Shown: in pieces, positions 1-54,980 of the stretch | How positions within the stretch are numbered: the first letter of the stretch is position 1 | Layout: the number at the start of each line of letters is the position of its first letter | DNA from: Victivallaceae bacterium | Lineage (GTDB): Bacteria; Verrucomicrobiota; Lentisphaeria; Victivallales; Victivallaceae | Reading direction: 5' to 3' | DNA length: 54,980 nt | Assembly (NCBI GenBank): GCA_024405735.1 | Contig: JAKSOF010000014.1 | Coordinates: forward strand, 1 to 54,980 | Program-made: the position numbers and the translations under genes | The notes under the pieces: generated by a model | Seen by the model: the letters and a program-made list of their open reading frames with translations, nothing else | Database searches by the model: none | Told to the model about the DNA's origin: nothing

Positions 1-1218
1 CTTGAAAAATTGACGCAAGACGTCGGCGCCGCTTCCCGCGTTGAGCCGGGAGCGAAAACGGGCAAGTGGAGCAATCAACTCGGTTTCGCCTATTTCGCCC
101 CGGGCGGCATGGATTGCTACCCCTCGTTTTGGATACGCGATTTCGTGATGTCGCTTGAATGCGGCGTCATTCCCCGCGAAACGGCGTACGCGGCGTTGGA
201 GTGTATGGCGAAATTTCAGGCAAAAGAGGAAATGCGGCTCGCTTCCGGCGCGCTGGTTCCCAAAGGTTCCATTGCCGATCACATCCGTCCCGACGGCGTC
301 GCCGTCTATTTCCCGGGAACGTATGATCCGTCAAAATCGGGCGGTGCGACTTGGGGCTTCCGTCCGGCGCTGGACGACAATTTTTTCTTTATCCACCTTG
401 CAGGATACTTGCAAGACGTTGATATGGCAAAATACGGCGATGCTCTGGAAGCGGCTTTCCACTGCGTTTCCTGCGATGCGGACGGCGTCGTGGAGTGCGG
501 CGAAAAAGACCGCGGCGTTTCCTTCGGCTTTTCCGATTCGGTCTTTCAGACGGGAAAACTCCTTTGGGCGACGCTTCTCAAAGCGCGCGCCGCCCGGGAA
601 TTGTCTCAACTTTTCGACCGGGCGGGAAAGCCGGAAAAATCAAAGCATTATGCCGCAATATACCATCGGTTGCGGCAAAAAACCGCTGAAGTTTTTTGGC
701 ACGAAAGCGGTCTGCTTCTTTCGGCGACGGGCATTTGCCGTCAGCCGGACGTATGGGGCAGCGCGTATGCGCTTTACTACGACCTTGTGCCGGAAAAAAC
801 GGCGGCGGCGATCTCGGACGCTCTGGCAAAGTTTTACCGTGAAAACGAAATCTCCTGCGAGGGGCAGATCTGCCACGTGCCGCACTCTTATTTTGCCGAT
901 GATGCCAGTTGCTGGCAGAAAACAAGTTGTAAAATCGCGGTCAATGTCTATCAGAATGGAGCCTACTGGGCGACCCCGACGGGATGGGTCGTTTACGCCA
1001 TCGCGCAAAGGCATCCATCCGAAGCGGAAAAACTTTTCCGGGAATACATCCGGCATCTGAAAAGATCCGACTTCCGCTTAAAAGGCAAAAACGGTGCGCC
1101 GTGGGAATGTATTTATCCCGCCAGTGATTATTTCCAGAATGCCGTTTACCTGACAAGCGTCAGCTGTCCGCTGGCGGCGGCACAAAGGCTGATGCGGGAA
1201 GCACGGCAAGCGCGATAA
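1..1218 (+). CDS. (alpha/alpha)6-barrel glycosidase-like protein, 5' truncated
   Basis: The reading frame is open from the first base of the window, so the true start lies upstream; the TTG at position 10 is only an arbitrary first start codon. About 405 residues are visible. The segment GGMDCYPSFWIRDFVMSLE near visible residue 35, the ALDDNFFF motif, the many aromatic residues and the alternating helices resemble six-hairpin glycosidases such as the glycogen-debranching and GH15/GH63 groups. The C-terminal part (NGAPWECIYP, then YLTSVSCPLA) fits the last helices of such a barrel. No catalytic residue can be named and the substrate is unknown. It converges on the next gene with only 13 bp between them and no visible terminator. 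Confidence 0.7.
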   Translation, partial: LEKLTQDVGAASRVEPGAKTGKWSNQLGFAYFAPGGMDCYPSFWIRDFVMSLECGVIPRETAYAALECMAKFQAKEEMRLASGALVPKGSIADHIRPDGVAVYFPGTYDPSKSGGATWGFRPALDDNFFFIHLAGYLQDVDMAKYGDALEAAFHCVSCDADGVVECGEKDRGVSFGFSDSVFQTGKLLWATLLKARAARELSQLFDRAGKPEKSKHYAAIYHRLRQKTAEVFWHESGLLLSATGICRQPDVWGSAYALYYDLVPEKTAAAISDALAKFYRENEISCEGQICHVPHSYFADDASCWQKTSCKIAVNVYQNGAYWATPTGWVVYAIAQRHPSEAEKLFREYIRHLKRSDFRLKGKNGAPWECIYPASDYFQNAVYLTSVSCPLAAAQRLMREARQAR

Positions 1219-1231
1219 AATCAGAGCCGGA

Positions 1232-2245
1232 CTAAAAGACTTCGACTTTTACGGTGACTCTGGCACCGGATGAGTGGACGAAAACCACGTTGTCGACGCC
1301 GCGGGAAATCCCCTTGATCTCGACTTCCGCCAGGTCGTAGCGGAAAGGCCAGAATCCCTTTTCGTCATACTCCAGTTTGACGCGGCAGATCGCCGGATTG
1401 TAACTTTCCACGCGCCACAATTCGCGTCTTGCGACGTTGGCGGCAAGTTTGAATTCGATATCCTTGCCGGGAGTGACCATCGCGGTGTAGTCCCCCGCAG
1501 TAAATGCCGCCAGCGAATAATAGCGGTCATTGACGATCGGAATGCCCTGAAACGTATTGTTTCGAGCGGCGGGAGCCGGAACCGCCTGCGGCGCGACTTG
1601 CGGAGTGACCTGCGGGGCGACTTGCGGTACGACTTGCGGGGCAACTTGCGGCGCGACGACGCTTACCGCCGCTTGCGACATCGACTTTGCGGCTTCGATC
1701 TCATACGGTTTCGGGGAAAGGATATACTCGGCATCCAAATCGCCGAAAGCGACCCGGGAATCGGGTTGCGCCATAAAGAAGAGACGGATGTTTTTCACCC
1801 GCGGATCATCGAGCATAAAGTAAACCTTGAAATCGCTCCAGTAGCCGTTGACCGCCAGACTTTTTTGAAAAGAGGCTTCCGGCACGGGCTGAAAATTGGC
1901 ATCGAATGCCTCGAATCCGACCGTCGCCGTCCCGCTGCCCTTGATTTCGCCGTCGATTTTCAAAACGGTGCCGACAACATTATACGTCGCGGAGTAGAGA
2001 ATTTGACGGTTGTGAGCCGCGGCAAATTCACAGGCGAGATCCCGCGCCCCCTTGCCGGGGACGATGCGTCCCGCTCCCTGCATCGTCCAGCCGGGCGCGG
2101 CGGCACTGCCGACGGCGGCGCCCCGGAAATCACCGTTGATCGGGATATCCACGTCGCGCGACGCCCAAACGCAATGGCAACACCCGAGCGCCAGAACGGA
2201 AATCAAAACTTTTTTAAGACCTTTTTTCAATTGCGGAACCTTCAT
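1232..2245 (-). CDS. Secreted protein with APQV tandem repeat linker
   Basis: A 337-residue protein of unknown function. Residues 1-29 form a signal peptide: lysines, then a hydrophobic core, with likely cleavage after VWAS. Residues 30-185 look like a beta-rich, jelly-roll or carbohydrate-binding-like domain (INGDFRG, then SDFKVYFMLDD). Residues about 195-228 are a flexible linker of APQV/VPQV repeats. The last 100 residues form a second beta domain that is faintly like chagasin-type inhibitors or BACON-like folds, but the diagnostic NPTTGY motif is missing, so no family is assigned. ATG 2245 is preceded by GAGGG, and a matching promoter lies just upstream. It is probably a monocistronic periplasmic or surface protein. 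Confidence 0.7.
   Translation of the reverse strand: MKVPQLKKGLKKVLISVLALGCCHCVWASRDVDIPINGDFRGAAVGSAAAPGWTMQGAGRIVPGKGARDLACEFAAAHNRQILYSATYNVVGTVLKIDGEIKGSGTATVGFEAFDANFQPVPEASFQKSLAVNGYWSDFKVYFMLDDPRVKNIRLFFMAQPDSRVAFGDLDAEYILSPKPYEIEAAKSMSQAAVSVVAPQVAPQVVPQVAPQVTPQVAPQAVPAPAARNNTFQGIPIVNDRYYSLAAFTAGDYTAMVTPGKDIEFKLAANVARRELWRVESYNPAICRVKLEYDEKGFWPFRYDLAEVEIKGISRGVDNVVFVHSSGARVTVKVEVF
1566..1665 (-). repeat. Tandem repeat encoding APQV units
   Basis: Imperfect 12-bp units (plus-strand GCGACTTGCG and variants) recur inside the secreted-protein gene and encode seven or so xPQV tetrapeptides. Such in-frame repeats can change copy number by slippage without breaking the gene. Confidence 0.75.
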
Positions 2246-2290
2246 TTTTTCCCTCGCTTGCGGTCTATGATGAAATATGGATCCGTCTTC

Positions 2291-2318
2291 ACTATAAAGC
2301 CTTTCGGCGGTTTTTCAA
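2291..2318 (-). promoter_or_regulatory. Promoter of the APQV-repeat secreted protein
   Basis: On the minus strand, TTGAAA (2313-2318) and TATAGT (2291-2296) are separated by 16 bp. They lie 46 bp upstream of ATG 2245, which fits a short leader. Confidence 0.65.
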
Positions 2319-2336
2319 CAGTTATTTTTGCCTTTT

Positions 2337-3707
2337 CTACGGAATGACCGGCAGATCGGCGAAACTTTTTTCCAGATCCGCGTCGGTCGGGACGAAATCC
2401 GTCATTTCCCCGTCGTTGTATTTATGATATGCCGCCATATCGAAATACCCCGTTCCCGTCAGACCGAAAACGATCGTTTTGGCTTCGCCCGTTTCCTTGC
2501 AACGAAGGGCTTCGCGGATCGCCTGACAGATCGCGTGACTGCTTTCGGGCGCGGGCAAAGTCCCCTCGGTACGGGCAAAAAGCACGGCGGCGTCAAAAAC
2601 TTCCTTTTGACCGACGGCAACCGCTTCCATCAGTTTGTCGTGATAAAGTTGCGACAAAATCGAACTCATCCCGTGATAGCGCAAGCCGCCGGAGTGATTG
2701 GGCGACGGGATGAATCCCGCGCCCAGAGTATACATTTTCTGCAACGGACAGATTTTTCCGGTATCGCAGTAGTCGTAGGCGAATTTGCCGCGGGTGAGGC
2801 TCGGGCAGGAAGCCGGCTCCACCGCGATCAGCCGGTAATCGGCTTTGCCCTGAAGCATCTCTCCGGCAAAGGGCGCGATCAATCCGCCGAGATTGGAACC
2901 GCCGCCCGCACAGCCGATGATGATGTCGGGCTTGATCTCATATTTTTCGAGCGCGGCTTGGGTTTCCAGTCCGATAATGGTCTGATGCAGCAATACCTGC
3001 GACAAGACGGAGCCGAGCACATAGCGGGTATCGGGCGTCTTGAGTGCCGTTTCGACCGCTTCGGAGATCGCACAGCCGAGACTGCCGCCGGTGCCGGGGT
3101 GTTCCGCAAGAATGCGTCTGCCCGCCTCGGTCGTCTGCGAAGGCGACGGCGTGACCTCGGCGCCGTAAGTGCGCATCACTTCGCGGCGGAAAGGCTTCTG
3201 CTCATAGGAGCATTTCACCATATAAACGTGCGCGTCAAGGTGAAAAAAGGCGCACGCCATCGCGACGGCGGAGCCCCATTGTCCGGCTCCGGTCTCGGTG
3301 GTGACTCCTTTCAGTCCCTGTTTTTTGGCGTAGTAGATTTGCGCGATCGCGGAATTAAGTTTGTGACTGCCGGAAGTGTTGTTGCCCTCGAATTTGTAGA
3401 AAATTTTGGCGGGCGTACCGAGCGCCTTTTCCAGAAACACGGCGTGAACGAGCGGCGACGGACGGTACATCCGGTAAAAATCGCGCACCTCCTGCGGGAT
3501 CTCGATGAAACGGTCGGTCTCATTGATTTCCTGCCGGGCAAGTTCGTCGCAGAAAACCTGACGGAGCATTTCGAAATCGGCGACCTTTCCGGTTTTCGGG
3601 TCCAGAAGCGGCGCCGGCTTATTTTTCATATCCGCGCGTAAATTGTACCACGCTTTGGGCAAACTTGATTCGTCCAGATAGATTTTGATCGGAATTTCCT
3701 TACTCAT
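2337..3707 (-). CDS. trpB: Tryptophan synthase beta subunit, long TrpB2-type
   Basis: This 456-residue PLP enzyme would condense indole with serine to give tryptophan. The length and the N-terminal extension (IPIKIYLDESSLPKAWYNL) match the TrpB2 or 'TrpB-like' branch rather than the usual 400-residue TrpB. The PLP lysine lies in SGSHKLNSA (about residue 116) and the phosphate-binding glycine loop is GCAGGGSNLGG. The start at 3707 is chosen because AAGGAGG precedes that ATG; an upstream in-frame ATG at 3731 has no ribosome site. No trpA or other trp gene is nearby, so it may scavenge indole or work with a distant TrpA. It has its own promoter and a leader containing a terminator, so it is probably attenuated. 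Confidence 0.93.
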   Translation of the reverse strand: MSKEIPIKIYLDESSLPKAWYNLRADMKNKPAPLLDPKTGKVADFEMLRQVFCDELARQEINETDRFIEIPQEVRDFYRMYRPSPLVHAVFLEKALGTPAKIFYKFEGNNTSGSHKLNSAIAQIYYAKKQGLKGVTTETGAGQWGSAVAMACAFFHLDAHVYMVKCSYEQKPFRREVMRTYGAEVTPSPSQTTEAGRRILAEHPGTGGSLGCAISEAVETALKTPDTRYVLGSVLSQVLLHQTIIGLETQAALEKYEIKPDIIIGCAGGGSNLGGLIAPFAGEMLQGKADYRLIAVEPASCPSLTRGKFAYDYCDTGKICPLQKMYTLGAGFIPSPNHSGGLRYHGMSSILSQLYHDKLMEAVAVGQKEVFDAAVLFARTEGTLPAPESSHAICQAIREALRCKETGEAKTIVFGLTGTGYFDMAAYHKYNDGEMTDFVPTDADLEKSFADLPVIP

Positions 3708-3899
3708 AGCGGCCTCCTTATATGATTTCAACTGTTATTGACTCTATCGATGAAAAAACCCCGGTGGATCTTCCATCGGGGCTTGACTTGAGGAACGATT
3801 TTTTCATCGCTCCGCCTTTGCAAAAGAATTTCTGCGCCTCGACGGAAATCACCGCAGGCGCCACCAAGTAAAATTCTGTTTGCCGTTATTCATCATAAT
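3708..3899 (-). promoter_or_regulatory. Structured 5' leader of trpB2 (attenuator or riboswitch candidate)
   Basis: About 190 nt separate the predicted start of transcription from the ATG. In minus-strand order they contain a hairpin at 3861-3834 (GCGCCT arms), a second hairpin at 3813-3792 (8-bp stem), and the intrinsic terminator at 3781-3753. An 11-bp segment of the second hairpin (3799-3809, read CGATGAAAAAA on the minus strand) is perfectly complementary to the terminator U-tract and its flank (3748-3758), so a competing structure is possible. No known riboswitch consensus was recognised. A T-box is unlikely because the leader is too short. Confidence 0.55.
3753..3781 (-). terminator. 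Intrinsic terminator inside the trpB2 leader
   Basis: A 10-bp stem (plus strand 3759-3768 pairs with 3772-3781, one G-U pair) with a 3-nt loop is followed on the minus strand by six T (3758-3753). It lies downstream of the promoter and 46 bp before the start codon. It is therefore an attenuator candidate rather than only the end of the GH28 transcript. Confidence 0.75.
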
Positions 3900-3905
3900 G
3901 CCTAT

Positions 3906-3934
3906 AAAATATCCCGGAGTTTCCCGTTTTTCAA
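3906..3934 (-). promoter_or_regulatory. Promoter of the trpB2 leader
   Basis: Minus-strand TTGAAA (3929-3934), a 17-bp spacer and TATTTT (3906-3911), just beyond the stop codon of the GH28 gene. This means trpB2 is transcribed separately. Confidence 0.65.
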
Positions 3935-3960
3935 GCCAAAATATCTTTTTTTTGCAAAAT

Positions 3961-5166
3961 TCATTCATCCGGCAGAGTAAAATCGATCGGCGCACCCTCG
4001 CGGACGATGGGGTTCGCCGCCTCGATCGACAGGGCGGAAAAATTCAGATTTCTCACCGTCATCGCCGGATGTCCCTTGAGAAAAACGCCGATTTCCGCAT
4101 TGCGGCACACCACGTGATCGAAAGAAAGATTTTCCATCACCGTCCCCCGACGGTCGGCGGACGGCAGCGTCGTTTGGGCGTAATCCATATCGAAGTGGAG
4201 CGCACTGCTGCGAAGATCGTGCATTAATATATCCGATACTTGGACATTGCGGACAAATCCGCCGCGACCGGGGAGACTTTTGAAACGGATGCCCAATCCG
4301 GTATGGCTGACGTCGCAATCGCGGATCTCGACGTTTTCGATGCCGCCGGACAATTCACTGCCGAAAGCGACTGCGGCGTGACCGCCCGTCATTTTACAGC
4401 GCAAGATCCGGATATTCCGGCAGGGGCGGTGGACCCGCCATCCGTCGGAATCCAATCCCGACTTGATCGCGATGCAGTCGTCTCCGGTGGAAAATTCGCA
4501 ATCTTCAATGAGTACGCCGTCGCACGAATCGGGATTGAGCCCGTCAGTATTGGGTCCCGCCGTACGGACAGTAAGACCGCGCGCGACGAGATTTCGGCAA
4601 TAGACGGGGTGAAGCGTCCACATCGGACCGCTTTCGATGGTGAAATTTTCCCATAAAACATTGCGGCAGTTGACGAAGTGGACAAAGGAGGGGCGCAAAA
4701 AATTTTCCTCTTCATTTAAGATGCGTTGCTCAACCGGCATACTGTGCATTGCGCGCAACACTTCCGCGCGGCGGCGGTGCTCCGGTTTCGCGCCGAATCG
4801 CCGCCACGCCGCGCCGTTGCCGCGCAACGTGCCCTCGCCCGTGATCGCGACATCCTCCGCATCGCGCGCGTAAACAAGAGGACGCGTACTGAAACACTCG
4901 ATCCCCTCCCAACGCACGAAAACTTCGGGAAAATAGCAATTCCGGTCGGGAGAAAATTCAATCACGGCGTCTTTTGCCAAATGCAAGTGGACGTGGCTTG
5001 CAAGTTCGATGGCTCCGGAATGCCATATTTCCGGCGTCACTTCCACGATCCCGCCGCCGGCGTCGGCGCACGCATGGATCGCGCGGCGGAGCGCAAAAAT
5101 GTCCGTTTCCGGCGTTTCCCCCGCGGCAAGATAATTTGGTGCGTAAAACCTTTTTCCGGCAATCAA
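3961..5166 (-). CDS. Glycoside hydrolase family 28 (polygalacturonase-like)
   Basis: A 401-residue right-handed beta-helix enzyme expected to hydrolyse galacturonan or related uronate or rhamnose linkages. All four GH28 signatures are visible: NTDG (206-209), GDDC with IAIKSG (228-236), GGHAAVAFGSE (261-271) and RFK (294-296); the aspartates of the first two are the catalytic acids. There is no signal peptide, so it probably acts on imported oligosaccharides in the cytoplasm. The start is a TTG at 5166, three bases after the stop of the upstream peptidase gene and preceded by a GGGGGA stretch; no ATG is available near the N-terminus. It is cotranscribed with the M28 gene. Confidence 0.92.
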   Translation of the reverse strand: MIAGKRFYAPNYLAAGETPETDIFALRRAIHACADAGGGIVEVTPEIWHSGAIELASHVHLHLAKDAVIEFSPDRNCYFPEVFVRWEGIECFSTRPLVYARDAEDVAITGEGTLRGNGAAWRRFGAKPEHRRRAEVLRAMHSMPVEQRILNEEENFLRPSFVHFVNCRNVLWENFTIESGPMWTLHPVYCRNLVARGLTVRTAGPNTDGLNPDSCDGVLIEDCEFSTGDDCIAIKSGLDSDGWRVHRPCRNIRILRCKMTGGHAAVAFGSELSGGIENVEIRDCDVSHTGLGIRFKSLPGRGGFVRNVQVSDILMHDLRSSALHFDMDYAQTTLPSADRRGTVMENLSFDHVVCRNAEIGVFLKGHPAMTVRNLNFSALSIEAANPIVREGAPIDFTLPDE

Positions 5167-5169
5167 CGC

Positions 5170-6450
5170 TTAAAATCCCCCGTAGACCGCGTTGAAAAGG
5201 CGATCGATCTCGCGCTGTTGCGCGGCATCGAGGTGATAACGCCCCGTTTCATCGGCGATTTCCGCGACGAATTGCGCCGCCGCTTCGACCAACGTCGCCG
5301 CGACGTCGAAGCCGATCACCGACAGATCGTTGTCGCGGCGGTGGTGATAGTATATTCCCGCAGTGCAGTTTTTTCTGCCGATGCGGATCCCCGGAACTTT
5401 GGCGGCGGCAAAGGGGAATTGGTCGGTATAGGGATCCGGCGCCGTGTTTTCCTTGAAATATAGATCGTTGCGATTGAAAACGGCATAAAGTTTTGCCCGC
5501 AACGCATCGTCGATGCTCGTCGTAAAAACATTCCATCCGAGCGCGGAGCCCATCGAGTCGAAATTGCACATAAAAACGCCGTCTTTTTCGATTTCGGCGC
5601 GGTGCGCGCGCACATAACTCGCGCTCCCGAGCGACAATTGCTCCTCGGCGCCGAAACTGCAGAGCCGGAAAGTTTTCCGATGCGGTGTTTGCGACAAAAT
5701 GCGCGCCATTTCGATCACGGCGGCACTCCCGATCGCGTTATCGTCCGCGCCGACCGTCCCCGCCTGCGTGTCGTGATGCCCTCCGGCATAGATGACTCCG
5801 GCGTCGGGATCGGTGCCGGGGATCTCGCAGACGACGACCGTCGTCTTGCTTTTGCGGCTGCCGCCAGTGACGCAGATGCGCGCTTTTTTCGCTCCCGACT
5901 GCACCCACTTCCACGCATCCATATAGGCGACGTCCAGACAGGGACAGGCGCCGTATTTCGCCGCATAAGCGGGAAAAAGTCCGTCGGCGAGCGGGATCGT
6001 TCCGGTATAGCGGACGTCGACAAACAAAATGAATGCGGGCTTCGCCTCCATCAGACGGCGGTAGTCGTTTTCATTTTCGAGGTGGCATCCGAGGTGGATG
6101 ACCGCCTTGCCGGCGAGATGGGAGAGATCCTTGCGCTGATAACCGCTGGCAAGGTCGAATGTGACCAGCTCCGCCTCGACGGCCTTGCCGTCAGTCGTGC
6201 TTGCCGAACTGAAAAGCGAAGCGGGAAATTCCCGGTAGACGCCGTCGATCTCGACTTCGAGTTTTTCACTGGTCACGCAACGCTCGTTGACCGGAAATTC
6301 CTCGATCGTGACGCGGGGAGCGTATTTTCGGCACTCCGCCGCGATATATTCCGCCGCCTGACGCTCCGCAGGGGAACCGGCGAGGCGCACACCGATTTTT
6401 TCCGTCAGATAAGAAAGATGTCTTTTGAGATTTTCCGCCGTTGTATTCAT
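5170..6450 (-). CDS. M28-family zinc aminopeptidase
   Basis: A 426-residue co-catalytic zinc peptidase expected to remove N-terminal residues from peptides. The metal ligands are visible: GGHHDTQ (His about 225, Asp 227), GADDNA (Asp 236-237), FGAEEQ (catalytic Glu and ligand Glu 269-270), a later Asp, and the YYHHRRDND histidines. A PA-like insert precedes the catalytic core. No signal peptide is seen. The start at 6450 is chosen because GGGAGGCGG precedes it and because the promoter -35 box overlaps the longer alternative start at 6522. The pairing with a GH28 gene is unusual; the two may act on glycopeptides or simply share regulation. Confidence 0.88.
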   Translation of the reverse strand: MNTTAENLKRHLSYLTEKIGVRLAGSPAERQAAEYIAAECRKYAPRVTIEEFPVNERCVTSEKLEVEIDGVYREFPASLFSSASTTDGKAVEAELVTFDLASGYQRKDLSHLAGKAVIHLGCHLENENDYRRLMEAKPAFILFVDVRYTGTIPLADGLFPAYAAKYGACPCLDVAYMDAWKWVQSGAKKARICVTGGSRKSKTTVVVCEIPGTDPDAGVIYAGGHHDTQAGTVGADDNAIGSAAVIEMARILSQTPHRKTFRLCSFGAEEQLSLGSASYVRAHRAEIEKDGVFMCNFDSMGSALGWNVFTTSIDDALRAKLYAVFNRNDLYFKENTAPDPYTDQFPFAAAKVPGIRIGRKNCTAGIYYHHRRDNDLSVIGFDVAATLVEAAAQFVAEIADETGRYHLDAAQQREIDRLFNAVYGGF

Positions 6451-6493
6451 TTTTCCGCCTCCCTTGGGGACACCGCTTTCACACATCTCGACT

Positions 6494-6522
6494 AATATAA
6501 CATTAAAGAATTTTTTTGGCAA
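6494..6522 (-). promoter_or_regulatory. Promoter of the M28-GH28 operon
   Basis: Minus-strand TTGCCA (6517-6522), a 17-bp spacer and TATATT (6494-6499). It is divergent from the promoter of the large secreted protein. Confidence 0.75.
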
Positions 6523-6567
6523 CCGTTGTGTTACAAATAAACCTCAAAAATTCCTCTTTTAACACCT

Positions 6568-6595
6568 TGTCTTTTCTTCCTGAAAGTGCTATTGT
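6568..6595 (+). promoter_or_regulatory. Promoter of the 1067-residue secreted protein
   Basis: TTGTCT (6568-6573), a 16-bp spacer and TATTGT (6590-6595). A TATAAC follows at 6595-6600 as an alternative -10. It lies about 45 bp upstream of the ATG. Confidence 0.5.
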
Positions 6596-6642
6596 ATAAC
6601 AACAGCATTTGCACTTTTCCACAAAAAAAAGGAGAATTTTCA

Positions 6643-9600
6643 ATGAATTTGTGTAAGAAACTGCAATTTGCCGCCTTGCTCGTTTCCGGGCTGTTTTCGC
6701 TCGGCGCGGCGGAGATCGTCATCGAGGCGGAAGACTTCAAGGAACCGGGCACCTGGCAGAGCATCAATTACGCCAACGCCACCGCGATGATGGGGGGCAA
6801 GATCAAAGGCATCGCCAAGACGACATTCAACGCGACTCCGGGCGATTATTACGTCTTTGTCCGCGCAATGACTCACGGCGGAGGTTTCCGCTACGCCGAC
6901 ATCTCCATCAACGGTCTGAAAGTCGGCAAAGCCGGCGACGAGAAACTCGCCGAGGGAGAAAAAGGCGGCTGGCGCTGGGTCCCTCTCAAGCGCAAGATCC
7001 ACCTCAACGCTGAAAACAACACGATCCGGATGAGGGCGAATTCCGATTACACCCGGATCGACCGCATTCTCTTTTCGACCGACGAGAATTTCGATTGCTC
7101 CAAGGCGCCCGCTCCGGTCGCCAACCCCAACCGCCAAGCCTCGGCACGTGAACTTGAAGGCATTTTCGGCCGTCCGAAACCGACAGGCGACGGTCCCGAC
7201 ATGCTGCTGCTTGCGGGCGGCCGTCCGTGGGTCGGCAACGCCGACAGCAGACATTATTCTCAAGCGGGATACCGCGTGATGCTCCTCAACAGCGTCTACC
7301 TCGACGGTCTCGGCGGCGCGAGCATCAAGCAGACCCCGACCGATCCGGTCGAACCCAAGGCGCTCGACGGCATCACACCGGAATTCAAACAGCTCAGCAA
7401 ATACAAGATCGTCGCGTTTGAGATCATGCCGATGGCGTGTCAGGAAAAACTTTTCACCCCCGAACGCATCGAAACACTGAAAAAATACGTTTCCGAGGGC
7501 GGCAATGTGATCTTCACCGTCAACGTGACGGAAAAACTCGGCGATTTGCTCCCCGTTGAAAAAGTCCCCTCCGAGGAGTCGATGAACGAGGAGAGTATGG
7601 AGAATCTCTACGCCGAGCGTCCCGAGGGCAAGCCTTTCTCGATCCTGCCGGAAAAATGGCTGCTCCACACCTATTTCCGTTACTGCCAGGCGAAAAAGAA
7701 CGCCCGCGTCCTTTCCTACATCGTCACGGCGGACGGCACCAAAATCAGTCCCTACCTCGTCGAAATGAACTACGGCAAGGGCAAAGTGATGTTCTGGAAT
7801 GCGCAATATGAACGGCTTCAGCAGGGTATGGCGCTTTTCAACTGGGCGTACACCCCCGTGTTGCAGGGCGCGATCGCCGAAACGCTTTATCCCTCGGAAA
7901 AAGTCAATGCGCAAAACATCTATTACGAATCGCTCAAAAAGCAGGATAACGCGCCGAAGCCGGTCATCCTCGACACGGCAAAGGTCGATCTGACCGTGCC
8001 GGAATTCGGCGTCGCGCCGACGAAAACGACCGTCACGGTCGACGGCAACACGGCGACATTCAGCAACGGCGCAAAAGTCGTCGTCGCCGACAACAGAAAG
8101 TCGATTTCTCTCACTTTCCCCGGCGCGACCAAGCCCTACATCCGGGAATTTTCGCTTCCGACGATCGCCTATCCCGCCCAAGCGGACAAGGTCGATTCCC
8201 TGGAAACCGCCGAAGCCGTCGGCACCAAAAAGAAAGTCCGCGCTTCCAAGGCGAAGTGGCAAATCGATTCCGTCACGGGCGGCGACCAATTGACGATCAA
8301 AGTTTCCGCCGACGACGGCAGTGCCTACACGTGGACGATCATCACCGGAAAAGCCAACGTCGACGGCAGAAAATTCATCGGCTTCGGTCAGCAGGTCACG
8401 CTCGACACGATGCCCGATCATCTGCTCGCCGATATTTGTTTCGTGCAGAAAGTCGACGTCGGCAACAAAAACTTCCGCCGTTTCGCCTGCTACGAACCGC
8501 CGCGCGGTTACAAGGATTACGATATGACGGGCAAAGTGGACAGCTTCACCCGCAATCTCGGCTTTTTCTCCGCCGCCCAGCCTTTCAGCTGGCTGGAGGG
8601 GAGCGACGCGGTCTTTTCCGAATTCGTCGATACGCCGCAGTCGACCGTTTTGAGTTACACGGTCAAAAAAGGCGACGATTTCGCGACGGGGCGCGTCAAT
8701 TTCGGATTCGGCCGCGTCAAGGCGCCGCAGAAAACCCCGCTTTTCTGGCAGATGGTGACGGACGCCAAGTACAATACTTCCAACGACTGGATCGCGATGT
8801 ACCAGTTCCAGCGCAAGCACTTGCGGCAGGTCGCAAACTTCCCAGAGATCCCCGCCCAGCCCAACGCGCAGAACCGCGACACCTGTACGAACGATCAGCA
8901 GTTGGCGTGCATGGATTACGCCGCCGCGCACGGCTTCAAACTCTACGCGCTCAATTTCTGCCCCTCCCCGATGGAACTTTTTGAAAAACCGCACCGCCGC
9001 TTCAACGACTGCAAAGTCCGCGGCCTCGCCGGTTATCCCTGGTTCCCCTGCTGCCATTCGCCCGACGTCACCCGCACGGTCAAAGAGCATCCCGAGTGGT
9101 ACCTCAAGGACGAAAGCGGCAAACTCACACAGTATTTCGGTCACTTCTACGAAGGAGATATGAATAACGAGGAATTCATGAAGTGGCACAAGAGCCTTAT
9201 CGACTTCATGATGGAGCAAGGCATGAAAACCGTCTGGTACGATATGGCGGGCGCGGCGTCGGGCGGTGTCAACTTCGCGACGCCCGAAAGTCCGATCGGT
9301 CTCGTGCCGCAGTTGAAACTTTTCCGCTACTATTATGAAAAGGGCGGCTGGGTCGTCACCGAGGGGATGAATCCCTGCGTCATCGACGGTTACATTTTCC
9401 GCCAGGACGTCTACAACAACCCCGTCGGCAACGAATTCGCGATGATCGGCGCGCAGTGCAACGGCGGCGGCTTCAACAGCCCCTACTTCCGCATGGCGAT
9501 GTACGACATTTTCTGGCCGATGAATATGGACGGCGTCACTTTCAACTTCGAGACCGGTTTCGGCATCAACGACCTCACCCGTCACGCCGTGAGTTTCGTG

Positions 9601-9846
9601 CCGACGATCAACGAAGTGCTTTCTTTCGGAATGCCTTTCATCCGCGAAACGCCTTTCGGCACGACATGGATCGCCGACAAGGGCGGCGCGTTTTTCTGCT
9701 GGAACGGCGTTAAAAATCTCCAGGCTACCCTCCCCGATGGCTTCGTCGCCGACAGCGTTTTCTGCAACGGCAAAACAACGAAACTTGACGGAAAACTCCC
9801 GACCTCGGTCGAGCCGGAAAGCATCATCGTCCTCAAAAAGAAATGA
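6643..9846 (+). CDS. Large secreted multidomain putative glycoside hydrolase
   Basis: A 1067-residue protein with a signal peptide (residues 1-23, cleavage near SLGAA). Residues about 24-155 begin EIVIEAEDF and form a CBM6/CBM35-like beta-sandwich. Residues about 180-420 resemble a class I glutamine-amidotransferase-like fold of the kind found in beta-galactosidase trimerisation domains (PDMLLLAGG, then KKYVSEGGNVIF). A middle beta-rich region (about 470-700) precedes a TIM-barrel-like segment (about 730-990) with HGFKLYALNFCP, EHPEWYLKD and KTVWYDMAG, reminiscent of GH36/GH31-type alpha-galactosidase clans. No catalytic pair is certain; the Asp of VWYDMAG is the best nucleophile candidate. 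The start follows AAGGAGA. It is monocistronic, ending in a strong terminator. Confidence 0.8.
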   Translation: MNLCKKLQFAALLVSGLFSLGAAEIVIEAEDFKEPGTWQSINYANATAMMGGKIKGIAKTTFNATPGDYYVFVRAMTHGGGFRYADISINGLKVGKAGDEKLAEGEKGGWRWVPLKRKIHLNAENNTIRMRANSDYTRIDRILFSTDENFDCSKAPAPVANPNRQASARELEGIFGRPKPTGDGPDMLLLAGGRPWVGNADSRHYSQAGYRVMLLNSVYLDGLGGASIKQTPTDPVEPKALDGITPEFKQLSKYKIVAFEIMPMACQEKLFTPERIETLKKYVSEGGNVIFTVNVTEKLGDLLPVEKVPSEESMNEESMENLYAERPEGKPFSILPEKWLLHTYFRYCQAKKNARVLSYIVTADGTKISPYLVEMNYGKGKVMFWNAQYERLQQGMALFNWAYTPVLQGAIAETLYPSEKVNAQNIYYESLKKQDNAPKPVILDTAKVDLTVPEFGVAPTKTTVTVDGNTATFSNGAKVVVADNRKSISLTFPGATKPYIREFSLPTIAYPAQADKVDSLETAEAVGTKKKVRASKAKWQIDSVTGGDQLTIKVSADDGSAYTWTIITGKANVDGRKFIGFGQQVTLDTMPDHLLADICFVQKVDVGNKNFRRFACYEPPRGYKDYDMTGKVDSFTRNLGFFSAAQPFSWLEGSDAVFSEFVDTPQSTVLSYTVKKGDDFATGRVNFGFGRVKAPQKTPLFWQMVTDAKYNTSNDWIAMYQFQRKHLRQVANFPEIPAQPNAQNRDTCTNDQQLACMDYAAAHGFKLYALNFCPSPMELFEKPHRRFNDCKVRGLAGYPWFPCCHSPDVTRTVKEHPEWYLKDESGKLTQYFGHFYEGDMNNEEFMKWHKSLIDFMMEQGMKTVWYDMAGAASGGVNFATPESPIGLVPQLKLFRYYYEKGGWVVTEGMNPCVIDGYIFRQDVYNNPVGNEFAMIGAQCNGGGFNSPYFRMAMYDIFWPMNMDGVTFNFETGFGINDLTRHAVSFVPTINEVLSFGMPFIRETPFGTTWIADKGGAFFCWNGVKNLQATLPDGFVADSVFCNGKTTKLDGKLPTSVEPESIIVLKKK

Positions 9847-9860
9847 TCGCATTTCCTTCA

Positions 9861-9896
9861 AGGGACTGTTGCAAATTTGCAACAGTCCCTTTTTTT
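9861..9896 (+). terminator. Terminator of the 1067-residue protein gene
   Basis: A perfect palindrome, AGGGACTGTTGCAAA with its complement (9861-9890), followed by a run of T to 9896. Its GACTGTTGC arm is shared with the terminator at 41507-41544. Confidence 0.9.
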
Positions 9897-9904
9897 CGCT
9901 CTCT

Positions 9905-9960
9905 GACGCGATGGGCGACACGCTCCATGCCAATGTTTGTCTCGCGGACGTCGCCGCGTC
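9905..9960 (+). repeat. Fragment of the mosaic intergenic repeat
   Basis: Bases 9910-9953 align with 41650-41693 (shared GATG-GCGACA, then GCCAATGTTTG, then ACGTCG). They also align with the reverse complements of 22053-22081 and 36559-36590. It lies between the terminator and the MFS gene promoter; the rest of 9897-9989 shows nothing else. Confidence 0.6.
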
Positions 9961-9989
9961 CATCTTCGTCCTGCGCCCCCGGTCGGGTA

Positions 9990-10017
9990 TTGCTTTTCCG
10001 CGATTTGATGCTATCTT
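9990..10017 (+). promoter_or_regulatory. Promoter of the MFS transporter operon
   Basis: TTGCTT (9990-9995), a 16-bp spacer and TATCTT (10012-10017), about 25 bp before the ATG. Confidence 0.55.
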
Positions 10018-10041
10018 ATGTAAAATCCAATAGGAGTTTTT

Positions 10042-11292
10042 ATGAAAATCAATCCGAAGCTTGCGCCATGGCTCGTTCTCGCGGGCGCAACGCTTTTTTA
10101 TTTCTGCTCCAATTTACAGAAAGTTCTGGTGCCGGGAGCGACATTCAATGAATTGCAGTCGATCTTTCAACTGGATGCGGCATCGGTCACCCGTTTCGGA
10201 GCGGCGTTTTTTTACACTTATGCCCTGTTGCAGTTGGTCGCGGGACCGCTGGCGGATCGTTTTTCCGGCGCAAAAGTGATTGCCGTTTCCGGAAGTCTTT
10301 TGGTGGCGGGCTCTCTCGGTTCGGCGTTGACGGTTTCGCCCTTTGTGCTTATAATATGCCGCATCCTCACCGCCGCCGGAGCGGCGATGATCTACTTGAG
10401 TCTGATCCAGCACGCCGGAAGTTTTCTCGGTGAAAAATTTCCGCTCGTCCTCGGCGTGATTTTCATCGTCGGCTACTTCGGTCTGGTTGCGGGGACGACG
10501 CCTTTCATCGCGGGAGTTCACCATTTCGGCTACGTCAGAATGATGTTTTCGGCGGGGATCTTCATCCTCCTTATCTACCTCCTTTACCTCATGATTTTCG
10601 CCGTCGTCCCGAAGCCTTGCATGACCAAAAAAGGAAGTTTTTCGCTTCGGGAATGGGGACACGCCTTTTCGCTACGCAATTTCCCCGTCTTTTTTCTTAC
10701 CAGCATCCCCTTTGCCCTCACCTACACCTTTATGGCGATCATCGGCAAAAAATTTCTGGAGGACTACGCCGGATTCACTCCGGTCGGAGCGGGAAACATC
10801 CTTTTTGCGATGACCGTGATCTCGGCGGTCAACGGTTTCGCCGCCGCGTGGGTTTCCCGTCTGCTGAAAGACCGGAAACTCCCGATCCTCTGGTATTCCG
10901 CCGGAGGAACTTTTGTGGTGCAATTGCTTTTTGTACTGTTGCTGGGCATCCGTTGCCGTTCGGTGTGGATATTCACCTTGCTCTGCTGTCTTGCCGCCTC
11001 AATGGCGAATATCGCGCCCGTTTTCGTCGCTTTCCTGCGTGAACGCAACGAAAAAAAGTGTCTGGCGACGGTCGTCGGCGTCAGCAATGCCGTTTCCTAT
11101 TTTTTCACGGCGGCGACGGGAACGGTCTGCGGTAAAGTGCTTGACATTTTTCCGCCGATCGACTCCTGCGGCATCAAAATTTACAGCCGCAATGCCTATT
11201 TATCGATGTTTGCCGTCTTTGCCGCATTTGCGGCAGTCGCCGTAATTTTTATCATCGTCCTCACCATTCAATGCCGACGGGAGAAAAAATGA
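10042..11292 (+). CDS. Major facilitator superfamily transporter
   Basis: A 416-residue inner-membrane protein with about twelve hydrophobic segments and a short basic C-terminus (CRREKK). The loop between helices 2 and 3 reads GPLADRFSGAKV, matching MFS motif A (GxLaDrxGrkxxl). The substrate cannot be read from the sequence; the linked secreted protein and nearby glycosidases suggest a sugar or sugar acid, which is inference. The start is supported by TAGGAG seven bases upstream. Its TGA overlaps the ATG of the next gene (ATGA), so the two are translationally coupled. Confidence 0.85.
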   Translation: MKINPKLAPWLVLAGATLFYFCSNLQKVLVPGATFNELQSIFQLDAASVTRFGAAFFYTYALLQLVAGPLADRFSGAKVIAVSGSLLVAGSLGSALTVSPFVLIICRILTAAGAAMIYLSLIQHAGSFLGEKFPLVLGVIFIVGYFGLVAGTTPFIAGVHHFGYVRMMFSAGIFILLIYLLYLMIFAVVPKPCMTKKGSFSLREWGHAFSLRNFPVFFLTSIPFALTYTFMAIIGKKFLEDYAGFTPVGAGNILFAMTVISAVNGFAAAWVSRLLKDRKLPILWYSAGGTFVVQLLFVLLLGIRCRSVWIFTLLCCLAASMANIAPVFVAFLRERNEKKCLATVVGVSNAVSYFFTAATGTVCGKVLDIFPPIDSCGIKIYSRNAYLSMFAVFAAFAAVAVIFIIVLTIQCRREKK

Positions 11293-11972
11293 AATTTTTC
11301 GCCTGTTTTTTCGCCTTACTGGGGATCACCGCCGTCGCCGGAGAAACGCTCTTCGAAACGGAATTTTCCCCCGGTTGGGACAAAACGAAATGGGAAATGG
11401 TACGCAGTTGGCGGTTCGATTCCGACGGCGTTTTTCTGCAAAACGGCGATTCCATCGAAAACCGTGTGCCCGAAGATGCGACACCGCGTGAAATGCGCAA
11501 TCAGCGAGCGGGCGAAACCTACGCCGCGATGCTTTTGAAAACGCCGTTTTCCGGCGGCGCCGACATCGGATGCACGATGGAATTCACCGACCGGATGGCG
11601 CCGGGCATCGTCATCGCCGCCGATCCGGTCGTCAACACCAAGGGGAAACTTGAATTCCGGGAGCATTACGAAGTCATCCTCTACGACGACGGTCTCAACG
11701 TCTGGCATCACCGTTTCGTCGGCGGCAGGCAAACGTGGACGCTCGCCGCACATCTGACGAAACATCTGCTTTTCAAGCCCGATACACGTTACCGTCTTGC
11801 CGTCAAGATCCAACCGCAGAAAAACGGCAAAGGCGCGGCGGTCACGGTCACTTGCAACGGAGAATGTTTCGGCTACACGGAGGAGAACTTTTTCTCCGGC
11901 AGTTACCGTATCGGCATCGTCGCCGGAGAAGGGATCAACCGCTTTTACGATTTCAAAGTCAACCGTCTCTGA
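11289..11972 (+). CDS. Secreted concanavalin-like/DUF1080-like protein
   Basis: A 227-residue protein whose first 18 residues (MKFFACFFALLGITAVAG) are a signal peptide. The mature part starts LFETEFSPGWDKTKWE and is beta-rich with many aromatic residues, ending SYRIGIVAGEGINRFYDF. This resembles the jelly-roll domains of the 3-keto-disaccharide hydrolase (DUF1080) and LamG group. No catalytic residues are recognised, and it may be a glycan-binding protein. The ATG overlaps the stop of the MFS gene, so the shorter start is preferred over an in-frame ATG 18 bases upstream inside the transporter gene. Confidence 0.72.
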   Translation: MKFFACFFALLGITAVAGETLFETEFSPGWDKTKWEMVRSWRFDSDGVFLQNGDSIENRVPEDATPREMRNQRAGETYAAMLLKTPFSGGADIGCTMEFTDRMAPGIVIAADPVVNTKGKLEFREHYEVILYDDGLNVWHHRFVGGRQTWTLAAHLTKHLLFKPDTRYRLAVKIQPQKNGKGAAVTVTCNGECFGYTEENFFSGSYRIGIVAGEGINRFYDFKVNRL

Positions 11973-11973
11973 T

Positions 11974-12002
11974 TTGCTTTTTTATATCAGACGAAATATA
12001 TT
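11974..12002 (+). promoter_or_regulatory. Promoter of the GT2 gene
   Basis: TTGCTT (11974-11979), a 17-bp spacer and TATATT (11997-12002), 30 bp before the ATG and directly after the previous stop codon. Confidence 0.7.
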
Positions 12003-12032
12003 AAGAAAAATCTTTTACAAGGAGTTTATCTG

Positions 12033-12839
12033 ATGCAACCGGAAGTCACCATCATCATCCCCAACTACAAAACGGCGGAATTGACCAAACTCTGCCTGCG
12101 TTCGCTTCGTCTGCACACCGATCTTGACCGGATCCGCATCATCGTTATCGACAACAATTCCGCCGACGAGTCACTCGAATATCTAAAAAAGATCCCCTAC
12201 ATCACATTGGTCGAGCGCGACACAGCGGGAGAAAACGCTTGTCTGATGCACAAACGCGCCCTCGACCTCGGGATCAAAATGACGACGACTCCGTACGTAT
12301 TGGTATTTCACACCGACACGATCGTTCTGGATGACAACTGGCTGGATTTTCTGCTCGATAAAATCAAGGACGATCCGCGCGCCGCCGCGACCGGCAGCGA
12401 CAAAATGGAAATCGTTCCCAAACTGAAACAGTTTTTCCAGAAAATCGAGACCTTTTTCCGCAGACTTCTCGGACGCAAGATCCGCCAGTATCCGCCTTTT
12501 CCCCGCACCCATTGCGCGCTCTACCGCACAGATGTTGTCCGGGAATGCGGCGGCTTTGAATCGACAGACACGGCGGGCTACCAGCTCTATCTGGAAATGA
12601 ATGCCCGCAATTACCGTACCGTGCTGATCGACGCGAGGGAAATGAGTCAACATATCTGCCACCTCAATCACGCGACACTGATCATCAACCCCGTACCGCA
12701 CGCACGACGCACCTCGACGCCGAAAGCGCGCCGCCGCCTGAAGCGGGATTGGAGCGCGTTGCACCCGGAAGCGATCCTTGCCGACGATTCGCTCGACAAA
12801 CTTCCGGCGGAAAAGGGAGAAAAAACAAAAAACGCTTGA
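12033..12839 (+). CDS. Family 2 glycosyltransferase
   Basis: A 268-residue GT-A fold enzyme that should transfer a sugar from a nucleotide-sugar donor. The N-terminus VTIIIPNYKTAELTKLCL is the typical GT2 opening. VIDNNSADES marks the nucleotide-binding loop, and VLVFHTDTIVLDDNW supplies the metal-binding DxD-like motif (HTDT). The C-terminal 60 residues are rich in Arg, Lys and His, which may help membrane association. The start is supported by AAGGAG. It is flanked by its own promoter and by the ferredoxin promoter, so it is monocistronic. The acceptor is unknown; a cell-surface glycan is likely. Confidence 0.87.
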   Translation: MQPEVTIIIPNYKTAELTKLCLRSLRLHTDLDRIRIIVIDNNSADESLEYLKKIPYITLVERDTAGENACLMHKRALDLGIKMTTTPYVLVFHTDTIVLDDNWLDFLLDKIKDDPRAAATGSDKMEIVPKLKQFFQKIETFFRRLLGRKIRQYPPFPRTHCALYRTDVVRECGGFESTDTAGYQLYLEMNARNYRTVLIDAREMSQHICHLNHATLIINPVPHARRTSTPKARRRLKRDWSALHPEAILADDSLDKLPAEKGEKTKNA

Positions 12840-12864
12840 TTTTTTCCGAAAGTTGATTATATTA
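12836..12864 (+). promoter_or_regulatory. Promoter of the small ferredoxin
   Basis: TTGATT (12836-12841, overlapping the stop codon of the GT2 gene), a 17-bp spacer and TATATT (12859-12864). Confidence 0.75.
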
Positions 12865-12916
12865 TTGATGAGACCCCGGTCACGGGGAAAAAAGAAACCT
12901 TCAAGGAGTATGAAAA

Positions 12917-13084
12917 ATGGCTGCTAAAGTTGATCCCGAAAAGTGCTGCGGTTGCGAAACCTGCGTGAATGCCTGCCCCGTCGGCACCATCGCGATGCAG
13001 GACGGCAAGGCGGTCGTCGGTGCGGATTGCGTCGAATGCGGCGCCTGCGTCGGCGAATGCCCCGCTCAGGCGATTTCGCTCTAA
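12917..13084 (+). CDS. Short 2[4Fe-4S] ferredoxin
   Basis: A 55-residue clostridial-type ferredoxin, a soluble low-potential electron carrier. Both CxxCxxCxxxCP motifs are intact: Cys10, 13, 16, 20 (GCETCVNACP) and Cys38, 41, 44, 48 (ECGACVGECP), each followed by proline. An extra Cys11 lies next to the first ligand. AAGGAG precedes the ATG by a few bases. It has its own promoter and terminator, which suggests an abundant, independently expressed protein serving several redox partners such as pyruvate:ferredoxin oxidoreductase or hydrogenase, and so an anaerobic lifestyle (inference). Confidence 0.95.
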   Translation: MAAKVDPEKCCGCETCVNACPVGTIAMQDGKAVVGADCVECGACVGECPAQAISL

Positions 13085-13100
13085 GCGAACGTCTTGACGG

Positions 13101-13131
13101 AAAAAGCCGGAGAAAATCTCCGGCTTTTTTT
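13101..13131 (+). terminator. Bidirectional terminator after the ferredoxin
   Basis: The stem AAAGCCGGAGA pairs with TCTCCGGCTTT around a short A-rich loop, with T on the plus side and A (T on the minus strand) on the other. It can end both the ferredoxin transcript and the convergent minus-strand operon. Confidence 0.92.
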
Positions 13132-13171
13132 GTATCTTCTTCCGGGGGTTTATCCCAAGGGGAAATGATTT

Positions 13172-14269
13172 CTATTTGTGGTCGATGCGGTCGGAGAGCG
13201 TCAACTGCAAAAAGGTGATGACACCGAGCATCAGGATCGACTGTCCGACGAGCACCGCCGCCGTGGCGAAATTTCCCCAGTAGACGGGCAAGATCCCGAT
13301 GCCGACGGTAAGAGCGAGCAAATGCACCAACACCACCGCCTGAAACCGGCTCAATCCCATTCTGACGAAACGGTGGGAAATGTGATTGAGATCCCCGATC
13401 CAGAAAGGGCGATGATGCCATGTGCGGATCGCGACGACCATCGCCGTATCAAAGAGCGGCAAGGCAAGGATGAAAAGCGGCATCAGTTGCGGCAGACGCG
13501 AAAGCGAATATCCGCTGTGAAAAAAAGTCGTTTTGGCGGCGATGACGGCGACGAGATACCCGAGGAAATGACTTCCTGAATCGCCCATAAAGATCGTCGC
13601 GGGAGATGTATTGTAAAACCAGAAGCCGCAGACGGTGCCGCAACTCAACGCGCTCAAGGCGGAAATGAAAAACTGTCCGTTAAGCAGCGCGATCACGCAA
13701 AACAGCGCAAAAGCGATCGCCAAAGTCCCGGCGGCAAGCCCGTCCATATTGTCGAAAAAGTTGATCGAATTCATCATCAGCATCAGCCAGAAAACGGTGA
13801 TCGCCGCTTCGGCGAAATCACAGGAAATAAAGCAATTGAAACGCACACCGCCCGCGACCACGGCGATCAGCGCGGCGGCGAACTGCCATAAAAACTTCCA
13901 CTTCGCCGACATCGGCTTGAAATCGTCGTAAAAACCGAAAAGCAATGCGAGCAACGCCCCTGAAAAAATGGCGGCAAGCGGTTTCACCGTCCGGCTCAAG
14001 CCGGAAACGATCGACTCCTGCAAATCACCGGATATTCCGGGGATCCAGTTGTGCGTCACCGCGATGATGCCGCAAAATATCCCCGCCGTCCACGCGAGAA
14101 AAACGGCGAAGCCGCCGAGCAGAGCGACCGGTTGACGGTGGCGTTTATGATTGTCGGCGGGACGGTCGAGAATATCAAGTTTCCACGCCAGAGCGCGCAC
14201 GCAGGGCGTCAACAGCAAAGCGGCGGCAAGTCCGCCGAAAAAGGCGAAAAGCGCGATCTTGCTCAACAT
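13172..14269 (-). CDS. WecA/MraY-family undecaprenyl-phosphate sugar-1-P transferase
   Basis: A 365-residue polytopic membrane protein (about ten helices) of the polyprenyl-phosphate N-acetylhexosamine-1-phosphate transferase family. It starts lipid-linked glycan synthesis by moving a sugar phosphate to undecaprenyl phosphate. Family motifs are visible: GFYDDFKP (the Asp-Asp site), NFFDNMDGLAAG, FMGDSGSHFLG, and a cytoplasmic loop HISHRFVRMG matching the substrate-recognition histidine region. The HxxHxxVRxG form and absence of MraY-specific sequence favour WecA-type over MraY. The ATG overlaps the stop of the upstream methyltransferase gene (ATGTTGA). Confidence 0.88.
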   Translation of the reverse strand: MLSKIALFAFFGGLAAALLLTPCVRALAWKLDILDRPADNHKRHRQPVALLGGFAVFLAWTAGIFCGIIAVTHNWIPGISGDLQESIVSGLSRTVKPLAAIFSGALLALLFGFYDDFKPMSAKWKFLWQFAAALIAVVAGGVRFNCFISCDFAEAAITVFWLMLMMNSINFFDNMDGLAAGTLAIAFALFCVIALLNGQFFISALSALSCGTVCGFWFYNTSPATIFMGDSGSHFLGYLVAVIAAKTTFFHSGYSLSRLPQLMPLFILALPLFDTAMVVAIRTWHHRPFWIGDLNHISHRFVRMGLSRFQAVVLVHLLALTVGIGILPVYWGNFATAAVLVGQSILMLGVITFLQLTLSDRIDHK

Positions 14270-15039
14270 CCGGTACCGCCTTTCCGGGTGCGGCGCACAT
14301 ATTCAAGCAATATCACGGTCGCCGCCTGCGCCGCGTTGAGCGACTCGTAATCCCCCGGCATCGGGATAATGACGCGGCGGCTTCCGGCAGGCGGAGCGGA
14401 CGCGCCGTTGGCTTCCCCTCCGATCACCAGTACCGTTTTGCGGAAAAGGTCGTCGCAGTCGAAGCAGACTTCCCCGTCGTGGGGATCGGCGACAAAAAGC
14501 GTGTTGAAACCGAAACTTTTCGCGCAGTCCGCAAGACTTTCCAATGTCGCAAAGCGGCGGAAACGCAGTGAAAACTGCGCTCCGAGCCCCGAACGGATCG
14601 CCTTGTCGCCCCACGGGTCGATCGACCCCTCGGTATACCAGACGTCCTTGCCGCCGATCGCGCGGAATGTCCGGGAGATCGTCCCGAAATTGCCGGGATC
14701 GGCAACGCCGTCGAGCGCGAAAATGAAATCCCCTTGCGGCGGCGTTTCGGCAAAATCCGGGATCCTGCCGACGGCGAGGATCCCCTGATGGTTGACCGTC
14801 GCGGAAAACTGGGAAAATTCCTCCTCCGAAACGAGGCGGAAATCCGGCGGTTCGACACCGCCGAGCGAGGCAAGACCGCGCCCGGTACCGACGGTGAATT
14901 CGATCAGGTCCGGGCGTTCGGCAAGCATCTCGCGTACCGCGCGAAGTCCCTCACAGCGACAGCAGTTGGAGCGCTTGCGTCCGCCCCGCGTCAGCAAAGC
15001 GCACAAAAGCGATTTTTCCCGTCGGCTGAGCGTCTGCAT
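14263..15039 (-). CDS. TrmH/SpoU-family RNA 2'-O-methyltransferase
   Basis: A 258-residue SPOUT methyltransferase that uses S-adenosylmethionine to methylate a ribose in rRNA or tRNA. The three SpoU motifs are present: DGVADPGNFGTISRT (motif 1), VIGGEANGA (motif 2) and IPMPGDYESLNAAQAATVIL (motif 3), which together build the trefoil-knot cofactor site. The first 100 residues form an RNA-binding substrate domain with a CCRCEG cluster near residue 26. The exact RNA target cannot be read from sequence. It lies between a TPR gene and the WecA-type gene in one transcription unit. Confidence 0.9.
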   Translation of the reverse strand: MQTLSRREKSLLCALLTRGGRKRSNCCRCEGLRAVREMLAERPDLIEFTVGTGRGLASLGGVEPPDFRLVSEEEFSQFSATVNHQGILAVGRIPDFAETPPQGDFIFALDGVADPGNFGTISRTFRAIGGKDVWYTEGSIDPWGDKAIRSGLGAQFSLRFRRFATLESLADCAKSFGFNTLFVADPHDGEVCFDCDDLFRKTVLVIGGEANGASAPPAGSRRVIIPMPGDYESLNAAQAATVILLEYVRRTRKGGTGC

Positions 15040-15048
15040 AAAAACGTC

Positions 15049-15735
15049 TTATTTTTGCGCCGCTTTTTTGAAGTCGCCGTTTTTGATCGAGAGCGAAAGG
15101 GCGTCCAATTGACCGTTCCAGTAAGCAAGCATCATACTGCCGCCGACCAGACGCTCTTTGGAGAGGATCGCCTCCGCGGCTTTGACGTCGCCGAAGTCAA
15201 GCAGCAAACGGCAGGCGGCGTGATCCGCCTCCGCGCGGCGGGCGGGGGAGATCCGGGCATCGTTTCCCAACGCGGCATATTCTTTTGCCGCCAGTTTGAG
15301 GTCGCCGGCAAGTTCGGTCGAGCCGATCTGCATCAGTCGCGCGTTTTCGGCAAGGTCGGGCGAAGCCGCCGGATCTTTGGCGATCATCTGAAACTGGGCG
15401 GCGGCGTTTTTATAATCCTTTTTCTGCAACAAAAGATTCGCCAGACGGAAACGCGCCGCGACTGCGGCATCACAGTCGGCATAGAGCGCGAGCGTTTGCT
15501 CCAACGCTTCGACGGTCGCCGCATTCCGCAACGCATCAACGGCGCTTTCATACTGATATTCGCGGTATTTCCAGAAGCCGAAAGTCGCCGTCCCGGCGAC
15601 AAGGACGATCACGGCGACCGCAACGACGCTTTTCCAATGCTCAACGAACCACATTTCCATGCGTTCCGTATCGCTGAAAAGCGCGGCGCCGATCTGGCGG
15701 TTCAACTCTTTTTTCTGCATTTCTTTTTTCGCCAT
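15049..15735 (-). CDS. Membrane-anchored TPR-like protein (YfgM-like)
   Basis: A 228-residue protein with a short basic cytoplasmic start (MAKKEMQKKELNRQ), one transmembrane helix at about residues 33-53 and a helical region of three or four TPR-like repeats (ALYADCDAAVAARFRLANLL; DYKNAAAQFQ; GDLKLAAKEY). This layout matches the YfgM/tetratricopeptide family of periplasmic chaperone partners of the Sec translocon; that assignment is by architecture only. AGGAG precedes the ATG. It is 18 bp downstream of the AICAR transformylase gene and probably cotranscribed with it. Confidence 0.7.
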   Translation of the reverse strand: MAKKEMQKKELNRQIGAALFSDTERMEMWFVEHWKSVVAVAVIVLVAGTATFGFWKYREYQYESAVDALRNAATVEALEQTLALYADCDAAVAARFRLANLLLQKKDYKNAAAQFQMIAKDPAASPDLAENARLMQIGSTELAGDLKLAAKEYAALGNDARISPARRAEADHAACRLLLDFGDVKAAEAILSKERLVGGSMMLAYWNGQLDALSLSIKNGDFKKAAQK

Positions 15736-15753
15736 AGGGGAAATCTCCTTCGT

Positions 15754-16872
15754 TTAGTGGTGCGAAAAGATCCGTTCGGGGGCATAATAAAGCGCGACGC
15801 CGAGTTCGTTGGCGCGCTTGATGACGTCCGCGTCGCGGAGCGAACCCGCCGGGGCGATGATCGTTTTGATCCCCGCCGCCGCCGCCGTTTCGACGCCGTC
15901 TTCAAAGGGGAAGAATCCGTCGCTCGACATCACGGCGTCGTCCAGAGTTCCCTCTCCGGTATATTTTTGTTTGAATTTGGCGATCGCCTGCTCGATCGCG
16001 CCGACGCGGTCCTGCTCGCCCGTGCCGACCGAGAGCGTCTGCCCATCCTTGACGATCACGACGCCGTTGGAGCGGACGCTCAAATTGACGTACCACGAAA
16101 AAAGGAGATCCTTGAGCCGCGCTTCGCTCGCCGTAAAGAGGGATTTCTGCTTGCCGCAACGGGCATTTTCCGCCTCGGCGCTTTTCAGATCGGCAATGCC
16201 GTGCAGCGACGTCGAGAGCGGCGCCGCGACGACGACGGTGCCGTCGGCAAGCACTTTGAACGTATTGTAATCATCGCTCACTTCCTCGGTGAAACGGGGG
16301 AGTTTTTTCAAATCTCCGCACTGCAGGATGCGCACGTGACGGTTGAGTTTGTACGTTTCCGCGTCGTTGAAAATTTCGGCGACGCCGGGGGCGAAACCGG
16401 GGGCGACGACGCATTCGACAAAAGTCGACATGATTTCCCGCGCCGTGTCGGCATCGACTTCGACGTTGAAAGCGATCACGCTGCCGAAAGCCGCGCGGGC
16501 ATCAGCGTCGCGCGCCTTGAGGTAGACGTCGCGCAACGCCTCGCCGGGCGTGGCGACCGCCGCGCCGGAGGGGTTGACATGCTTCATCACCGCGCAGGCG
16601 GGCTCATCGAAAAACTTGACGATGTTGAGCGCGCCGGAAATGTCTTCCAGATTGGTCTGCGAAAGACCGCTTTTGCCGTTTTTGATGATTTTCATACCGC
16701 CGATCACGCCGGTGCCATCCACCGGACGGTAGCACGCCGCCGGCTGATGCGGATTGGTGCCGTAGCGCAAATCGTCGATTTTGACATAACGGCGGCCGCA
16801 GATTTCGATTTCGTCCGAAAAACTGCCGACATTTTTTTCCAGATAGCTGGAACGGGACAACTCTTTTGCCAT
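15754..16872 (-). CDS. purH: Stand-alone AICAR transformylase
   Basis: A 372-residue enzyme matching the transformylase half of bifunctional PurH, which formylates AICAR with 10-formyl-THF in purine synthesis. Visible motifs include LRYGTNPHQPAA near the N-terminus, CAVMKHVNPSGAA, AFGSVIAFN, and near the end VMSSDGFFPFEDGVETAA with IIAPAGSLRD. The N-terminal IMP-cyclohydrolase domain is absent, so cyclisation must be done by another protein. The start at 16872 follows AAAGG and fits the promoter at 16919-16947; an upstream in-frame start at 16947 would lie inside the promoter. Confidence 0.93.
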   Translation of the reverse strand: MAKELSRSSYLEKNVGSFSDEIEICGRRYVKIDDLRYGTNPHQPAACYRPVDGTGVIGGMKIIKNGKSGLSQTNLEDISGALNIVKFFDEPACAVMKHVNPSGAAVATPGEALRDVYLKARDADARAAFGSVIAFNVEVDADTAREIMSTFVECVVAPGFAPGVAEIFNDAETYKLNRHVRILQCGDLKKLPRFTEEVSDDYNTFKVLADGTVVVAAPLSTSLHGIADLKSAEAENARCGKQKSLFTASEARLKDLLFSWYVNLSVRSNGVVIVKDGQTLSVGTGEQDRVGAIEQAIAKFKQKYTGEGTLDDAVMSSDGFFPFEDGVETAAAAGIKTIIAPAGSLRDADVIKRANELGVALYYAPERIFSHH

Positions 16873-16918
16873 AAAACTTGCCTTTCGCTGAAAATGTTGC
16901 GATAAAATCACAAAATAA

Positions 16919-16947
16919 AATATATCACGATTTGAACTTATCGGCAA
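16919..16947 (-). promoter_or_regulatory. Promoter of the AICAR transformylase operon
   Basis: Minus-strand TTGCCG (16942-16947), a 17-bp spacer and TATATT (16919-16924). It overlaps the divergent tmk promoter. Confidence 0.7.
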
Positions 16948-16960
16948 ATGGAACTATCTT
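16932..16960 (+). promoter_or_regulatory. Promoter of tmk-holB
   Basis: TTGAAC (16932-16937), a 17-bp spacer and TATCTT (16955-16960). The -35 region is shared with the divergent purine promoter, so the two may compete. Confidence 0.7.
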
Positions 16961-17002
16961 TAATAAGTGAATTTTTATGAATTTTTTTCGATTTTCCGGA
17001 TC

Positions 17003-17647
17003 ATGACGCAAAAAAAAGGTTTTTTCATCACGTTTGAAGGCCCGGAAGGGGCGGGCAAAAGTTCCCAGTTGCAACGGCTTGCCGAAACCCTTTCCCGGCG
17101 CGGGTACGTTTGCGTCACCACCCGGGAGCCGGGCGGCACGCCGCTCGCGGAAACCTTGCGCGCCATCCTCAAGGAACACCAGGGCAGTGAAACCCTCCAC
17201 GACAAAACGGAATTACTGCTGATGGAAGCGGCGCGCAGTCAGCATGTCAGCGAAGTGATCTCCCCCGCACTCGAAAAGGGAAACGTCGTCCTCTGCGACC
17301 GTTTCGCCGACTCCTCGACCGCCTATCAGGGCATCGCGCGCGGCATCGGCGTCGACACGGTGCGCGGTCTCAACGATTTCGCCTACGGCAACTGCCGTCC
17401 CGATCTGACGATCCTTCTCGACCTGCCGGCGGAGCGCGGTTTCGAGCGCACCCGGCACCGCGTTGAAACGCAGGGGGAGATCGACCGTTTCGAGGAGGAA
17501 AACCTCCAGTTTCACCACAAGGTGCGCGACGGATTTCTCCAGATCGCCGCGATGGAGCCCCAAAGGGTCAAAGTCGTCAACGCCGACCGCGACGTCGAAA
17601 GCGTCGCCGCCGAAATCCTCCGGATCATCGATGAGTTTCTTCCGTAA
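17003..17647 (+). CDS. tmk: Thymidylate kinase
   Basis: A 214-residue P-loop kinase that converts dTMP to dTDP. The Walker A motif is FEGPEGAGKSS, the substrate-binding motif is CDRFADSSTAYQG, and TREPGGTPLAE is the classical TMK DRxG-like loop. RVETQGEIDRFEEE lies in the lid region. The ATG at 17003 was chosen because the family normally begins only a few residues before FITFEGPEGAGK; a GTG at 16967 is possible but would sit very close to the predicted start of transcription. The 3' end overlaps holB by 17 bp, a common arrangement that couples the two genes. Confidence 0.95.
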   Translation: MTQKKGFFITFEGPEGAGKSSQLQRLAETLSRRGYVCVTTREPGGTPLAETLRAILKEHQGSETLHDKTELLLMEAARSQHVSEVISPALEKGNVVLCDRFADSSTAYQGIARGIGVDTVRGLNDFAYGNCRPDLTILLDLPAERGFERTRHRVETQGEIDRFEEENLQFHHKVRDGFLQIAAMEPQRVKVVNADRDVESVAAEILRIIDEFLP

Positions 17648-18686
17648 ATACGCCGAGGTATATCCTGCGGAGATCGCCCGGCTCTGCCGCGCCCGTGCGG
17701 CGGGGCGTTTCGCGCACAGTTTCCTCATCCGCTGCGACGATGAGACCGTCCGCCGGGAGTTCGCGGTCGTTCTCGCGCAGATCGGCGGCTGTCCGCACAG
17801 CAAAAACGGCGTCCCCGACACCCGTTGCCCCTACTGCGCCAAACTGGAAAACGGCACTTACAGCGAATTTCACACGCTTTCGCCCTGCGGCAAAATGTAC
17901 CAGATCCGCGTCGGGGAGATCGGTCATCCCGAACCCAACACTGTGCGCAGTTTCCTCGACACGCTTTCGCTGACGGGCAGTGAAGCGTTTCCCGTCAAGA
18001 TCGGCTTGATCCGCGACGCCGACCGGCTCAACGACGCGGCGCAGAATGCGCTGCTGAAAACGCTGGAGGAGCCGCCGGAAGAAACATTCATCATTCTGTC
18101 GACCGCCAATGTCGCCTCGCTGTTGCCGACAACGCGCAGCCGCTGTCAATTGATCTCGCTCGCCGTGGAGCATCAAACCATCGCTTTCCCCGGCGCGGAA
18201 ACGCTTTTTGGTGTTTTGAATCACCTGATCTCCTGCGAAAAAGGCGACCTCGGCGCCGCCGAGGAAGGCGCGGCGACGCTGATCGCGCTTTTCGGCAAAC
18301 TTTCCGACGAAGCCGAAGCCAAAAGCGAAGAAGATTTCGCCGACCAGTTCAAAGTCGCCAAACAGATGGAAGACCCCGTCTTTCTGAAAAACCTCGAGGA
18401 ACGCCGTCAGGATGCCGCCAGCGGCGACTACATGCGGATGCGGAAAGAATTGTTGTCGGCGATCCACACCTTTGCCGCCGAGTGCTATATGCTCAGTCAG
18501 GGGATCCGTGCCGCCGACTTGCCCCACCGGGAAGTCTTTCCGGACGAACTTCCGGAATTCACCCCCGCTCGCGGCAAAGCGATCCTCGACGAAGCGGAAA
18601 CGCTTCTTTCGACGTTGCGCTTCAACGTGCCGGAGGAACTGGCGTTGCGCAGTTTTGCCGTCAATCTCGTGATGGCGGCAAAATAG
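17631..18686 (+). CDS. holB: DNA polymerase III clamp-loader subunit delta'
   Basis: A 351-residue clamp-loader ATPase-fold protein. A zinc-module-like cysteine set is seen early (GGCPHSKNG, then RCPYCAKLENG). The central AAA+ core holds IRDADRLNDAAQNALLKTLE and the SRC motif (PTTRSRCQLIS) that provides the trans arginine finger to its neighbour. There is no good Walker A, as usual for delta' in many bacteria. The start at 17631 lies inside tmk; a longer frame to 17463 only reads tmk sequence in another frame. The position after tmk is the widespread tmk-holB arrangement. Confidence 0.92.
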   Translation: MSFFRKYAEVYPAEIARLCRARAAGRFAHSFLIRCDDETVRREFAVVLAQIGGCPHSKNGVPDTRCPYCAKLENGTYSEFHTLSPCGKMYQIRVGEIGHPEPNTVRSFLDTLSLTGSEAFPVKIGLIRDADRLNDAAQNALLKTLEEPPEETFIILSTANVASLLPTTRSRCQLISLAVEHQTIAFPGAETLFGVLNHLISCEKGDLGAAEEGAATLIALFGKLSDEAEAKSEEDFADQFKVAKQMEDPVFLKNLEERRQDAASGDYMRMRKELLSAIHTFAAECYMLSQGIRAADLPHREVFPDELPEFTPARGKAILDEAETLLSTLRFNVPEELALRSFAVNLVMAAK

Positions 18687-18724
18687 CGGTGGCGATCGCA
18701 CCCCAAAAAAGCCGTACCTTCGGA

Positions 18725-18753
18725 TTGCAAAATCGCCCTTTCGGCATTAGATT
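18725..18753 (+). promoter_or_regulatory. Promoter of argH
   Basis: TTGCAA (18725-18730), a 17-bp spacer and TAGATT (18748-18753), about 40 bp upstream of the argH ATG. Confidence 0.6.
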
Positions 18754-18794
18754 ATATCGAAGGCAGACAAAATACTTTTTCCGGAGGAAAAATC

Positions 18795-20174
18795 ATGGCA
18801 CTTTGGGGAGGCCGCTTCAGCGGTCAGACACAGGCGGAGGTCACGCGGTATTCCGAATCGATCTCCTTCGACAAACGGCTTTACCACTGCGACATCGCAG
18901 GCAGTCGCGCTCACGTCAAGATGCTCGCCAGGCAGGGGATCATCCCGCAGGCATCCGCCGACGCGATCCGCGCCGAATTGCTTGAGATCGAAAAGAAAAT
19001 CGACAACAACGATTTCGCTTTTGACATCGCGATGGAAGATATTCACATGCACATCGAGAGTGCGCTCATCGCCAAGCTCGGTCCCGAGGGTGCGCGCGTC
19101 CACTCCGGGCGCAGCCGCAACGACCAGGTCGCCCTCGACATCCGGCTCTATCTGCGCGAAGAAGCCGACAAAATCATTTCCGGCATCCGCGCTTTTCAAA
19201 AGGCTTTGGTCAAGGTCGGCGCGGCATATCCCGAACTCATCATGCCGGGATTCACCCACTTGCAGCACGCGCAAGTCGTCCTTTTCGCCCATCATCTGCT
19301 CGCCTACGTCGAAATGCTCGACCGCGACGCCGAACGCATCGCCGACTGCCGCAAGCGCATCAACGTGATGCCGCTCGGTTCCGGCGCGATCGCCGGTTCC
19401 ACCTTGCCGCTCGACCGCGAGGAAGTCTGCCGCGAACTCGGTTTTGCCCGCGTCACGCGCAACAGTATGGACTCCGTCGCCGACCGCGATTTCGCGATCG
19501 AAATGGCAAGTGCGCTCGCCATCTTTGCGATGCACGTTTCGCGCCTTTCCGAAGACCTCATTTTGTGGTCGAGTCAGGAATTCGACTTCATCGAACTCGA
19601 CGATGCCTTTTGCACCGGGTCGAGCCTGATGCCGCAGAAAAAAAATCCCGACGTCTGCGAACTCACCCGCGGCAAAAGCGCCCGCGTCTGCGGCGATCTC
19701 ACCGCCTTGCTGACGCTCTGCAAGGGGTTGCCGATGACCTACAACCGCGATCTGCAGGAGGACAAGGTCGCCCTTTTCGACGCGATCGACACCGTCGAGC
19801 AGATCCTCGCCGTCTATCCGCCGATGATCGAAACGATGAAGCCCAAAGCCGACAAAATGGCGCAGGCGGCTTCCGACCCCGCGCTGATGGCGACCGACCT
19901 CGCGGAAAAACTGGTCGAACTCGGCGTGCCTTTCCGCGACGCCCACCGCAAAGTCGGAAGTTTCGTCAAATACTGCAAGGAACACAATCAGAAACTCAAT
20001 GAACCGACGCTTGCGGAAATGCGCGAAACCATTCCCGAAGCGACGGAGGAATTCCCCGCGCTTTTTGATCCGCGCGCCAGTGTCGCCAAGCGCGACCTCA
20101 CGGGTGGAACCGGCTTCAAGCAGGTCGCAAAACAACTTGACTTCTGGCAGAAAGAACTGGAGATGACCAAATGA
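18795..20174 (+). CDS. argH: Argininosuccinate lyase
   Basis: A 459-residue enzyme that splits argininosuccinate into arginine and fumarate, the last step of arginine synthesis. The start MALWGGRFSGQTQAEV is typical. Signatures seen are HSGRSRNDQVALDIRLYLR (substrate binding), GFTHLQHAQ, and the fumarase-superfamily loop GSSLMPQKKNPDVCEL with the catalytic serine. Full length for the family (about 460). CCGGAGG precedes the ATG. No other arg genes are nearby; argS lies about 2 kb away in opposite orientation. The stop overlaps the next ATG (ATGA). Confidence 0.97.
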   Translation: MALWGGRFSGQTQAEVTRYSESISFDKRLYHCDIAGSRAHVKMLARQGIIPQASADAIRAELLEIEKKIDNNDFAFDIAMEDIHMHIESALIAKLGPEGARVHSGRSRNDQVALDIRLYLREEADKIISGIRAFQKALVKVGAAYPELIMPGFTHLQHAQVVLFAHHLLAYVEMLDRDAERIADCRKRINVMPLGSGAIAGSTLPLDREEVCRELGFARVTRNSMDSVADRDFAIEMASALAIFAMHVSRLSEDLILWSSQEFDFIELDDAFCTGSSLMPQKKNPDVCELTRGKSARVCGDLTALLTLCKGLPMTYNRDLQEDKVALFDAIDTVEQILAVYPPMIETMKPKADKMAQAASDPALMATDLAEKLVELGVPFRDAHRKVGSFVKYCKEHNQKLNEPTLAEMRETIPEATEEFPALFDPRASVAKRDLTGGTGFKQVAKQLDFWQKELEMTK

Positions 20175-20428
20175 TTTACCGTTATCAGCCGCAAGGCGTT
20201 TGCAGTCGCGAAATGGAAATTGAACTTTCCCCCGACAACCAGACGATTCAGTCGCTCAAGATCATCGGGGGATGTCCCGGCAATACGCAGGGCATTTCCC
20301 GCCTCGTTGCCGGAATGAAAATCGACGACGTGATCGCAAAACTTGACGGCATCCGCTGCGGCGGCAAACCGACAAGTTGCCCCGATCAACTGGCGCGCGC
20401 CCTCAAGGCGATTAGGGAAAAACTCTGA
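20171..20428 (+). CDS. TSCPD domain protein
   Basis: An 85-residue protein consisting of one TSCPD domain, the small cysteine-containing module also found at the C-terminus of some ribonucleotide reductases. IIGGCPGNTQGISRLVAGM and RCGGKPTSCPDQLARAL carry the conserved Cys and the TSCPD-like motif. Its biochemical role is not established; metal binding and assistance to oxygen-independent metabolism are suggested for the family. The ATG overlaps the argH stop, so translation is coupled. Confidence 0.9.
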   Translation: MIYRYQPQGVCSREMEIELSPDNQTIQSLKIIGGCPGNTQGISRLVAGMKIDDVIAKLDGIRCGGKPTSCPDQLARALKAIREKL

Positions 20429-20432
20429 AAAA

Positions 20433-21425
20433 ATGCGTTACTGTTTTGACGGTAAAAAATACGGCTTCTTTTTTCACTTCCTCAACAACGGAGATCCTAC
20501 TCTCCCCGAGGAAGCACGCGGGCAGGAGCATCCGATGCCGCCCGAAATGTGGGAGCGGTACGTCGCAGGTTTCGACGTTGAAAAAATCGCCGGACAACTC
20601 GCCGAGATCAATGCCGGATACGCCTTTTTGACAACGGGACAGAATTCCGGTTACTACTGCACCCCGAGCCGCGTCTACGACCGCGAAGTCGGGAAAGGTT
20701 TCTGCTCGCAACGCGACCTCATTGCCGACTTCGCCGACGCGCTCGCGCGGCACGGCATCGACGCCGGTGCCTATGTGACGACGCTCGCCCCCGGCAAGCC
20801 GCACGAGATCATCCGGAAACTTCACTGCACCCCCGCGTGGCCCGCAAAAGAGTGGGAATTGCAATACAACGACCTCGATTCCCCCGGCAAAAACGACCCC
20901 CGTCTTGAACATTTTCAGACCATCTGGAACGAAATGCAGCAGGAATGGTCCCTCCGCTGGGGCAAAAAAATCAAAGCGTGGTGGTGCGACGGCGCTTATT
21001 ATTCGGAATACATGTACGATTTCCCCGACGGGATCAACGGTCACACCCGTTGCCGCGCCCTCCGCGCCGGAAATCCCGACGCCGCAGTCGCCCTCAACGG
21101 CGGCGTCGACAATCCCCCGCACCGCAATTACACCGACAGTGACGAAGATTATCTCGCAGGCGAAATCAACGAACCGCAGGAACTCGTTTTCCCCACCGAT
21201 CCCCGCGATACCGCACTCAAACTGCATATCCTCACCTACGCCGGTACGGAATGGGGCGCCGCCCCCTTGCGTTTCACCGGACGCGAAATGGCGGAAATCA
21301 CCCGCCGCATCTTCGCTCACGGCGGCGTCACCACCTGGGATATTCCCTTCACGTTACAGGGCATCGCAGATGATGTGATGGATGTCTTACGGGATTTCAA
21401 ACGCGAGTTTGAGAAGAATAATTGA
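20433..21425 (+). CDS. GH29-like (alpha-L-fucosidase-fold) hydrolase
   Basis: A 330-residue cytoplasmic protein resembling the catalytic TIM barrel of alpha-L-fucosidases. KKYGFFFHFLNNGDP replaces the usual KFGMFIHWG opening, AEINAGYAFLTTGQNSGYYC matches the second strand, and KAWWCDGAYYSEYM carries the aspartate expected to be the GH29 nucleophile. It lacks the C-terminal beta-sandwich of classical GH29, so it is short. The ATG at 20433 is four bases after the TSCPD stop; the ribosome site is weak (AGGGA, about 15 bases away), suggesting translational coupling. Substrate specificity is not proven. Confidence 0.78.
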   Translation: MRYCFDGKKYGFFFHFLNNGDPTLPEEARGQEHPMPPEMWERYVAGFDVEKIAGQLAEINAGYAFLTTGQNSGYYCTPSRVYDREVGKGFCSQRDLIADFADALARHGIDAGAYVTTLAPGKPHEIIRKLHCTPAWPAKEWELQYNDLDSPGKNDPRLEHFQTIWNEMQQEWSLRWGKKIKAWWCDGAYYSEYMYDFPDGINGHTRCRALRAGNPDAAVALNGGVDNPPHRNYTDSDEDYLAGEINEPQELVFPTDPRDTALKLHILTYAGTEWGAAPLRFTGREMAEITRRIFAHGGVTTWDIPFTLQGIADDVMDVLRDFKREFEKNN

Positions 21426-22316
21426 CGCAATGGGAACAAGAGGGCGCTCACGCCGCGCCCTCTTGACTCCCCAAGCGCCCGCCAAGGGCGGGATCTGTAT
21501 CTGCCGCAGATATTTGCGGACTGACGCTTTTATCGTACTCCCAACGAATATCTCCGCAAATCTCCGCGGTCCGTCTATTTTGTTACTGCAAAAAGACCTG
21601 CGTCCCACGCGGGCTAATACTTCGCGCTTTCGCGCTTCGTCCGCCCGACTGCTTGTTTTTGCGGGGTACTTGGTGAGAAAAACAGGGAGTATGTAGAAAT
21701 ACCCGACGTACAAGGCGTACGGAGGGGACAACCGTTCTCTTACGGTTTTCCCCTCCATAACCTCCCCTTTTCCCGTGCGATCGCGATCAAAACGAATGTA
21801 GATATTCCCCTTTTTTACTTTTCATACGCCTGCGCTTCACTTCACCTTACAAACCGTGCCGCCGCTTTGCTATGACTCGTTTTGCCGCTTCGTTCGCTCG
21901 CGGCTACCGTGCTCGTCTACGATCGCTTGCGCAAACGACTGTTTGCGCATTTCCGCATTGCCGTTGGCAACGCGTAAAATCGCTCCCATCCGACTGCAAA
22001 TGAAGCGTATGTGATATTTTTCCCCGTTTTTTTCGCGGCGGTGTCCGCAAGTCAAACATTGGCGTGGGAGTATCGCACATCAGGCAGTCGGGCGGGCGGA
22101 GCATAAAGCGTAGCATTAGCCCGCGTGGAACGCAGGTCTTTTTGCAGTAACAAAATAGACGGACCGCAGAGATTTGCGGGGACAAATGTTTGAAGCGCGG
22201 ACAAAACGCTCAGCCCGCAAATATCTGCGGCAGGGTACAAAGTCCAGCCCGTGGCTGGTTGAGGGTGTCAAGAGGGGCGAAATCAGCCCCTCTTGCGCCG
22301 ACCGCGCAAGATATTC
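21426..22316. repeat. 890-bp noncoding element with two long inverted arms
   Basis: No gene is supported here. A left arm (about 21437-21660) and a right arm (about 22080-22296) are inverted copies of one another. They share a perfect 38-bp core (21566-21603 against 22130-22167), CCGCAGATATTTGCGG, and GCGGGCTAAT with flanking CCGCCCGACTGC. The arms enclose about 420 bp; the inner part near 21985-22050 is homologous, inverted, to 36380-36440. Outer hairpins at 21437-21463 and 22270-22294 (AAGAGGGGC arms) could stop transcription from both converging genes. No transposase is encoded. Confidence 0.85.
22270..22294 (-). terminator. Possible terminator of manA-argS
   Basis: A perfect 9-bp stem (22270-22278 pairs with 22286-22294) with a GAAATCA loop, 23 bp beyond the argS stop codon. 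It has only a weak T-rich tail, so it may be Rho-assisted. The same GGGCGAAATCAGCCC hairpin occurs at about 36604-36618. Confidence 0.5.
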
Positions 22317-24098
22317 TCACATCGCTTCCGGAACTTGGATCGTCAGCGTGTTGAGACCGTCGGTCAGGACTTTGCCGACGCACTCGGCGAGTGCCAGACG
22401 GGCGGCGGCAAGTTCGGGGGAGTCGGCGCTGACGACGGGGCATTCGCGGTAAAAGGAGTTAAAGGCTTTGGCGACGTCGAGGAGATATTCGACGACGCCG
22501 GAGCAATCGCGTTTGGCGGCGGCCTGGCGGAGCGTATTGCCGTAGAAGCTCAATTTGACGGCAAGTTTCTTTTCCGTCGGGTGGCAAAGAAGATTCCAGT
22601 CGACATTTTTTCCGGTCAGACCGCGTTCGGCGGCCTTGCGCCGGATGGAATTGACGCGGGTCGCGGCATACTGGACATAGGGTCCGGTATCGCCCTCGAA
22701 TTTCAGCGAAGCGGCGGGGTCGAAAGTCATCGTGGTTTTCGGATTGAATTTCAACAGCATGAACTTCAGCGCGCCGATGCCGATGATCTCGCCGCGGGTT
22801 TTCACTTCTTCCTCGCTCAAGGCGCCGTCGGCGCGGTTGCGGCATTCGGCGGCGGCGAGACCGGACATTTCGTCGAAAAGGTCGTCCGCATCGACAACGG
22901 TGCCTTCGCGGCTTTTCATCTTGCCGTTGGGCAGATTGACCATTCCGTAGGAAAGGTGAAAAAGTTTATCCGCCCAGGCGTAGCCGAGTTTTTTCATAAT
23001 GGTAAAGAGCATCTGGAAGTGGAGGATCTGCTCGTCGCCGACGACCCAGATCATCGTATCGGCGTGATAATCCTCATACTTGCGGAGCGTCGTACCCATA
23101 TCCTGCGTGATGTAAACGCTGGTACCGTCGCTGCGGAGCACGACTTTGGTGCCGAGTTTGCCGAGATCGCAGATGACGGCATTGTCGGCGCGGCGGGTAA
23201 AGACGCCCATCTCCAGTCCTTTGGAAACGATGTCTTTGCCGAGGAGATAAGTCTGGCTTTCCAGATAAGTGTGGTCGAAATGGATCCCCATGCGTTCATA
23301 GGTGACGGCGAATCCGGCAAAAACCCACGAATTCATCTTTTCCCAGAGCGCGCGGACTTCCTTGTTTCCGGTTTCCCAGTCGCGGAGCATTTTCTGCGCC
23401 GCGCTTCCAAGTTCGGTCTCGCCGAAAAGTTCGTCGTCGTCGCGGTCGGCGTATTCGGGATGCGCCGCGCGGAGCGCTTTCAATTCCTTGCTCAATTCTG
23501 CGTTGAATTTGACGTAGTAATCGCCGACGAGGTGATCGCCCTTGATGCCGCAGCTTTCGGGCGTTTCGCCGTTGCCGAAACGCTGATAAGCGAGCATTGA
23601 TTTGCAGATGTGGATGCCGCGGTCGTTGACGAGGTTGATCTCGACGACGTCGTGACCGACGCGCTTCAGAAGCGATGCGAGCGACATGCCGAGCGTATTG
23701 TTGCGCACGTGACCGAGGTGCTGGGGCTTGTTGGTGTTGGGGGCGGAATATTCGATCAGGACTTTGCCGCGTTCGGCATGGGGAAGCGCGACATTCCGGA
23801 GAAGCGCATCCATATCCGCGACTTCGGTTTCGCGCATCAAAGCGCCGGCTTTCATCGTGATGTTGACAAACGCCTTGACGATGTCAACAGCTTCAATATC
23901 CTCGTGGCGGCTCAAAAATTCGCCTGCCGCCTGTGCCGCCGCGACGGGGTTGCCGCAAAAGCGTGCGATTTTGAAACAATTGAGGGTAAAATCGCCATTC
24001 TGTCCTTCGGGACAGGGGTCGACCGCAAGGACGGCTTCGGCGGGATAGTTGGCAAAACGGCTGCGCAAATGCGCTTCGAGATCGGTGAGGAATTTCAT
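22317..24098 (-). CDS. argS: Arginyl-tRNA synthetase
   Basis: A 593-residue class I synthetase that charges tRNA-Arg. The HIGH-type motif is NKPQHLGHVRNN after the hallmark IEYSAPNTN; the KMSKS equivalent is KMKSREGTVVD. The N-terminal Add-1 domain (first 110 residues) and the C-terminal helical anticodon-binding domain ending in LLDVAKAFNSFYRECPV and LRQAAAKRDCSG are present. Full length for the bacterial form. It is 29 bp downstream of manA and shares its promoter. The ribosome site is weak (CAGG). Confidence 0.97.
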   Translation of the reverse strand: MKFLTDLEAHLRSRFANYPAEAVLAVDPCPEGQNGDFTLNCFKIARFCGNPVAAAQAAGEFLSRHEDIEAVDIVKAFVNITMKAGALMRETEVADMDALLRNVALPHAERGKVLIEYSAPNTNKPQHLGHVRNNTLGMSLASLLKRVGHDVVEINLVNDRGIHICKSMLAYQRFGNGETPESCGIKGDHLVGDYYVKFNAELSKELKALRAAHPEYADRDDDELFGETELGSAAQKMLRDWETGNKEVRALWEKMNSWVFAGFAVTYERMGIHFDHTYLESQTYLLGKDIVSKGLEMGVFTRRADNAVICDLGKLGTKVVLRSDGTSVYITQDMGTTLRKYEDYHADTMIWVVGDEQILHFQMLFTIMKKLGYAWADKLFHLSYGMVNLPNGKMKSREGTVVDADDLFDEMSGLAAAECRNRADGALSEEEVKTRGEIIGIGALKFMLLKFNPKTTMTFDPAASLKFEGDTGPYVQYAATRVNSIRRKAAERGLTGKNVDWNLLCHPTEKKLAVKLSFYGNTLRQAAAKRDCSGVVEYLLDVAKAFNSFYRECPVVSADSPELAAARLALAECVGKVLTDGLNTLTIQVPEAM

Positions 24099-24127
24099 CT
24101 TGATACCTGAAATATGGGATTTTTACG

Positions 24128-25138
24128 TTAAAGCGTAGTTCGGATGACAACGGTCTCGCCGGTTCGCTCCGGCTCGACCCTGTACGCGCCTAAATTGGCG
24201 GGGATCAATGCGGTCTCTCCGGCGTCGATGCGGAGTTTTTCCGGGGCGTCGATGCGGCGGGCGATCCTGACGGGAGCGTTGATCGCGGTGACCAGATGGA
24301 AACTTCCCTGCACGGCGGTATCGTCGCACCACGGGGAAACCAGACGCAAGTCCTGTACCTGAAAATGGGGACATTGACTGATCACGTTGAATTTGCGGTT
24401 GTAATTCACGCGGTCGACCGCACCGACGATGCGCGGCGAAACGCGGTTGGTGAAGTCGATCGACTGCAACCCCTCCACAAGGTGAAGTTCGCGCGGCTTC
24501 CCGTCGGCGCCGACGCGTCCCCAGTCGCTGATGCGGTAAGTGGTATCGCTGTTTTGCTGAATTTCCAGAAGCAGATTTCCGGCGCCGATCGCGTGAAGCG
24601 TGCCGGAAGGGATGTAATAAGCGTCGCCCGGCATCGAGGGATAGACCTGCAACACGCTTTCGACGGAGGGCTTGTCGATCAAATCTTTCAACTGCAACTG
24701 CGTCGTGCGCGGCGAAAGTCCGGCAAGGATTTTCGCTCCGGGATACGAGGAAATGACGTACCACATCTCCGTCTTGGGTTCGCCCTTGCCGAGGATGCGG
24801 CAGGCGTTGGCGTCGGGATGCACCTGCAAACTCAGGCGTTCTCCGGCGTCGATCAGTTTGACGAGCAACGGGAAACGGTCAAGTTTCGCTATTTTGCGGC
24901 CGAGAAGCGCCCTGCCGTAAAGAGCCGTGATCTCGCCGAGCGTCCGCCCGGCGAGTTCGCCGTTGGCGACGACGCTCTGGGCATCCTCGCGGTCGGCAAG
25001 TTCCCACGCTTCGCCGATGGGCGCCGACGTTTCCGGCAATGTGCGGTGAAGCACATCGCGCAATGCGTGTCCGCCCCAAATCCTTTCCCGGTAAAGCGGG
25101 ACGAATTTCATCGGATACAACTCTGCAGGATCCATCAT
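24128..25138 (-). CDS. manA: Mannose-6-phosphate isomerase, class I
   Basis: A 336-residue zinc cupin enzyme that interconverts mannose-6-P and fructose-6-P. YRERIWGGHALRDVL is the typical N-terminus. Zinc ligands are in LSLQVHPDA (His) and KTEMWYV (Glu), with IPSGTLHAIGAGN supplying another His; LLEIQQNSDTTYRISDWGR is the conserved C-terminal block. Three possible Met starts exist (25138, 25135, 25111); the first is listed because the last has no ribosome site, but the choice is uncertain by a few residues. It would feed mannose from glycans into glycolysis or supply GDP-mannose. Confidence 0.93.
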   Translation of the reverse strand: MMDPAELYPMKFVPLYRERIWGGHALRDVLHRTLPETSAPIGEAWELADREDAQSVVANGELAGRTLGEITALYGRALLGRKIAKLDRFPLLVKLIDAGERLSLQVHPDANACRILGKGEPKTEMWYVISSYPGAKILAGLSPRTTQLQLKDLIDKPSVESVLQVYPSMPGDAYYIPSGTLHAIGAGNLLLEIQQNSDTTYRISDWGRVGADGKPRELHLVEGLQSIDFTNRVSPRIVGAVDRVNYNRKFNVISQCPHFQVQDLRLVSPWCDDTAVQGSFHLVTAINAPVRIARRIDAPEKLRIDAGETALIPANLGAYRVEPERTGETVVIRTTL

Positions 25139-25186
25139 TTTTTCGCCTGTTCAAGCAAATCGTACAAAAATATTTATTTCCGATAT

Positions 25187-25215
25187 AGTATACCACAAAA
25201 AGAAGGCTTTTTCAA
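25187..25215 (-). promoter_or_regulatory. Promoter of manA-argS
   Basis: Minus-strand TTGAAA (25210-25215), a 17-bp spacer and TATACT (25187-25192). Confidence 0.75.
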
Positions 25216-25287
25216 TCAGATGAAAAGAAAAAACAGCGCAAAATAGCACATTCGAGAGTGAGAACGGGAATGGGTGATGCGGATGAA

Positions 25288-25317
25288 TGAAAATTCGCGT
25301 GCATTCGCGAATTTTCA
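25288..25317 (-). terminator. Terminator of the ribosomal-secY-cmk operon
   Basis: Perfect 12-bp arms, TGAAAATTCGCG and its complement (25288-25299 and 25306-25317), with a 6-nt loop. It begins 14 bp beyond the cmk stop. The T-rich half of the stem acts as the tail on the minus strand. Confidence 0.7.
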
Positions 25318-25330
25318 CACTTAGCGGATG

Positions 25331-25990
25331 CTACTTACAGCGTTTCTGCAATTCTTCCGGCAAAAAGGAGATCAATTCGGCGTTGACGTCGGAAATGCTT
25401 TTGCCGGTCGTGTCGATGAAAACGGCATCGTCCGCCTGTTTGAGCGGCGCGGCGGCGCGCGTCGAATCGCGTTCGTCGCGGAGACGGATCTCCTCGATCA
25501 CCGACTCCAGCGTCGCGCCGGAAGCGATCTCGCCGGATTGCGCCAGACGGCGGCGCGCCCGTTCCTCGATGCTCGCCGTGATGAAAAATTTGCATTGCGC
25601 ATCGGGAAAAATCACGGTGCCGATATCGCGCCCCTCCATCACGATCCACTCTTTGAGCGCGGCATTGCGCTGAACGGGCAAAAGGTATTCACGCACCGTC
25701 GGCAACGCGGAAACGCGACTTGCGCCCTGGGCGATTTCAGGAGTGCGCAAGGCTTCGCCGGGATCTTCGCCGTTGAGGAGAAGTTTGCCGTTGCCGTATT
25801 CGAGATGAAGCGTGTCGAGGAAATCGCGCGTCACATTTTCCGGCTCGATGCCGGCGCGATGCGCCGCAAGAGCGACCGCCCGGTAAAGACTGCCGGTGTT
25901 GACGTAAGTAATATGAAGCACCCCGGCGAGTTGTTTCGCCGCGGTGCTTTTGCCGGCTCCCGCCGGACCGTCAATCGCGATGACGGTCAT
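25331..25990 (-). CDS. cmk: Cytidylate kinase
   Basis: A 219-residue P-loop kinase that phosphorylates CMP and dCMP. MTVIAIDGPAGAGKST contains Walker A; YVNTGSLYRA, VMEGRDIGTVIFPDA and RLRDERDSTRAAAPL are the family blocks for CMP binding. The ATG at 25990 was chosen because bacterial Cmk starts directly before this P-loop; the upstream frame to 26050 only overlaps secY. It is ten bases after the secY stop, so it is the last gene of the ribosomal operon in place of the adk/map seen in many bacteria. Confidence 0.95.
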   Translation of the reverse strand: MTVIAIDGPAGAGKSTAAKQLAGVLHITYVNTGSLYRAVALAAHRAGIEPENVTRDFLDTLHLEYGNGKLLLNGEDPGEALRTPEIAQGASRVSALPTVREYLLPVQRNAALKEWIVMEGRDIGTVIFPDAQCKFFITASIEERARRRLAQSGEIASGATLESVIEEIRLRDERDSTRAAAPLKQADDAVFIDTTGKSISDVNAELISFLPEELQKRCK

Positions 25991-26000
25991 TTTTCCGGAA

Positions 26001-27380
26001 TTAACGACCACTGCGGCTCCGTAAGCGACCGCTCTTGAGGAAGCCCTCATAATGACGCATCGTCAAATGGGACTCCAACTGGGTCATTGTATCCAAAGTC
26101 ACGCCGACCATGATCAGCAAGCTGGTGCCGCCGAAAAACTGCGCGACCATAAACGGGATCTGGAAGTTGCTGTAAAGGAACATCGGGAAGATCGCCAACA
26201 CGAGCAAAAAGACCGCGCCGCCCGCCGTCACCCGGGTCATCGCCGCGTCGAGGAAATCGGCGGTCGGCTGTCCGGGACTGATGCCGGGAATATAGGCACC
26301 TTCCTTTTTCAAATTGTCCGCGATCTGCAGCGGATTGAACTGATTGGCGACCCAGAAGAAACTGAATGCCAAAATCAACACCGCATAGGTAATGGTATAG
26401 CCGAGCCCGTCCTGGCGGAAAACCGTCAGAAGTTTCGCCCAGACCGCCGAAGCGTCCGGACGGCTCGCCATCACCTGAAAGATGTATCCGGGGATCATCA
26501 GGATGGCACCGGCGAAAATGATCGGCATCACGTTGGCGAAGTTGACCTTGAGCGGCATATAGGTCGTGCCGCCGGTCATCTGTTTGCCGACGCTTTTGCG
26601 GATCATCTGGATCGGCACCCGGCGATACCCCTGCGACAGCAGGATCGTCGCCGCCGTGACGACGAAGAAAAGGATGATCAACAGCAGGAGATGCACGCCG
26701 TTGAACGTGCTTCCGCCGACCGTATGTCCTTTGCGTACCATATCGACGAGCTCGAGGATCGACTGCGGCATACGCGAAACGATCCCGATGGTGATGATCA
26801 GCGAAACACCGTTGCCGATGCCGCGCTCCGTCACCTGCTCGCCGAGCCAGGTAAAAATCATCGTCGTACAGGTGATGACCAGCACCGTCATCGGCACAAA
26901 GACCGCCTGGGAACCGACAAAAAGCGGTTCCGAAGGAACGGGCAGACCGATCTTTCCGGGGTTGAGCATCGCCGCCGCGACCATTACGCCCTGCACCACG
27001 CAGACGATGATCGTCAGATAACGGGTGTACTGGGTGATTTTCTGGCGGCCGGATTCGCCTTCGCGCTGCATTTTTTCCAACGCGGGCAAGACCGGCACCA
27101 GCAACTGCATAATGATCGAAGCGGTGATGTACGGCATGATCCCGAGGGCGCCCAGCGCGAAATGCGCGAGAGCGCCGCCCGAGAAAAGGTCGACCAGCGC
27201 CATAAATCCGCCTGCGCTGGAAGTGGAGACTTCCTGAATAAACCGCTCCAGTGCCGCCGGGTCAACGCCGGGGCACGGGATGTTGCTCGCGAAACGCACC
27301 AACACGATGATGAGGATCGTGAAAACCAGACGGTTCCGCAACTCCTTCACCTTGAGGCAATTGAGAAAAGCCTTCCACAT
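26001..27380 (-). CDS. secY: Protein translocase subunit SecY
   Basis: A 459-residue inner-membrane channel protein with ten predicted transmembrane helices, the pore of the SecYEG translocon. SNIPCPGVDPAAL, LGIMPYITASIIMQLLVP and KITQYTRYLTI are the conserved first-half blocks; ERGIGNGVSLII and IPGISPGQPTADFLD belong to the second half. AAGGAAGA precedes the ATG. It is the usual distal gene of the spc operon, 15 bp after rplO. Confidence 0.97.
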   Translation of the reverse strand: MWKAFLNCLKVKELRNRLVFTILIIVLVRFASNIPCPGVDPAALERFIQEVSTSSAGGFMALVDLFSGGALAHFALGALGIMPYITASIIMQLLVPVLPALEKMQREGESGRQKITQYTRYLTIIVCVVQGVMVAAAMLNPGKIGLPVPSEPLFVGSQAVFVPMTVLVITCTTMIFTWLGEQVTERGIGNGVSLIITIGIVSRMPQSILELVDMVRKGHTVGGSTFNGVHLLLLIILFFVVTAATILLSQGYRRVPIQMIRKSVGKQMTGGTTYMPLKVNFANVMPIIFAGAILMIPGYIFQVMASRPDASAVWAKLLTVFRQDGLGYTITYAVLILAFSFFWVANQFNPLQIADNLKKEGAYIPGISPGQPTADFLDAAMTRVTAGGAVFLLVLAIFPMFLYSNFQIPFMVAQFFGGTSLLIMVGVTLDTMTQLESHLTMRHYEGFLKSGRLRSRSGR

Positions 27381-27395
27381 AACGGATCTTCCTTA

Positions 27396-27842
27396 TCAGC
27401 CGATCACTTCGACGGTGCCGCCGAGTTCCTGGATCCGGGCGGCGGCAGCGGCGGAGAACTTTTCGGCTTTGACCGTCAGTTTCTTCGAAAGCGTACCGTT
27501 GGCGAGGATCTTGATGTCCTTCGCCGCCTTGTTCAGGAGTTTCTTGGCGCGGAGCGATTCCATATCGACGGTGTCGCCGTCGTTGAAATTCGCTTCGATC
27601 ACGCTGAAGTTGACCAGCGTATAGACAATGCGGTCGGCATTCTTGAAACCGCGTTTCGGCAACCGGCGGAAAAGCGGAATCTGACCGCCTTCAAAGAAGG
27701 GGCGGATGCTCGAACCCGTACGGGAGTGCTGACCTTTTTCACCGCGTCCGGCAGTCTTGCCGTAACCGGAGCTGTCACCACGGCCGACCCGTTTCCGCGT
27801 CTTGCGCGAACCCGGCGTCGGAGTCATATCGTGAAGTTTCAT
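27396..27842 (-). CDS. rplO: 50S ribosomal protein L15
   Basis: A 148-residue large-subunit protein. The glycine- and arginine-rich N-terminus (LHDMTPTPGSRKTRKRVGRG, then the GYGKTAGRGEKGQ loop) and the end QELGGTVEVIG are diagnostic. The start at 27842 follows GGTGAG. It lies 14 bp after rpsE with no room for rpmD between them. Confidence 0.97.
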   Translation of the reverse strand: MKLHDMTPTPGSRKTRKRVGRGDSSGYGKTAGRGEKGQHSRTGSSIRPFFEGGQIPLFRRLPKRGFKNADRIVYTLVNFSVIEANFNDGDTVDMESLRAKKLLNKAAKDIKILANGTLSKKLTVKAEKFSAAAAARIQELGGTVEVIG

Positions 27843-27856
27843 TGCTCTCACCTATA

Positions 27857-28393
27857 TTAGTTGTTTTCCGCAGGGGCTTCCACCTTTTTGGCCGCGACCT
27901 GAATGCCGCGACGCGCGAAAGCCTGTTCACGGGTGCTCAAGCCGGCGATCGCCTTAAAGGTCGCTTTCGCCACGTTGGCGGGATTGGAAGCGCCGAGCGA
28001 CTTCGCCAGGACGTCCTGCACACCGGCGAGGTCGAGGATCGCCCGGACCGCACCGCCGGCGATCAAGCCGGTACCGGTACTCGCCGGACGGAGCAACACG
28101 CGCGCACCGCCGAATTTGACTTCGACTTCGTGCGGCAGAGTCTGACCATTCATCGGCACCGTCACCAGATTGCGACGCGCCGCCTCACCGCCCTTGCGGA
28201 TGGCATCGGAAACTTCGTTCGCCTTGCCGTAACCGTAACCGACGCGGCCTTTGCGGTCACCGACCACCACGAGCGCGCCGAAACTGAAGTTCTTGCCGCC
28301 CTTGACGACTTTGGCGCTGCGGTTGATCGCGATGACGTTTTCGTCAAATTCGCTGACCACGGCCGGTTCGTTGAAATTTTCGCGTTTTCCCAT
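27857..28393 (-). CDS. rpsE: 30S ribosomal protein S5
   Basis: A 178-residue small-subunit protein important for decoding accuracy. The double-stranded RNA-binding N-terminal part ([20 protein letters not shown], then [17 protein letters not shown]) and the C-terminal [20 protein letters not shown] are typical. AAGGAG precedes the ATG. It has a C-terminal extension rich in Ala and Lys. Confidence 0.97.
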
Positions 28394-28405
28394 TTGGAAT
28401 ACTCC

Positions 28406-28768
28406 TTAAAATTTGAGTCCGCCTTCGCGGGCGGCCTCGGCGATCGCCTTGACCCGGCCGTGGAACCGGAACCCGGAACGATCGAACACCACCTCTTTGA
28501 CATTCGCGGCGATCGCGGCTTCCGCGGCAAGTTTGCCGAGGAGCGCGGCGCCCGCCATATTGGGACGACCATTCTGCTCCTTGAACTTCGCCGCAAGCGT
28601 GGAAGTCGCCGCCAGCGTGCGACCGCTGACGTCGTCGATGAACTGACAATAGATGTTGTTGGCGGTGATGCTGACGCAGAAACGCGGACGCTCCGCCGTA
28701 CCGGAGATCTTGCTACGGATCCGGGCGTGGCGACGCGCACGTTGCAGTTTTTTATCAATAACAGCCAT
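28406..28768 (-). CDS. rplR: 50S ribosomal protein L18
   Basis: A 120-residue protein that binds 5S rRNA in the central protuberance. It begins with the basic region ARRHARIRSKISGTAERPR and ends FDRSGFRFHGRVKAIAEAAR, which is the family signature. It sits between rplF and rpsE as in the canonical spc order. Confidence 0.96.
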   Translation of the reverse strand: MAVIDKKLQRARRHARIRSKISGTAERPRFCVSITANNIYCQFIDDVSGRTLAATSTLAAKFKEQNGRPNMAGAALLGKLAAEAAIAANVKEVVFDRSGFRFHGRVKAIAEAAREGGLKF

Positions 28769-28797
28769 TTGTTACACTCTTTCTTAAGCGCGGGGGA

Positions 28798-29331
28798 TTA
28801 ACCCACCGACTTGCCTTCCTTGAGGATGATGCGTTCATCGACATAACGGATACCCTTGCCTTTGTAGGGTTCCGGCGGACGGAAACGGCGGATCTCCGCG
28901 GCGACCTCACCGACGAGCTGCTTGTCGCAACCTTCGATGATGATCTGGTTTTCCGGGGTGACCGTCGCTTTGATCGTCGCGGGCAGATCGTAGACGATCT
29001 GGTGCGAAAAGCCGAGCGAAAGCGTCAACTTCTGACCGGACAGCGTCGCTTTGTAACCGACGCCGACGATCGAAAGCTCTTTCTTGAAGCCTTGCGACAC
29101 ACCGACAACCATATTGTTGATGATACTGCGGGCGAGACCGTGCATAGCGCTGGCCTCACGGACCTCATCGGTCTGGCTGACAAGGAGCTGATTGCCTTCC
29201 TGGGCGACCGCCGTGTGGGGCGGCAGCGTGAAAGAGAGCTTGCCCTTGCCTTCGACCGTGACGACGTTGCCGGAAATGGTGACTTTGACACCAGCCGGGA
29301 CGTCGATAGGTTTCTTGCCAATGCGAGACAT
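28798..29331 (-). CDS. rplF: 50S ribosomal protein L6
   Basis: A 177-residue protein near the GTPase-associated centre. MSRIGKKPIDVPAGV opens the first of two related domains, and the C-terminal signature PEPYKGKGIRYVDE is intact. The start at 29331 was chosen from this family start; an upstream extension to 29484 reads rpsH in another frame. Confidence 0.97.
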   Translation of the reverse strand: MSRIGKKPIDVPAGVKVTISGNVVTVEGKGKLSFTLPPHTAVAQEGNQLLVSQTDEVREASAMHGLARSIINNMVVGVSQGFKKELSIVGVGYKATLSGQKLTLSLGFSHQIVYDLPATIKATVTPENQIIIEGCDKQLVGEVAAEIRRFRPPEPYKGKGIRYVDERIILKEGKSVG

Positions 29332-29348
29332 ATTCTTTATTCCTTGTT

Positions 29349-29744
29349 TTACCAGACGTAACAGAGGACTTCGCCACCGACGTTCTCTTTTGCCGCCTTG
29401 CGGCCGCTCATAACGCCTTTGTGGGTGGTCAGGATCACCGTGCCGAGACCGTTGCGCACCCGGGGGATCTCGGTGCTTGCGCAATAGACGCGGCAGGAGG
29501 GCTTGCTGACGCGCTGCAACCCGCCGATGACCGGCTTGCCGTCAACGTACTTCAGCGTCAGCACCAACTGGCGTTTCACGCCTTCACCGCTCACGGCGAC
29601 GTCGGCGATGTAGCCTTCCTCTTTCAAAACCTGCGCGATAGCCTGTTTTTCCTTGGACAGCGGGATCTCCGCCGTCGGCAAACCTGCCATTCCGGCATTC
29701 CGAACACGCGTGAGCATATCGGCGATCGGATCTTGCATACTCAT
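29349..29744 (-). CDS. rpsH: 30S ribosomal protein S8
   Basis: A 131-residue 16S rRNA-binding protein, the translational repressor of the spc operon in Escherichia coli. [14 protein letters not shown] opens the protein, and [20 protein letters not shown] is the signature near the end. The start at 29744 follows a GGAGA-type site. Confidence 0.97.
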
Positions 29745-29764
29745 AATTAAAGTCTCCCTTCCGA

Positions 29765-29950
29765 TTACCAACTGGCCTTGGTCACGCCGGGGATCTGCCC
29801 CTTGGACGCCAGTTCGCGGAAACAAATACGACAAAGCTGGAATTTGCCGATGTAAGCACGCGGACGACCGCACGCCTTGCAGCGCGTATAGTTGCGGACC
29901 GCGAATTTATTCGGACGGGCAGCTTTGACCATCAAACTGAGTTTCGCCAT
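29765..29950 (-). CDS. rpsN: 30S ribosomal protein S14, short zinc-binding form
   Basis: A 61-residue protein of the C+ (zinc) type. [12 protein letters not shown] and [10 protein letters not shown] give the two CxxC pairs that bind zinc. The end, [11 protein letters not shown], is the standard S14 terminus. It starts seven bases after the rplE stop. Confidence 0.97.
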
Positions 29951-29957
29951 AATTACT

Positions 29958-30494
29958 CTACTCCCCAAACGGAACTTCCATCATCGTGAGCAGTTCACGC
30001 GCCGCTTCATCCGTTTTGGCGGTGGTGACCATCGTAATGTTCACGCCGAGCGGATACTTCAACTTGTCGGCGTCGACTTCGGTGAAAACCGAGAGATCGG
30101 AAATGCCGAGGTTGTAGTTGCCGACGCCGTCAAAGCCCTTGCGGGAAACACCGCGGAAGTCGCGGATACGCGGCAGGGCGTTGTGGACGAAACGATCGAG
30201 GAACTCGTACATGCGGTTGCCGCGGAGCGTGACCATCACGCCCACATTCATACCGACGCGGAGTTTGAAGTTGGCAACGTTCTTTTTCGCCTTGGTGATG
30301 ACAGGTTCCTGACCCGCCATCGCGCCGATGTGCTTTTTGGCTTCGGTAAAGGCGTCACGCTCCATCGACGAAGAGATACCGGTCGAAATGACGATCTTGC
30401 TCAACTTCGGAATCTGCATCACGTTGGCGATCCCGAGTTTCGCGGCGAGCGCCGGACGAACCTCTTCGGTATACTTTTTCTTCATATCAGGCAT
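29958..30494 (-). CDS. rplE: 50S ribosomal protein L5
   Basis: A 178-residue protein that contacts 5S rRNA and the P-site t[26 protein letters not shown] and [14 protein letters not shown] are typical blocks, and the end [18 protein letters not shown] fits the family. The start at 30494 follows GGAG; an alternative Met at 30485 is possible. Confidence 0.97.
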
Positions 30495-30496
30495 TT

Positions 30497-30802
30497 TTAC
30501 TTGGCTCCATCCTTTTTGGCGTCACGCGCCGCCTTGGCTTCGGCCTTGGCTTTTTTGCCCGCTTCGGTCAGTGCGACGTTGGAAACGTGCACCGAAACCG
30601 AACGCTCCACCATACCGCCGTTGGGGTTGGTGCGGCTCTTTTTGAGCGTGCGCTTGCCGAGCTTGCAGGGGGCTTCGCCGGCGATTTCGAGCACGACGCG
30701 ATCCTTGTCGGACAACATCGCCTTGATCGTGGCTTCGGCACCTTTGAAGTTGCCGGCAATCACTTTGACGCTGTCGCCTTTGCAGACATGATACTTTTTC
30801 AT
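30497..30802 (-). CDS. rplX: 50S ribosomal protein L24
   Basis: A 101-residue assembly protein of the large subunit. The KOW motif reads [21 protein letters not shown] lysine- and alanine-rich C-terminal tail of about 25 residues ([18 protein letters not shown]) extends it. Start 30802, one base after the rplN stop codon. Confidence 0.95.
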
Positions 30803-30803
30803 A

Positions 30804-31169
30804 TTACAGCACCTCCGGCGCCAGCGAAATGATCTTGATGAAATCCTTATCGCGCAATTCACGCGCGACAGGTCCGAAAATACGGGTACCGACCGGATTC
30901 TTGTCCTTGTCGATAATCACGGCGGCGTTGTCGTCGAAGCTCAAGTAAGAACCATCGGGACGACGGATCTTGCTCTTGGTGCGGACGATGACCGCCTTGA
31001 CGCGCTGACGGCGCTTGACGGTGCCGTCGGGAAGCGCTTCCTCGACCGCGCAGCTGACGATGTCGCCGATGCGGGCGAACTTGCGGCTCTGCCCGAGCAC
31101 GGTGATCGTCAACAGCGACTTGGCGCCGGAATTGTCGGCAACATCCAGAATACTCTGCATCTGAATCAT
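30804..31169 (-). CDS. rplN: 50S ribosomal protein L14
   Basis: A 121-residue protein at the subunit interface. [17 protein letters not shown] opens the protein, and the end [20 protein letters not shown] is the family signature. AGGGAG precedes the ATG. Confidence 0.97.
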
Positions 31170-31187
31170 GGTGTATTCTCCCTGATG

Positions 31188-31466
31188 TTACTCTTGCACG
31201 GCGCGGCTGATGATCTCAAGCAAACGCCAACGCTTGTTACGGCTCATCGGGCGGGTTTCGGCAATCCGGACGGTATCGCCGATTTTCGCCTCGTTCTTCT
31301 CGTCATGAGCGGCAAATTTCTTGCTGATCTTGACGACCTTGTGATAGAGCGGATGGGTCGTGCGACGCTCGACCTTGACGACGATAGTCTTGTCCTGCTT
31401 GTCGCTGACGACGATGCCGACCCGCTCCTTGCGGTTACCGCGGGAAACGACTTTTTCTTCACTCAT
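31188..31466 (-). CDS. rpsQ: 30S ribosomal protein S17
   Basis: A 92-residue OB-fold 16S rRNA-binding protein. [20 protein letters not shown] and [18 protein letters not shown] are the conserved blocks. Its ATG overlaps the rpmC stop (ATGA), so the two are translationally coupled. Confidence 0.97.
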
Positions 31467-31669
31467 TTTGCCACCTCGGCTTTCGCCGCCCGCGCCGTGG
31501 TCTCGGTGAGGCAGCGCGCAATGTCGCGGCGAACCTCGCGGACGTGGGCGGTCTTTTCCAACTGCCCGGTGCGGGACTGAATCTTGAGATTCAACTTCTC
31601 ACGACGCAATTCGGCGATCTTCGCCGCCAATTCGACGTCGGTGAGTTCTTTAATCGCTTTGTTTTCCAT
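31463..31669 (-). CDS. rpmC: 50S ribosomal protein L29
   Basis: A 68-residue helical protein near the peptide exit tunnel. [20 protein letters not shown] and the C-terminal [13 protein letters not shown] are typical. It lies between rplP and rpsQ as in the canonical S10 order. Confidence 0.95.
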
Positions 31670-31680
31670 GATTCCTACTC

Positions 31681-32094
31681 CTACGCTTCACGGGACAGGA
31701 ATTTACAACGCAGACAGAGCTTGTTGGCGGCGCGGCTCATCGCCTCTTTCGCCACCGCTTCGCTGCAACCGGAAACCTCGAAAAGCACGCGCCCGGGCAG
31801 AACCGGAGCGACCCAGCCTTCGACAGCGCCCTTTCCCTTGCCCATACGGACTTCCAACGGCTTCTTGGTGAAGCTGCGGAAGGGGAAAAGACGGATCCAC
31901 ACTTTACCGCGGCGTTTCAGGTGACGGTTGATCGCCACACGCGCGGCTTCGATCTGATTGTTGGTAACGTACCCGCGGGTCAACGCCTGCAACGCGAATT
32001 CTCCGAAGTCCAACTTGTTGTTGGTCGTCGCGAGACCGGCGTTACTTCCGCGCTGAACCTTTCTGTACTTTACTCTTTTTGGCATTAACGGCAT
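31681..32094 (-). CDS. rplP: 50S ribosomal protein L16
   Basis: A 137-residue protein near the tRNA-binding sites. [13 protein letters not shown] opens the core; [20 protein letters not shown] and [16 protein letters not shown] are the signatures. The start at 32094 follows GGAGG at the right distance and lies inside the rpsC coding region, an overlap of 53 bp; the in-frame ATG at 32085 also overlaps. Confidence 0.96.
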
Positions 32095-32749
32095 GATCTT
32101 CTTCCTCCGCAGAGTCCTTATGACAAATCCAAACCTTGACGCCGATCTTGCCGGCAGTCGTATTCGCTTCGGTAAAACCGTAGTCGATGTTGGCACGCAA
32201 CGTGTGCAGCGGCACACGGCCTTCCTTGTACTGCTCCTCGCGGGCGAGTTCAGCCCCGCCCAGACGTCCGGCGCAGTTGATCTTGATCCCGTCGGCGCCC
32301 ATATCCATAGCGGACTGGATGGCGCGTTTCATCGCACGGCGGAAGCCGATACGACGCTCCAACTGCTGAGCGATGCTTTCGGCAACCAGCTGAGCGTTGG
32401 TTTCGGCGCGGCGCAATTCGCTGACGTCGACAAAGATCTCTTTTCCGGGAGCGAGCTTGGCGACTTCGCCGCGCAACGCGTCCAATTCAGCGCCCTTCTT
32501 GCCGATGAGCACTCCGGGGCGAGCGGAGAAAATCGTCACGCGCACACGGTTGGCAAAACGCTCGATCTGAATACGAGCGATCGCCGCCGAAGCGAACTTC
32601 GATTTGATGAAGCTCCGGATCGCCAAATCTTCATGGAGCCAATCTCCGAACTGGGTGCGGCCGTCGACTTTTTTGTCGGCGAACCAGCGCGATTCCCAGT
32701 TGCGGGTAAGGGCGGTTCTCAATCCGATCGGATTAACTTTTTGTCCCAC
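32042..32749 (-). CDS. rpsC: 30S ribosomal protein S3
   Basis: A 235-residue protein at the mRNA entry. [10 protein letters not shown] opens the protein; the KH domain contains [14 protein letters not shown], and [10 protein letters not shown] lies near the end. The start is taken as GTG at 32749 because the family begins with MGQKVNPIG and AGGGA lies at suitable spacing; a TTG two codons earlier (32755) would be too close to that site. A lysine-rich C-terminal tail overlaps rplP. Confidence 0.96.
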
Positions 32750-32769
32750 GATCAATTCCCTTTTGTTGA

Positions 32770-33099
32770 TTAATCGGTCAAAACGACTTCCAGATGGCTG
32801 GTCCGTTTCCGGATCCGGCCCGCCGAACCGCGCGCCTTCGGGCGGAACCGCTTGATGATCGGTCCCGGACTGACGAGCGCCGCCTTGACGGTCAGCGCCT
32901 GACGATTGACGTCGCTGTTGTTTTCGGCGTTGGCGACCGCAGAGCGCAGGGTCTTGCCGATCAGCGCCGCCGCCTTGCGGGGGCTCAAATCGACGATCGC
33001 CAGCGCCTCGACCACGCTCTTTCCCTGGATCAGACGCGAAACCTGACGCGCCTTTTCCGGAGAAATACGCACATTTTTAGTCAATGCTCTAACTTCCAT
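32770..33099 (-). CDS. rplV: 50S ribosomal protein L22
   Basis: A 109-residue protein whose beta-hairpin lines the exit tunnel. [19 protein letters not shown] and the signature [20 protein letters not shown] are intact. It is the first gene of this operon; the expected upstream neighbour rpsS and the rest of the S10 block (rpsJ, rplC, rplD, rplW, rplB) are absent. AGGAAA precedes the ATG. Confidence 0.96.
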
Positions 33100-33447
33100 A
33101 ATCGGTTTCCTGTTGTAATCCGCGAAACGGCCTTCCCTGCCATTCCGCCGGGAGCTTTTTCCCGTCTTTTTTCAGCGACTTCCCTCCGACCGGCGGACTC
33201 TTTTGAACTTGAAATTCGCACAATCAAGCCCGAATCCTCCGGCGGGTCGCTTCCAATCGACTTGGATCCAGCCCCGCAAATTGCACTGTCGAACCAACGA
33301 CCGGCGCTTTTCATCAAACCTCATCGGAAAGGAAAAAACCGAATCCTTCGCATCAACAGATTCGATTTTTTTGCTTTCCGACGCCGTTTTCGCTACGATA
33401 AAAAGCGTCTTTATCACCTGTGAAAAACCTTTTTCCACTATGATGAT
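33100..33447 (-). promoter_or_regulatory. Long untranslated leader of the rplV-cmk operon
   Basis: About 345 nt separate the predicted transcription start from the rplV ATG. No credible gene is found in either strand. It holds the strong hairpin at 33325-33380. Ribosomal operons often carry leader structures bound by one of their own proteins (known for S8, L4 and others); whether that is so here is inference. Confidence 0.6.
33325..33380 (-). promoter_or_regulatory. Attenuator-like hairpin in the ribosomal leader
   Basis: On the minus strand, CGGAAAG (33374-33380) pairs with CTTTCCG (33325-33331), an A-run pairs with a T-run inside, and CGAATC pairs with GATTCG (33359-33364 with 33340-33345) at the top. 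The inner stem alone, followed by six T, looks like an intrinsic terminator. It lies about 225 nt upstream of rplV. Confidence 0.6.
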
Positions 33448-33452
33448 TATAT

Positions 33453-33481
33453 AAAATAACCCCGCAATCCCATTTTCGCAA
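33453..33481 (-). promoter_or_regulatory. Promoter of the ribosomal operon
   Basis: Minus-strand TTGCGA (33476-33481), a 17-bp spacer and TATTTT (33453-33458), in an AT-rich stretch. An overlapping TATAAT lies at 33446-33451. Confidence 0.65.
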
Positions 33482-33565
33482 GCAGAAAAACGCAATTTTT
33501 CACGTTTTTTAACGAAAAACCCCCTTTATCGTCAAAAAAGAGGGCAAAAAGAGGGATTTTCCGTG

Positions 33566-33619
33566 ATATAAAAAACGAAAAACGCCCTTTTTCGCAAAAG
33601 AAGCGGCGTTTTTCGTTTT
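33566..33619 (-). terminator. Terminator of ychF
   Basis: Perfect 15-bp arms (33572-33586 and 33605-33619) enclose a smaller nested hairpin. On the minus strand the 3' arm runs into further T. It starts about 19 bp beyond the ychF stop codon and insulates the ribosomal operon. Confidence 0.9.
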
Positions 33620-33637
33620 AGACAAAAAGAAAGCGCA

Positions 33638-34738
33638 CTACACCGAAAAGCGCACGTGGATCACGTCGCCGTCCTGCATCACGTAATCCTTGCCCTCGAT
33701 GCGGAGCTTGCCCGCTTGCTGGGCTTTGTACCAGCCGCCGCAATCGACCATATCCTGATAGGAAACGGTTTCCATGCGGATGAAACCGCGGCACATATCG
33801 GTATGGATCTTGCCGGCGGCTTCGGGTGCCGTCGCCCCGTTGACGACCGTCCAGGCGCGGCTTTCCATTTCTCCGGCGGTGAAAAAAGTGAGATAATTCA
33901 GCAAACGGTATCCGGTCTTGACGACCTTGTCCAATCCGGAGGAAGAGATGCCGAGATCGTCCATAAAAAGTTTCGCCTCCTCGGGGTCGAGTTTGCCGAG
34001 TTCGTCCTCCAGTTTCGCGCAGACGGGTACGACTTCAAGTTTGCGCTGTCCCGCATAATCAAGCAGGCGGCGGGAGGCGTCGTCCTTGCCGAAATCCGCG
34101 ATCTGGTCGTCGCTGATGTTGGCGCAGACGAAACTCGGTTTGATGCAGAGCAGTCCGAAACTCTCGACGAGTTTGACCGTCCTTTCATCCTCCTTGTCGT
34201 ATTCGGGGATCTTCGCTTCGGAAAGCTGTTTGTAGAAATCAAGGACAAGTTCGTACTCGAACTTCGCATCGGCGTCAAGCGTGCGCGCCATTTTGTGGGC
34301 GCGGTCGCGGCGTTTCTCCATCACATCGAGATCGGCGAGCATCAGTTCGGTGAAAATCGTATCCAGATCGTTCACCGGATCGAGCTTGCCGTCGACGTGG
34401 ACGACGTCGCTGTCGGAAAAAAGCCGCACGACGTGCGCGACGGCGTCGACGGTGCGGATATGGCCGAGGAACTGATTGCCGAGCCCCTGCCCCTGACTGG
34501 CGCCGCGCACCAGCCCCGCGATGTCGATGAATTTCAGCGTCGACGGGACGATCCTGCCGGAATTTTCCAGTTTCGCCAGGACTTCAAGTCTGTCATCGGG
34601 CACGGGGACGATGCCGGTGTTGGGTTCGATCGTGCAAAAGGGGAAGTTCGCCGCTTCGGCGCCGCCCTTGCTCAACGCGTTGAAAAGCGTCGATTTGCCG
34701 ACGTTGGGCAGACCGACGAAACCGCAGGAAAAACTCAT
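33638..34738 (-). CDS. ychF: Redox-regulated ATPase/GTPase YchF (OLA1 family)
   Basis: A 366-residue ribosome-associated P-loop NTPase of the Obg family that prefers ATP. G1 is GLPNVGKSTLFNAL, G3 is FIDIAGLVRGASQGQGLGNQ with the next block FLGHIRTVDAVAHVVR. A coiled-coil insert (about residues 130-200) and a C-terminal TGS domain ending GKDYVMQDGDVIHVRFSV are present. Length is standard. It is monocistronic with its own promoter and terminator. The leader contains a run of TATATA just before an AAGGATC site. Confidence 0.97.
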   Translation of the reverse strand: MSFSCGFVGLPNVGKSTLFNALSKGGAEAANFPFCTIEPNTGIVPVPDDRLEVLAKLENSGRIVPSTLKFIDIAGLVRGASQGQGLGNQFLGHIRTVDAVAHVVRLFSDSDVVHVDGKLDPVNDLDTIFTELMLADLDVMEKRRDRAHKMARTLDADAKFEYELVLDFYKQLSEAKIPEYDKEDERTVKLVESFGLLCIKPSFVCANISDDQIADFGKDDASRRLLDYAGQRKLEVVPVCAKLEDELGKLDPEEAKLFMDDLGISSSGLDKVVKTGYRLLNYLTFFTAGEMESRAWTVVNGATAPEAAGKIHTDMCRGFIRMETVSYQDMVDCGGWYKAQQAGKLRIEGKDYVMQDGDVIHVRFSV

Positions 34739-34793
34739 AAGAACCGATCCTTATATATATCAGTAACAGTAAAACACTCCCGACAGGAAACAT

Positions 34794-34822
34794 AAAATAC
34801 CATAACAGCGGACTTTTTTCAA
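34794..34822 (-). promoter_or_regulatory. Promoter of ychF
   Basis: Minus-strand TTGAAA (34817-34822), a 17-bp spacer and TATTTT (34794-34799). It is divergent from the dinB promoter. Confidence 0.7.
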
Positions 34823-34833
34823 GCATAATGCCC

Positions 34834-34861
34834 TTGAAAAACGGCGGAGAGAAAGTATATT
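34834..34861 (+). promoter_or_regulatory. Promoter of dinB, seven bases from the start codon
   Basis: TTGAAA (34834-34839), a 16-bp spacer and TATATT (34856-34861). The ATG is at 34869, where transcription itself should begin, so the mRNA is probably leaderless. No LexA-like palindrome was recognised. Confidence 0.65.
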
Positions 34862-34868
34862 TCCCGTT

Positions 34869-35954
34869 ATGAGAAAGATCATCCACATCGATATGGACGC
34901 GTTTTTCGCTTCGGTCGAACAGCGCGACCGTCCGGAACTGCGCGGCAAACCCGTCATCGTCGGCGGCAGTCCCAAGCGGCGCGGCGTCGTTTCGACCTGC
35001 AGTTACGAAGCGCGCGCTTTCGGCGTCCATTCGGCGATGCCGACGGCGACGGCGTTGCGGCTCTGCCCGCAGGCGACGCTGATCGAACCGGATTTCCGCC
35101 GTTATCAGGCGGCGAGTCTTCTGACGCGGGAATTGTTTCTTTCCGTCACCGACCTCGTCGAACCGGTCTCCATCGACGAATGTTATCTCGACGTGACCGA
35201 AAATCGTCTCCACCGCAATTCGGCGACGCGCATCGCCGAATATCTGCAGCGCGAAATTTTTCTGCGCACCGATTTGACCGCATCGGCGGGGATCTCCTAC
35301 AACAAATTTCTCGCCAAAGTCGCATCGGACTACCGGAAACCGGCGGGGCTCACCGTCATCACGCCGGAGGAAGCGCCGCGATTTCTCGACGCGCTGCCCA
35401 TCGCCCGTTTTCACGGCATCGGCGAAGTATCGGCGAAAAAACTCGCCCAGTTCAACATCAAAACGGGACGCGAATTGCGGCAACTGCCGCGCGAAACGCT
35501 CCACGCCCTTTTCGGCAAGGCGGGGGATTTCTACTACGACATCGTGCGCGGCATCGACGACCGTCCGGTCGAGCCGGAGGGCGACCCCAAGTCGATCAGC
35601 CGCGAAACGACTTTGCCCAGCGACACCGCCGACCGCCGCAAGATCAACATCGTTTTGCGCACCCTCAGCCGCAAAGTGATGCGCCGCACCCTCAAGCAGG
35701 GATTTCTCGGACGCACTCTGACCGTCAAAGTGCGCTTCGGCGATTTCCGCGTCATCACCCGCTCGGAAACGCTGCCTCAAATCGTTTCCAACGGCGAGGA
35801 ACTCGGCCGCCGCGCCGTATTGCTCGCAGACAAAGCCGATCTCGCAAGGAAACCGGTCCGGCTCCTCGGCGTCGGACTTTCCAACCTCGTCAGCGTCGAC
35901 GCACCGCGCTTTGAACAGCTTTATTTTGACTTCAATCCGCGCAAAGGCGATTGA
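34869..35954 (+). CDS. dinB: DNA polymerase IV (Y-family)
   Basis: A 361-residue translesion polymerase. The palm begins IIHIDMDAFFASVEQRD, giving Asp8 and the steric-gate region; the second metal site is SIDECYLDV (Asp-Glu). CSYEARAFGVHSAMP is the finger signature, and FHGIGEVSAKKLAQ is the thumb helix-hairpin-helix. The C-terminus reads FEQLYFDFN, a good match to the beta-clamp binding motif. There is no ribosome-binding site, and the -10 box ends seven bases before the ATG. It is not linked to other SOS genes. Confidence 0.95.
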   Translation: MRKIIHIDMDAFFASVEQRDRPELRGKPVIVGGSPKRRGVVSTCSYEARAFGVHSAMPTATALRLCPQATLIEPDFRRYQAASLLTRELFLSVTDLVEPVSIDECYLDVTENRLHRNSATRIAEYLQREIFLRTDLTASAGISYNKFLAKVASDYRKPAGLTVITPEEAPRFLDALPIARFHGIGEVSAKKLAQFNIKTGRELRQLPRETLHALFGKAGDFYYDIVRGIDDRPVEPEGDPKSISRETTLPSDTADRRKINIVLRTLSRKVMRRTLKQGFLGRTLTVKVRFGDFRVITRSETLPQIVSNGEELGRRAVLLADKADLARKPVRLLGVGLSNLVSVDAPRFEQLYFDFNPRKGD

Positions 35955-35980
35955 TTTTTACCGCAATGCCGCTATATTAA
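35953..35980 (+). promoter_or_regulatory. Promoter of the 78-residue ORF
   Basis: TTGATT (35953-35958, overlapping the dinB stop codon), a 16-bp spacer and TATATT (35975-35980). Confidence 0.7.
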
Positions 35981-35998
35981 AAGCGGAGAACTTTTATT

Positions 35999-36235
35999 AT
36001 GGATCAGAAAAACAGCGCAATGCTTCTCGGTCTCGGCCTTGACAATCAGGACGGCCACAAACGGATCACCCAAGGAGATGATTTCTATCTCGTCGGCGGT
36101 TCCGAGGAGACCCACGAAAAAATGGTCGAAACCACCATCCGCTTTCACGAAAAACTTGACCGCAAAGGCAAAGTCCTCTCCGACCTTTCCCGTGACGAAT
36201 TTCACGATATGATGCGCGAAGCCGCAGAGAAGTAA
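35999..36235 (+). CDS. Small conserved-looking protein of unknown function
   Basis: A 78-residue acidic, soluble protein not matched to any family. It has no signal peptide or membrane segment. The sequence GDDFYLVGGSEETHEKMVET is followed by a helical, charged half (RFHEKLDRKGKVLSDLSRDE) ending in EAAEK. It is accepted as a gene because a good promoter and a GGAG site precede the ATG at proper distances and codon use matches its neighbours. It is monocistronic. A small regulatory or metabolic accessory protein is possible; no function is assigned. Confidence 0.75.
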   Translation: MDQKNSAMLLGLGLDNQDGHKRITQGDDFYLVGGSEETHEKMVETTIRFHEKLDRKGKVLSDLSRDEFHDMMREAAEK

Positions 36236-36237
36236 GT

Positions 36238-36640
36238 CCACCCGTTACGCAACGGATGGGAATGAGAGGGCGCTCACGCCGCGTCCGTCTTCGCCCTGCG
36301 GGCTACGCCGTGACAAGCCGCGAGCCCGACTGCTTGATCTGCGTACCTGCCACGCAAAGCATAGTTTCGCAGACACCGCCGCAAAAGAAACCGAAAAAAC
36401 ACCACATACGCTTTATTTGCCGTCGGATGCGAGTCGGTTGCCGCCACCATTCTTTGACCGCGCAATACTTAAAACGTATTCCATTTGTGTAAAATTTCAA
36501 GTCTGACTTGAAAATTTACACAAACAGCAAGAAGTGTCGGAGTCTGCATATCCGCGAAACAAACATCGGCGCAGAGAGTTATCGCACATCTGGCAGTCGG
36601 GCGGGCGAAATCAGCCCCCTCTTGCGCCCATTTGTCAGCA
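36238..36640. repeat. Mosaic intergenic repeat between convergent genes
   Basis: No gene is supported. The start shares AGAGGGCGCTCACGCCGCG (about 36265-36283) with the left arm at about 21438. GGCTACGCCGTGACAAGCCGC (about 36300-36320) recurs at 41613-41633. 36380-36440 matches the reverse complement of 21985-22050. 36559-36608 matches 22053-22098 in the same orientation (TCGCACATC, then GGCAGTCGGGCGGGCG). A 41-bp palindrome lies in the middle. Confidence 0.8.
36484..36524. repeat. 41-bp near-perfect palindrome
   Basis: Two 20-bp arms (36484-36503 and 36505-36524) differ by one inner A/T step and flank a single T. It is AT-rich, with no T-tail beyond the stem. It may be a protein-binding site, cruciform or transcript-end hairpin. 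Confidence 0.8.
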
Positions 36641-38905
36641 TCAGTAGATTTTGCGCAATTCACTGCGGCGGATCTTGCCGCTCGGCGTTTTGGGCATCGT
36701 TTCGATGAAGTCGATCTTGCGGGGATATTTGTAAGGAGCGGTATTATGTTTGACATAATCCTGGATCTCCTTCTTGAGTTCCTCGCTCGGCGCCTTGTCT
36801 TTGGTAAGCACGATGAAAGCCTTGACCAGTTGACCGCGGGTCTCGTCGGGCACGCCGACGACGGCGCATTCGAGGACGTAGGGCAATTCCATCAAAACGT
36901 TTTCGATCTCAAAGGGGCCGATGCGGTAACCGCTCGACTTGATGAGATCGTCGATGCGGCCGACGTACCAGTAATAACCGTCTTCATCCATCCACGCCGT
37001 GTCGCCGGTATGATAATAACCGTCGTGCCACGCGGAAGCGGTCGCTTCGGGATCGTTGTAGTACTGGAAGAAAAGCCCGGGGGTCTGATGCGGCTCCGTC
37101 CGGACGCAGATCTCGCCCGTTTCGCCCGGCGGCACCTGTTTGCCGTCGTGACCGAGCAGCGCGACCTGATACAGCGGAGAGGGTTTCCCCATGGAACCGG
37201 GTTTCGGCTCCATCCCGACGAAATTGCCTAAAATGACGGTGCTTTCGGTCTGACCGAAGCCCTCCATCATTTTGAGTCCGACGATCTTCTGGAACTGGTT
37301 GAAAACTTCCGGATTGAGCGCTTCGCCCGCGATGCAGGCGTTTTCAAGCGACGAGAAATCGTATTTCGACAAGTCTTCGCGGATGAAAAAGCGGTACATC
37401 GTCGGCGGCGCGCAAAAAGTCGTGATATGGCATTTCTTGAAAAGCGGCATAATGTCGGCGGCGTCGAAACGGTCGAAGTCGTAGACGAAAACCCCCGTTT
37501 CGCAAAGCCATTGACCGTAGAGTTTGCCCCACATCGCCTTTGCCCAGCCGCTGTCGGAAATCGTCAGATGCAAACCGTCGGGGTTGACATTCTGCCACCA
37601 GCGCGCGGTGATGATATGCCCGAGCGGATAGCTGAAACTGTGCGCGACGATCTTGGGATAACCGGTCGTGCCGCTGGAAAAAAACATCAGCATCGGATCG
37701 GTCGCCTTGAGATCGGCGGGACGCTTGAATTTATCGCTGAAAAGTTCCAGTTGCGCGTCGAAATCAAGCCATCCGGGCAACGTGCCGTTGACGCCGATCT
37801 TGATTTTGACGGTCGGCGATTCCGCCGCCGCCGCGTCCGCCTCTTTCATCACATCGCCGTAACCGGTGCAGATGATCGCCTTGACTCCGGCGCGGTCGAA
37901 ACGGTAGGTAAAATCGTGTTTCAGGAGTTGATTGACGGCGAGAATCGCCGTCGCGCCGATCTTGTGCAACGCGATCTGAAGCACCCAGAACTGCCAGTGA
38001 CGGCGCAACACCATCATCACGCGGTCGCCCTTTTTGATGCCGAGCGAAACCAGATAATTCGCCGCCTGCGAGGAAAGTTCGGAAATCTGTTTGAAAGTGA
38101 AAATCTTTTCCTCGTGCTCGCGGCTCATCCAGTGAAGCGCGACCTTATTGGGGCATTTCGCCGCCAGAGCATCGACGACGTCGTAGGCGAAGTTGAAGTT
38201 TTCGGGATAATGGTACTTCACGCTCTGCAAATGACCGTTTCCGTCGAGCGTTTCGCTCATGAACTTGCGGTAGATGAAATCGTAATCGTTGCGGGAATCG
38301 ACTTTGCGCGGGGTGACTTCGACTTCCTCCAAAGCCCCCTCGCCATCGCCTTTCATCACGATCGCGAGGAAGTCGCACGGTTCATTGCCGGCGGCAACCA
38401 TGCCGTGAGGATGCGAGGAATCGTGCAACACGCTGTCGCCGGGTTCGAGCACCTCGATCTTGTCGCCGAGCTGGATCCGCAGACGGCCGCGGATGACGTA
38501 GTCGAACTCGTGACCGCTGTGGGTCGTCAAGTGGATCGGCAACTTTTCATCCTGAACCTGAACGGTCACAAAAAGCGGATCGACACGGCGGTTTTTCAAA
38601 AACGGCGCGAGGTGGAAATACTCCATTTCCTCGCGGCGCTTGATCGGCAGGCCCTGTCCGGCGCGGGTGACGTTGTAAAAGGAAAGTTTCGGCGCGACGC
38701 CGCTTACGAGGTCGTTGACATCGACCCCGAAACGCTCGGCGCACAGATAGAGAAAGGCAAAAGGATTGTCGACCCTGCCTTCTTCGTGCTCCAGATATTC
38801 GGCCTCGGATACACCCGTAACTCGTGCCATTTCCGCTACCGGAATATCCAGCACCTGTCGAATTTCCCGGATGCGTTTACCTGTTTGTGTAAACTGATTA
38901 TCCAT
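36641..38905 (-). CDS. XRE-HTH/cupin/AMP-binding ligase fusion
   Basis: A 754-residue three-module protein. Residues 8-66 are an XRE-type helix-turn-helix (IREIRQVLDIPVAEMARVTG, then RFGVDVNDLVSG). Residues about 128-185 are a cupin_2 domain (HSGHEFDYVIRGRLRIQLG, then SSHPHGMV). Residues about 235-750 are an acyl/acetyl-CoA-synthetase-type ligase with all core motifs: FFSSGTTGYPK, EGFGQTES, HTGDTAWMDEDGY, GRIDDLIKSSGYRI and PKTPSGKIRRSELR with the catalytic lysine. The ligase part is closest to medium-chain or short-chain acyl-CoA synthetases; the substrate is unknown. ATG 38905 follows CGGAG. It could be an enzyme that also senses its substrate and binds DNA. Confidence 0.9.
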   Translation of the reverse strand: MDNQFTQTGKRIREIRQVLDIPVAEMARVTGVSEAEYLEHEEGRVDNPFAFLYLCAERFGVDVNDLVSGVAPKLSFYNVTRAGQGLPIKRREEMEYFHLAPFLKNRRVDPLFVTVQVQDEKLPIHLTTHSGHEFDYVIRGRLRIQLGDKIEVLEPGDSVLHDSSHPHGMVAAGNEPCDFLAIVMKGDGEGALEEVEVTPRKVDSRNDYDFIYRKFMSETLDGNGHLQSVKYHYPENFNFAYDVVDALAAKCPNKVALHWMSREHEEKIFTFKQISELSSQAANYLVSLGIKKGDRVMMVLRRHWQFWVLQIALHKIGATAILAVNQLLKHDFTYRFDRAGVKAIICTGYGDVMKEADAAAAESPTVKIKIGVNGTLPGWLDFDAQLELFSDKFKRPADLKATDPMLMFFSSGTTGYPKIVAHSFSYPLGHIITARWWQNVNPDGLHLTISDSGWAKAMWGKLYGQWLCETGVFVYDFDRFDAADIMPLFKKCHITTFCAPPTMYRFFIREDLSKYDFSSLENACIAGEALNPEVFNQFQKIVGLKMMEGFGQTESTVILGNFVGMEPKPGSMGKPSPLYQVALLGHDGKQVPPGETGEICVRTEPHQTPGLFFQYYNDPEATASAWHDGYYHTGDTAWMDEDGYYWYVGRIDDLIKSSGYRIGPFEIENVLMELPYVLECAVVGVPDETRGQLVKAFIVLTKDKAPSEELKKEIQDYVKHNTAPYKYPRKIDFIETMPKTPSGKIRRSELRKIY

Positions 38906-38975
38906 TTTTCTCCGATTCTCCGTACACGCGAAAGCAGGACCCCTTGTCCCGTCCGCAAAAAAACTATATCTATAT

Positions 38976-39004
38976 AATATATACCGGAATCTCCCGAAAT
39001 GCAA
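38976..39004 (-). promoter_or_regulatory. Promoter of the XRE-cupin-ligase gene
   Basis: Minus-strand TTGCAT (38999-39004), a 17-bp spacer and TATATT (38976-38981). The stretch next to it (about 38967-38983) is an alternating TATA-rich sequence that could serve as an operator. Confidence 0.7.
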
Positions 39005-39014
39005 AAAAATCGCA

Positions 39015-40313
39015 TCAATATTGCGTTTTGAGTTTCGCGCTCAAGCGCACCGAGCAGAAATCCTTGCCGCACATCGTACAATAGGGCGAACCGTGCATCG
39101 AGGAAAAATTCACACGGCTTTCGCGGATCGCCTCCTCCCGACAGGCGCGGGCGCGTTCCGGGTCGAGCGCGAGCAAAAATTGCCTTTCCCAGTCAAACAC
39201 CGAGCGGGCATCACTGATCGCATCGTCACGCTCTCTGGCACCGGGCTTGCCGCAAGCGATGTCGGCGGCGTGCGCGGCGATTTTGAATGCCATCACGCCG
39301 CGCCGCACGTCATCGCAATTCGGCAAGCCGAGGTGTTCTTTGGGGGTGACGTAGCAAAGCATCGCGGCTCCGTACATCGCGCCGAGCAAGCCGCCCATTC
39401 CGGCGACGAGGTGATCGTAACCCGGAGCGCAATCCGTCACGACCGGACCGAGGATATAAAACGGCGCGTCATCGCAAATTTTCCGCTCGCGCTCCATATT
39501 CATTTGGATCTCGTCGGCGGGAATGTGTCCGGGGCCCTCGACCATCGCCTGAACACCGTGCTCCCGGCAACGGGAAACCAGTTCTCCGAGTGTGTCAAGT
39601 TCAGCAAATTGCGCCGCATCGCTCGCATCGGCAAGACAACCGGGACGCAAGCCGTCGCCCAGCGACAGCGTCACGTCGTATTGTCGGCAAATATCGAGGA
39701 TCTCGTCGAAAAACACATAAAAGGGATTTTCACAGCGGTTTTCCGTCATATAATCGGCAAGCAATGCGCCGCCGCGGCTGACGATGCCGAGTTTGCGTTT
39801 CAGACCAAGCGGCACATATTCTTTTTTCAATCCGGCGTGGATCGTCATATAGTCGACCCCCTGCTCCGCCTGTTCGGCGATGACCTGTAAAATCGTTTCG
39901 CGCGAGATTTGCCGGGCGCCAAAACGCGCGACGATCTCATAAACCGGCACCGTTCCGACGGGAAGTGTCGCCTTGGCAAGCAGTGCGCCGCGGATGAGTC
40001 CGATGTCGCCGCCCGTACTTAAATCCATAACCGTGTCGGCGCCATATTTCACCGCCGTTTCCAGTTTGACGAATTCATCATGCGGACAACTCGACGTCGG
40101 GCTGTTGCCGATATTGGCGTTGATCTTGGTGTAAAGTTGCCGTCCGATCCCTGTCGGAACGAGATTTTTGTGATTGACGTTGCAAGGGATGACAACTTTG
40201 CCCGAAGCGACCTGATCGCGGATGAATTCAGCTGTGCGCTTTTCGGCTCCGGCGACGGTTTTCATCGCGGAAGTGATTTCCCCTTTCCGGGCATACTGCA
40301 ATTGAGTCGGCAT
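39015..40313 (-). CDS. thiC: Phosphomethylpyrimidine synthase ThiC
   Basis: A 432-residue radical-SAM-type enzyme that converts aminoimidazole ribotide into the HMP-P half of thiamine. NVNHKNLVPTGIG, ADTVMDLSTGGD, LSLGDGLRPGC and VEGPGHIP are conserved blocks. The C-terminal CTMCGKDFC gives the CxxCxxxxC [4Fe-4S] motif. It is the short form without the extra N-terminal domain (about 430 against 600 residues), common in anaerobes. AAAGGAGC precedes the ATG and is masked by a leader segment when the riboswitch closes. No other thi genes are nearby. Confidence 0.97.
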   Translation of the reverse strand: MPTQLQYARKGEITSAMKTVAGAEKRTAEFIRDQVASGKVVIPCNVNHKNLVPTGIGRQLYTKINANIGNSPTSSCPHDEFVKLETAVKYGADTVMDLSTGGDIGLIRGALLAKATLPVGTVPVYEIVARFGARQISRETILQVIAEQAEQGVDYMTIHAGLKKEYVPLGLKRKLGIVSRGGALLADYMTENRCENPFYVFFDEILDICRQYDVTLSLGDGLRPGCLADASDAAQFAELDTLGELVSRCREHGVQAMVEGPGHIPADEIQMNMERERKICDDAPFYILGPVVTDCAPGYDHLVAGMGGLLGAMYGAAMLCYVTPKEHLGLPNCDDVRRGVMAFKIAAHAADIACGKPGARERDDAISDARSVFDWERQFLLALDPERARACREEAIRESRVNFSSMHGSPYCTMCGKDFCSVRLSAKLKTQY

Positions 40314-40317
40314 AAAA

Positions 40318-40366
40318 AAAGCTCCTTTTTTTCTGCGGAGTTCCCGGGGTGAAAAAAAAGAGCTTC
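40318..40366 (-). promoter_or_regulatory. Expression platform of the TPP riboswitch (SD sequestration)
   Basis: The minus-strand segment AAGCTCTTTTTTTT (40366-40351 region) is nearly complementary to the AAAAAAAGGAGCTT that contains the thiC ribosome site (about 40333-40318). Separately, CACCCCGGG (40351-40343) is perfectly complementary to CCCGGGGTG in the aptamer 5' strand (40446-40438). These offer two alternative folds, so translational control is likely. Confidence 0.7.
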
Positions 40367-40456
40367 TTGACTTCCTTCGTCGGTATGATCCGCATCAGGT
40401 TCAAAGGGTCGGAATCTCGTCAATTCCTCTCAGCCCGCACCCCGGGCGCCCCTGTC
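40365..40456 (-). promoter_or_regulatory. TPP riboswitch (THI element)
   Basis: On the minus strand the conserved segments appear in order: CGGGGTGCGGGCTGAGA, then ACCCTTTGAACCTGAT, then GGATCATACCGACGAAGGAA. These are the THI-box pyrimidine and pyrophosphate helices. It lies between the promoter and thiC. Confidence 0.95.
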
Positions 40457-40473
40457 ATGATTGGTGTGCCTTT

Positions 40474-40502
40474 AATATAGCACGATCCCCGCGGAAAATC
40501 CA
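40474..40502 (-). promoter_or_regulatory. Promoter of thiC
   Basis: Minus-strand TGGATT (40497-40502), a 17-bp spacer and TATATT (40474-40479), ending about 20 bp before the riboswitch. Confidence 0.65.
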
Positions 40503-40522
40503 CTTTGCCGTGCGAAATAAAG

Positions 40523-40550
40523 TTGACTTTGCCGTGAGATGTGGTATATT
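40523..40550 (+). promoter_or_regulatory. Promoter of the polysaccharide deacetylase, with direct repeat
   Basis: TTGACT (40523-40528), a 16-bp spacer and TATATT (40545-40550). A direct repeat CTTTGCCGTG occurs at about 40503 and 40527, 24 bp apart, spanning the -35 box and reaching towards the thiC promoter. It could be a repressor or activator site. Confidence 0.7.
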
Positions 40551-40608
40551 ACAGTCGGGTTTTAAACAAATGCCGTAAAATATCCGGCAAACAAACAAGA
40601 GGTGTAAA

Positions 40609-41490
40609 ATGAAAAAGAGACAGGCGGTGCTCGGTTTCGATATGGAAACCGATATCGGCAGTTGGACCAGCATGTATCACGGCTTCCGCATCGGAACGCC
40701 GAAAATTTTGTCGATCCTCAAAAAGAACGACATCAGCGCGACTTTCTTTTTCACCGCCGACGCGGCGAAAAACAATCCGGATCTCGTCAAAGCGGTGCGC
40801 GACGCCGGTCACGAAATCGGCTGTCACACGCTCTTTCACGAAACGATCGGCGACGCGCTCTTTGAGATCCCGGGGATGATGCCGGTACTGCCGGAGGAAG
40901 TCGTCCACCGCATCGAACTTGCGACCGAGATCGTCACCGAGATCTCCGGCGTGCATCCGACGAGTTTCCGCTGTCCGCGTCTTTGGGGTTCGACCGCCGT
41001 CGTCAACGCGCTGGAGCGGCTCGGCTACAAGGCGGACGCGACCTACCCGATGTATTTCTACCGCAAGCAGACGACACCCTACCATCCGAGCAAGGACAAC
41101 TGGCTGGAAAAAGGCGATCTCAAAATCGTCGAACTCCCGAACTTCGCCGACTTGTCGATGGAATCCCACGACCAGTACGGACGCGACCTCGACCAGTGGC
41201 CCTTGTGGCGTACCGAAAGCGCCGAAGCCGTGATGAAACACGTCAACGGCTACTGCAAATACTGCACCGAGCGCGGCGAAGAGCCTTTCATCTGCTTCTA
41301 CATGCACCCGTGGGAATTCGCCCCGATGCCGGCAGGACTGATCCATTCCGGCGAAGGCGCGGTACTGCCCGATCCTTTCATCATCAAAAACTGCGGCGAC
41401 TACGCCGCGCGCGAGTTGGACAAGCTCATCAAGATGATGAAAGCCGAAGGCCTTGAATTCTGTCAGGCGTGTCAGGCGATCGCCGATTAA
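40609..41490 (+). CDS. Polysaccharide deacetylase (NodB homology)
   Basis: A 293-residue cytoplasmic member of carbohydrate esterase family 4-like enzymes, which remove N-acetyl groups (or act on related amides) using a divalent metal. FDMETDIG gives the catalytic aspartates, GHEIGCHTLFHE the metal histidines, FRCPRLWGS the third motif, and FYMHPWEF the late histidine. No signal peptide is present, so the substrate is cytoplasmic; the allantoinase/PuuE-like branch is an alternative. GAGGTG precedes the ATG. It is monocistronic, with its own promoter and terminator. Confidence 0.88.
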   Translation: MKKRQAVLGFDMETDIGSWTSMYHGFRIGTPKILSILKKNDISATFFFTADAAKNNPDLVKAVRDAGHEIGCHTLFHETIGDALFEIPGMMPVLPEEVVHRIELATEIVTEISGVHPTSFRCPRLWGSTAVVNALERLGYKADATYPMYFYRKQTTPYHPSKDNWLEKGDLKIVELPNFADLSMESHDQYGRDLDQWPLWRTESAEAVMKHVNGYCKYCTERGEEPFICFYMHPWEFAPMPAGLIHSGEGAVLPDPFIIKNCGDYAARELDKLIKMMKAEGLEFCQACQAIAD

Positions 41491-41506
41491 GCATCGGGCA
41501 AAATCC

Positions 41507-41544
41507 AAAGAGACTGTTGCAAAAATTGGCAACAGTCTCTTTTT
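41507..41544 (+). terminator. Terminator of the deacetylase gene
   Basis: Perfect 14-bp arms AAAGAGACTGTTGC and complement, an 8-nt loop, then T. The GACTGTTGC part equals that of the terminator at 9861-9896. Confidence 0.92.
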
Positions 41545-41559
41545 GTATCATCATATTTC

Positions 41560-41710
41560 GATGCAACGGGAGCACGAGGGCTAATGCTCCGCTTTACGCT
41601 TCCGTCTTCGCCAAGGCTACGCCGTGACAAGCCGCCCGTCCGACTGCCCGATGTGCGACATTCCCCGCGCCAATGTTTGGTCCGTTAACGTCGGTTTTGT
41701 CCGTAAAAGT
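41560..41710. repeat. Mosaic intergenic repeat, third site
   Basis: GGCTACGCCGTGACAAGCCGC (41613-41633) and the following CCGACTGC, GATGTGCGACA and GCCAATGTTTG match parts of the elements at 36.3 and 22.1 kb and the fragment at 9.9 kb. It lies between the convergent deacetylase and NSS genes. The remaining bases to 41754 show nothing. Confidence 0.75.
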
Positions 41711-41754
41711 CCGTTGAGGATGACAACGCAGTTGCTTTTTTTCAAGCGGAAGTT

Positions 41755-43119
41755 TCAGGCGAAAAACTTTTTATAGATCCCGATCGACCACAGGACGATG
41801 ATGGCAACGGGGATGATCCAGCGGAAGTAAAAGGCGAAACGGGGAGAGATTTTCCAGCCGTTCCCGGTGTTGATCTCGTTGAAGAACGCATCTTTATTCC
41901 AGCCGTTGAAACAGAAAATCAAAATGTAGAGCGCACCGAGCGGGAGCAAGTTGTCGCTGACGAGGAAATCTTCCAGGTCAAGCACGCAACTGCCTTTTCC
42001 GAAAGGCTGGAAGTTTTTCCACAGATTGAAGCCCAATACGCACGGGATCGACAGAATTCCGAGCACGATCCCGAAAAACGCACAGGAACTTTGCCGTTTG
42101 AAGTGCAACACTTCCATCCCGAAAGCGACGAGTGATTCAAAGACCGCCACCAACGTGGAGAGCGCCGCAACGGCAAGAAAGATGAAAAAGAGCGCGCCCC
42201 ACCATCTGCCGATCGAGGACATCCCGGAAAAAACTTTGGGCAGCGCGACGAAAATCAGCGACGGTCCGCCGTCGGGTGCGACGCCGTAGGTCGCACAGCA
42301 GGGGAAAATGATCAATCCGGCGGCGATGGCGACGCAGGTGTCGAGCAGAATGATCCACATCGCTTCGCGCGGCAACGCGCAACTGCGAGTATAGTAACTG
42401 CCGCAGATCGCGATGGCGCCGATGCCGACGCTCAAGGTGAAAAACGCCTGTGCCATCGCGGCGTGAAGCGTCGTCAGGAAATCGCTGCCGTGCCACGCGC
42501 TGAAATCGGGTTTCAAAAAGAACGCCAATCCTTTGCCCGCCCCCGGGAGCATCAACGCTTTGACGCAGAGCAAAATCATCAGCAGAAAAAGTCCGCCCAT
42601 CATCCATTTGACCGAGCGTTCCACGGTGGCGCGCACTCCGCCGATACAGGCGGCGACCGTGAGGCAAAGAGAAATCAGCATAAAGACCGTCTGCCGTCCG
42701 GGCGAAGCGAGGAAGTTGCCGAAAAAAGCGCCGGGATCACCGGAGATCGAAGCGGTGACGTAGTAATAGGCATAGGCGATCAGCCAACCGGTCACGACGG
42801 TGTAAAACATCAATAACACCAGATTACCGAAAAAGAAGAAAACTCCGGGAATATCCCAGCGGAAACCGGATTTTTTCAGGCTCAAACTGCGGAACGCCCC
42901 CGGCAACACCCGTTTCCCGGCGCGTCCGACGGCAAGTTCCGTGACGAGCAACGGGAAACCGAGGAGCGCGAGGCAGACAAGATAAAGAATGACGAAAGCA
43001 CCGCCGCCGAATTTGCCGGTGATAAAAGGGAAACGCCAGATGTTGCCGAGTCCGATGGCGCATCCGGCAGTCATCAGGAGAAATCCGATGCGGCTGGAAA
43101 AAGTTTCCCGTTTTTTCAT
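41755..43119 (-). CDS. Sodium-dependent neurotransmitter-symporter family (NSS) transporter
   Basis: A 454-residue inner-membrane protein with about eleven or twelve helices. The N-terminal block AGCAIGLGNIWRFPFITGKF is the NSS signature, containing the unwound helix 1 that binds sodium and substrate in LeuT. LLGFPLLVTELAVGR follows. These symporters usually move amino acids; the substrate here is not known. ATG 43119 overlaps the stop of the upstream beta-helix/SGNH gene, so the two are coupled, which suggests a product of that secreted enzyme may be involved. That link is inference. Confidence 0.92.
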   Translation of the reverse strand: MKKRETFSSRIGFLLMTAGCAIGLGNIWRFPFITGKFGGGAFVILYLVCLALLGFPLLVTELAVGRAGKRVLPGAFRSLSLKKSGFRWDIPGVFFFFGNLVLLMFYTVVTGWLIAYAYYYVTASISGDPGAFFGNFLASPGRQTVFMLISLCLTVAACIGGVRATVERSVKWMMGGLFLLMILLCVKALMLPGAGKGLAFFLKPDFSAWHGSDFLTTLHAAMAQAFFTLSVGIGAIAICGSYYTRSCALPREAMWIILLDTCVAIAAGLIIFPCCATYGVAPDGGPSLIFVALPKVFSGMSSIGRWWGALFFIFLAVAALSTLVAVFESLVAFGMEVLHFKRQSSCAFFGIVLGILSIPCVLGFNLWKNFQPFGKGSCVLDLEDFLVSDNLLPLGALYILIFCFNGWNKDAFFNEINTGNGWKISPRFAFYFRWIIPVAIIVLWSIGIYKKFFA

Positions 43120-45911
43120 TTTTGATTCAATTCCTTCTGTAAGGCCTTTGCCCATATTTCGTAACCGGCAACGGCAAGATGCGTGCCGTCCGGCTGATAA
43201 AGTTCCGTCTTGATCTCCCCGTCGGCACTGGTGTATTCCGCTTTGAGGTCGATGAATTTCACATACGGTACCGTGGCGCAGAATTCCCGCGTCATCGCGT
43301 TGGTCTCATCGATTTGTTTTTGCAGTCCCCGGCGCGGGAAAATCGCCATCACATAAATCATCGTCGGATGCGCAAACTTCTCCCGCAATGCGGTGATGAC
43401 GGCGCGGATGCCGCGATAGGCGTCAAGCGGCGTGTCCGGCTGATAATTCGCCGTGCCGCTGAATTGATTGGTGCCGATTTCCAGCACGACCGCTTCGGGT
43501 TTCTGACCGTCGATCTCGCCGTGTCCGATCCGCCACAGGACGTTTTGAGTACGGTCAAAGCCGAAACCGAGATTAAGGGCGCGGTCGGCAAAATTCTTTT
43601 CCCATGTGCCGCCGCCGAAAGTGAAACCGGCTTCGTTGCTCCAGTAATGCGTGAGGCTGTCGCCGATGAAAAGCAAAGGATACGCTTTTTGTTGCGCGGC
43701 GGCGTATTTTTCAGCGTGACGCGCGCTCCAGTCGTAGCGGTCTTTTTCGATTTGAGGCGCGGGAATGCAACTTGCGGGGAGCAATCCGGCGTAATCAAGC
43801 GTCGGCGCGGGATCGGCAAAGCCGAGCTTGCGCGCGAGCGCGTCCTTTTTCAAGTGAAAATCGCGTTTCGCCGGATCGACGAAACCGGGATCGCCCCACG
43901 CGGAGCGGCGGTCGAAACCGCGTTTCTGCCACGCCGCAAGATTGTCGCGGAAAACATTTCCGTCGATCGAGGCATCATTTTTTGCCGCGACAATGCCCTG
44001 CTCAGCGGGGAGTTTGACGTCGAAGTACAGATTGCCGTCGGAGTACAATTCCTGCGGCGAAAACATCTGGATCTGTCCCGCGCGGAAGGCCGCTTTGCCG
44101 TCCGAAAGCAGAATGTTTCCGTAAAGATTGAGATCGTGACTGTAATTCAGCCCCGGGAAACGGTATCCTCTGCGCTGATAGGGTTCGCAGACGCTGATGC
44201 GGACAAGTTCCTCGTCGCAAAAGGCGAAAACGTTGTTGCGGACCGTGTTTTCCCTGCCGTAGTGCTGATGAAAGGCGTTGCGCGTACAGTCGTAACAGAC
44301 GTTGTTTTCCCACACTTCATGCGCGGAGCCTTCATCGGCGTAAAGCGCCCAGCCGCCGTAAACGCGGCAGGAAACGTCGTGGACAAGGTTGTTGTAGACG
44401 CGCGTTCCCGGCTGGATGCCGAGGAGGTAGATGCCGCCCATATCGCTCAACATTTTTTTGCCGATATTGTAGATGTGGTTGAATCCGATGCGGTTTTCGC
44501 CGCCCGTCGCCGGAGCGTATCCCCAGCTCCATCCGGCGGAAATACCGGAGTAGTAGAGATCGTGGATCAGGTTATGCTCGACGAGCGTCCCGCGCGCGAA
44601 GCCGATGAGGATGCCGAGTCCGGCAAAGGTGAATTTGCCGCAGTCGAAAATATGATTGTTGCGGATCGTGATGCGCTCGGTGACAAGTTCCGCTTTTTCC
44701 GGGATGTGTTCGGCGTCGACGCCGCCGATGAGGATGCCGCCCGTGCCCATATCGGTGATGACGTTGTGACTGATCTCAAGATCGGTGACGCCGGAAAGAG
44801 TGCCGATCGCGTAAAAATTGCTCTTTTCGACTTTGCAGTTGACGACGCGGCAGCGATCGGCGTATTGAAAGGAGATCACCGCCGGGTGGTAACTCGCCCC
44901 CTGCTGGATCTTGCCGAAACGGTTGAATTCATTGTGCAAAGGGGGATATTTTTCCGCGCCGGGTATCTGGTAGGCCGCCGTGTAGTCCGGCCGCCCGACG
45001 CCGCCGTGACGGAAAGTGATGCCGTCGATCGTGATGCCGGAAACTTTCCGGTGATTTTGCTCATCGCCCGCCGCGAGAAAGAGGAGACTGTTGACGGGGA
45101 CGACGACCTCCGCGTTTTCCGCCGTTTCACCGTCGCGGGGGATGTAGTACAACTCCATTTTTTTGTTGTCGAAATAGTATTCACCCTTTTCCGTCAGGGC
45201 TTCCCGGACGTTGCGCCAGACAACGCCGGTTTCCTCCGGTTTCGACCAGATGATGTGAAGTTGCGGCAGGTGGATCTTACGTTCTTTGGCGTCAAAACTT
45301 GCGATCGGCGTGTGGATGTCGTACCACGCCGAAAGCAAGTGCAGATCGATCCCTTCGATATTGTGCCACTTGGGATCGAAATCCCCCTCCTTGTAAAAAC
45401 AGTCCGACTTTTTGCGCTGGGTGACGGCTTCGGGGAGGAATTTTTCGGGACGCTGCGGCTGATCGTAGGATTTCGGCGTCCGCGCGGCATCGGCGCGGAT
45501 GCCGTTGACGTAAAGCTGATCGAGGAAACCGTCGGCAACCGCTTCCTGCGGGACGTCGTAAACGAGGACACTGCGGCTGTTGAGACGCGCCGACGCTTTG
45601 CACTTCAGTTTGACACCGCCATCGAAAACGACGGCTTCCCCCGGTACGGCAACGAAAGTGAAATCATTCAATTCCGGCGTGATGTAAATCGTTTCCGCCA
45701 GAGGGTAAGTCCCCGCGTGAAAAACGAGGGTGATCTTTTCGCCGGGATGCTGTGAGCGGTAACTTTTTGCCTTTTTCAACGCATCGGCGACCGAGGTCGC
45801 GACGACTTTGGGATCTTTCTGGATCGCCGCAGGCGGCGCGACGAAAAATTCCGCCGCGCCCAGTGAAAGCGTTGCGGTCAGCAATATGCCGGAAAGAATC
45901 GTTTTTTTCAT
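43116..45911 (-). CDS. Secreted beta-helix/SGNH hydrolase fusion
   Basis: A 931-residue protein with a signal peptide (residues 1-19, cleavage near SLGAA). Residues about 20-700 form a right-handed parallel beta-helix of the type used by polysaccharide lyases and GH28-like enzymes (runs such as ITIRNNHIFDCGK, TRVYNNLVHDVS, ENTVRNNVFAF). Residues about 730-931 are an SGNH/GDSL esterase: LLFIGDSLTHYW (nucleophile Ser), IGTNQFSG (block III, Gln where Asp is common), and PDGTHLAVAGYEIWA (Asp and His). It probably cleaves a glycan and removes acyl groups from it. AGGAGAAAC precedes the ATG. Confidence 0.88.
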   Translation of the reverse strand: MKKTILSGILLTATLSLGAAEFFVAPPAAIQKDPKVVATSVADALKKAKSYRSQHPGEKITLVFHAGTYPLAETIYITPELNDFTFVAVPGEAVVFDGGVKLKCKASARLNSRSVLVYDVPQEAVADGFLDQLYVNGIRADAARTPKSYDQPQRPEKFLPEAVTQRKKSDCFYKEGDFDPKWHNIEGIDLHLLSAWYDIHTPIASFDAKERKIHLPQLHIIWSKPEETGVVWRNVREALTEKGEYYFDNKKMELYYIPRDGETAENAEVVVPVNSLLFLAAGDEQNHRKVSGITIDGITFRHGGVGRPDYTAAYQIPGAEKYPPLHNEFNRFGKIQQGASYHPAVISFQYADRCRVVNCKVEKSNFYAIGTLSGVTDLEISHNVITDMGTGGILIGGVDAEHIPEKAELVTERITIRNNHIFDCGKFTFAGLGILIGFARGTLVEHNLIHDLYYSGISAGWSWGYAPATGGENRIGFNHIYNIGKKMLSDMGGIYLLGIQPGTRVYNNLVHDVSCRVYGGWALYADEGSAHEVWENNVCYDCTRNAFHQHYGRENTVRNNVFAFCDEELVRISVCEPYQRRGYRFPGLNYSHDLNLYGNILLSDGKAAFRAGQIQMFSPQELYSDGNLYFDVKLPAEQGIVAAKNDASIDGNVFRDNLAAWQKRGFDRRSAWGDPGFVDPAKRDFHLKKDALARKLGFADPAPTLDYAGLLPASCIPAPQIEKDRYDWSARHAEKYAAAQQKAYPLLFIGDSLTHYWSNEAGFTFGGGTWEKNFADRALNLGFGFDRTQNVLWRIGHGEIDGQKPEAVVLEIGTNQFSGTANYQPDTPLDAYRGIRAVITALREKFAHPTMIYVMAIFPRRGLQKQIDETNAMTREFCATVPYVKFIDLKAEYTSADGEIKTELYQPDGTHLAVAGYEIWAKALQKELNQK

Positions 45912-45943
45912 TTTGTTTCTCCTGTGTGAAATGAACCCAAGAT

Positions 45944-45972
45944 AAAATACTCCGTTGTACGGCGTTTCGCAA
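45944..45972 (-). promoter_or_regulatory. Promoter of the beta-helix/SGNH-NSS operon
   Basis: Minus-strand TTGCGA (45967-45972), a 17-bp spacer and TATTTT (45944-45949). Confidence 0.65.
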
Positions 45973-46011
45973 GCGTACGCGAAAACTTTTGCGGAAAAAA
46001 CGAAATTCAGA

Positions 46012-46040
46012 TTGAAAAAAAGCGGAATACGGGATATAGT
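46012..46040 (+). promoter_or_regulatory. Promoter of the LolA-like/coiled-coil protein
   Basis: TTGAAA (46012-46017), a 17-bp spacer and TATAGT (46035-46040). The -10 lies inside the loop of the dyad at 46025-46052. Confidence 0.7.
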
Positions 46041-46052
46041 TTATCCGTATTC
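46025..46052 (+). promoter_or_regulatory. Operator-like dyad over the -10 box
   Basis: GAATACGG (46025-46032) and CCGTATTC (46045-46052) are perfect inverted repeats with a 12-bp gap containing the -10 box TATAGT. A repressor bound here would block the promoter. Confidence 0.6.
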
Positions 46053-46087
46053 GGAATAATTTGCCGTCAAAAACAAGGAATTTCGAG

Positions 46088-47206
46088 ATGAAAAAATTTT
46101 TCGCCGTCTTGTTGTTGTCCGTCGCGGGGATCACCGTATTTGCCGCGGAGAATGCAGCTACTTTCCGCTCCATCCGGTGTATGGAGTACTATCCGCGCAC
46201 GATCGACAAATGCCAGTCCGGCGAGATCGTCTACGATTTTGAAGACAGCGAGGGCGTCAAGGGGATGCTCGTTTTCCGTCAGAAAGGGAAAGAGCTCGCG
46301 CGGGTCGATTTCATCATGGGCGATACGACCGATTCCACCGGGTACGACGGCAAACAATTCTGGAGTTGCGACAAAAACGGTTGCGAAATCCTGAAAGAAA
46401 ATGAAGCCGCGGAATTCGTCTACGACTTGAGTTTTGTCGCGATCCCGTTGCGCGAGGATGAAATTTTCCGGAATTTGAAAAAGGTCGGGGAGGAATCATT
46501 TGACAACGAGCTCTGCATCGTTTATGAAACGGCTCCGGTCGATGCTCCGGAAATCAAAACGGAACTTTTGGTTTCCAAAGCGTCGGGCTTGCTCCGCAAG
46601 GTCGTGACGGTCGACGGCGGCGTTACCAGCAGCGTCGTTTTTGACGACTATGTTTCCGTCGACGGCGTCCGCGTTGCGAATACGGTCATCAAGAGCAACG
46701 ACGCGGGGACGACGAAGTTGCTTTTGCGCGCCGCCCGGTGGAATGTCGATTTTGCCGCCGACGTCTTTGCGATGCCGGAAAAGATGAAAAATGCCGTGGC
46801 GGTCAAGTCCAACGTCCAGCGTCCGGCGCAGACCGCCGATCCCGCAAGGGAGAAATCGTTGCGGAGTCGGATCACCGAGCTTGAAAACAATATCCGCATC
46901 GTCGAGGAAAAAATTTCCAAGATGGAGGAATTGCACAACTCGAACCGTGCGGCGGAAGTCCAGCTTTCCTCCGCCCCCGTCACCGCGCGTTATTACGGTT
47001 ACTGGCGCCGTCACGGTTTCCGTCACGCCATCCGCCGCAGTACCCGGCGGGCGATGCGCGACCGCCGTCGTGTCATCAAGCAGCTGGTGCGGGAAGACAA
47101 CAAAGTTGCCGCAGAGTATGAAAAGGCCCTTAAGGAGTTGACGAAACTGCGCAGTGAATTGAGTATGGCGCAGGAAGACCTCAAACTTCTGAATAGCGGC
47201 AAATAA
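46088..47206 (+). CDS. Secreted LolA-like protein with basic coiled-coil tail
   Basis: A 372-residue protein with a signal peptide (residues 1-20, VFA-A). Residues about 25-240 resemble the LolA/outer-membrane lipoprotein-sorting fold (IVYDFEDSEGVKGMLVFRQK, DGKQFWSCDKNG, VSKASGLLRKVV, VVFDDYVSVDGVRVA). Residues about 260-372 are a two-part coiled coil (LRSRITELENNIRIVEEKIS, then KELTKLRSELSMAQEDLKLL), interrupted by a very basic, aromatic stretch (RYYGYWRRHGFRHAIRRSTR). The tail could bind DNA, lipid A or peptidoglycan; this is not known. AAGGA precedes the ATG. It is a single-gene unit. Confidence 0.72.
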   Translation: MKKFFAVLLLSVAGITVFAAENAATFRSIRCMEYYPRTIDKCQSGEIVYDFEDSEGVKGMLVFRQKGKELARVDFIMGDTTDSTGYDGKQFWSCDKNGCEILKENEAAEFVYDLSFVAIPLREDEIFRNLKKVGEESFDNELCIVYETAPVDAPEIKTELLVSKASGLLRKVVTVDGGVTSSVVFDDYVSVDGVRVANTVIKSNDAGTTKLLLRAARWNVDFAADVFAMPEKMKNAVAVKSNVQRPAQTADPAREKSLRSRITELENNIRIVEEKISKMEELHNSNRAAEVQLSSAPVTARYYGYWRRHGFRHAIRRSTRRAMRDRRRVIKQLVREDNKVAAEYEKALKELTKLRSELSMAQEDLKLLNSGK

Positions 47207-47208
47207 GC

Positions 47209-47237
47209 AACTTCCCGGAAATCATTTCGGGAAGTTT
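47209..47237. terminator. Bidirectional terminator between convergent genes
   Basis: AACTTCCCG pairs with CGGGAAGTT around a short loop. T follows on the plus side, and the convergent kinase gene ends 20 bp away. Confidence 0.75.
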
Positions 47238-47256
47238 TCGCAGATCCCGCCTGACG

Positions 47257-48654
47257 CTACGCCTGATAGTAGTATCTGGATTTTTTGTTGACGGTGCCGT
47301 TGGCGATAACGCCGAGCAGAGAAACTTTCGACTGCCGGAGAAGTTCGATGGCGTTGAGCGCATTGCCTTCCCGGAGTTTCCCGATCCGGGAAACAAAAAT
47401 AACGCCGTCCGCCATCTTGCCGATACAGATCCCGTCCGAAACTTCCAGACAGGGGGGCGTGTCCAGGATGATGTAATCATACTGTTTACGCAACTTTTCA
47501 AGAAGCGTCTTAAATTCTTCGGAATCAAGCAGTTTTAAGGGATTCAGCGGGATCGGGCCGCAGAGCAACGCATCCAGTTTGCGCTGAAAGAGATTTTTCT
47601 GCAACGCGTCATCCAGCGGATATTGCTCGACCAGCACGTTGACGAGGCCGACATTGCTGTAAACCCCGAGCGCCTTGCTCAAGGCGGGTTTGCGCAAATC
47701 GCAGTTGATGATGAGGGTTTTCTGTCCGAAATCGGCAAGGGTCGCCGCTAAATTGGCGGAAACAAAGGTTTTTCCCTCGCCGGCGAGAGAACTGGTGATA
47801 GCGATGACCCGGGCGCCTTGCGGCGAGCGGAAATCGGAGTAAAACAAATTGGTCCGGATGCCCCAAAAGGCTTCCCGGATACCGAAACGTTTGCGCTTTT
47901 CATCGTTGTTCAACGTGACGATCCGGTTGTCGCTTGCATTATCCTGGGTATTGTTTTGCCTGGCTATTTCCCGGTCGAACGGGACGGAGCCGATGATCGG
48001 CAGTTTTAACGCGAGCGCCAATTGTTCCGGAGAGTTGAAACGGGTGTCGAAAAATGCCTTCATCCAGAACAGCGCGATAAGGAATCCGAAAGAAAGCAGA
48101 AAGGAAACCAACGTAAAAATCCATGGAGTCGGAAATATTTTGACAGCTTTTTCCGCCCGGTCGACGATCTGAAAATTTTTCAATTCGAGCAACATCGAGA
48201 TCTCGTCGTTGAAAACCTGACTCAACGTATTGGCGATGAAACACGCCGCCTGCGGATCGGATGCCGTGACGGAAAGCGTCAAGAGCCGGGTGTTTTTCCG
48301 CATATTACTCTCCATCTTAAAGGGGATCAGATACTCCGGCCGGGTCTGCTCGATCTGTTGCTGGGCTCGTGTCAGGACCCGCTTCGACTTTGCCAATTCG
48401 GTATAATCCAACACCAATTGCGAACTGAGGTAAAGTTCCCGCGCCAGAGAGATGCTGTCGTCATCGCGCCGGTGCTGTCCGTCGTTTTCCAGACGGCCGA
48501 TGTAAATCAGGACGTCTGACCGGTAGCGGGGCGGGATGACGAATTTCGCCAGAGAATATCCGCAAACAGCGCAAAAGACGGAGCAAAGCAGCAAGAGAAA
48601 CCAATGGCGTCGCAGAATGTTCAAAAGTTGCATGAGACTTTCGTTTTTATACAT
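47257..48654 (-). CDS. Polysaccharide co-polymerase/tyrosine kinase (Wzc/BY-kinase)
   Basis: A 465-residue inner-membrane protein controlling exopolysaccharide or capsule chain length. Residues about 16-40 form the first transmembrane helix and residues about 180-205 the second, enclosing a Wzz periplasmic domain. The cytoplasmic kinase has Walker A in SSLAGEGKTFVSANLA, Walker A' in TLIINCDLRKP, and Walker B in YIILDTPPCLEVSDG. A tyrosine cluster RYYYQA ends the protein, the usual autophosphorylation site. The start at 48654 follows GGAAGG. No other capsule genes lie beside it, though a GT2 and a WecA-type enzyme occur elsewhere in the window. Confidence 0.93.
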   Translation of the reverse strand: MYKNESLMQLLNILRRHWFLLLLCSVFCAVCGYSLAKFVIPPRYRSDVLIYIGRLENDGQHRRDDDSISLARELYLSSQLVLDYTELAKSKRVLTRAQQQIEQTRPEYLIPFKMESNMRKNTRLLTLSVTASDPQAACFIANTLSQVFNDEISMLLELKNFQIVDRAEKAVKIFPTPWIFTLVSFLLSFGFLIALFWMKAFFDTRFNSPEQLALALKLPIIGSVPFDREIARQNNTQDNASDNRIVTLNNDEKRKRFGIREAFWGIRTNLFYSDFRSPQGARVIAITSSLAGEGKTFVSANLAATLADFGQKTLIINCDLRKPALSKALGVYSNVGLVNVLVEQYPLDDALQKNLFQRKLDALLCGPIPLNPLKLLDSEEFKTLLEKLRKQYDYIILDTPPCLEVSDGICIGKMADGVIFVSRIGKLREGNALNAIELLRQSKVSLLGVIANGTVNKKSRYYYQA

Positions 48655-48709
48655 TTTTTGACCTTCCGTTGATGTTTGAATATAAAATGCCAATCGTAAT
48701 ATCAGTCAT

Positions 48710-48738
48710 ACTATAGCATCGTTCAACGCAAAAATCAA
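48710..48738 (-). promoter_or_regulatory. Promoter of the BY-kinase gene
   Basis: Minus-strand TTGATT (48733-48738), a 17-bp spacer and TATAGT (48710-48715). Confidence 0.7.
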
Positions 48739-48766
48739 ACCGCTTTCCCGCCTCCGAACCGCTCTG

Positions 48767-48801
48767 AAAAAAAAGGGGAGACAATGCGCGATCGTCTCCC
48801 C
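48767..48801 (-). terminator. Terminator of the creatininase-NagA-SDR operon
   Basis: Minus-strand GGGGAGAC pairs with GTCTCCCC, followed by eight T (48774-48767). It starts 20 bp beyond the SDR stop codon. Confidence 0.92.
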
Positions 48802-48821
48802 TCCGGCAACGGAAACACTGT

Positions 48822-49754
48822 TTAAAATTTGACGCCGGTGACTTCCGCCGCCCAGAGCGCCGTTTCCTCGATGGCGGCTTCCGGAGTGCAATGGGGATGA
48901 TAATCGAGGTCGCGGATCGCCTTGTCGATCGAGAAGCACATATGGGTGCTGACAAAGCGCAGACCGATCTCGTCGATATGTCCGGCGTGCTTTTTCTGCA
49001 TCTCCTCAACGCTCATATAGTTGATGACCGGTTTTTTGCCGAAAACGGCGGCGTTGACTTCGAGATACTGATTGAGCGGCAACGCGTGGTCGAGACAGAT
49101 GTTGTAGATTTGACCGATACTGCGCTGATGCGTCAACGCGAGGACGAAACTCGACGCCAGATCGTAGACGTGGATCGGCTGAAGCAACGCCTGTCCGTCG
49201 ACGGGCACGTCAAGCGGCACTTCGTTGACGAGGTCGCGGATGAAATCTTCGCGGCGGCCGCCGAAGTTGTCGAGGGGAAGCATCCCCGGTCCGGTAATGT
49301 AGCAGGGACGGATGACGGTGACGGGGAAGCCTTCTTTTTGGTACATTTCCATCACCATTTCGTCGTAGATGCGCTTTTTGTCCCATCCGGTGCCGCGGGC
49401 GAAGCCTTTGTAAAAGGCGGTTTCGTTGCAGGGGATGAAAGGCAGCGGGGCGTAACCGCCCGTCGAACTGCAATGGATGTAGTGTTCAACACCCATCGCG
49501 TACTTTTTGACCCAGGTGATCGATTCGACGGTCGGGACGGTGTCGATGATATGCGTGTAACGGGTCTTGAAAACTTCCCGCATCGACGCCTCGTCTTTTT
49601 TGTCGGCGATGATGGCCGGAAATTCATCGGCGACGTCTTTGAACTGCGCTTTTTGACCGCGGGTCAGAATGGTGAATTCATACCCCGCTTCGGCAAGTTG
49701 CCTGGCGATGTGATGTCCGAGCCATCCGGTGCCGCCCATTAACAGAATTTTCAT
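48822..49754 (-). CDS. NAD(P)-dependent epimerase/dehydratase-like SDR
   Basis: A 310-residue atypical extended short-chain dehydrogenase. The Rossmann motif is LLMGGTGWLGHHIARQL. HCSSTGGYAPLPF marks the strand carrying the catalytic Ser, but the usual YxxxK is not clear (GWDKKRIYDEM sits nearby), so it may be a non-classical member of the isoflavone-reductase or atypical SDR type. VTVIRPCYITGPGM and QPIHVYDLA are family-like. It ends the operon, 12 bp after the (alpha/alpha)6 gene, and may oxidise or epimerise a sugar produced upstream. Confidence 0.85.
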   Translation of the reverse strand: MKILLMGGTGWLGHHIARQLAEAGYEFTILTRGQKAQFKDVADEFPAIIADKKDEASMREVFKTRYTHIIDTVPTVESITWVKKYAMGVEHYIHCSSTGGYAPLPFIPCNETAFYKGFARGTGWDKKRIYDEMVMEMYQKEGFPVTVIRPCYITGPGMLPLDNFGGRREDFIRDLVNEVPLDVPVDGQALLQPIHVYDLASSFVLALTHQRSIGQIYNICLDHALPLNQYLEVNAAVFGKKPVINYMSVEEMQKKHAGHIDEIGLRFVSTHMCFSIDKAIRDLDYHPHCTPEAAIEETALWAAEVTGVKF

Positions 49755-49766
49755 GATGCTTTCTCC

Positions 49767-51992
49767 TTAAAATGAAATGGTTTGGGTTTCCTGAGGTTGA
49801 AATTCGATGTTTCCGGCGCATTTGCCGTCGACAAAGAGCGTCGTCGTATGTTTGCGGTTCAATTCATTGCGGACGGTGACGGTGCGGCGCGTGAAATCCA
49901 CGTTTGTGACCTCAACACAGTCGATGCCGAAAGCGTGTTCATTTTTGCAATCGACCAGAATGCCGCCGAATTCACGCAATATTTCGCCGAGATAAAGGTA
50001 AAGGTCGATGAAGAGCGAATAGCTGTTTTCCGGGTAACTGTGCTTGTAAAGCCCCGATTCGTCGTCCATTTGCGGATTGTTTTCGTAGATGCTGTAAAGG
50101 ATCTGGTCGCGGAAAGGGTTGCCTTCAAGGCTTTTCTCGTCGCGGAAGACCATCACCTGCCGGAAAGTCGCGATCGCGCGGCTTGCGTAGATCGCCTTGC
50201 CGGTCGCCCGGTAGAGCCGTAGCAAAAGATACCCCATCCACGCGACGGACTGATTTCCGGTCGCGGTGCATTGCGTGCGCGAGTAATCGGGATAGGTGTA
50301 ATAACTCGTCGAGATCATGCCGCGCGATCTCCAGTTGATCTGGTCGTAGAAAGATCCCGGTACATTGGGAATGTTGTACCCGACTTGCATCGTCGAGCCG
50401 AAAAGCTGGATTTTTTCCGCGACCTCAAGGAATTTCGGGGCTTTTTCCTCGTCGTAAAGGTCGAGAAAAGCCCAGAGCATCGTGCGGTAGCCGTCGACGT
50501 CCCACAAATCGGGATAGTCGGTTTCGCAACCGCCCATCGAAAAAAGTCCGAGTTCCTCAATGTCGAGCATACAGCGTTCGGCGGTTTTGAGATACGCCGC
50601 GCGGATGCGCTCGTCGTGCGTCGCCTGATAGAGTTTGATCAGAGCGGGGATCCAGGTCTGCGTTTCGGAGTACTGGCTGATCCACCCCGGTTTTTCCTTG
50701 GGGGTGAGGTCGCTCCAGTAGAGGCGGCGGAAGTGGCCGTCTTTTTGCTGAAGTTTCAGCACGTCGTCGAGGATGTCAAAGGGGTATTTCGTCTGAAAGA
50801 GCGTTTCGTCCTGCAAGTAGAGCGTCATCGCGTCGTAGATCATTTCCGGCAGGGCGAGGCTGTCGAGCGCCTCCGCTTCAAAGGGGGCGCCCCAGCCGGT
50901 CTTTTCGCAAAACGGCATGATGTCGTGCATGAATGCGCCCGTGTGAAAGGGATAGGTGAGTTTGGAATTCCCCGCGTAATGATTGTACAAATAGAAGTTG
51001 ATGAGCTTTTTCGCGCGTTCGCGGTCCAGGGGATCGCCGTTTGTGCGCCAGCGGCGGTAGAATTCGTTGGCTTTCAAAAGGTCGTACTCCAGCCACGAAC
51101 AGCCGAATTGGTCCGGCGGGCGGTACCCCTCTTTGAACTGACCGAAAAATTCGGAAAAAAAGTGCGCCGCGTAATGATCGCCCTGCTCGACGCCCTTCAA
51201 TTCCGAGCGTTGCCAGATCGAGGTGAATTTTTCGACGAAATCTTTCATGTCGGTCTGCGGCGTATGGACGGGGGAGTCGTCGAGCCGCCACAGGACGTTG
51301 GAAAGATGTCCCATATGCTCCTCGCCGCCTTCGCCGAAGAACCAGAAGTAGTGCAAATGCAGTTTGCCTTTGACTTTTTCGCGGAGGCGGAAAGTTTGCG
51401 CGAGTTCGGTATCGTCGCGCTCCGGCGCGGAAACGCGGTCGACCGCCGTTTCCAAATAGGCGCATCCGAAGTAGAGATGACCGCTGCAGGTATAGAATAT
51501 CCGGTTGTTTGCGCCGCGGCAGAAATAATCGCTCCAACTTTTTTCAAAGGGATAGGGCGGCGGATTTTCCTTGCGGACGATGTACTTGAAGGAAATGTAG
51601 GTAAAATCGGAGATCGCGCCTTCGTGGAAGTAACTGGAGCGGAAAACGCCCTCGCCCGCATCGCTGTATTCAATGTCCCAGACGACGTAGGATTCCTTTT
51701 CCTCCGCGTCTTCGGCAAAGGATAGCGTCGTCACCGCATCGGAGGAAGTGAGGACGATCGCGTCGCTCTTTTGCTCGACGGAAATGAGATTTTCCATCAC
51801 GCGCTGGGCTTTTTTGCGCCACAAGTCGCGCCAAAAATAATAAGCGCGCACTTCGTTGCCGACGACGACGACCGCCTGATTGCCGTAAACGAGTTTCGCC
51901 CGGCACTCCGGCAACTCGGCGAGTTTGTAGTATTTGGCGCGCTGCGTGTAATCGACGATTTTCGCTTGCCGTTCAAAAATTTTTTCGTACAT
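49767..51992 (-). CDS. (alpha/alpha)6-barrel protein with beta domains
   Basis: A 741-residue cytoplasmic protein of unknown function. The N-terminal 270 residues are beta-rich (LVYGNQAVVVVGNEVRAYYF; EGVFRSSYFHEG). The centre (about 280-640) is rich in helices and aromatic residues and resembles an (alpha/alpha)6 barrel (FFSEFFGQFKEGYRPPD; NHYAGNSKLTYPFHTGAF; QYSETQTWIPALIKLYQ). The end carries a small beta domain (VTVRNELNRKHTTTLFVDGK). Glycosidase, lyase or isomerase activity is plausible; no catalytic residue is assigned. The ATG directly follows the NagA-like stop (TAAATG), so translation is coupled. Confidence 0.75.
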   Translation of the reverse strand: MYEKIFERQAKIVDYTQRAKYYKLAELPECRAKLVYGNQAVVVVGNEVRAYYFWRDLWRKKAQRVMENLISVEQKSDAIVLTSSDAVTTLSFAEDAEEKESYVVWDIEYSDAGEGVFRSSYFHEGAISDFTYISFKYIVRKENPPPYPFEKSWSDYFCRGANNRIFYTCSGHLYFGCAYLETAVDRVSAPERDDTELAQTFRLREKVKGKLHLHYFWFFGEGGEEHMGHLSNVLWRLDDSPVHTPQTDMKDFVEKFTSIWQRSELKGVEQGDHYAAHFFSEFFGQFKEGYRPPDQFGCSWLEYDLLKANEFYRRWRTNGDPLDRERAKKLINFYLYNHYAGNSKLTYPFHTGAFMHDIMPFCEKTGWGAPFEAEALDSLALPEMIYDAMTLYLQDETLFQTKYPFDILDDVLKLQQKDGHFRRLYWSDLTPKEKPGWISQYSETQTWIPALIKLYQATHDERIRAAYLKTAERCMLDIEELGLFSMGGCETDYPDLWDVDGYRTMLWAFLDLYDEEKAPKFLEVAEKIQLFGSTMQVGYNIPNVPGSFYDQINWRSRGMISTSYYTYPDYSRTQCTATGNQSVAWMGYLLLRLYRATGKAIYASRAIATFRQVMVFRDEKSLEGNPFRDQILYSIYENNPQMDDESGLYKHSYPENSYSLFIDLYLYLGEILREFGGILVDCKNEHAFGIDCVEVTNVDFTRRTVTVRNELNRKHTTTLFVDGKCAGNIEFQPQETQTISF

Positions 51993-52916
51993 TTAAAGCA
52001 ACCCCGCTTTCTTTCTCGGTGCTTCGGTACAGGCGTAACGGGCATCGGCTTCCGTCATCGCTCCGAAGTCGACAAGATTATGATAAATTTTATCCATGGT
52101 GGCGAGACTTCCCGTCAGCAGATCGGTGTCCGCGACAAAAAGCGCGCCGTCGCGCACGTCGAATTCGCTGACGTTGCCCGCCGGGTCGGGAAAGGCGAGC
52201 CGCTTGCCCGGCATTCCGGTCGCGGCGCAACCGTCGGTGATCGGAATGAATTTGTCCCGGCCTTTGATGCGGCTGATCGCCTTGACGAGACGCCGGTCGA
52301 CGTGGACACCGTCGCAGATCACTTCACAGGACAAGTTGTCGTCGGCAAGGATCTCCAGCCACGGACCCTTGGTCGAATAGCGGCCGAGGATGCACTCGAT
52401 GTCGCCCTCGCCGTTGTTGCAGAAATGCGTGATGCCGCTCAAGCCGTGACCGACCGCTTCGTGCATCACTTCCGCCGTGCAGGAAAAATGTCCGGCGGAA
52501 ACCGGAATATTTTCCGAAACGAAATAGTCGATCAGATCCATCGCTCCCGGCAGTTCCGGGGCGAGCGCGATCGTGCGAATGATGCCGCGTCCCGCCTCGA
52601 CCAGTTTTCTGGCGGCACCGAGATCGGGCTTGGCGAGAAGATCCGCCGTCATCCCGCCGGAATTGCGGACAAAGGGGCCTTCAAGATAGACGCCGTCGAG
52701 CGACGCGCCGCAAAGAGGTTTCCCCTCCATCAAATTCCGGCAGAAATGAAGACATTCGACGAGATTGTCGATCGGTGCCGCCGAAAAGGTCGCCAGAAAC
52801 CCGTCGGTTTCCGCTTTTTCAAAGAGGAAACGCGACATTTCCTCGTAGGCGGCGCGGTTCAACTCGATCGTCTTGTGTCCGGCACAGCCGTGAAAGTGGT
52901 ATTCAAAGAATTTCAT
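51993..52916 (-). CDS. nagA: Short NagA-like N-acetylhexosamine-6-phosphate deacetylase
   Basis: A 307-residue amidohydrolase of the NagA type. GVYLEGPFV carries the metal Glu, SAGHFSC and GITHFCNN the metal His residues, CDGVHV the substrate His, and ITDGCAATG the catalytic Asp. It is shorter than the usual 380 residues because the N-terminal half of the beta-sandwich is missing; it starts right at the YHFHGC metal motif. Deacetylation of GlcNAc-6-P is expected, but the short form may have another amino-sugar substrate. It is one base from the creatininase stop. Confidence 0.88.
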   Translation of the reverse strand: MKFFEYHFHGCAGHKTIELNRAAYEEMSRFLFEKAETDGFLATFSAAPIDNLVECLHFCRNLMEGKPLCGASLDGVYLEGPFVRNSGGMTADLLAKPDLGAARKLVEAGRGIIRTIALAPELPGAMDLIDYFVSENIPVSAGHFSCTAEVMHEAVGHGLSGITHFCNNGEGDIECILGRYSTKGPWLEILADDNLSCEVICDGVHVDRRLVKAISRIKGRDKFIPITDGCAATGMPGKRLAFPDPAGNVSEFDVRDGALFVADTDLLTGSLATMDKIYHNLVDFGAMTEADARYACTEAPRKKAGLL

Positions 52917-52917
52917 A

Positions 52918-53661
52918 TCACTTTTGGGGATAGCAGATCAATTCGACGTCGTGCGAAGTCGTTTCCAGCGCGGCTTCGCCCCATTCCGCCGTGGCTTCGC
53001 GCCCCGGGCGGGAGTACCACAAATCGTCGTCGAGGTCATCCATTTTGACATATTGCGGACAGATCGCCAGCGCTTCACTCGTTTCCAGTTTGCCCGCGTG
53101 GTCGCCCTTGAACGTCTGCTGTGTCGACTGCCGCGTGCGGATGGGATGCACCTGGATCCATTTGAAAGGATCGTTGGCGCCCGCGTAGTAATTGGCGAAT
53201 TTTTCCGTGCCCCACCAGCCTTTGCCCGTCTTTTCCTCAAGGTATTCAAAGATCACCTGCTTGGCGGCGAAGCGGAAAGCGAGATCGGTGGGCATCCCCT
53301 GCTCGAATCCCTCGGTCTGGTGGGCGATGAAACAGTGGACGTTGCGGAAGCCGACTTGCAATAATCCGCGGAAAATTTCCTTGGCGACCGGGACGATCGC
53401 TTCGGCGTCGACGTGGATCGTGCCGTTGTTTTCCGGCGCGGCGACGGCGCGCGAGGCGGCGCCGTAGTAGAAAGGCGGCAGCACGATGGTTTCCGGACGG
53501 CGTTTTTCCATCCGGGAAATGACGTCGATGCAGGTGAAGCAGTCCAGCCCGAAAGGCAGATGCTCCGCGTGATACTCTACAACGCCGAGCGGCAGGACTG
53601 CCGGAAGATTCTTTTTCAACGCTTCGCGCAGTTGACCGGGACGCATATTAAGGTACTGCAT
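52918..53661 (-). CDS. Creatininase/creatinine amidohydrolase family protein
   Basis: A 247-residue zinc amidohydrolase. VLPLGVVEYHAEHLPFGLD carries the metal Glu, His and Asp; GDHAGKLETS gives the later His and Glu of the family, and FIAHQTEG lies between. The family cleaves cyclic or linear amides (creatinine, FAPy, mycofactocin precursor). Its place as first gene of an operon with a NagA-like deacetylase suggests an amide or lactam related to an amino sugar, which is inference. AGGAG precedes the ATG. It is divergently transcribed from a LysR gene. Confidence 0.9.
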   Translation of the reverse strand: MQYLNMRPGQLREALKKNLPAVLPLGVVEYHAEHLPFGLDCFTCIDVISRMEKRRPETIVLPPFYYGAASRAVAAPENNGTIHVDAEAIVPVAKEIFRGLLQVGFRNVHCFIAHQTEGFEQGMPTDLAFRFAAKQVIFEYLEEKTGKGWWGTEKFANYYAGANDPFKWIQVHPIRTRQSTQQTFKGDHAGKLETSEALAICPQYVKMDDLDDDLWYSRPGREATAEWGEAALETTSHDVELICYPQK

Positions 53662-53718
53662 AGGACTCCTTTTTATATCGTCAAGGCTCTTTTTCGTCTT
53701 GTATTAATATAACTTGAG

Positions 53719-53747
53719 TTGCATAATACTTAAAATGTATATATAGT
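53719..53747 (+). promoter_or_regulatory. Promoter of the LysR gene
   Basis: TTGCAT (53719-53724), a 17-bp spacer and TATAGT (53742-53747). It overlaps the divergent operon promoter. Confidence 0.55.
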
Positions 53748-53753
53748 ATAGTA

Positions 53754-53781
53754 AATATATCACTTCCATATGGCATTTCAA
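53754..53781 (-). promoter_or_regulatory. Promoter of the creatininase-NagA-SDR operon
   Basis: Minus-strand TTGAAA (53776-53781), a 16-bp spacer and TATATT (53754-53759). It is face-to-face with the LysR promoter in a 130-bp gap, the usual setting for autoregulation by a LysR protein. Confidence 0.65.
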
Positions 53782-53791
53782 GTGCGGAAAA

Positions 53792-54670
53792 ATGAAAATC
53801 AGCTACGATTATTACAAAACCTTTTATTTCGTCGCCAAATGCGGCAGTCTGACGCTCGCCGCCCGGCAACTGGGCAATAATCAGCCGAATGTGTCGCGGA
53901 TCATCCAGTCGCTCGAAGCGCAGTGGGGCAGTGCGCTTTTTGTCCGCAGTTCCAACGGGATGCAGTTGACTCCGGCGGGGGAAAAACTTTACGAATACAT
54001 CCGGCCCGCCGTCGAAAAGATCCGCTTCGCCGAGAGCGAACTCAAGGCGGAAAACGCACTGCATCAGGGAATGGTTTCCGTCGCCGTCACCGAAATCGGG
54101 TTGCGGCTGCTGCTTTTGCCCGTCCTCAATCAGTTTCACCGCAAGTATAAAAACATCCGCATCCGTCTTTTCAGCAATTCCTCGGCGGGATGCGTCGATG
54201 CGGTGCGGACGGGGCTTGCCGACTTTGCGCTGGTCATCACCCCGATCGAATTGTCGGATCGCTTTACGGTCGAAAAAGTCAAGGGGTTTCAGGAAGTCGC
54301 CATCGGCGGCCGAGATTTCGATTTTCTCGCCGCAAGGGAACACAGTCTTAACGAACTTGCCGCCTATCCTCTGATCTCGCTGGGCGAAAAGACGGGCACC
54401 CGTAATTTTTACATGCAGTTTTTCGCCCGTCACGGCATCAGTTTTTCCCCCGACATCGAAGCGGCTTCCTACGACCATATCGTGCCGCTGGTGAAACAGA
54501 ATCTCGGCATCGGTTTCGTGCCGGAGGATTTTTTGCGGAATCAGGAAAACCTCATCGTCCAACTGCCGTTGAAAGAGCGTATCCCGCAACGCGAGATCTG
54601 CTGTATCCGCAATTGCAATGACACGCTGACGGCGGCGGCGGCGAAATTGCTGGCGATGATAAAAGAGTAA
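53792..54670 (+). CDS. LysR-type transcriptional regulator
   Basis: A 292-residue regulator. The N-terminal winged helix-turn-helix runs YYKTFYFVAKCGSLTLAARQ, then NNQPNVSRIIQSLEAQWGSA, then FVRSSNGMQLTPAGEKL. The effector domain follows (residues about 90-290), with VTEIGLRLLLLPVLNQFH as its first strand. The ligand is not known; the divergent operon makes an amino-sugar-related or amide effector likely. GCGGAAA precedes the ATG. There are no other coding genes downstream in the window. Confidence 0.93.
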   Translation: MKISYDYYKTFYFVAKCGSLTLAARQLGNNQPNVSRIIQSLEAQWGSALFVRSSNGMQLTPAGEKLYEYIRPAVEKIRFAESELKAENALHQGMVSVAVTEIGLRLLLLPVLNQFHRKYKNIRIRLFSNSSAGCVDAVRTGLADFALVITPIELSDRFTVEKVKGFQEVAIGGRDFDFLAAREHSLNELAAYPLISLGEKTGTRNFYMQFFARHGISFSPDIEAASYDHIVPLVKQNLGIGFVPEDFLRNQENLIVQLPLKERIPQREICCIRNCNDTLTAAAAKLLAMIKE

Positions 54671-54694
54671 AAAACCGGTCGCAAAATCATCCGT

Positions 54695-54927
54695 GGCGCA
54701 CTCTCTCACGAACTGCACAGGAGATTTTAAGGGGGCAAGGGGGATTTTAGTAAAAATTAAAAAACTACCATACGCGAAGCCGCGAGTACCGGAGCGAAGC
54801 GAGGAACGGATGCGCGAGAGCGCGGGGGCTCCCCCGAAAATCGACCAAAGCCGCGAAGCGGGGCGCACCCTCTCATGGGTGCGCAGGAGATTTTAAGGGG
54901 GGTAAGGGGGATTTTAGTAAAAATTAA
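54695..54927. repeat. Direct repeats of about 46 bp with an inner hairpin
   Basis: 54715-54760 and 54881-54927 are near-identical direct repeats (AGGAGATTTTAAGGGGG, then AAGGGGGATTTTAGTAAAAA). Sequence before each also matches in part (GGCGCAC-CTCTCA). A perfect hairpin GCGCACCC/GGGTGCGC lies at 54863-54884. No gene is supported in 54671-54980. Confidence 0.85.
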
Positions 54928-54980
54928 GGCTCTGTCACAACAAATGGTTGATTTTTGACTAGAAATAGCGTATAATAAAC
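54928..54980 (+). mobile_element. Possible insertion-sequence left end with outward-facing promoter
   Basis: Directly after the second repeat the sequence changes to GGCTCTGTCACAAC, which looks like a transposon terminal inverted repeat. It is followed by an ideal promoter: TTGATT (54948-54953), a 17-bp spacer and TATAAT (54971-54976). Any transposase would lie beyond the window, so this is unproven. Confidence 0.4.

Follow-up and report, generated by a model that had tools for sequence, protein, structure and literature searches.

A probable family of interspersed, hairpin-rich mosaic repeats located behind genes in a Lentisphaeria genome

Results

Two probable repeat units fill a gap between convergent genes

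The 891 bases between two converging genes of a Victivallaceae bacterium very probably consist of two polar, hairpin-rich units, each lying directly behind a gene and each a copy of one non-autonomous interspersed mosaic repeat. The genome holds about 50 such dispersed, non-coding, hairpin-rich repeats, mostly just behind genes, and comparison of the copies suggests that they have spread by insertion, with nearly free shuffling of segments between them. The best reading of these data is a new interspersed mosaic repeat family, which resembles REP/BIME and BOX elements in its working and matches no family that we found.

The window, i.e., the whole stretch of DNA that was analyzed, comprises 54,980 nucleotides (contig JAKSOF010000014.1 of assembly GCA_024405735.1, positions 1 to 54,980; contig C6 of the genome designated G000 here). 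The genome is a Lentisphaeria MAG of 1.89 Mb in 26 contigs and is 97% complete. The best match of its ArgS among named proteins was from a Lentisphaeria MAG from sheep colon (73%), and the nearest named ArgS proteins were all from Lentisphaeria MAGs; the host is a gut bacterium of the Lentisphaeria. Among the congeners with ArgS compared, G008 was the closest (81%). The window also contains a TPP riboswitch on the minus strand (40355–40463; Rfam RF00059, 76 bits).

The element spans the entire interval between the two stop codons, the genes ending at 21425 and 22317 (Table 1). Its inverted arms (21422–21655 and 22081–22310) are 79% identical across approximately 220 bp and share the 38-base core GCGGTCCGTCTATTTTGTTACTGCAAAAAGACCTGCGT, which is the same in both. 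These arms had been described in a first-pass annotation of the sequence as a noncoding structure without a transposase, and we likewise recognized no gene within the 891 bases. The smaller palindrome that it pointed out, CCGCAGATATTTGCGG, is present and almost unchanged across 34 copies. However, the approximately 420 bp between the arms, which had been taken for unrelated sequence, are the repeat modules B1, B2, and E, continuing the argS-side copy. In comparison with shuffled sequences, the fold of the whole stretch had a z of −16 and that of one arm a z of −4.6, the latter being the fairer number because inverted arms alone guarantee a strong fold of the whole. The suggestion that the hairpins at the ends of the arms could stop transcription did not hold: they have no T-tracts and are therefore not standard intrinsic terminators, and 0 intrinsic terminators (GC-rich hairpin plus T-tract) were found in the window element, vs. 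1.7 expected from shuffles. No promoter-like sites were found within this element, and in an Rfam search of it no family exceeded the gathering score (the best match, with an E-value of 0.19, fell far below it).

Table 1. Coordinates of the repeat modules, other family members, and flanking genes in the window.
Feature	Position	Strand	Remarks
alpha-L-fucosidase-like gene	20433..21425	+	upstream of element
Whole repeat-filled gap	21426..22316	.	891 bases, between two convergent genes
Module S (type b), left unit	21421..21500	+	S motif GACGCAATGGGAACA; hairpin H1 21437-21465; hairpin H2 21478-21492
Module P, left unit	21502..21620	+	P1 21504-21519 pairs with P2 21554-21569; H3 21597-21613
Module B1	21672..21837	+	far end of argS-side unit
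Module B2	21896..21997	+	
Module E, argS-side unit	22024..22098	-	
Module P, argS-side unit	22113..22232	-	
Module S (type a), argS-side unit	22235..22308	-	with H1 and H2
argS, arginyl-tRNA synthetase	22317..24098	-	converging on element
Short family member	9861..9960	+	T, S motif, tail of E; behind gene
Member in another convergent gap	36236..36640	.	a shortened unit behind each gene; E+ 36319-36393, F+ 36396-36445, E- 36549-36607
Member behind polysaccharide deacetylase gene	41491..41735	+	T, S, E, X; E 41633-41688, X 41673-41735

Module anatomy and size of the family

The order of the modules is fixed. Read away from the gene end, it is an optional terminator T, S (hairpins H1 and H2), P (stem P1–P2 and hairpin H3), E, F, B2, and B1, with the B modules reversed relative to S-P-E within one unit, and a full polar unit measures up to about 720 bp. 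On this module map, the window element is a long unit behind argS (S-P-E-B2-B1, F not being detected at the threshold used) that meets a short S-P unit behind the fucosidase-like gene. Module T, a terminator-type hairpin with a T-run, lies outside the window element. The modules vary in content between copies, and truncation is common; F-B2-B1 is also found alone (loci L055, L058, and L061), and X takes the place of F-B after some E modules. Most copies are single-armed, and inverted pairs occur mainly where genes converge.

Several related sequences were observed alongside these units. Terminators of one sequence type (CTGTTGC...GCAACAG plus a T-run) lie behind many genes, including at 9861–9896 and 41505–41546 of the window, and also occur in G026; they themselves seem to be a spread module. 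In module X (L047, L053, L054, L056, L067, and L143), ACGGAC/GTCCGT is repeated many times in inverted orientation, and the module folds into a large hairpin of its own. A further repeat module (CTACCATACGCGAAGCCGCGAGTACCGGAG...), at 54671–54930 of the window, is common to L035, L040, L041, L045, L050, L059, and L065, and the contig ends shortly after it.

A BLAST search of the genome with the element gave 96 matches, and a covariance model of the core found 40 strong places (E below 1e-14), in agreement with the first-pass description of a structured repeat element of this genome; shorter motifs found additional members without the core. Among 34 congeners, G008 gave two matches to the same model and G026 gave three, all weak. 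Copies of the outer hairpins without the core are present in G026, plus one copy with a P-like stem. G001 likewise carries this outer pair but not the core, followed by other hairpins. The average identity of 34 aligned copies was 76% (range 61–97%), suggesting that the family is old and that some of its copies are recent. The exact core pattern had no match in a collection of named genomes, from which records very near the window are possibly absent. The element was also unmatched in phage and plasmid collections, and pattern matches in viral contigs were only 36–42 bases long. In open-licence papers we found no account of repeats of this kind from Lentisphaeria.

Conserved hairpins and reassorting segments

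In hairpins H1 and H2, changes on both sides that keep the pairing were present in 6 to 14 of the 34 copies, although the independent events are fewer than these counts because a few sequence types are common to many copies. The P1–P2 stem is kept in G008 (contig C101) and, with a different stem sequence, in G026, and this retention in other species is stronger support for the structure than the H1 and H2 counts. The pattern suggests that the hairpins are maintained by compensatory changes, between species too, and the selected form may be either RNA or single-stranded DNA.

We also compared the pairwise identities of the S, P, and K-H3 blocks over 561 pairs of copies. The correlation coefficients were 0.09, −0.07, and 0.15 (Mantel p = 0.03, 0.96, and 0.007, respectively), and every combination of S and K types occurs. 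Adjacent blocks thus carry almost no signal of common ancestry, and the segments therefore reassort. This points to an exchange of sequence among dispersed copies, by gene conversion, recombination, or template switching; saturation of the short variable blocks could be an additional cause of the weak correlations.

Placement relative to genes, and presence or absence of elements in relatives

Elements were present in 27 of 31 convergent gaps, 14 of 67 co-directional gaps, and 0 of 25 divergent gaps in the fetched stretches, with gaps of at least 60 nt as the background and genes called with a home-made program; the absolute fractions are inflated because most of these stretches were chosen for holding elements. 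The gene caller missed a small ferredoxin-like ORF with CxxCxxC motifs at 12917–13084 of the window, which is followed by an ordinary terminator hairpin and T-run, without a repeat element. Units began a median of 26 nt behind the stop codon, and of the 15 units in co-directional gaps, 12 began at the end of the upstream gene (p = 0.035). The exceptions were L054, which probably follows unannotated small ORFs, L035, and L059. Not every arm can be assigned to the end of a gene: the L035 copy, in a co-directional gap, carries inverted S sequences at both of its ends.

The gap between rpsO and ptsH is 998 nt long in G000 vs. 151 nt in G026, with the ptsH promoter region conserved. In G000 it holds the L035 insert, 852 bp with two inverted S-H1 ends in a co-directional setting, and in G026 it is an empty site of the kind that the first-pass annotation had proposed to look for; the empty gap in the relative supports insertion. 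The G008 rpsO likewise has no element behind it, and argS has an element in G000 and none in G008. Behind the EF-Ts gene the situation is the reverse: G008 has two tandem copies of the unit (contig C99; L295, 943–1480), both beginning TTTTTACGCAATGGGAGTTGAGGAGGCGC, and G000 has none intact, only a P1-like relic. Insertion is the simplest reading of this presence and absence, with deletion in relatives possible at any single site. The target-site duplication that had also been proposed as a check was not seen by eye at L035 or at the B-only copies, the right ends of which are ill defined.

Discussion

In the reading that we prefer, two units of a mosaic repeat meet behind argS and the fucosidase-like gene. 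Insertion behind stop codons and terminators would be tolerated because no promoter or operon is broken there, the single-stranded hairpins, S-H1 above all, may be recognized by a mobilizing enzyme, and exchange between copies, through gene conversion or template switching, would shuffle the segments. Selfish spread with conversion is the most likely driving process; insulation of convergent genes is a possible side effect, and such effects, or the shielding of mRNA 3′ ends, would be secondary. Against this reading stand the lack of any observed target-site duplication, the undefined right end, the lack of an enzyme among the families searched (Y1_Tnp and RVT_1), and a polarity that in co-directional gaps holds in only 12 of 15 cases.

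REP and BIME elements are extragenic palindromes that form mosaics near the 3′ ends of genes that converge or run in the same direction (PMC3733652, PMC2817692, PMC3116915). The repeats described here share with REP, BIME, and REPIN sequences their high copy number, their proximity to gene 3′ ends, and inverted pairs that form long hairpins. They could be REP- or REPIN-like elements that owed their mobility to a RAYT (Y1) transposase, the gene of which later decayed in the host species, a possibility that we regard as doubtful. S-H1 is a stable hairpin, L151 has a lone 54-base palindrome (S-H1-S′) between convergent genes, and REPs are similarly found near 3′ ends (PMC3733652). Family searches (Y1_Tnp and RVT_1) detected no intact Y1 transposase in the genome, only a broken 53-aa remnant, and an intact Y1 gene in G001. 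However, no element modules lie beside the remnant, so membership in REP/REPIN is not supported, and the presence of Y1 among congeners does not track the elements. Furthermore, no GTAG or CGTC tag was seen consistently beside S-H1 (34-copy alignment, by eye), and whereas a REP palindrome measures 20–40 bp, the unit here measures up to about 720 bp and has many hairpins, a fixed module order from the gene end, and reassorting modules.

The same searches detected a single gene for a reverse transcriptase (RVT_1, 114 bits; L252, 392–1816, on contig C10 of G000), which by its look is of the group II intron type. A group II intron was rejected as the identity of the element, with no modules beside this gene and no intron family match. 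Integron attC sites lie behind cassette genes, and an attC reading was considered for this reason; it was judged improbable, with housekeeping genes in both orientations and no attC core sites seen.

The first-pass annotation had called the element MITE-like. If it were a true MITE, the 891-bp piece would be one transposon with terminal inverted repeats of approximately 220 bp, moved in trans by a transposase, and the single arms would be solo remnants. Part of this description stands: the repeats resemble MITEs and RU/ERIC-type repeats (PMC10969869, PMC2759123) in being short, non-coding, dispersed, and non-autonomous with inverted sequence, and the two-ended L035 insert has its empty site in G026. 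Two inverted S ends are likewise present in L032, L047, and L048. In contrast, most copies have a single S end with no inverted counterpart, two-ended copies are almost confined to gaps between convergent genes, where each end adjoins a gene end, and the inverted S ends are 59 to 1868 bp apart with differing contents. No target duplication was found and no parent transposon is known. The arms in convergent gaps are better read as two units, and we consider a true MITE unlikely.

It is similarly improbable that the units are primarily functional RNA structures at 3′ ends (a terminator, a shield of the mRNA end, or a transcriptional insulator) that are kept by selection and spread secondarily. 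The location behind stop codons with its strong convergent-gap bias, the compensatory base changes within and between species, and the terminator-type hairpin of the optional module T would all fit such a function. However, the window element has no T-tract, most genes have no element, elements have been gained or lost at orthologous genes, and S-P-E often follows T and is therefore outside the mRNA.

A still less probable reading is a 3′-end cassette system, in which a dedicated process inserts strings of terminator plus hairpins behind other genes, with rapid reassortment of the segments, e.g., by hairpin-driven template switching or by copying via reverse-transcribed mRNA ends. If such a system exists, hairpin pairing would be kept while the sequence of the hairpins turns over between species. 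An assembly artefact or duplication can be dismissed with near certainty: several contigs start or end within elements, but the arms are not an assembly duplication because the core occurs 40 times in the genome, the two arms are 21% divergent, each copy is flanked by unique sequence of its own, and the unit is found in a comparable location in G008. Of the two outcomes that the first-pass annotation had named as refuting its reading, a lack of further copies and an assembly duplication of the arms, neither was observed.

Among known repeats, the BOX elements of Streptococcus are modular, over-represented between convergent genes, and predicted to form stem-loops (PMC3049150). The mosaic repeat described here shares with them dispersed modules that can be missing, variable size, the excess in convergent gaps, and stem-loops; by description and database searches, it differs in that its modules are substituted and shuffled, instead of forming tandem boxB arrays, and are GC-rich. 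The SPRITE element (PMC3049150), a repeat that resembles a terminator and is enriched near the 3′ ends of genes, is comparable to module T, but T is here merely one optional module, followed by long GC-rich hairpins.

These repeats form an apparently undescribed family from a poorly studied group, the Lentisphaeria, and the family explains several contig breaks of the MAG. It is unusual for neighboring blocks of approximately 50–90 bases in one dispersed repeat to have lost their linkage almost completely. Together, the reassortment and the empty site make the assembly of mosaic repeats such as BIMEs and BOX elements directly testable.
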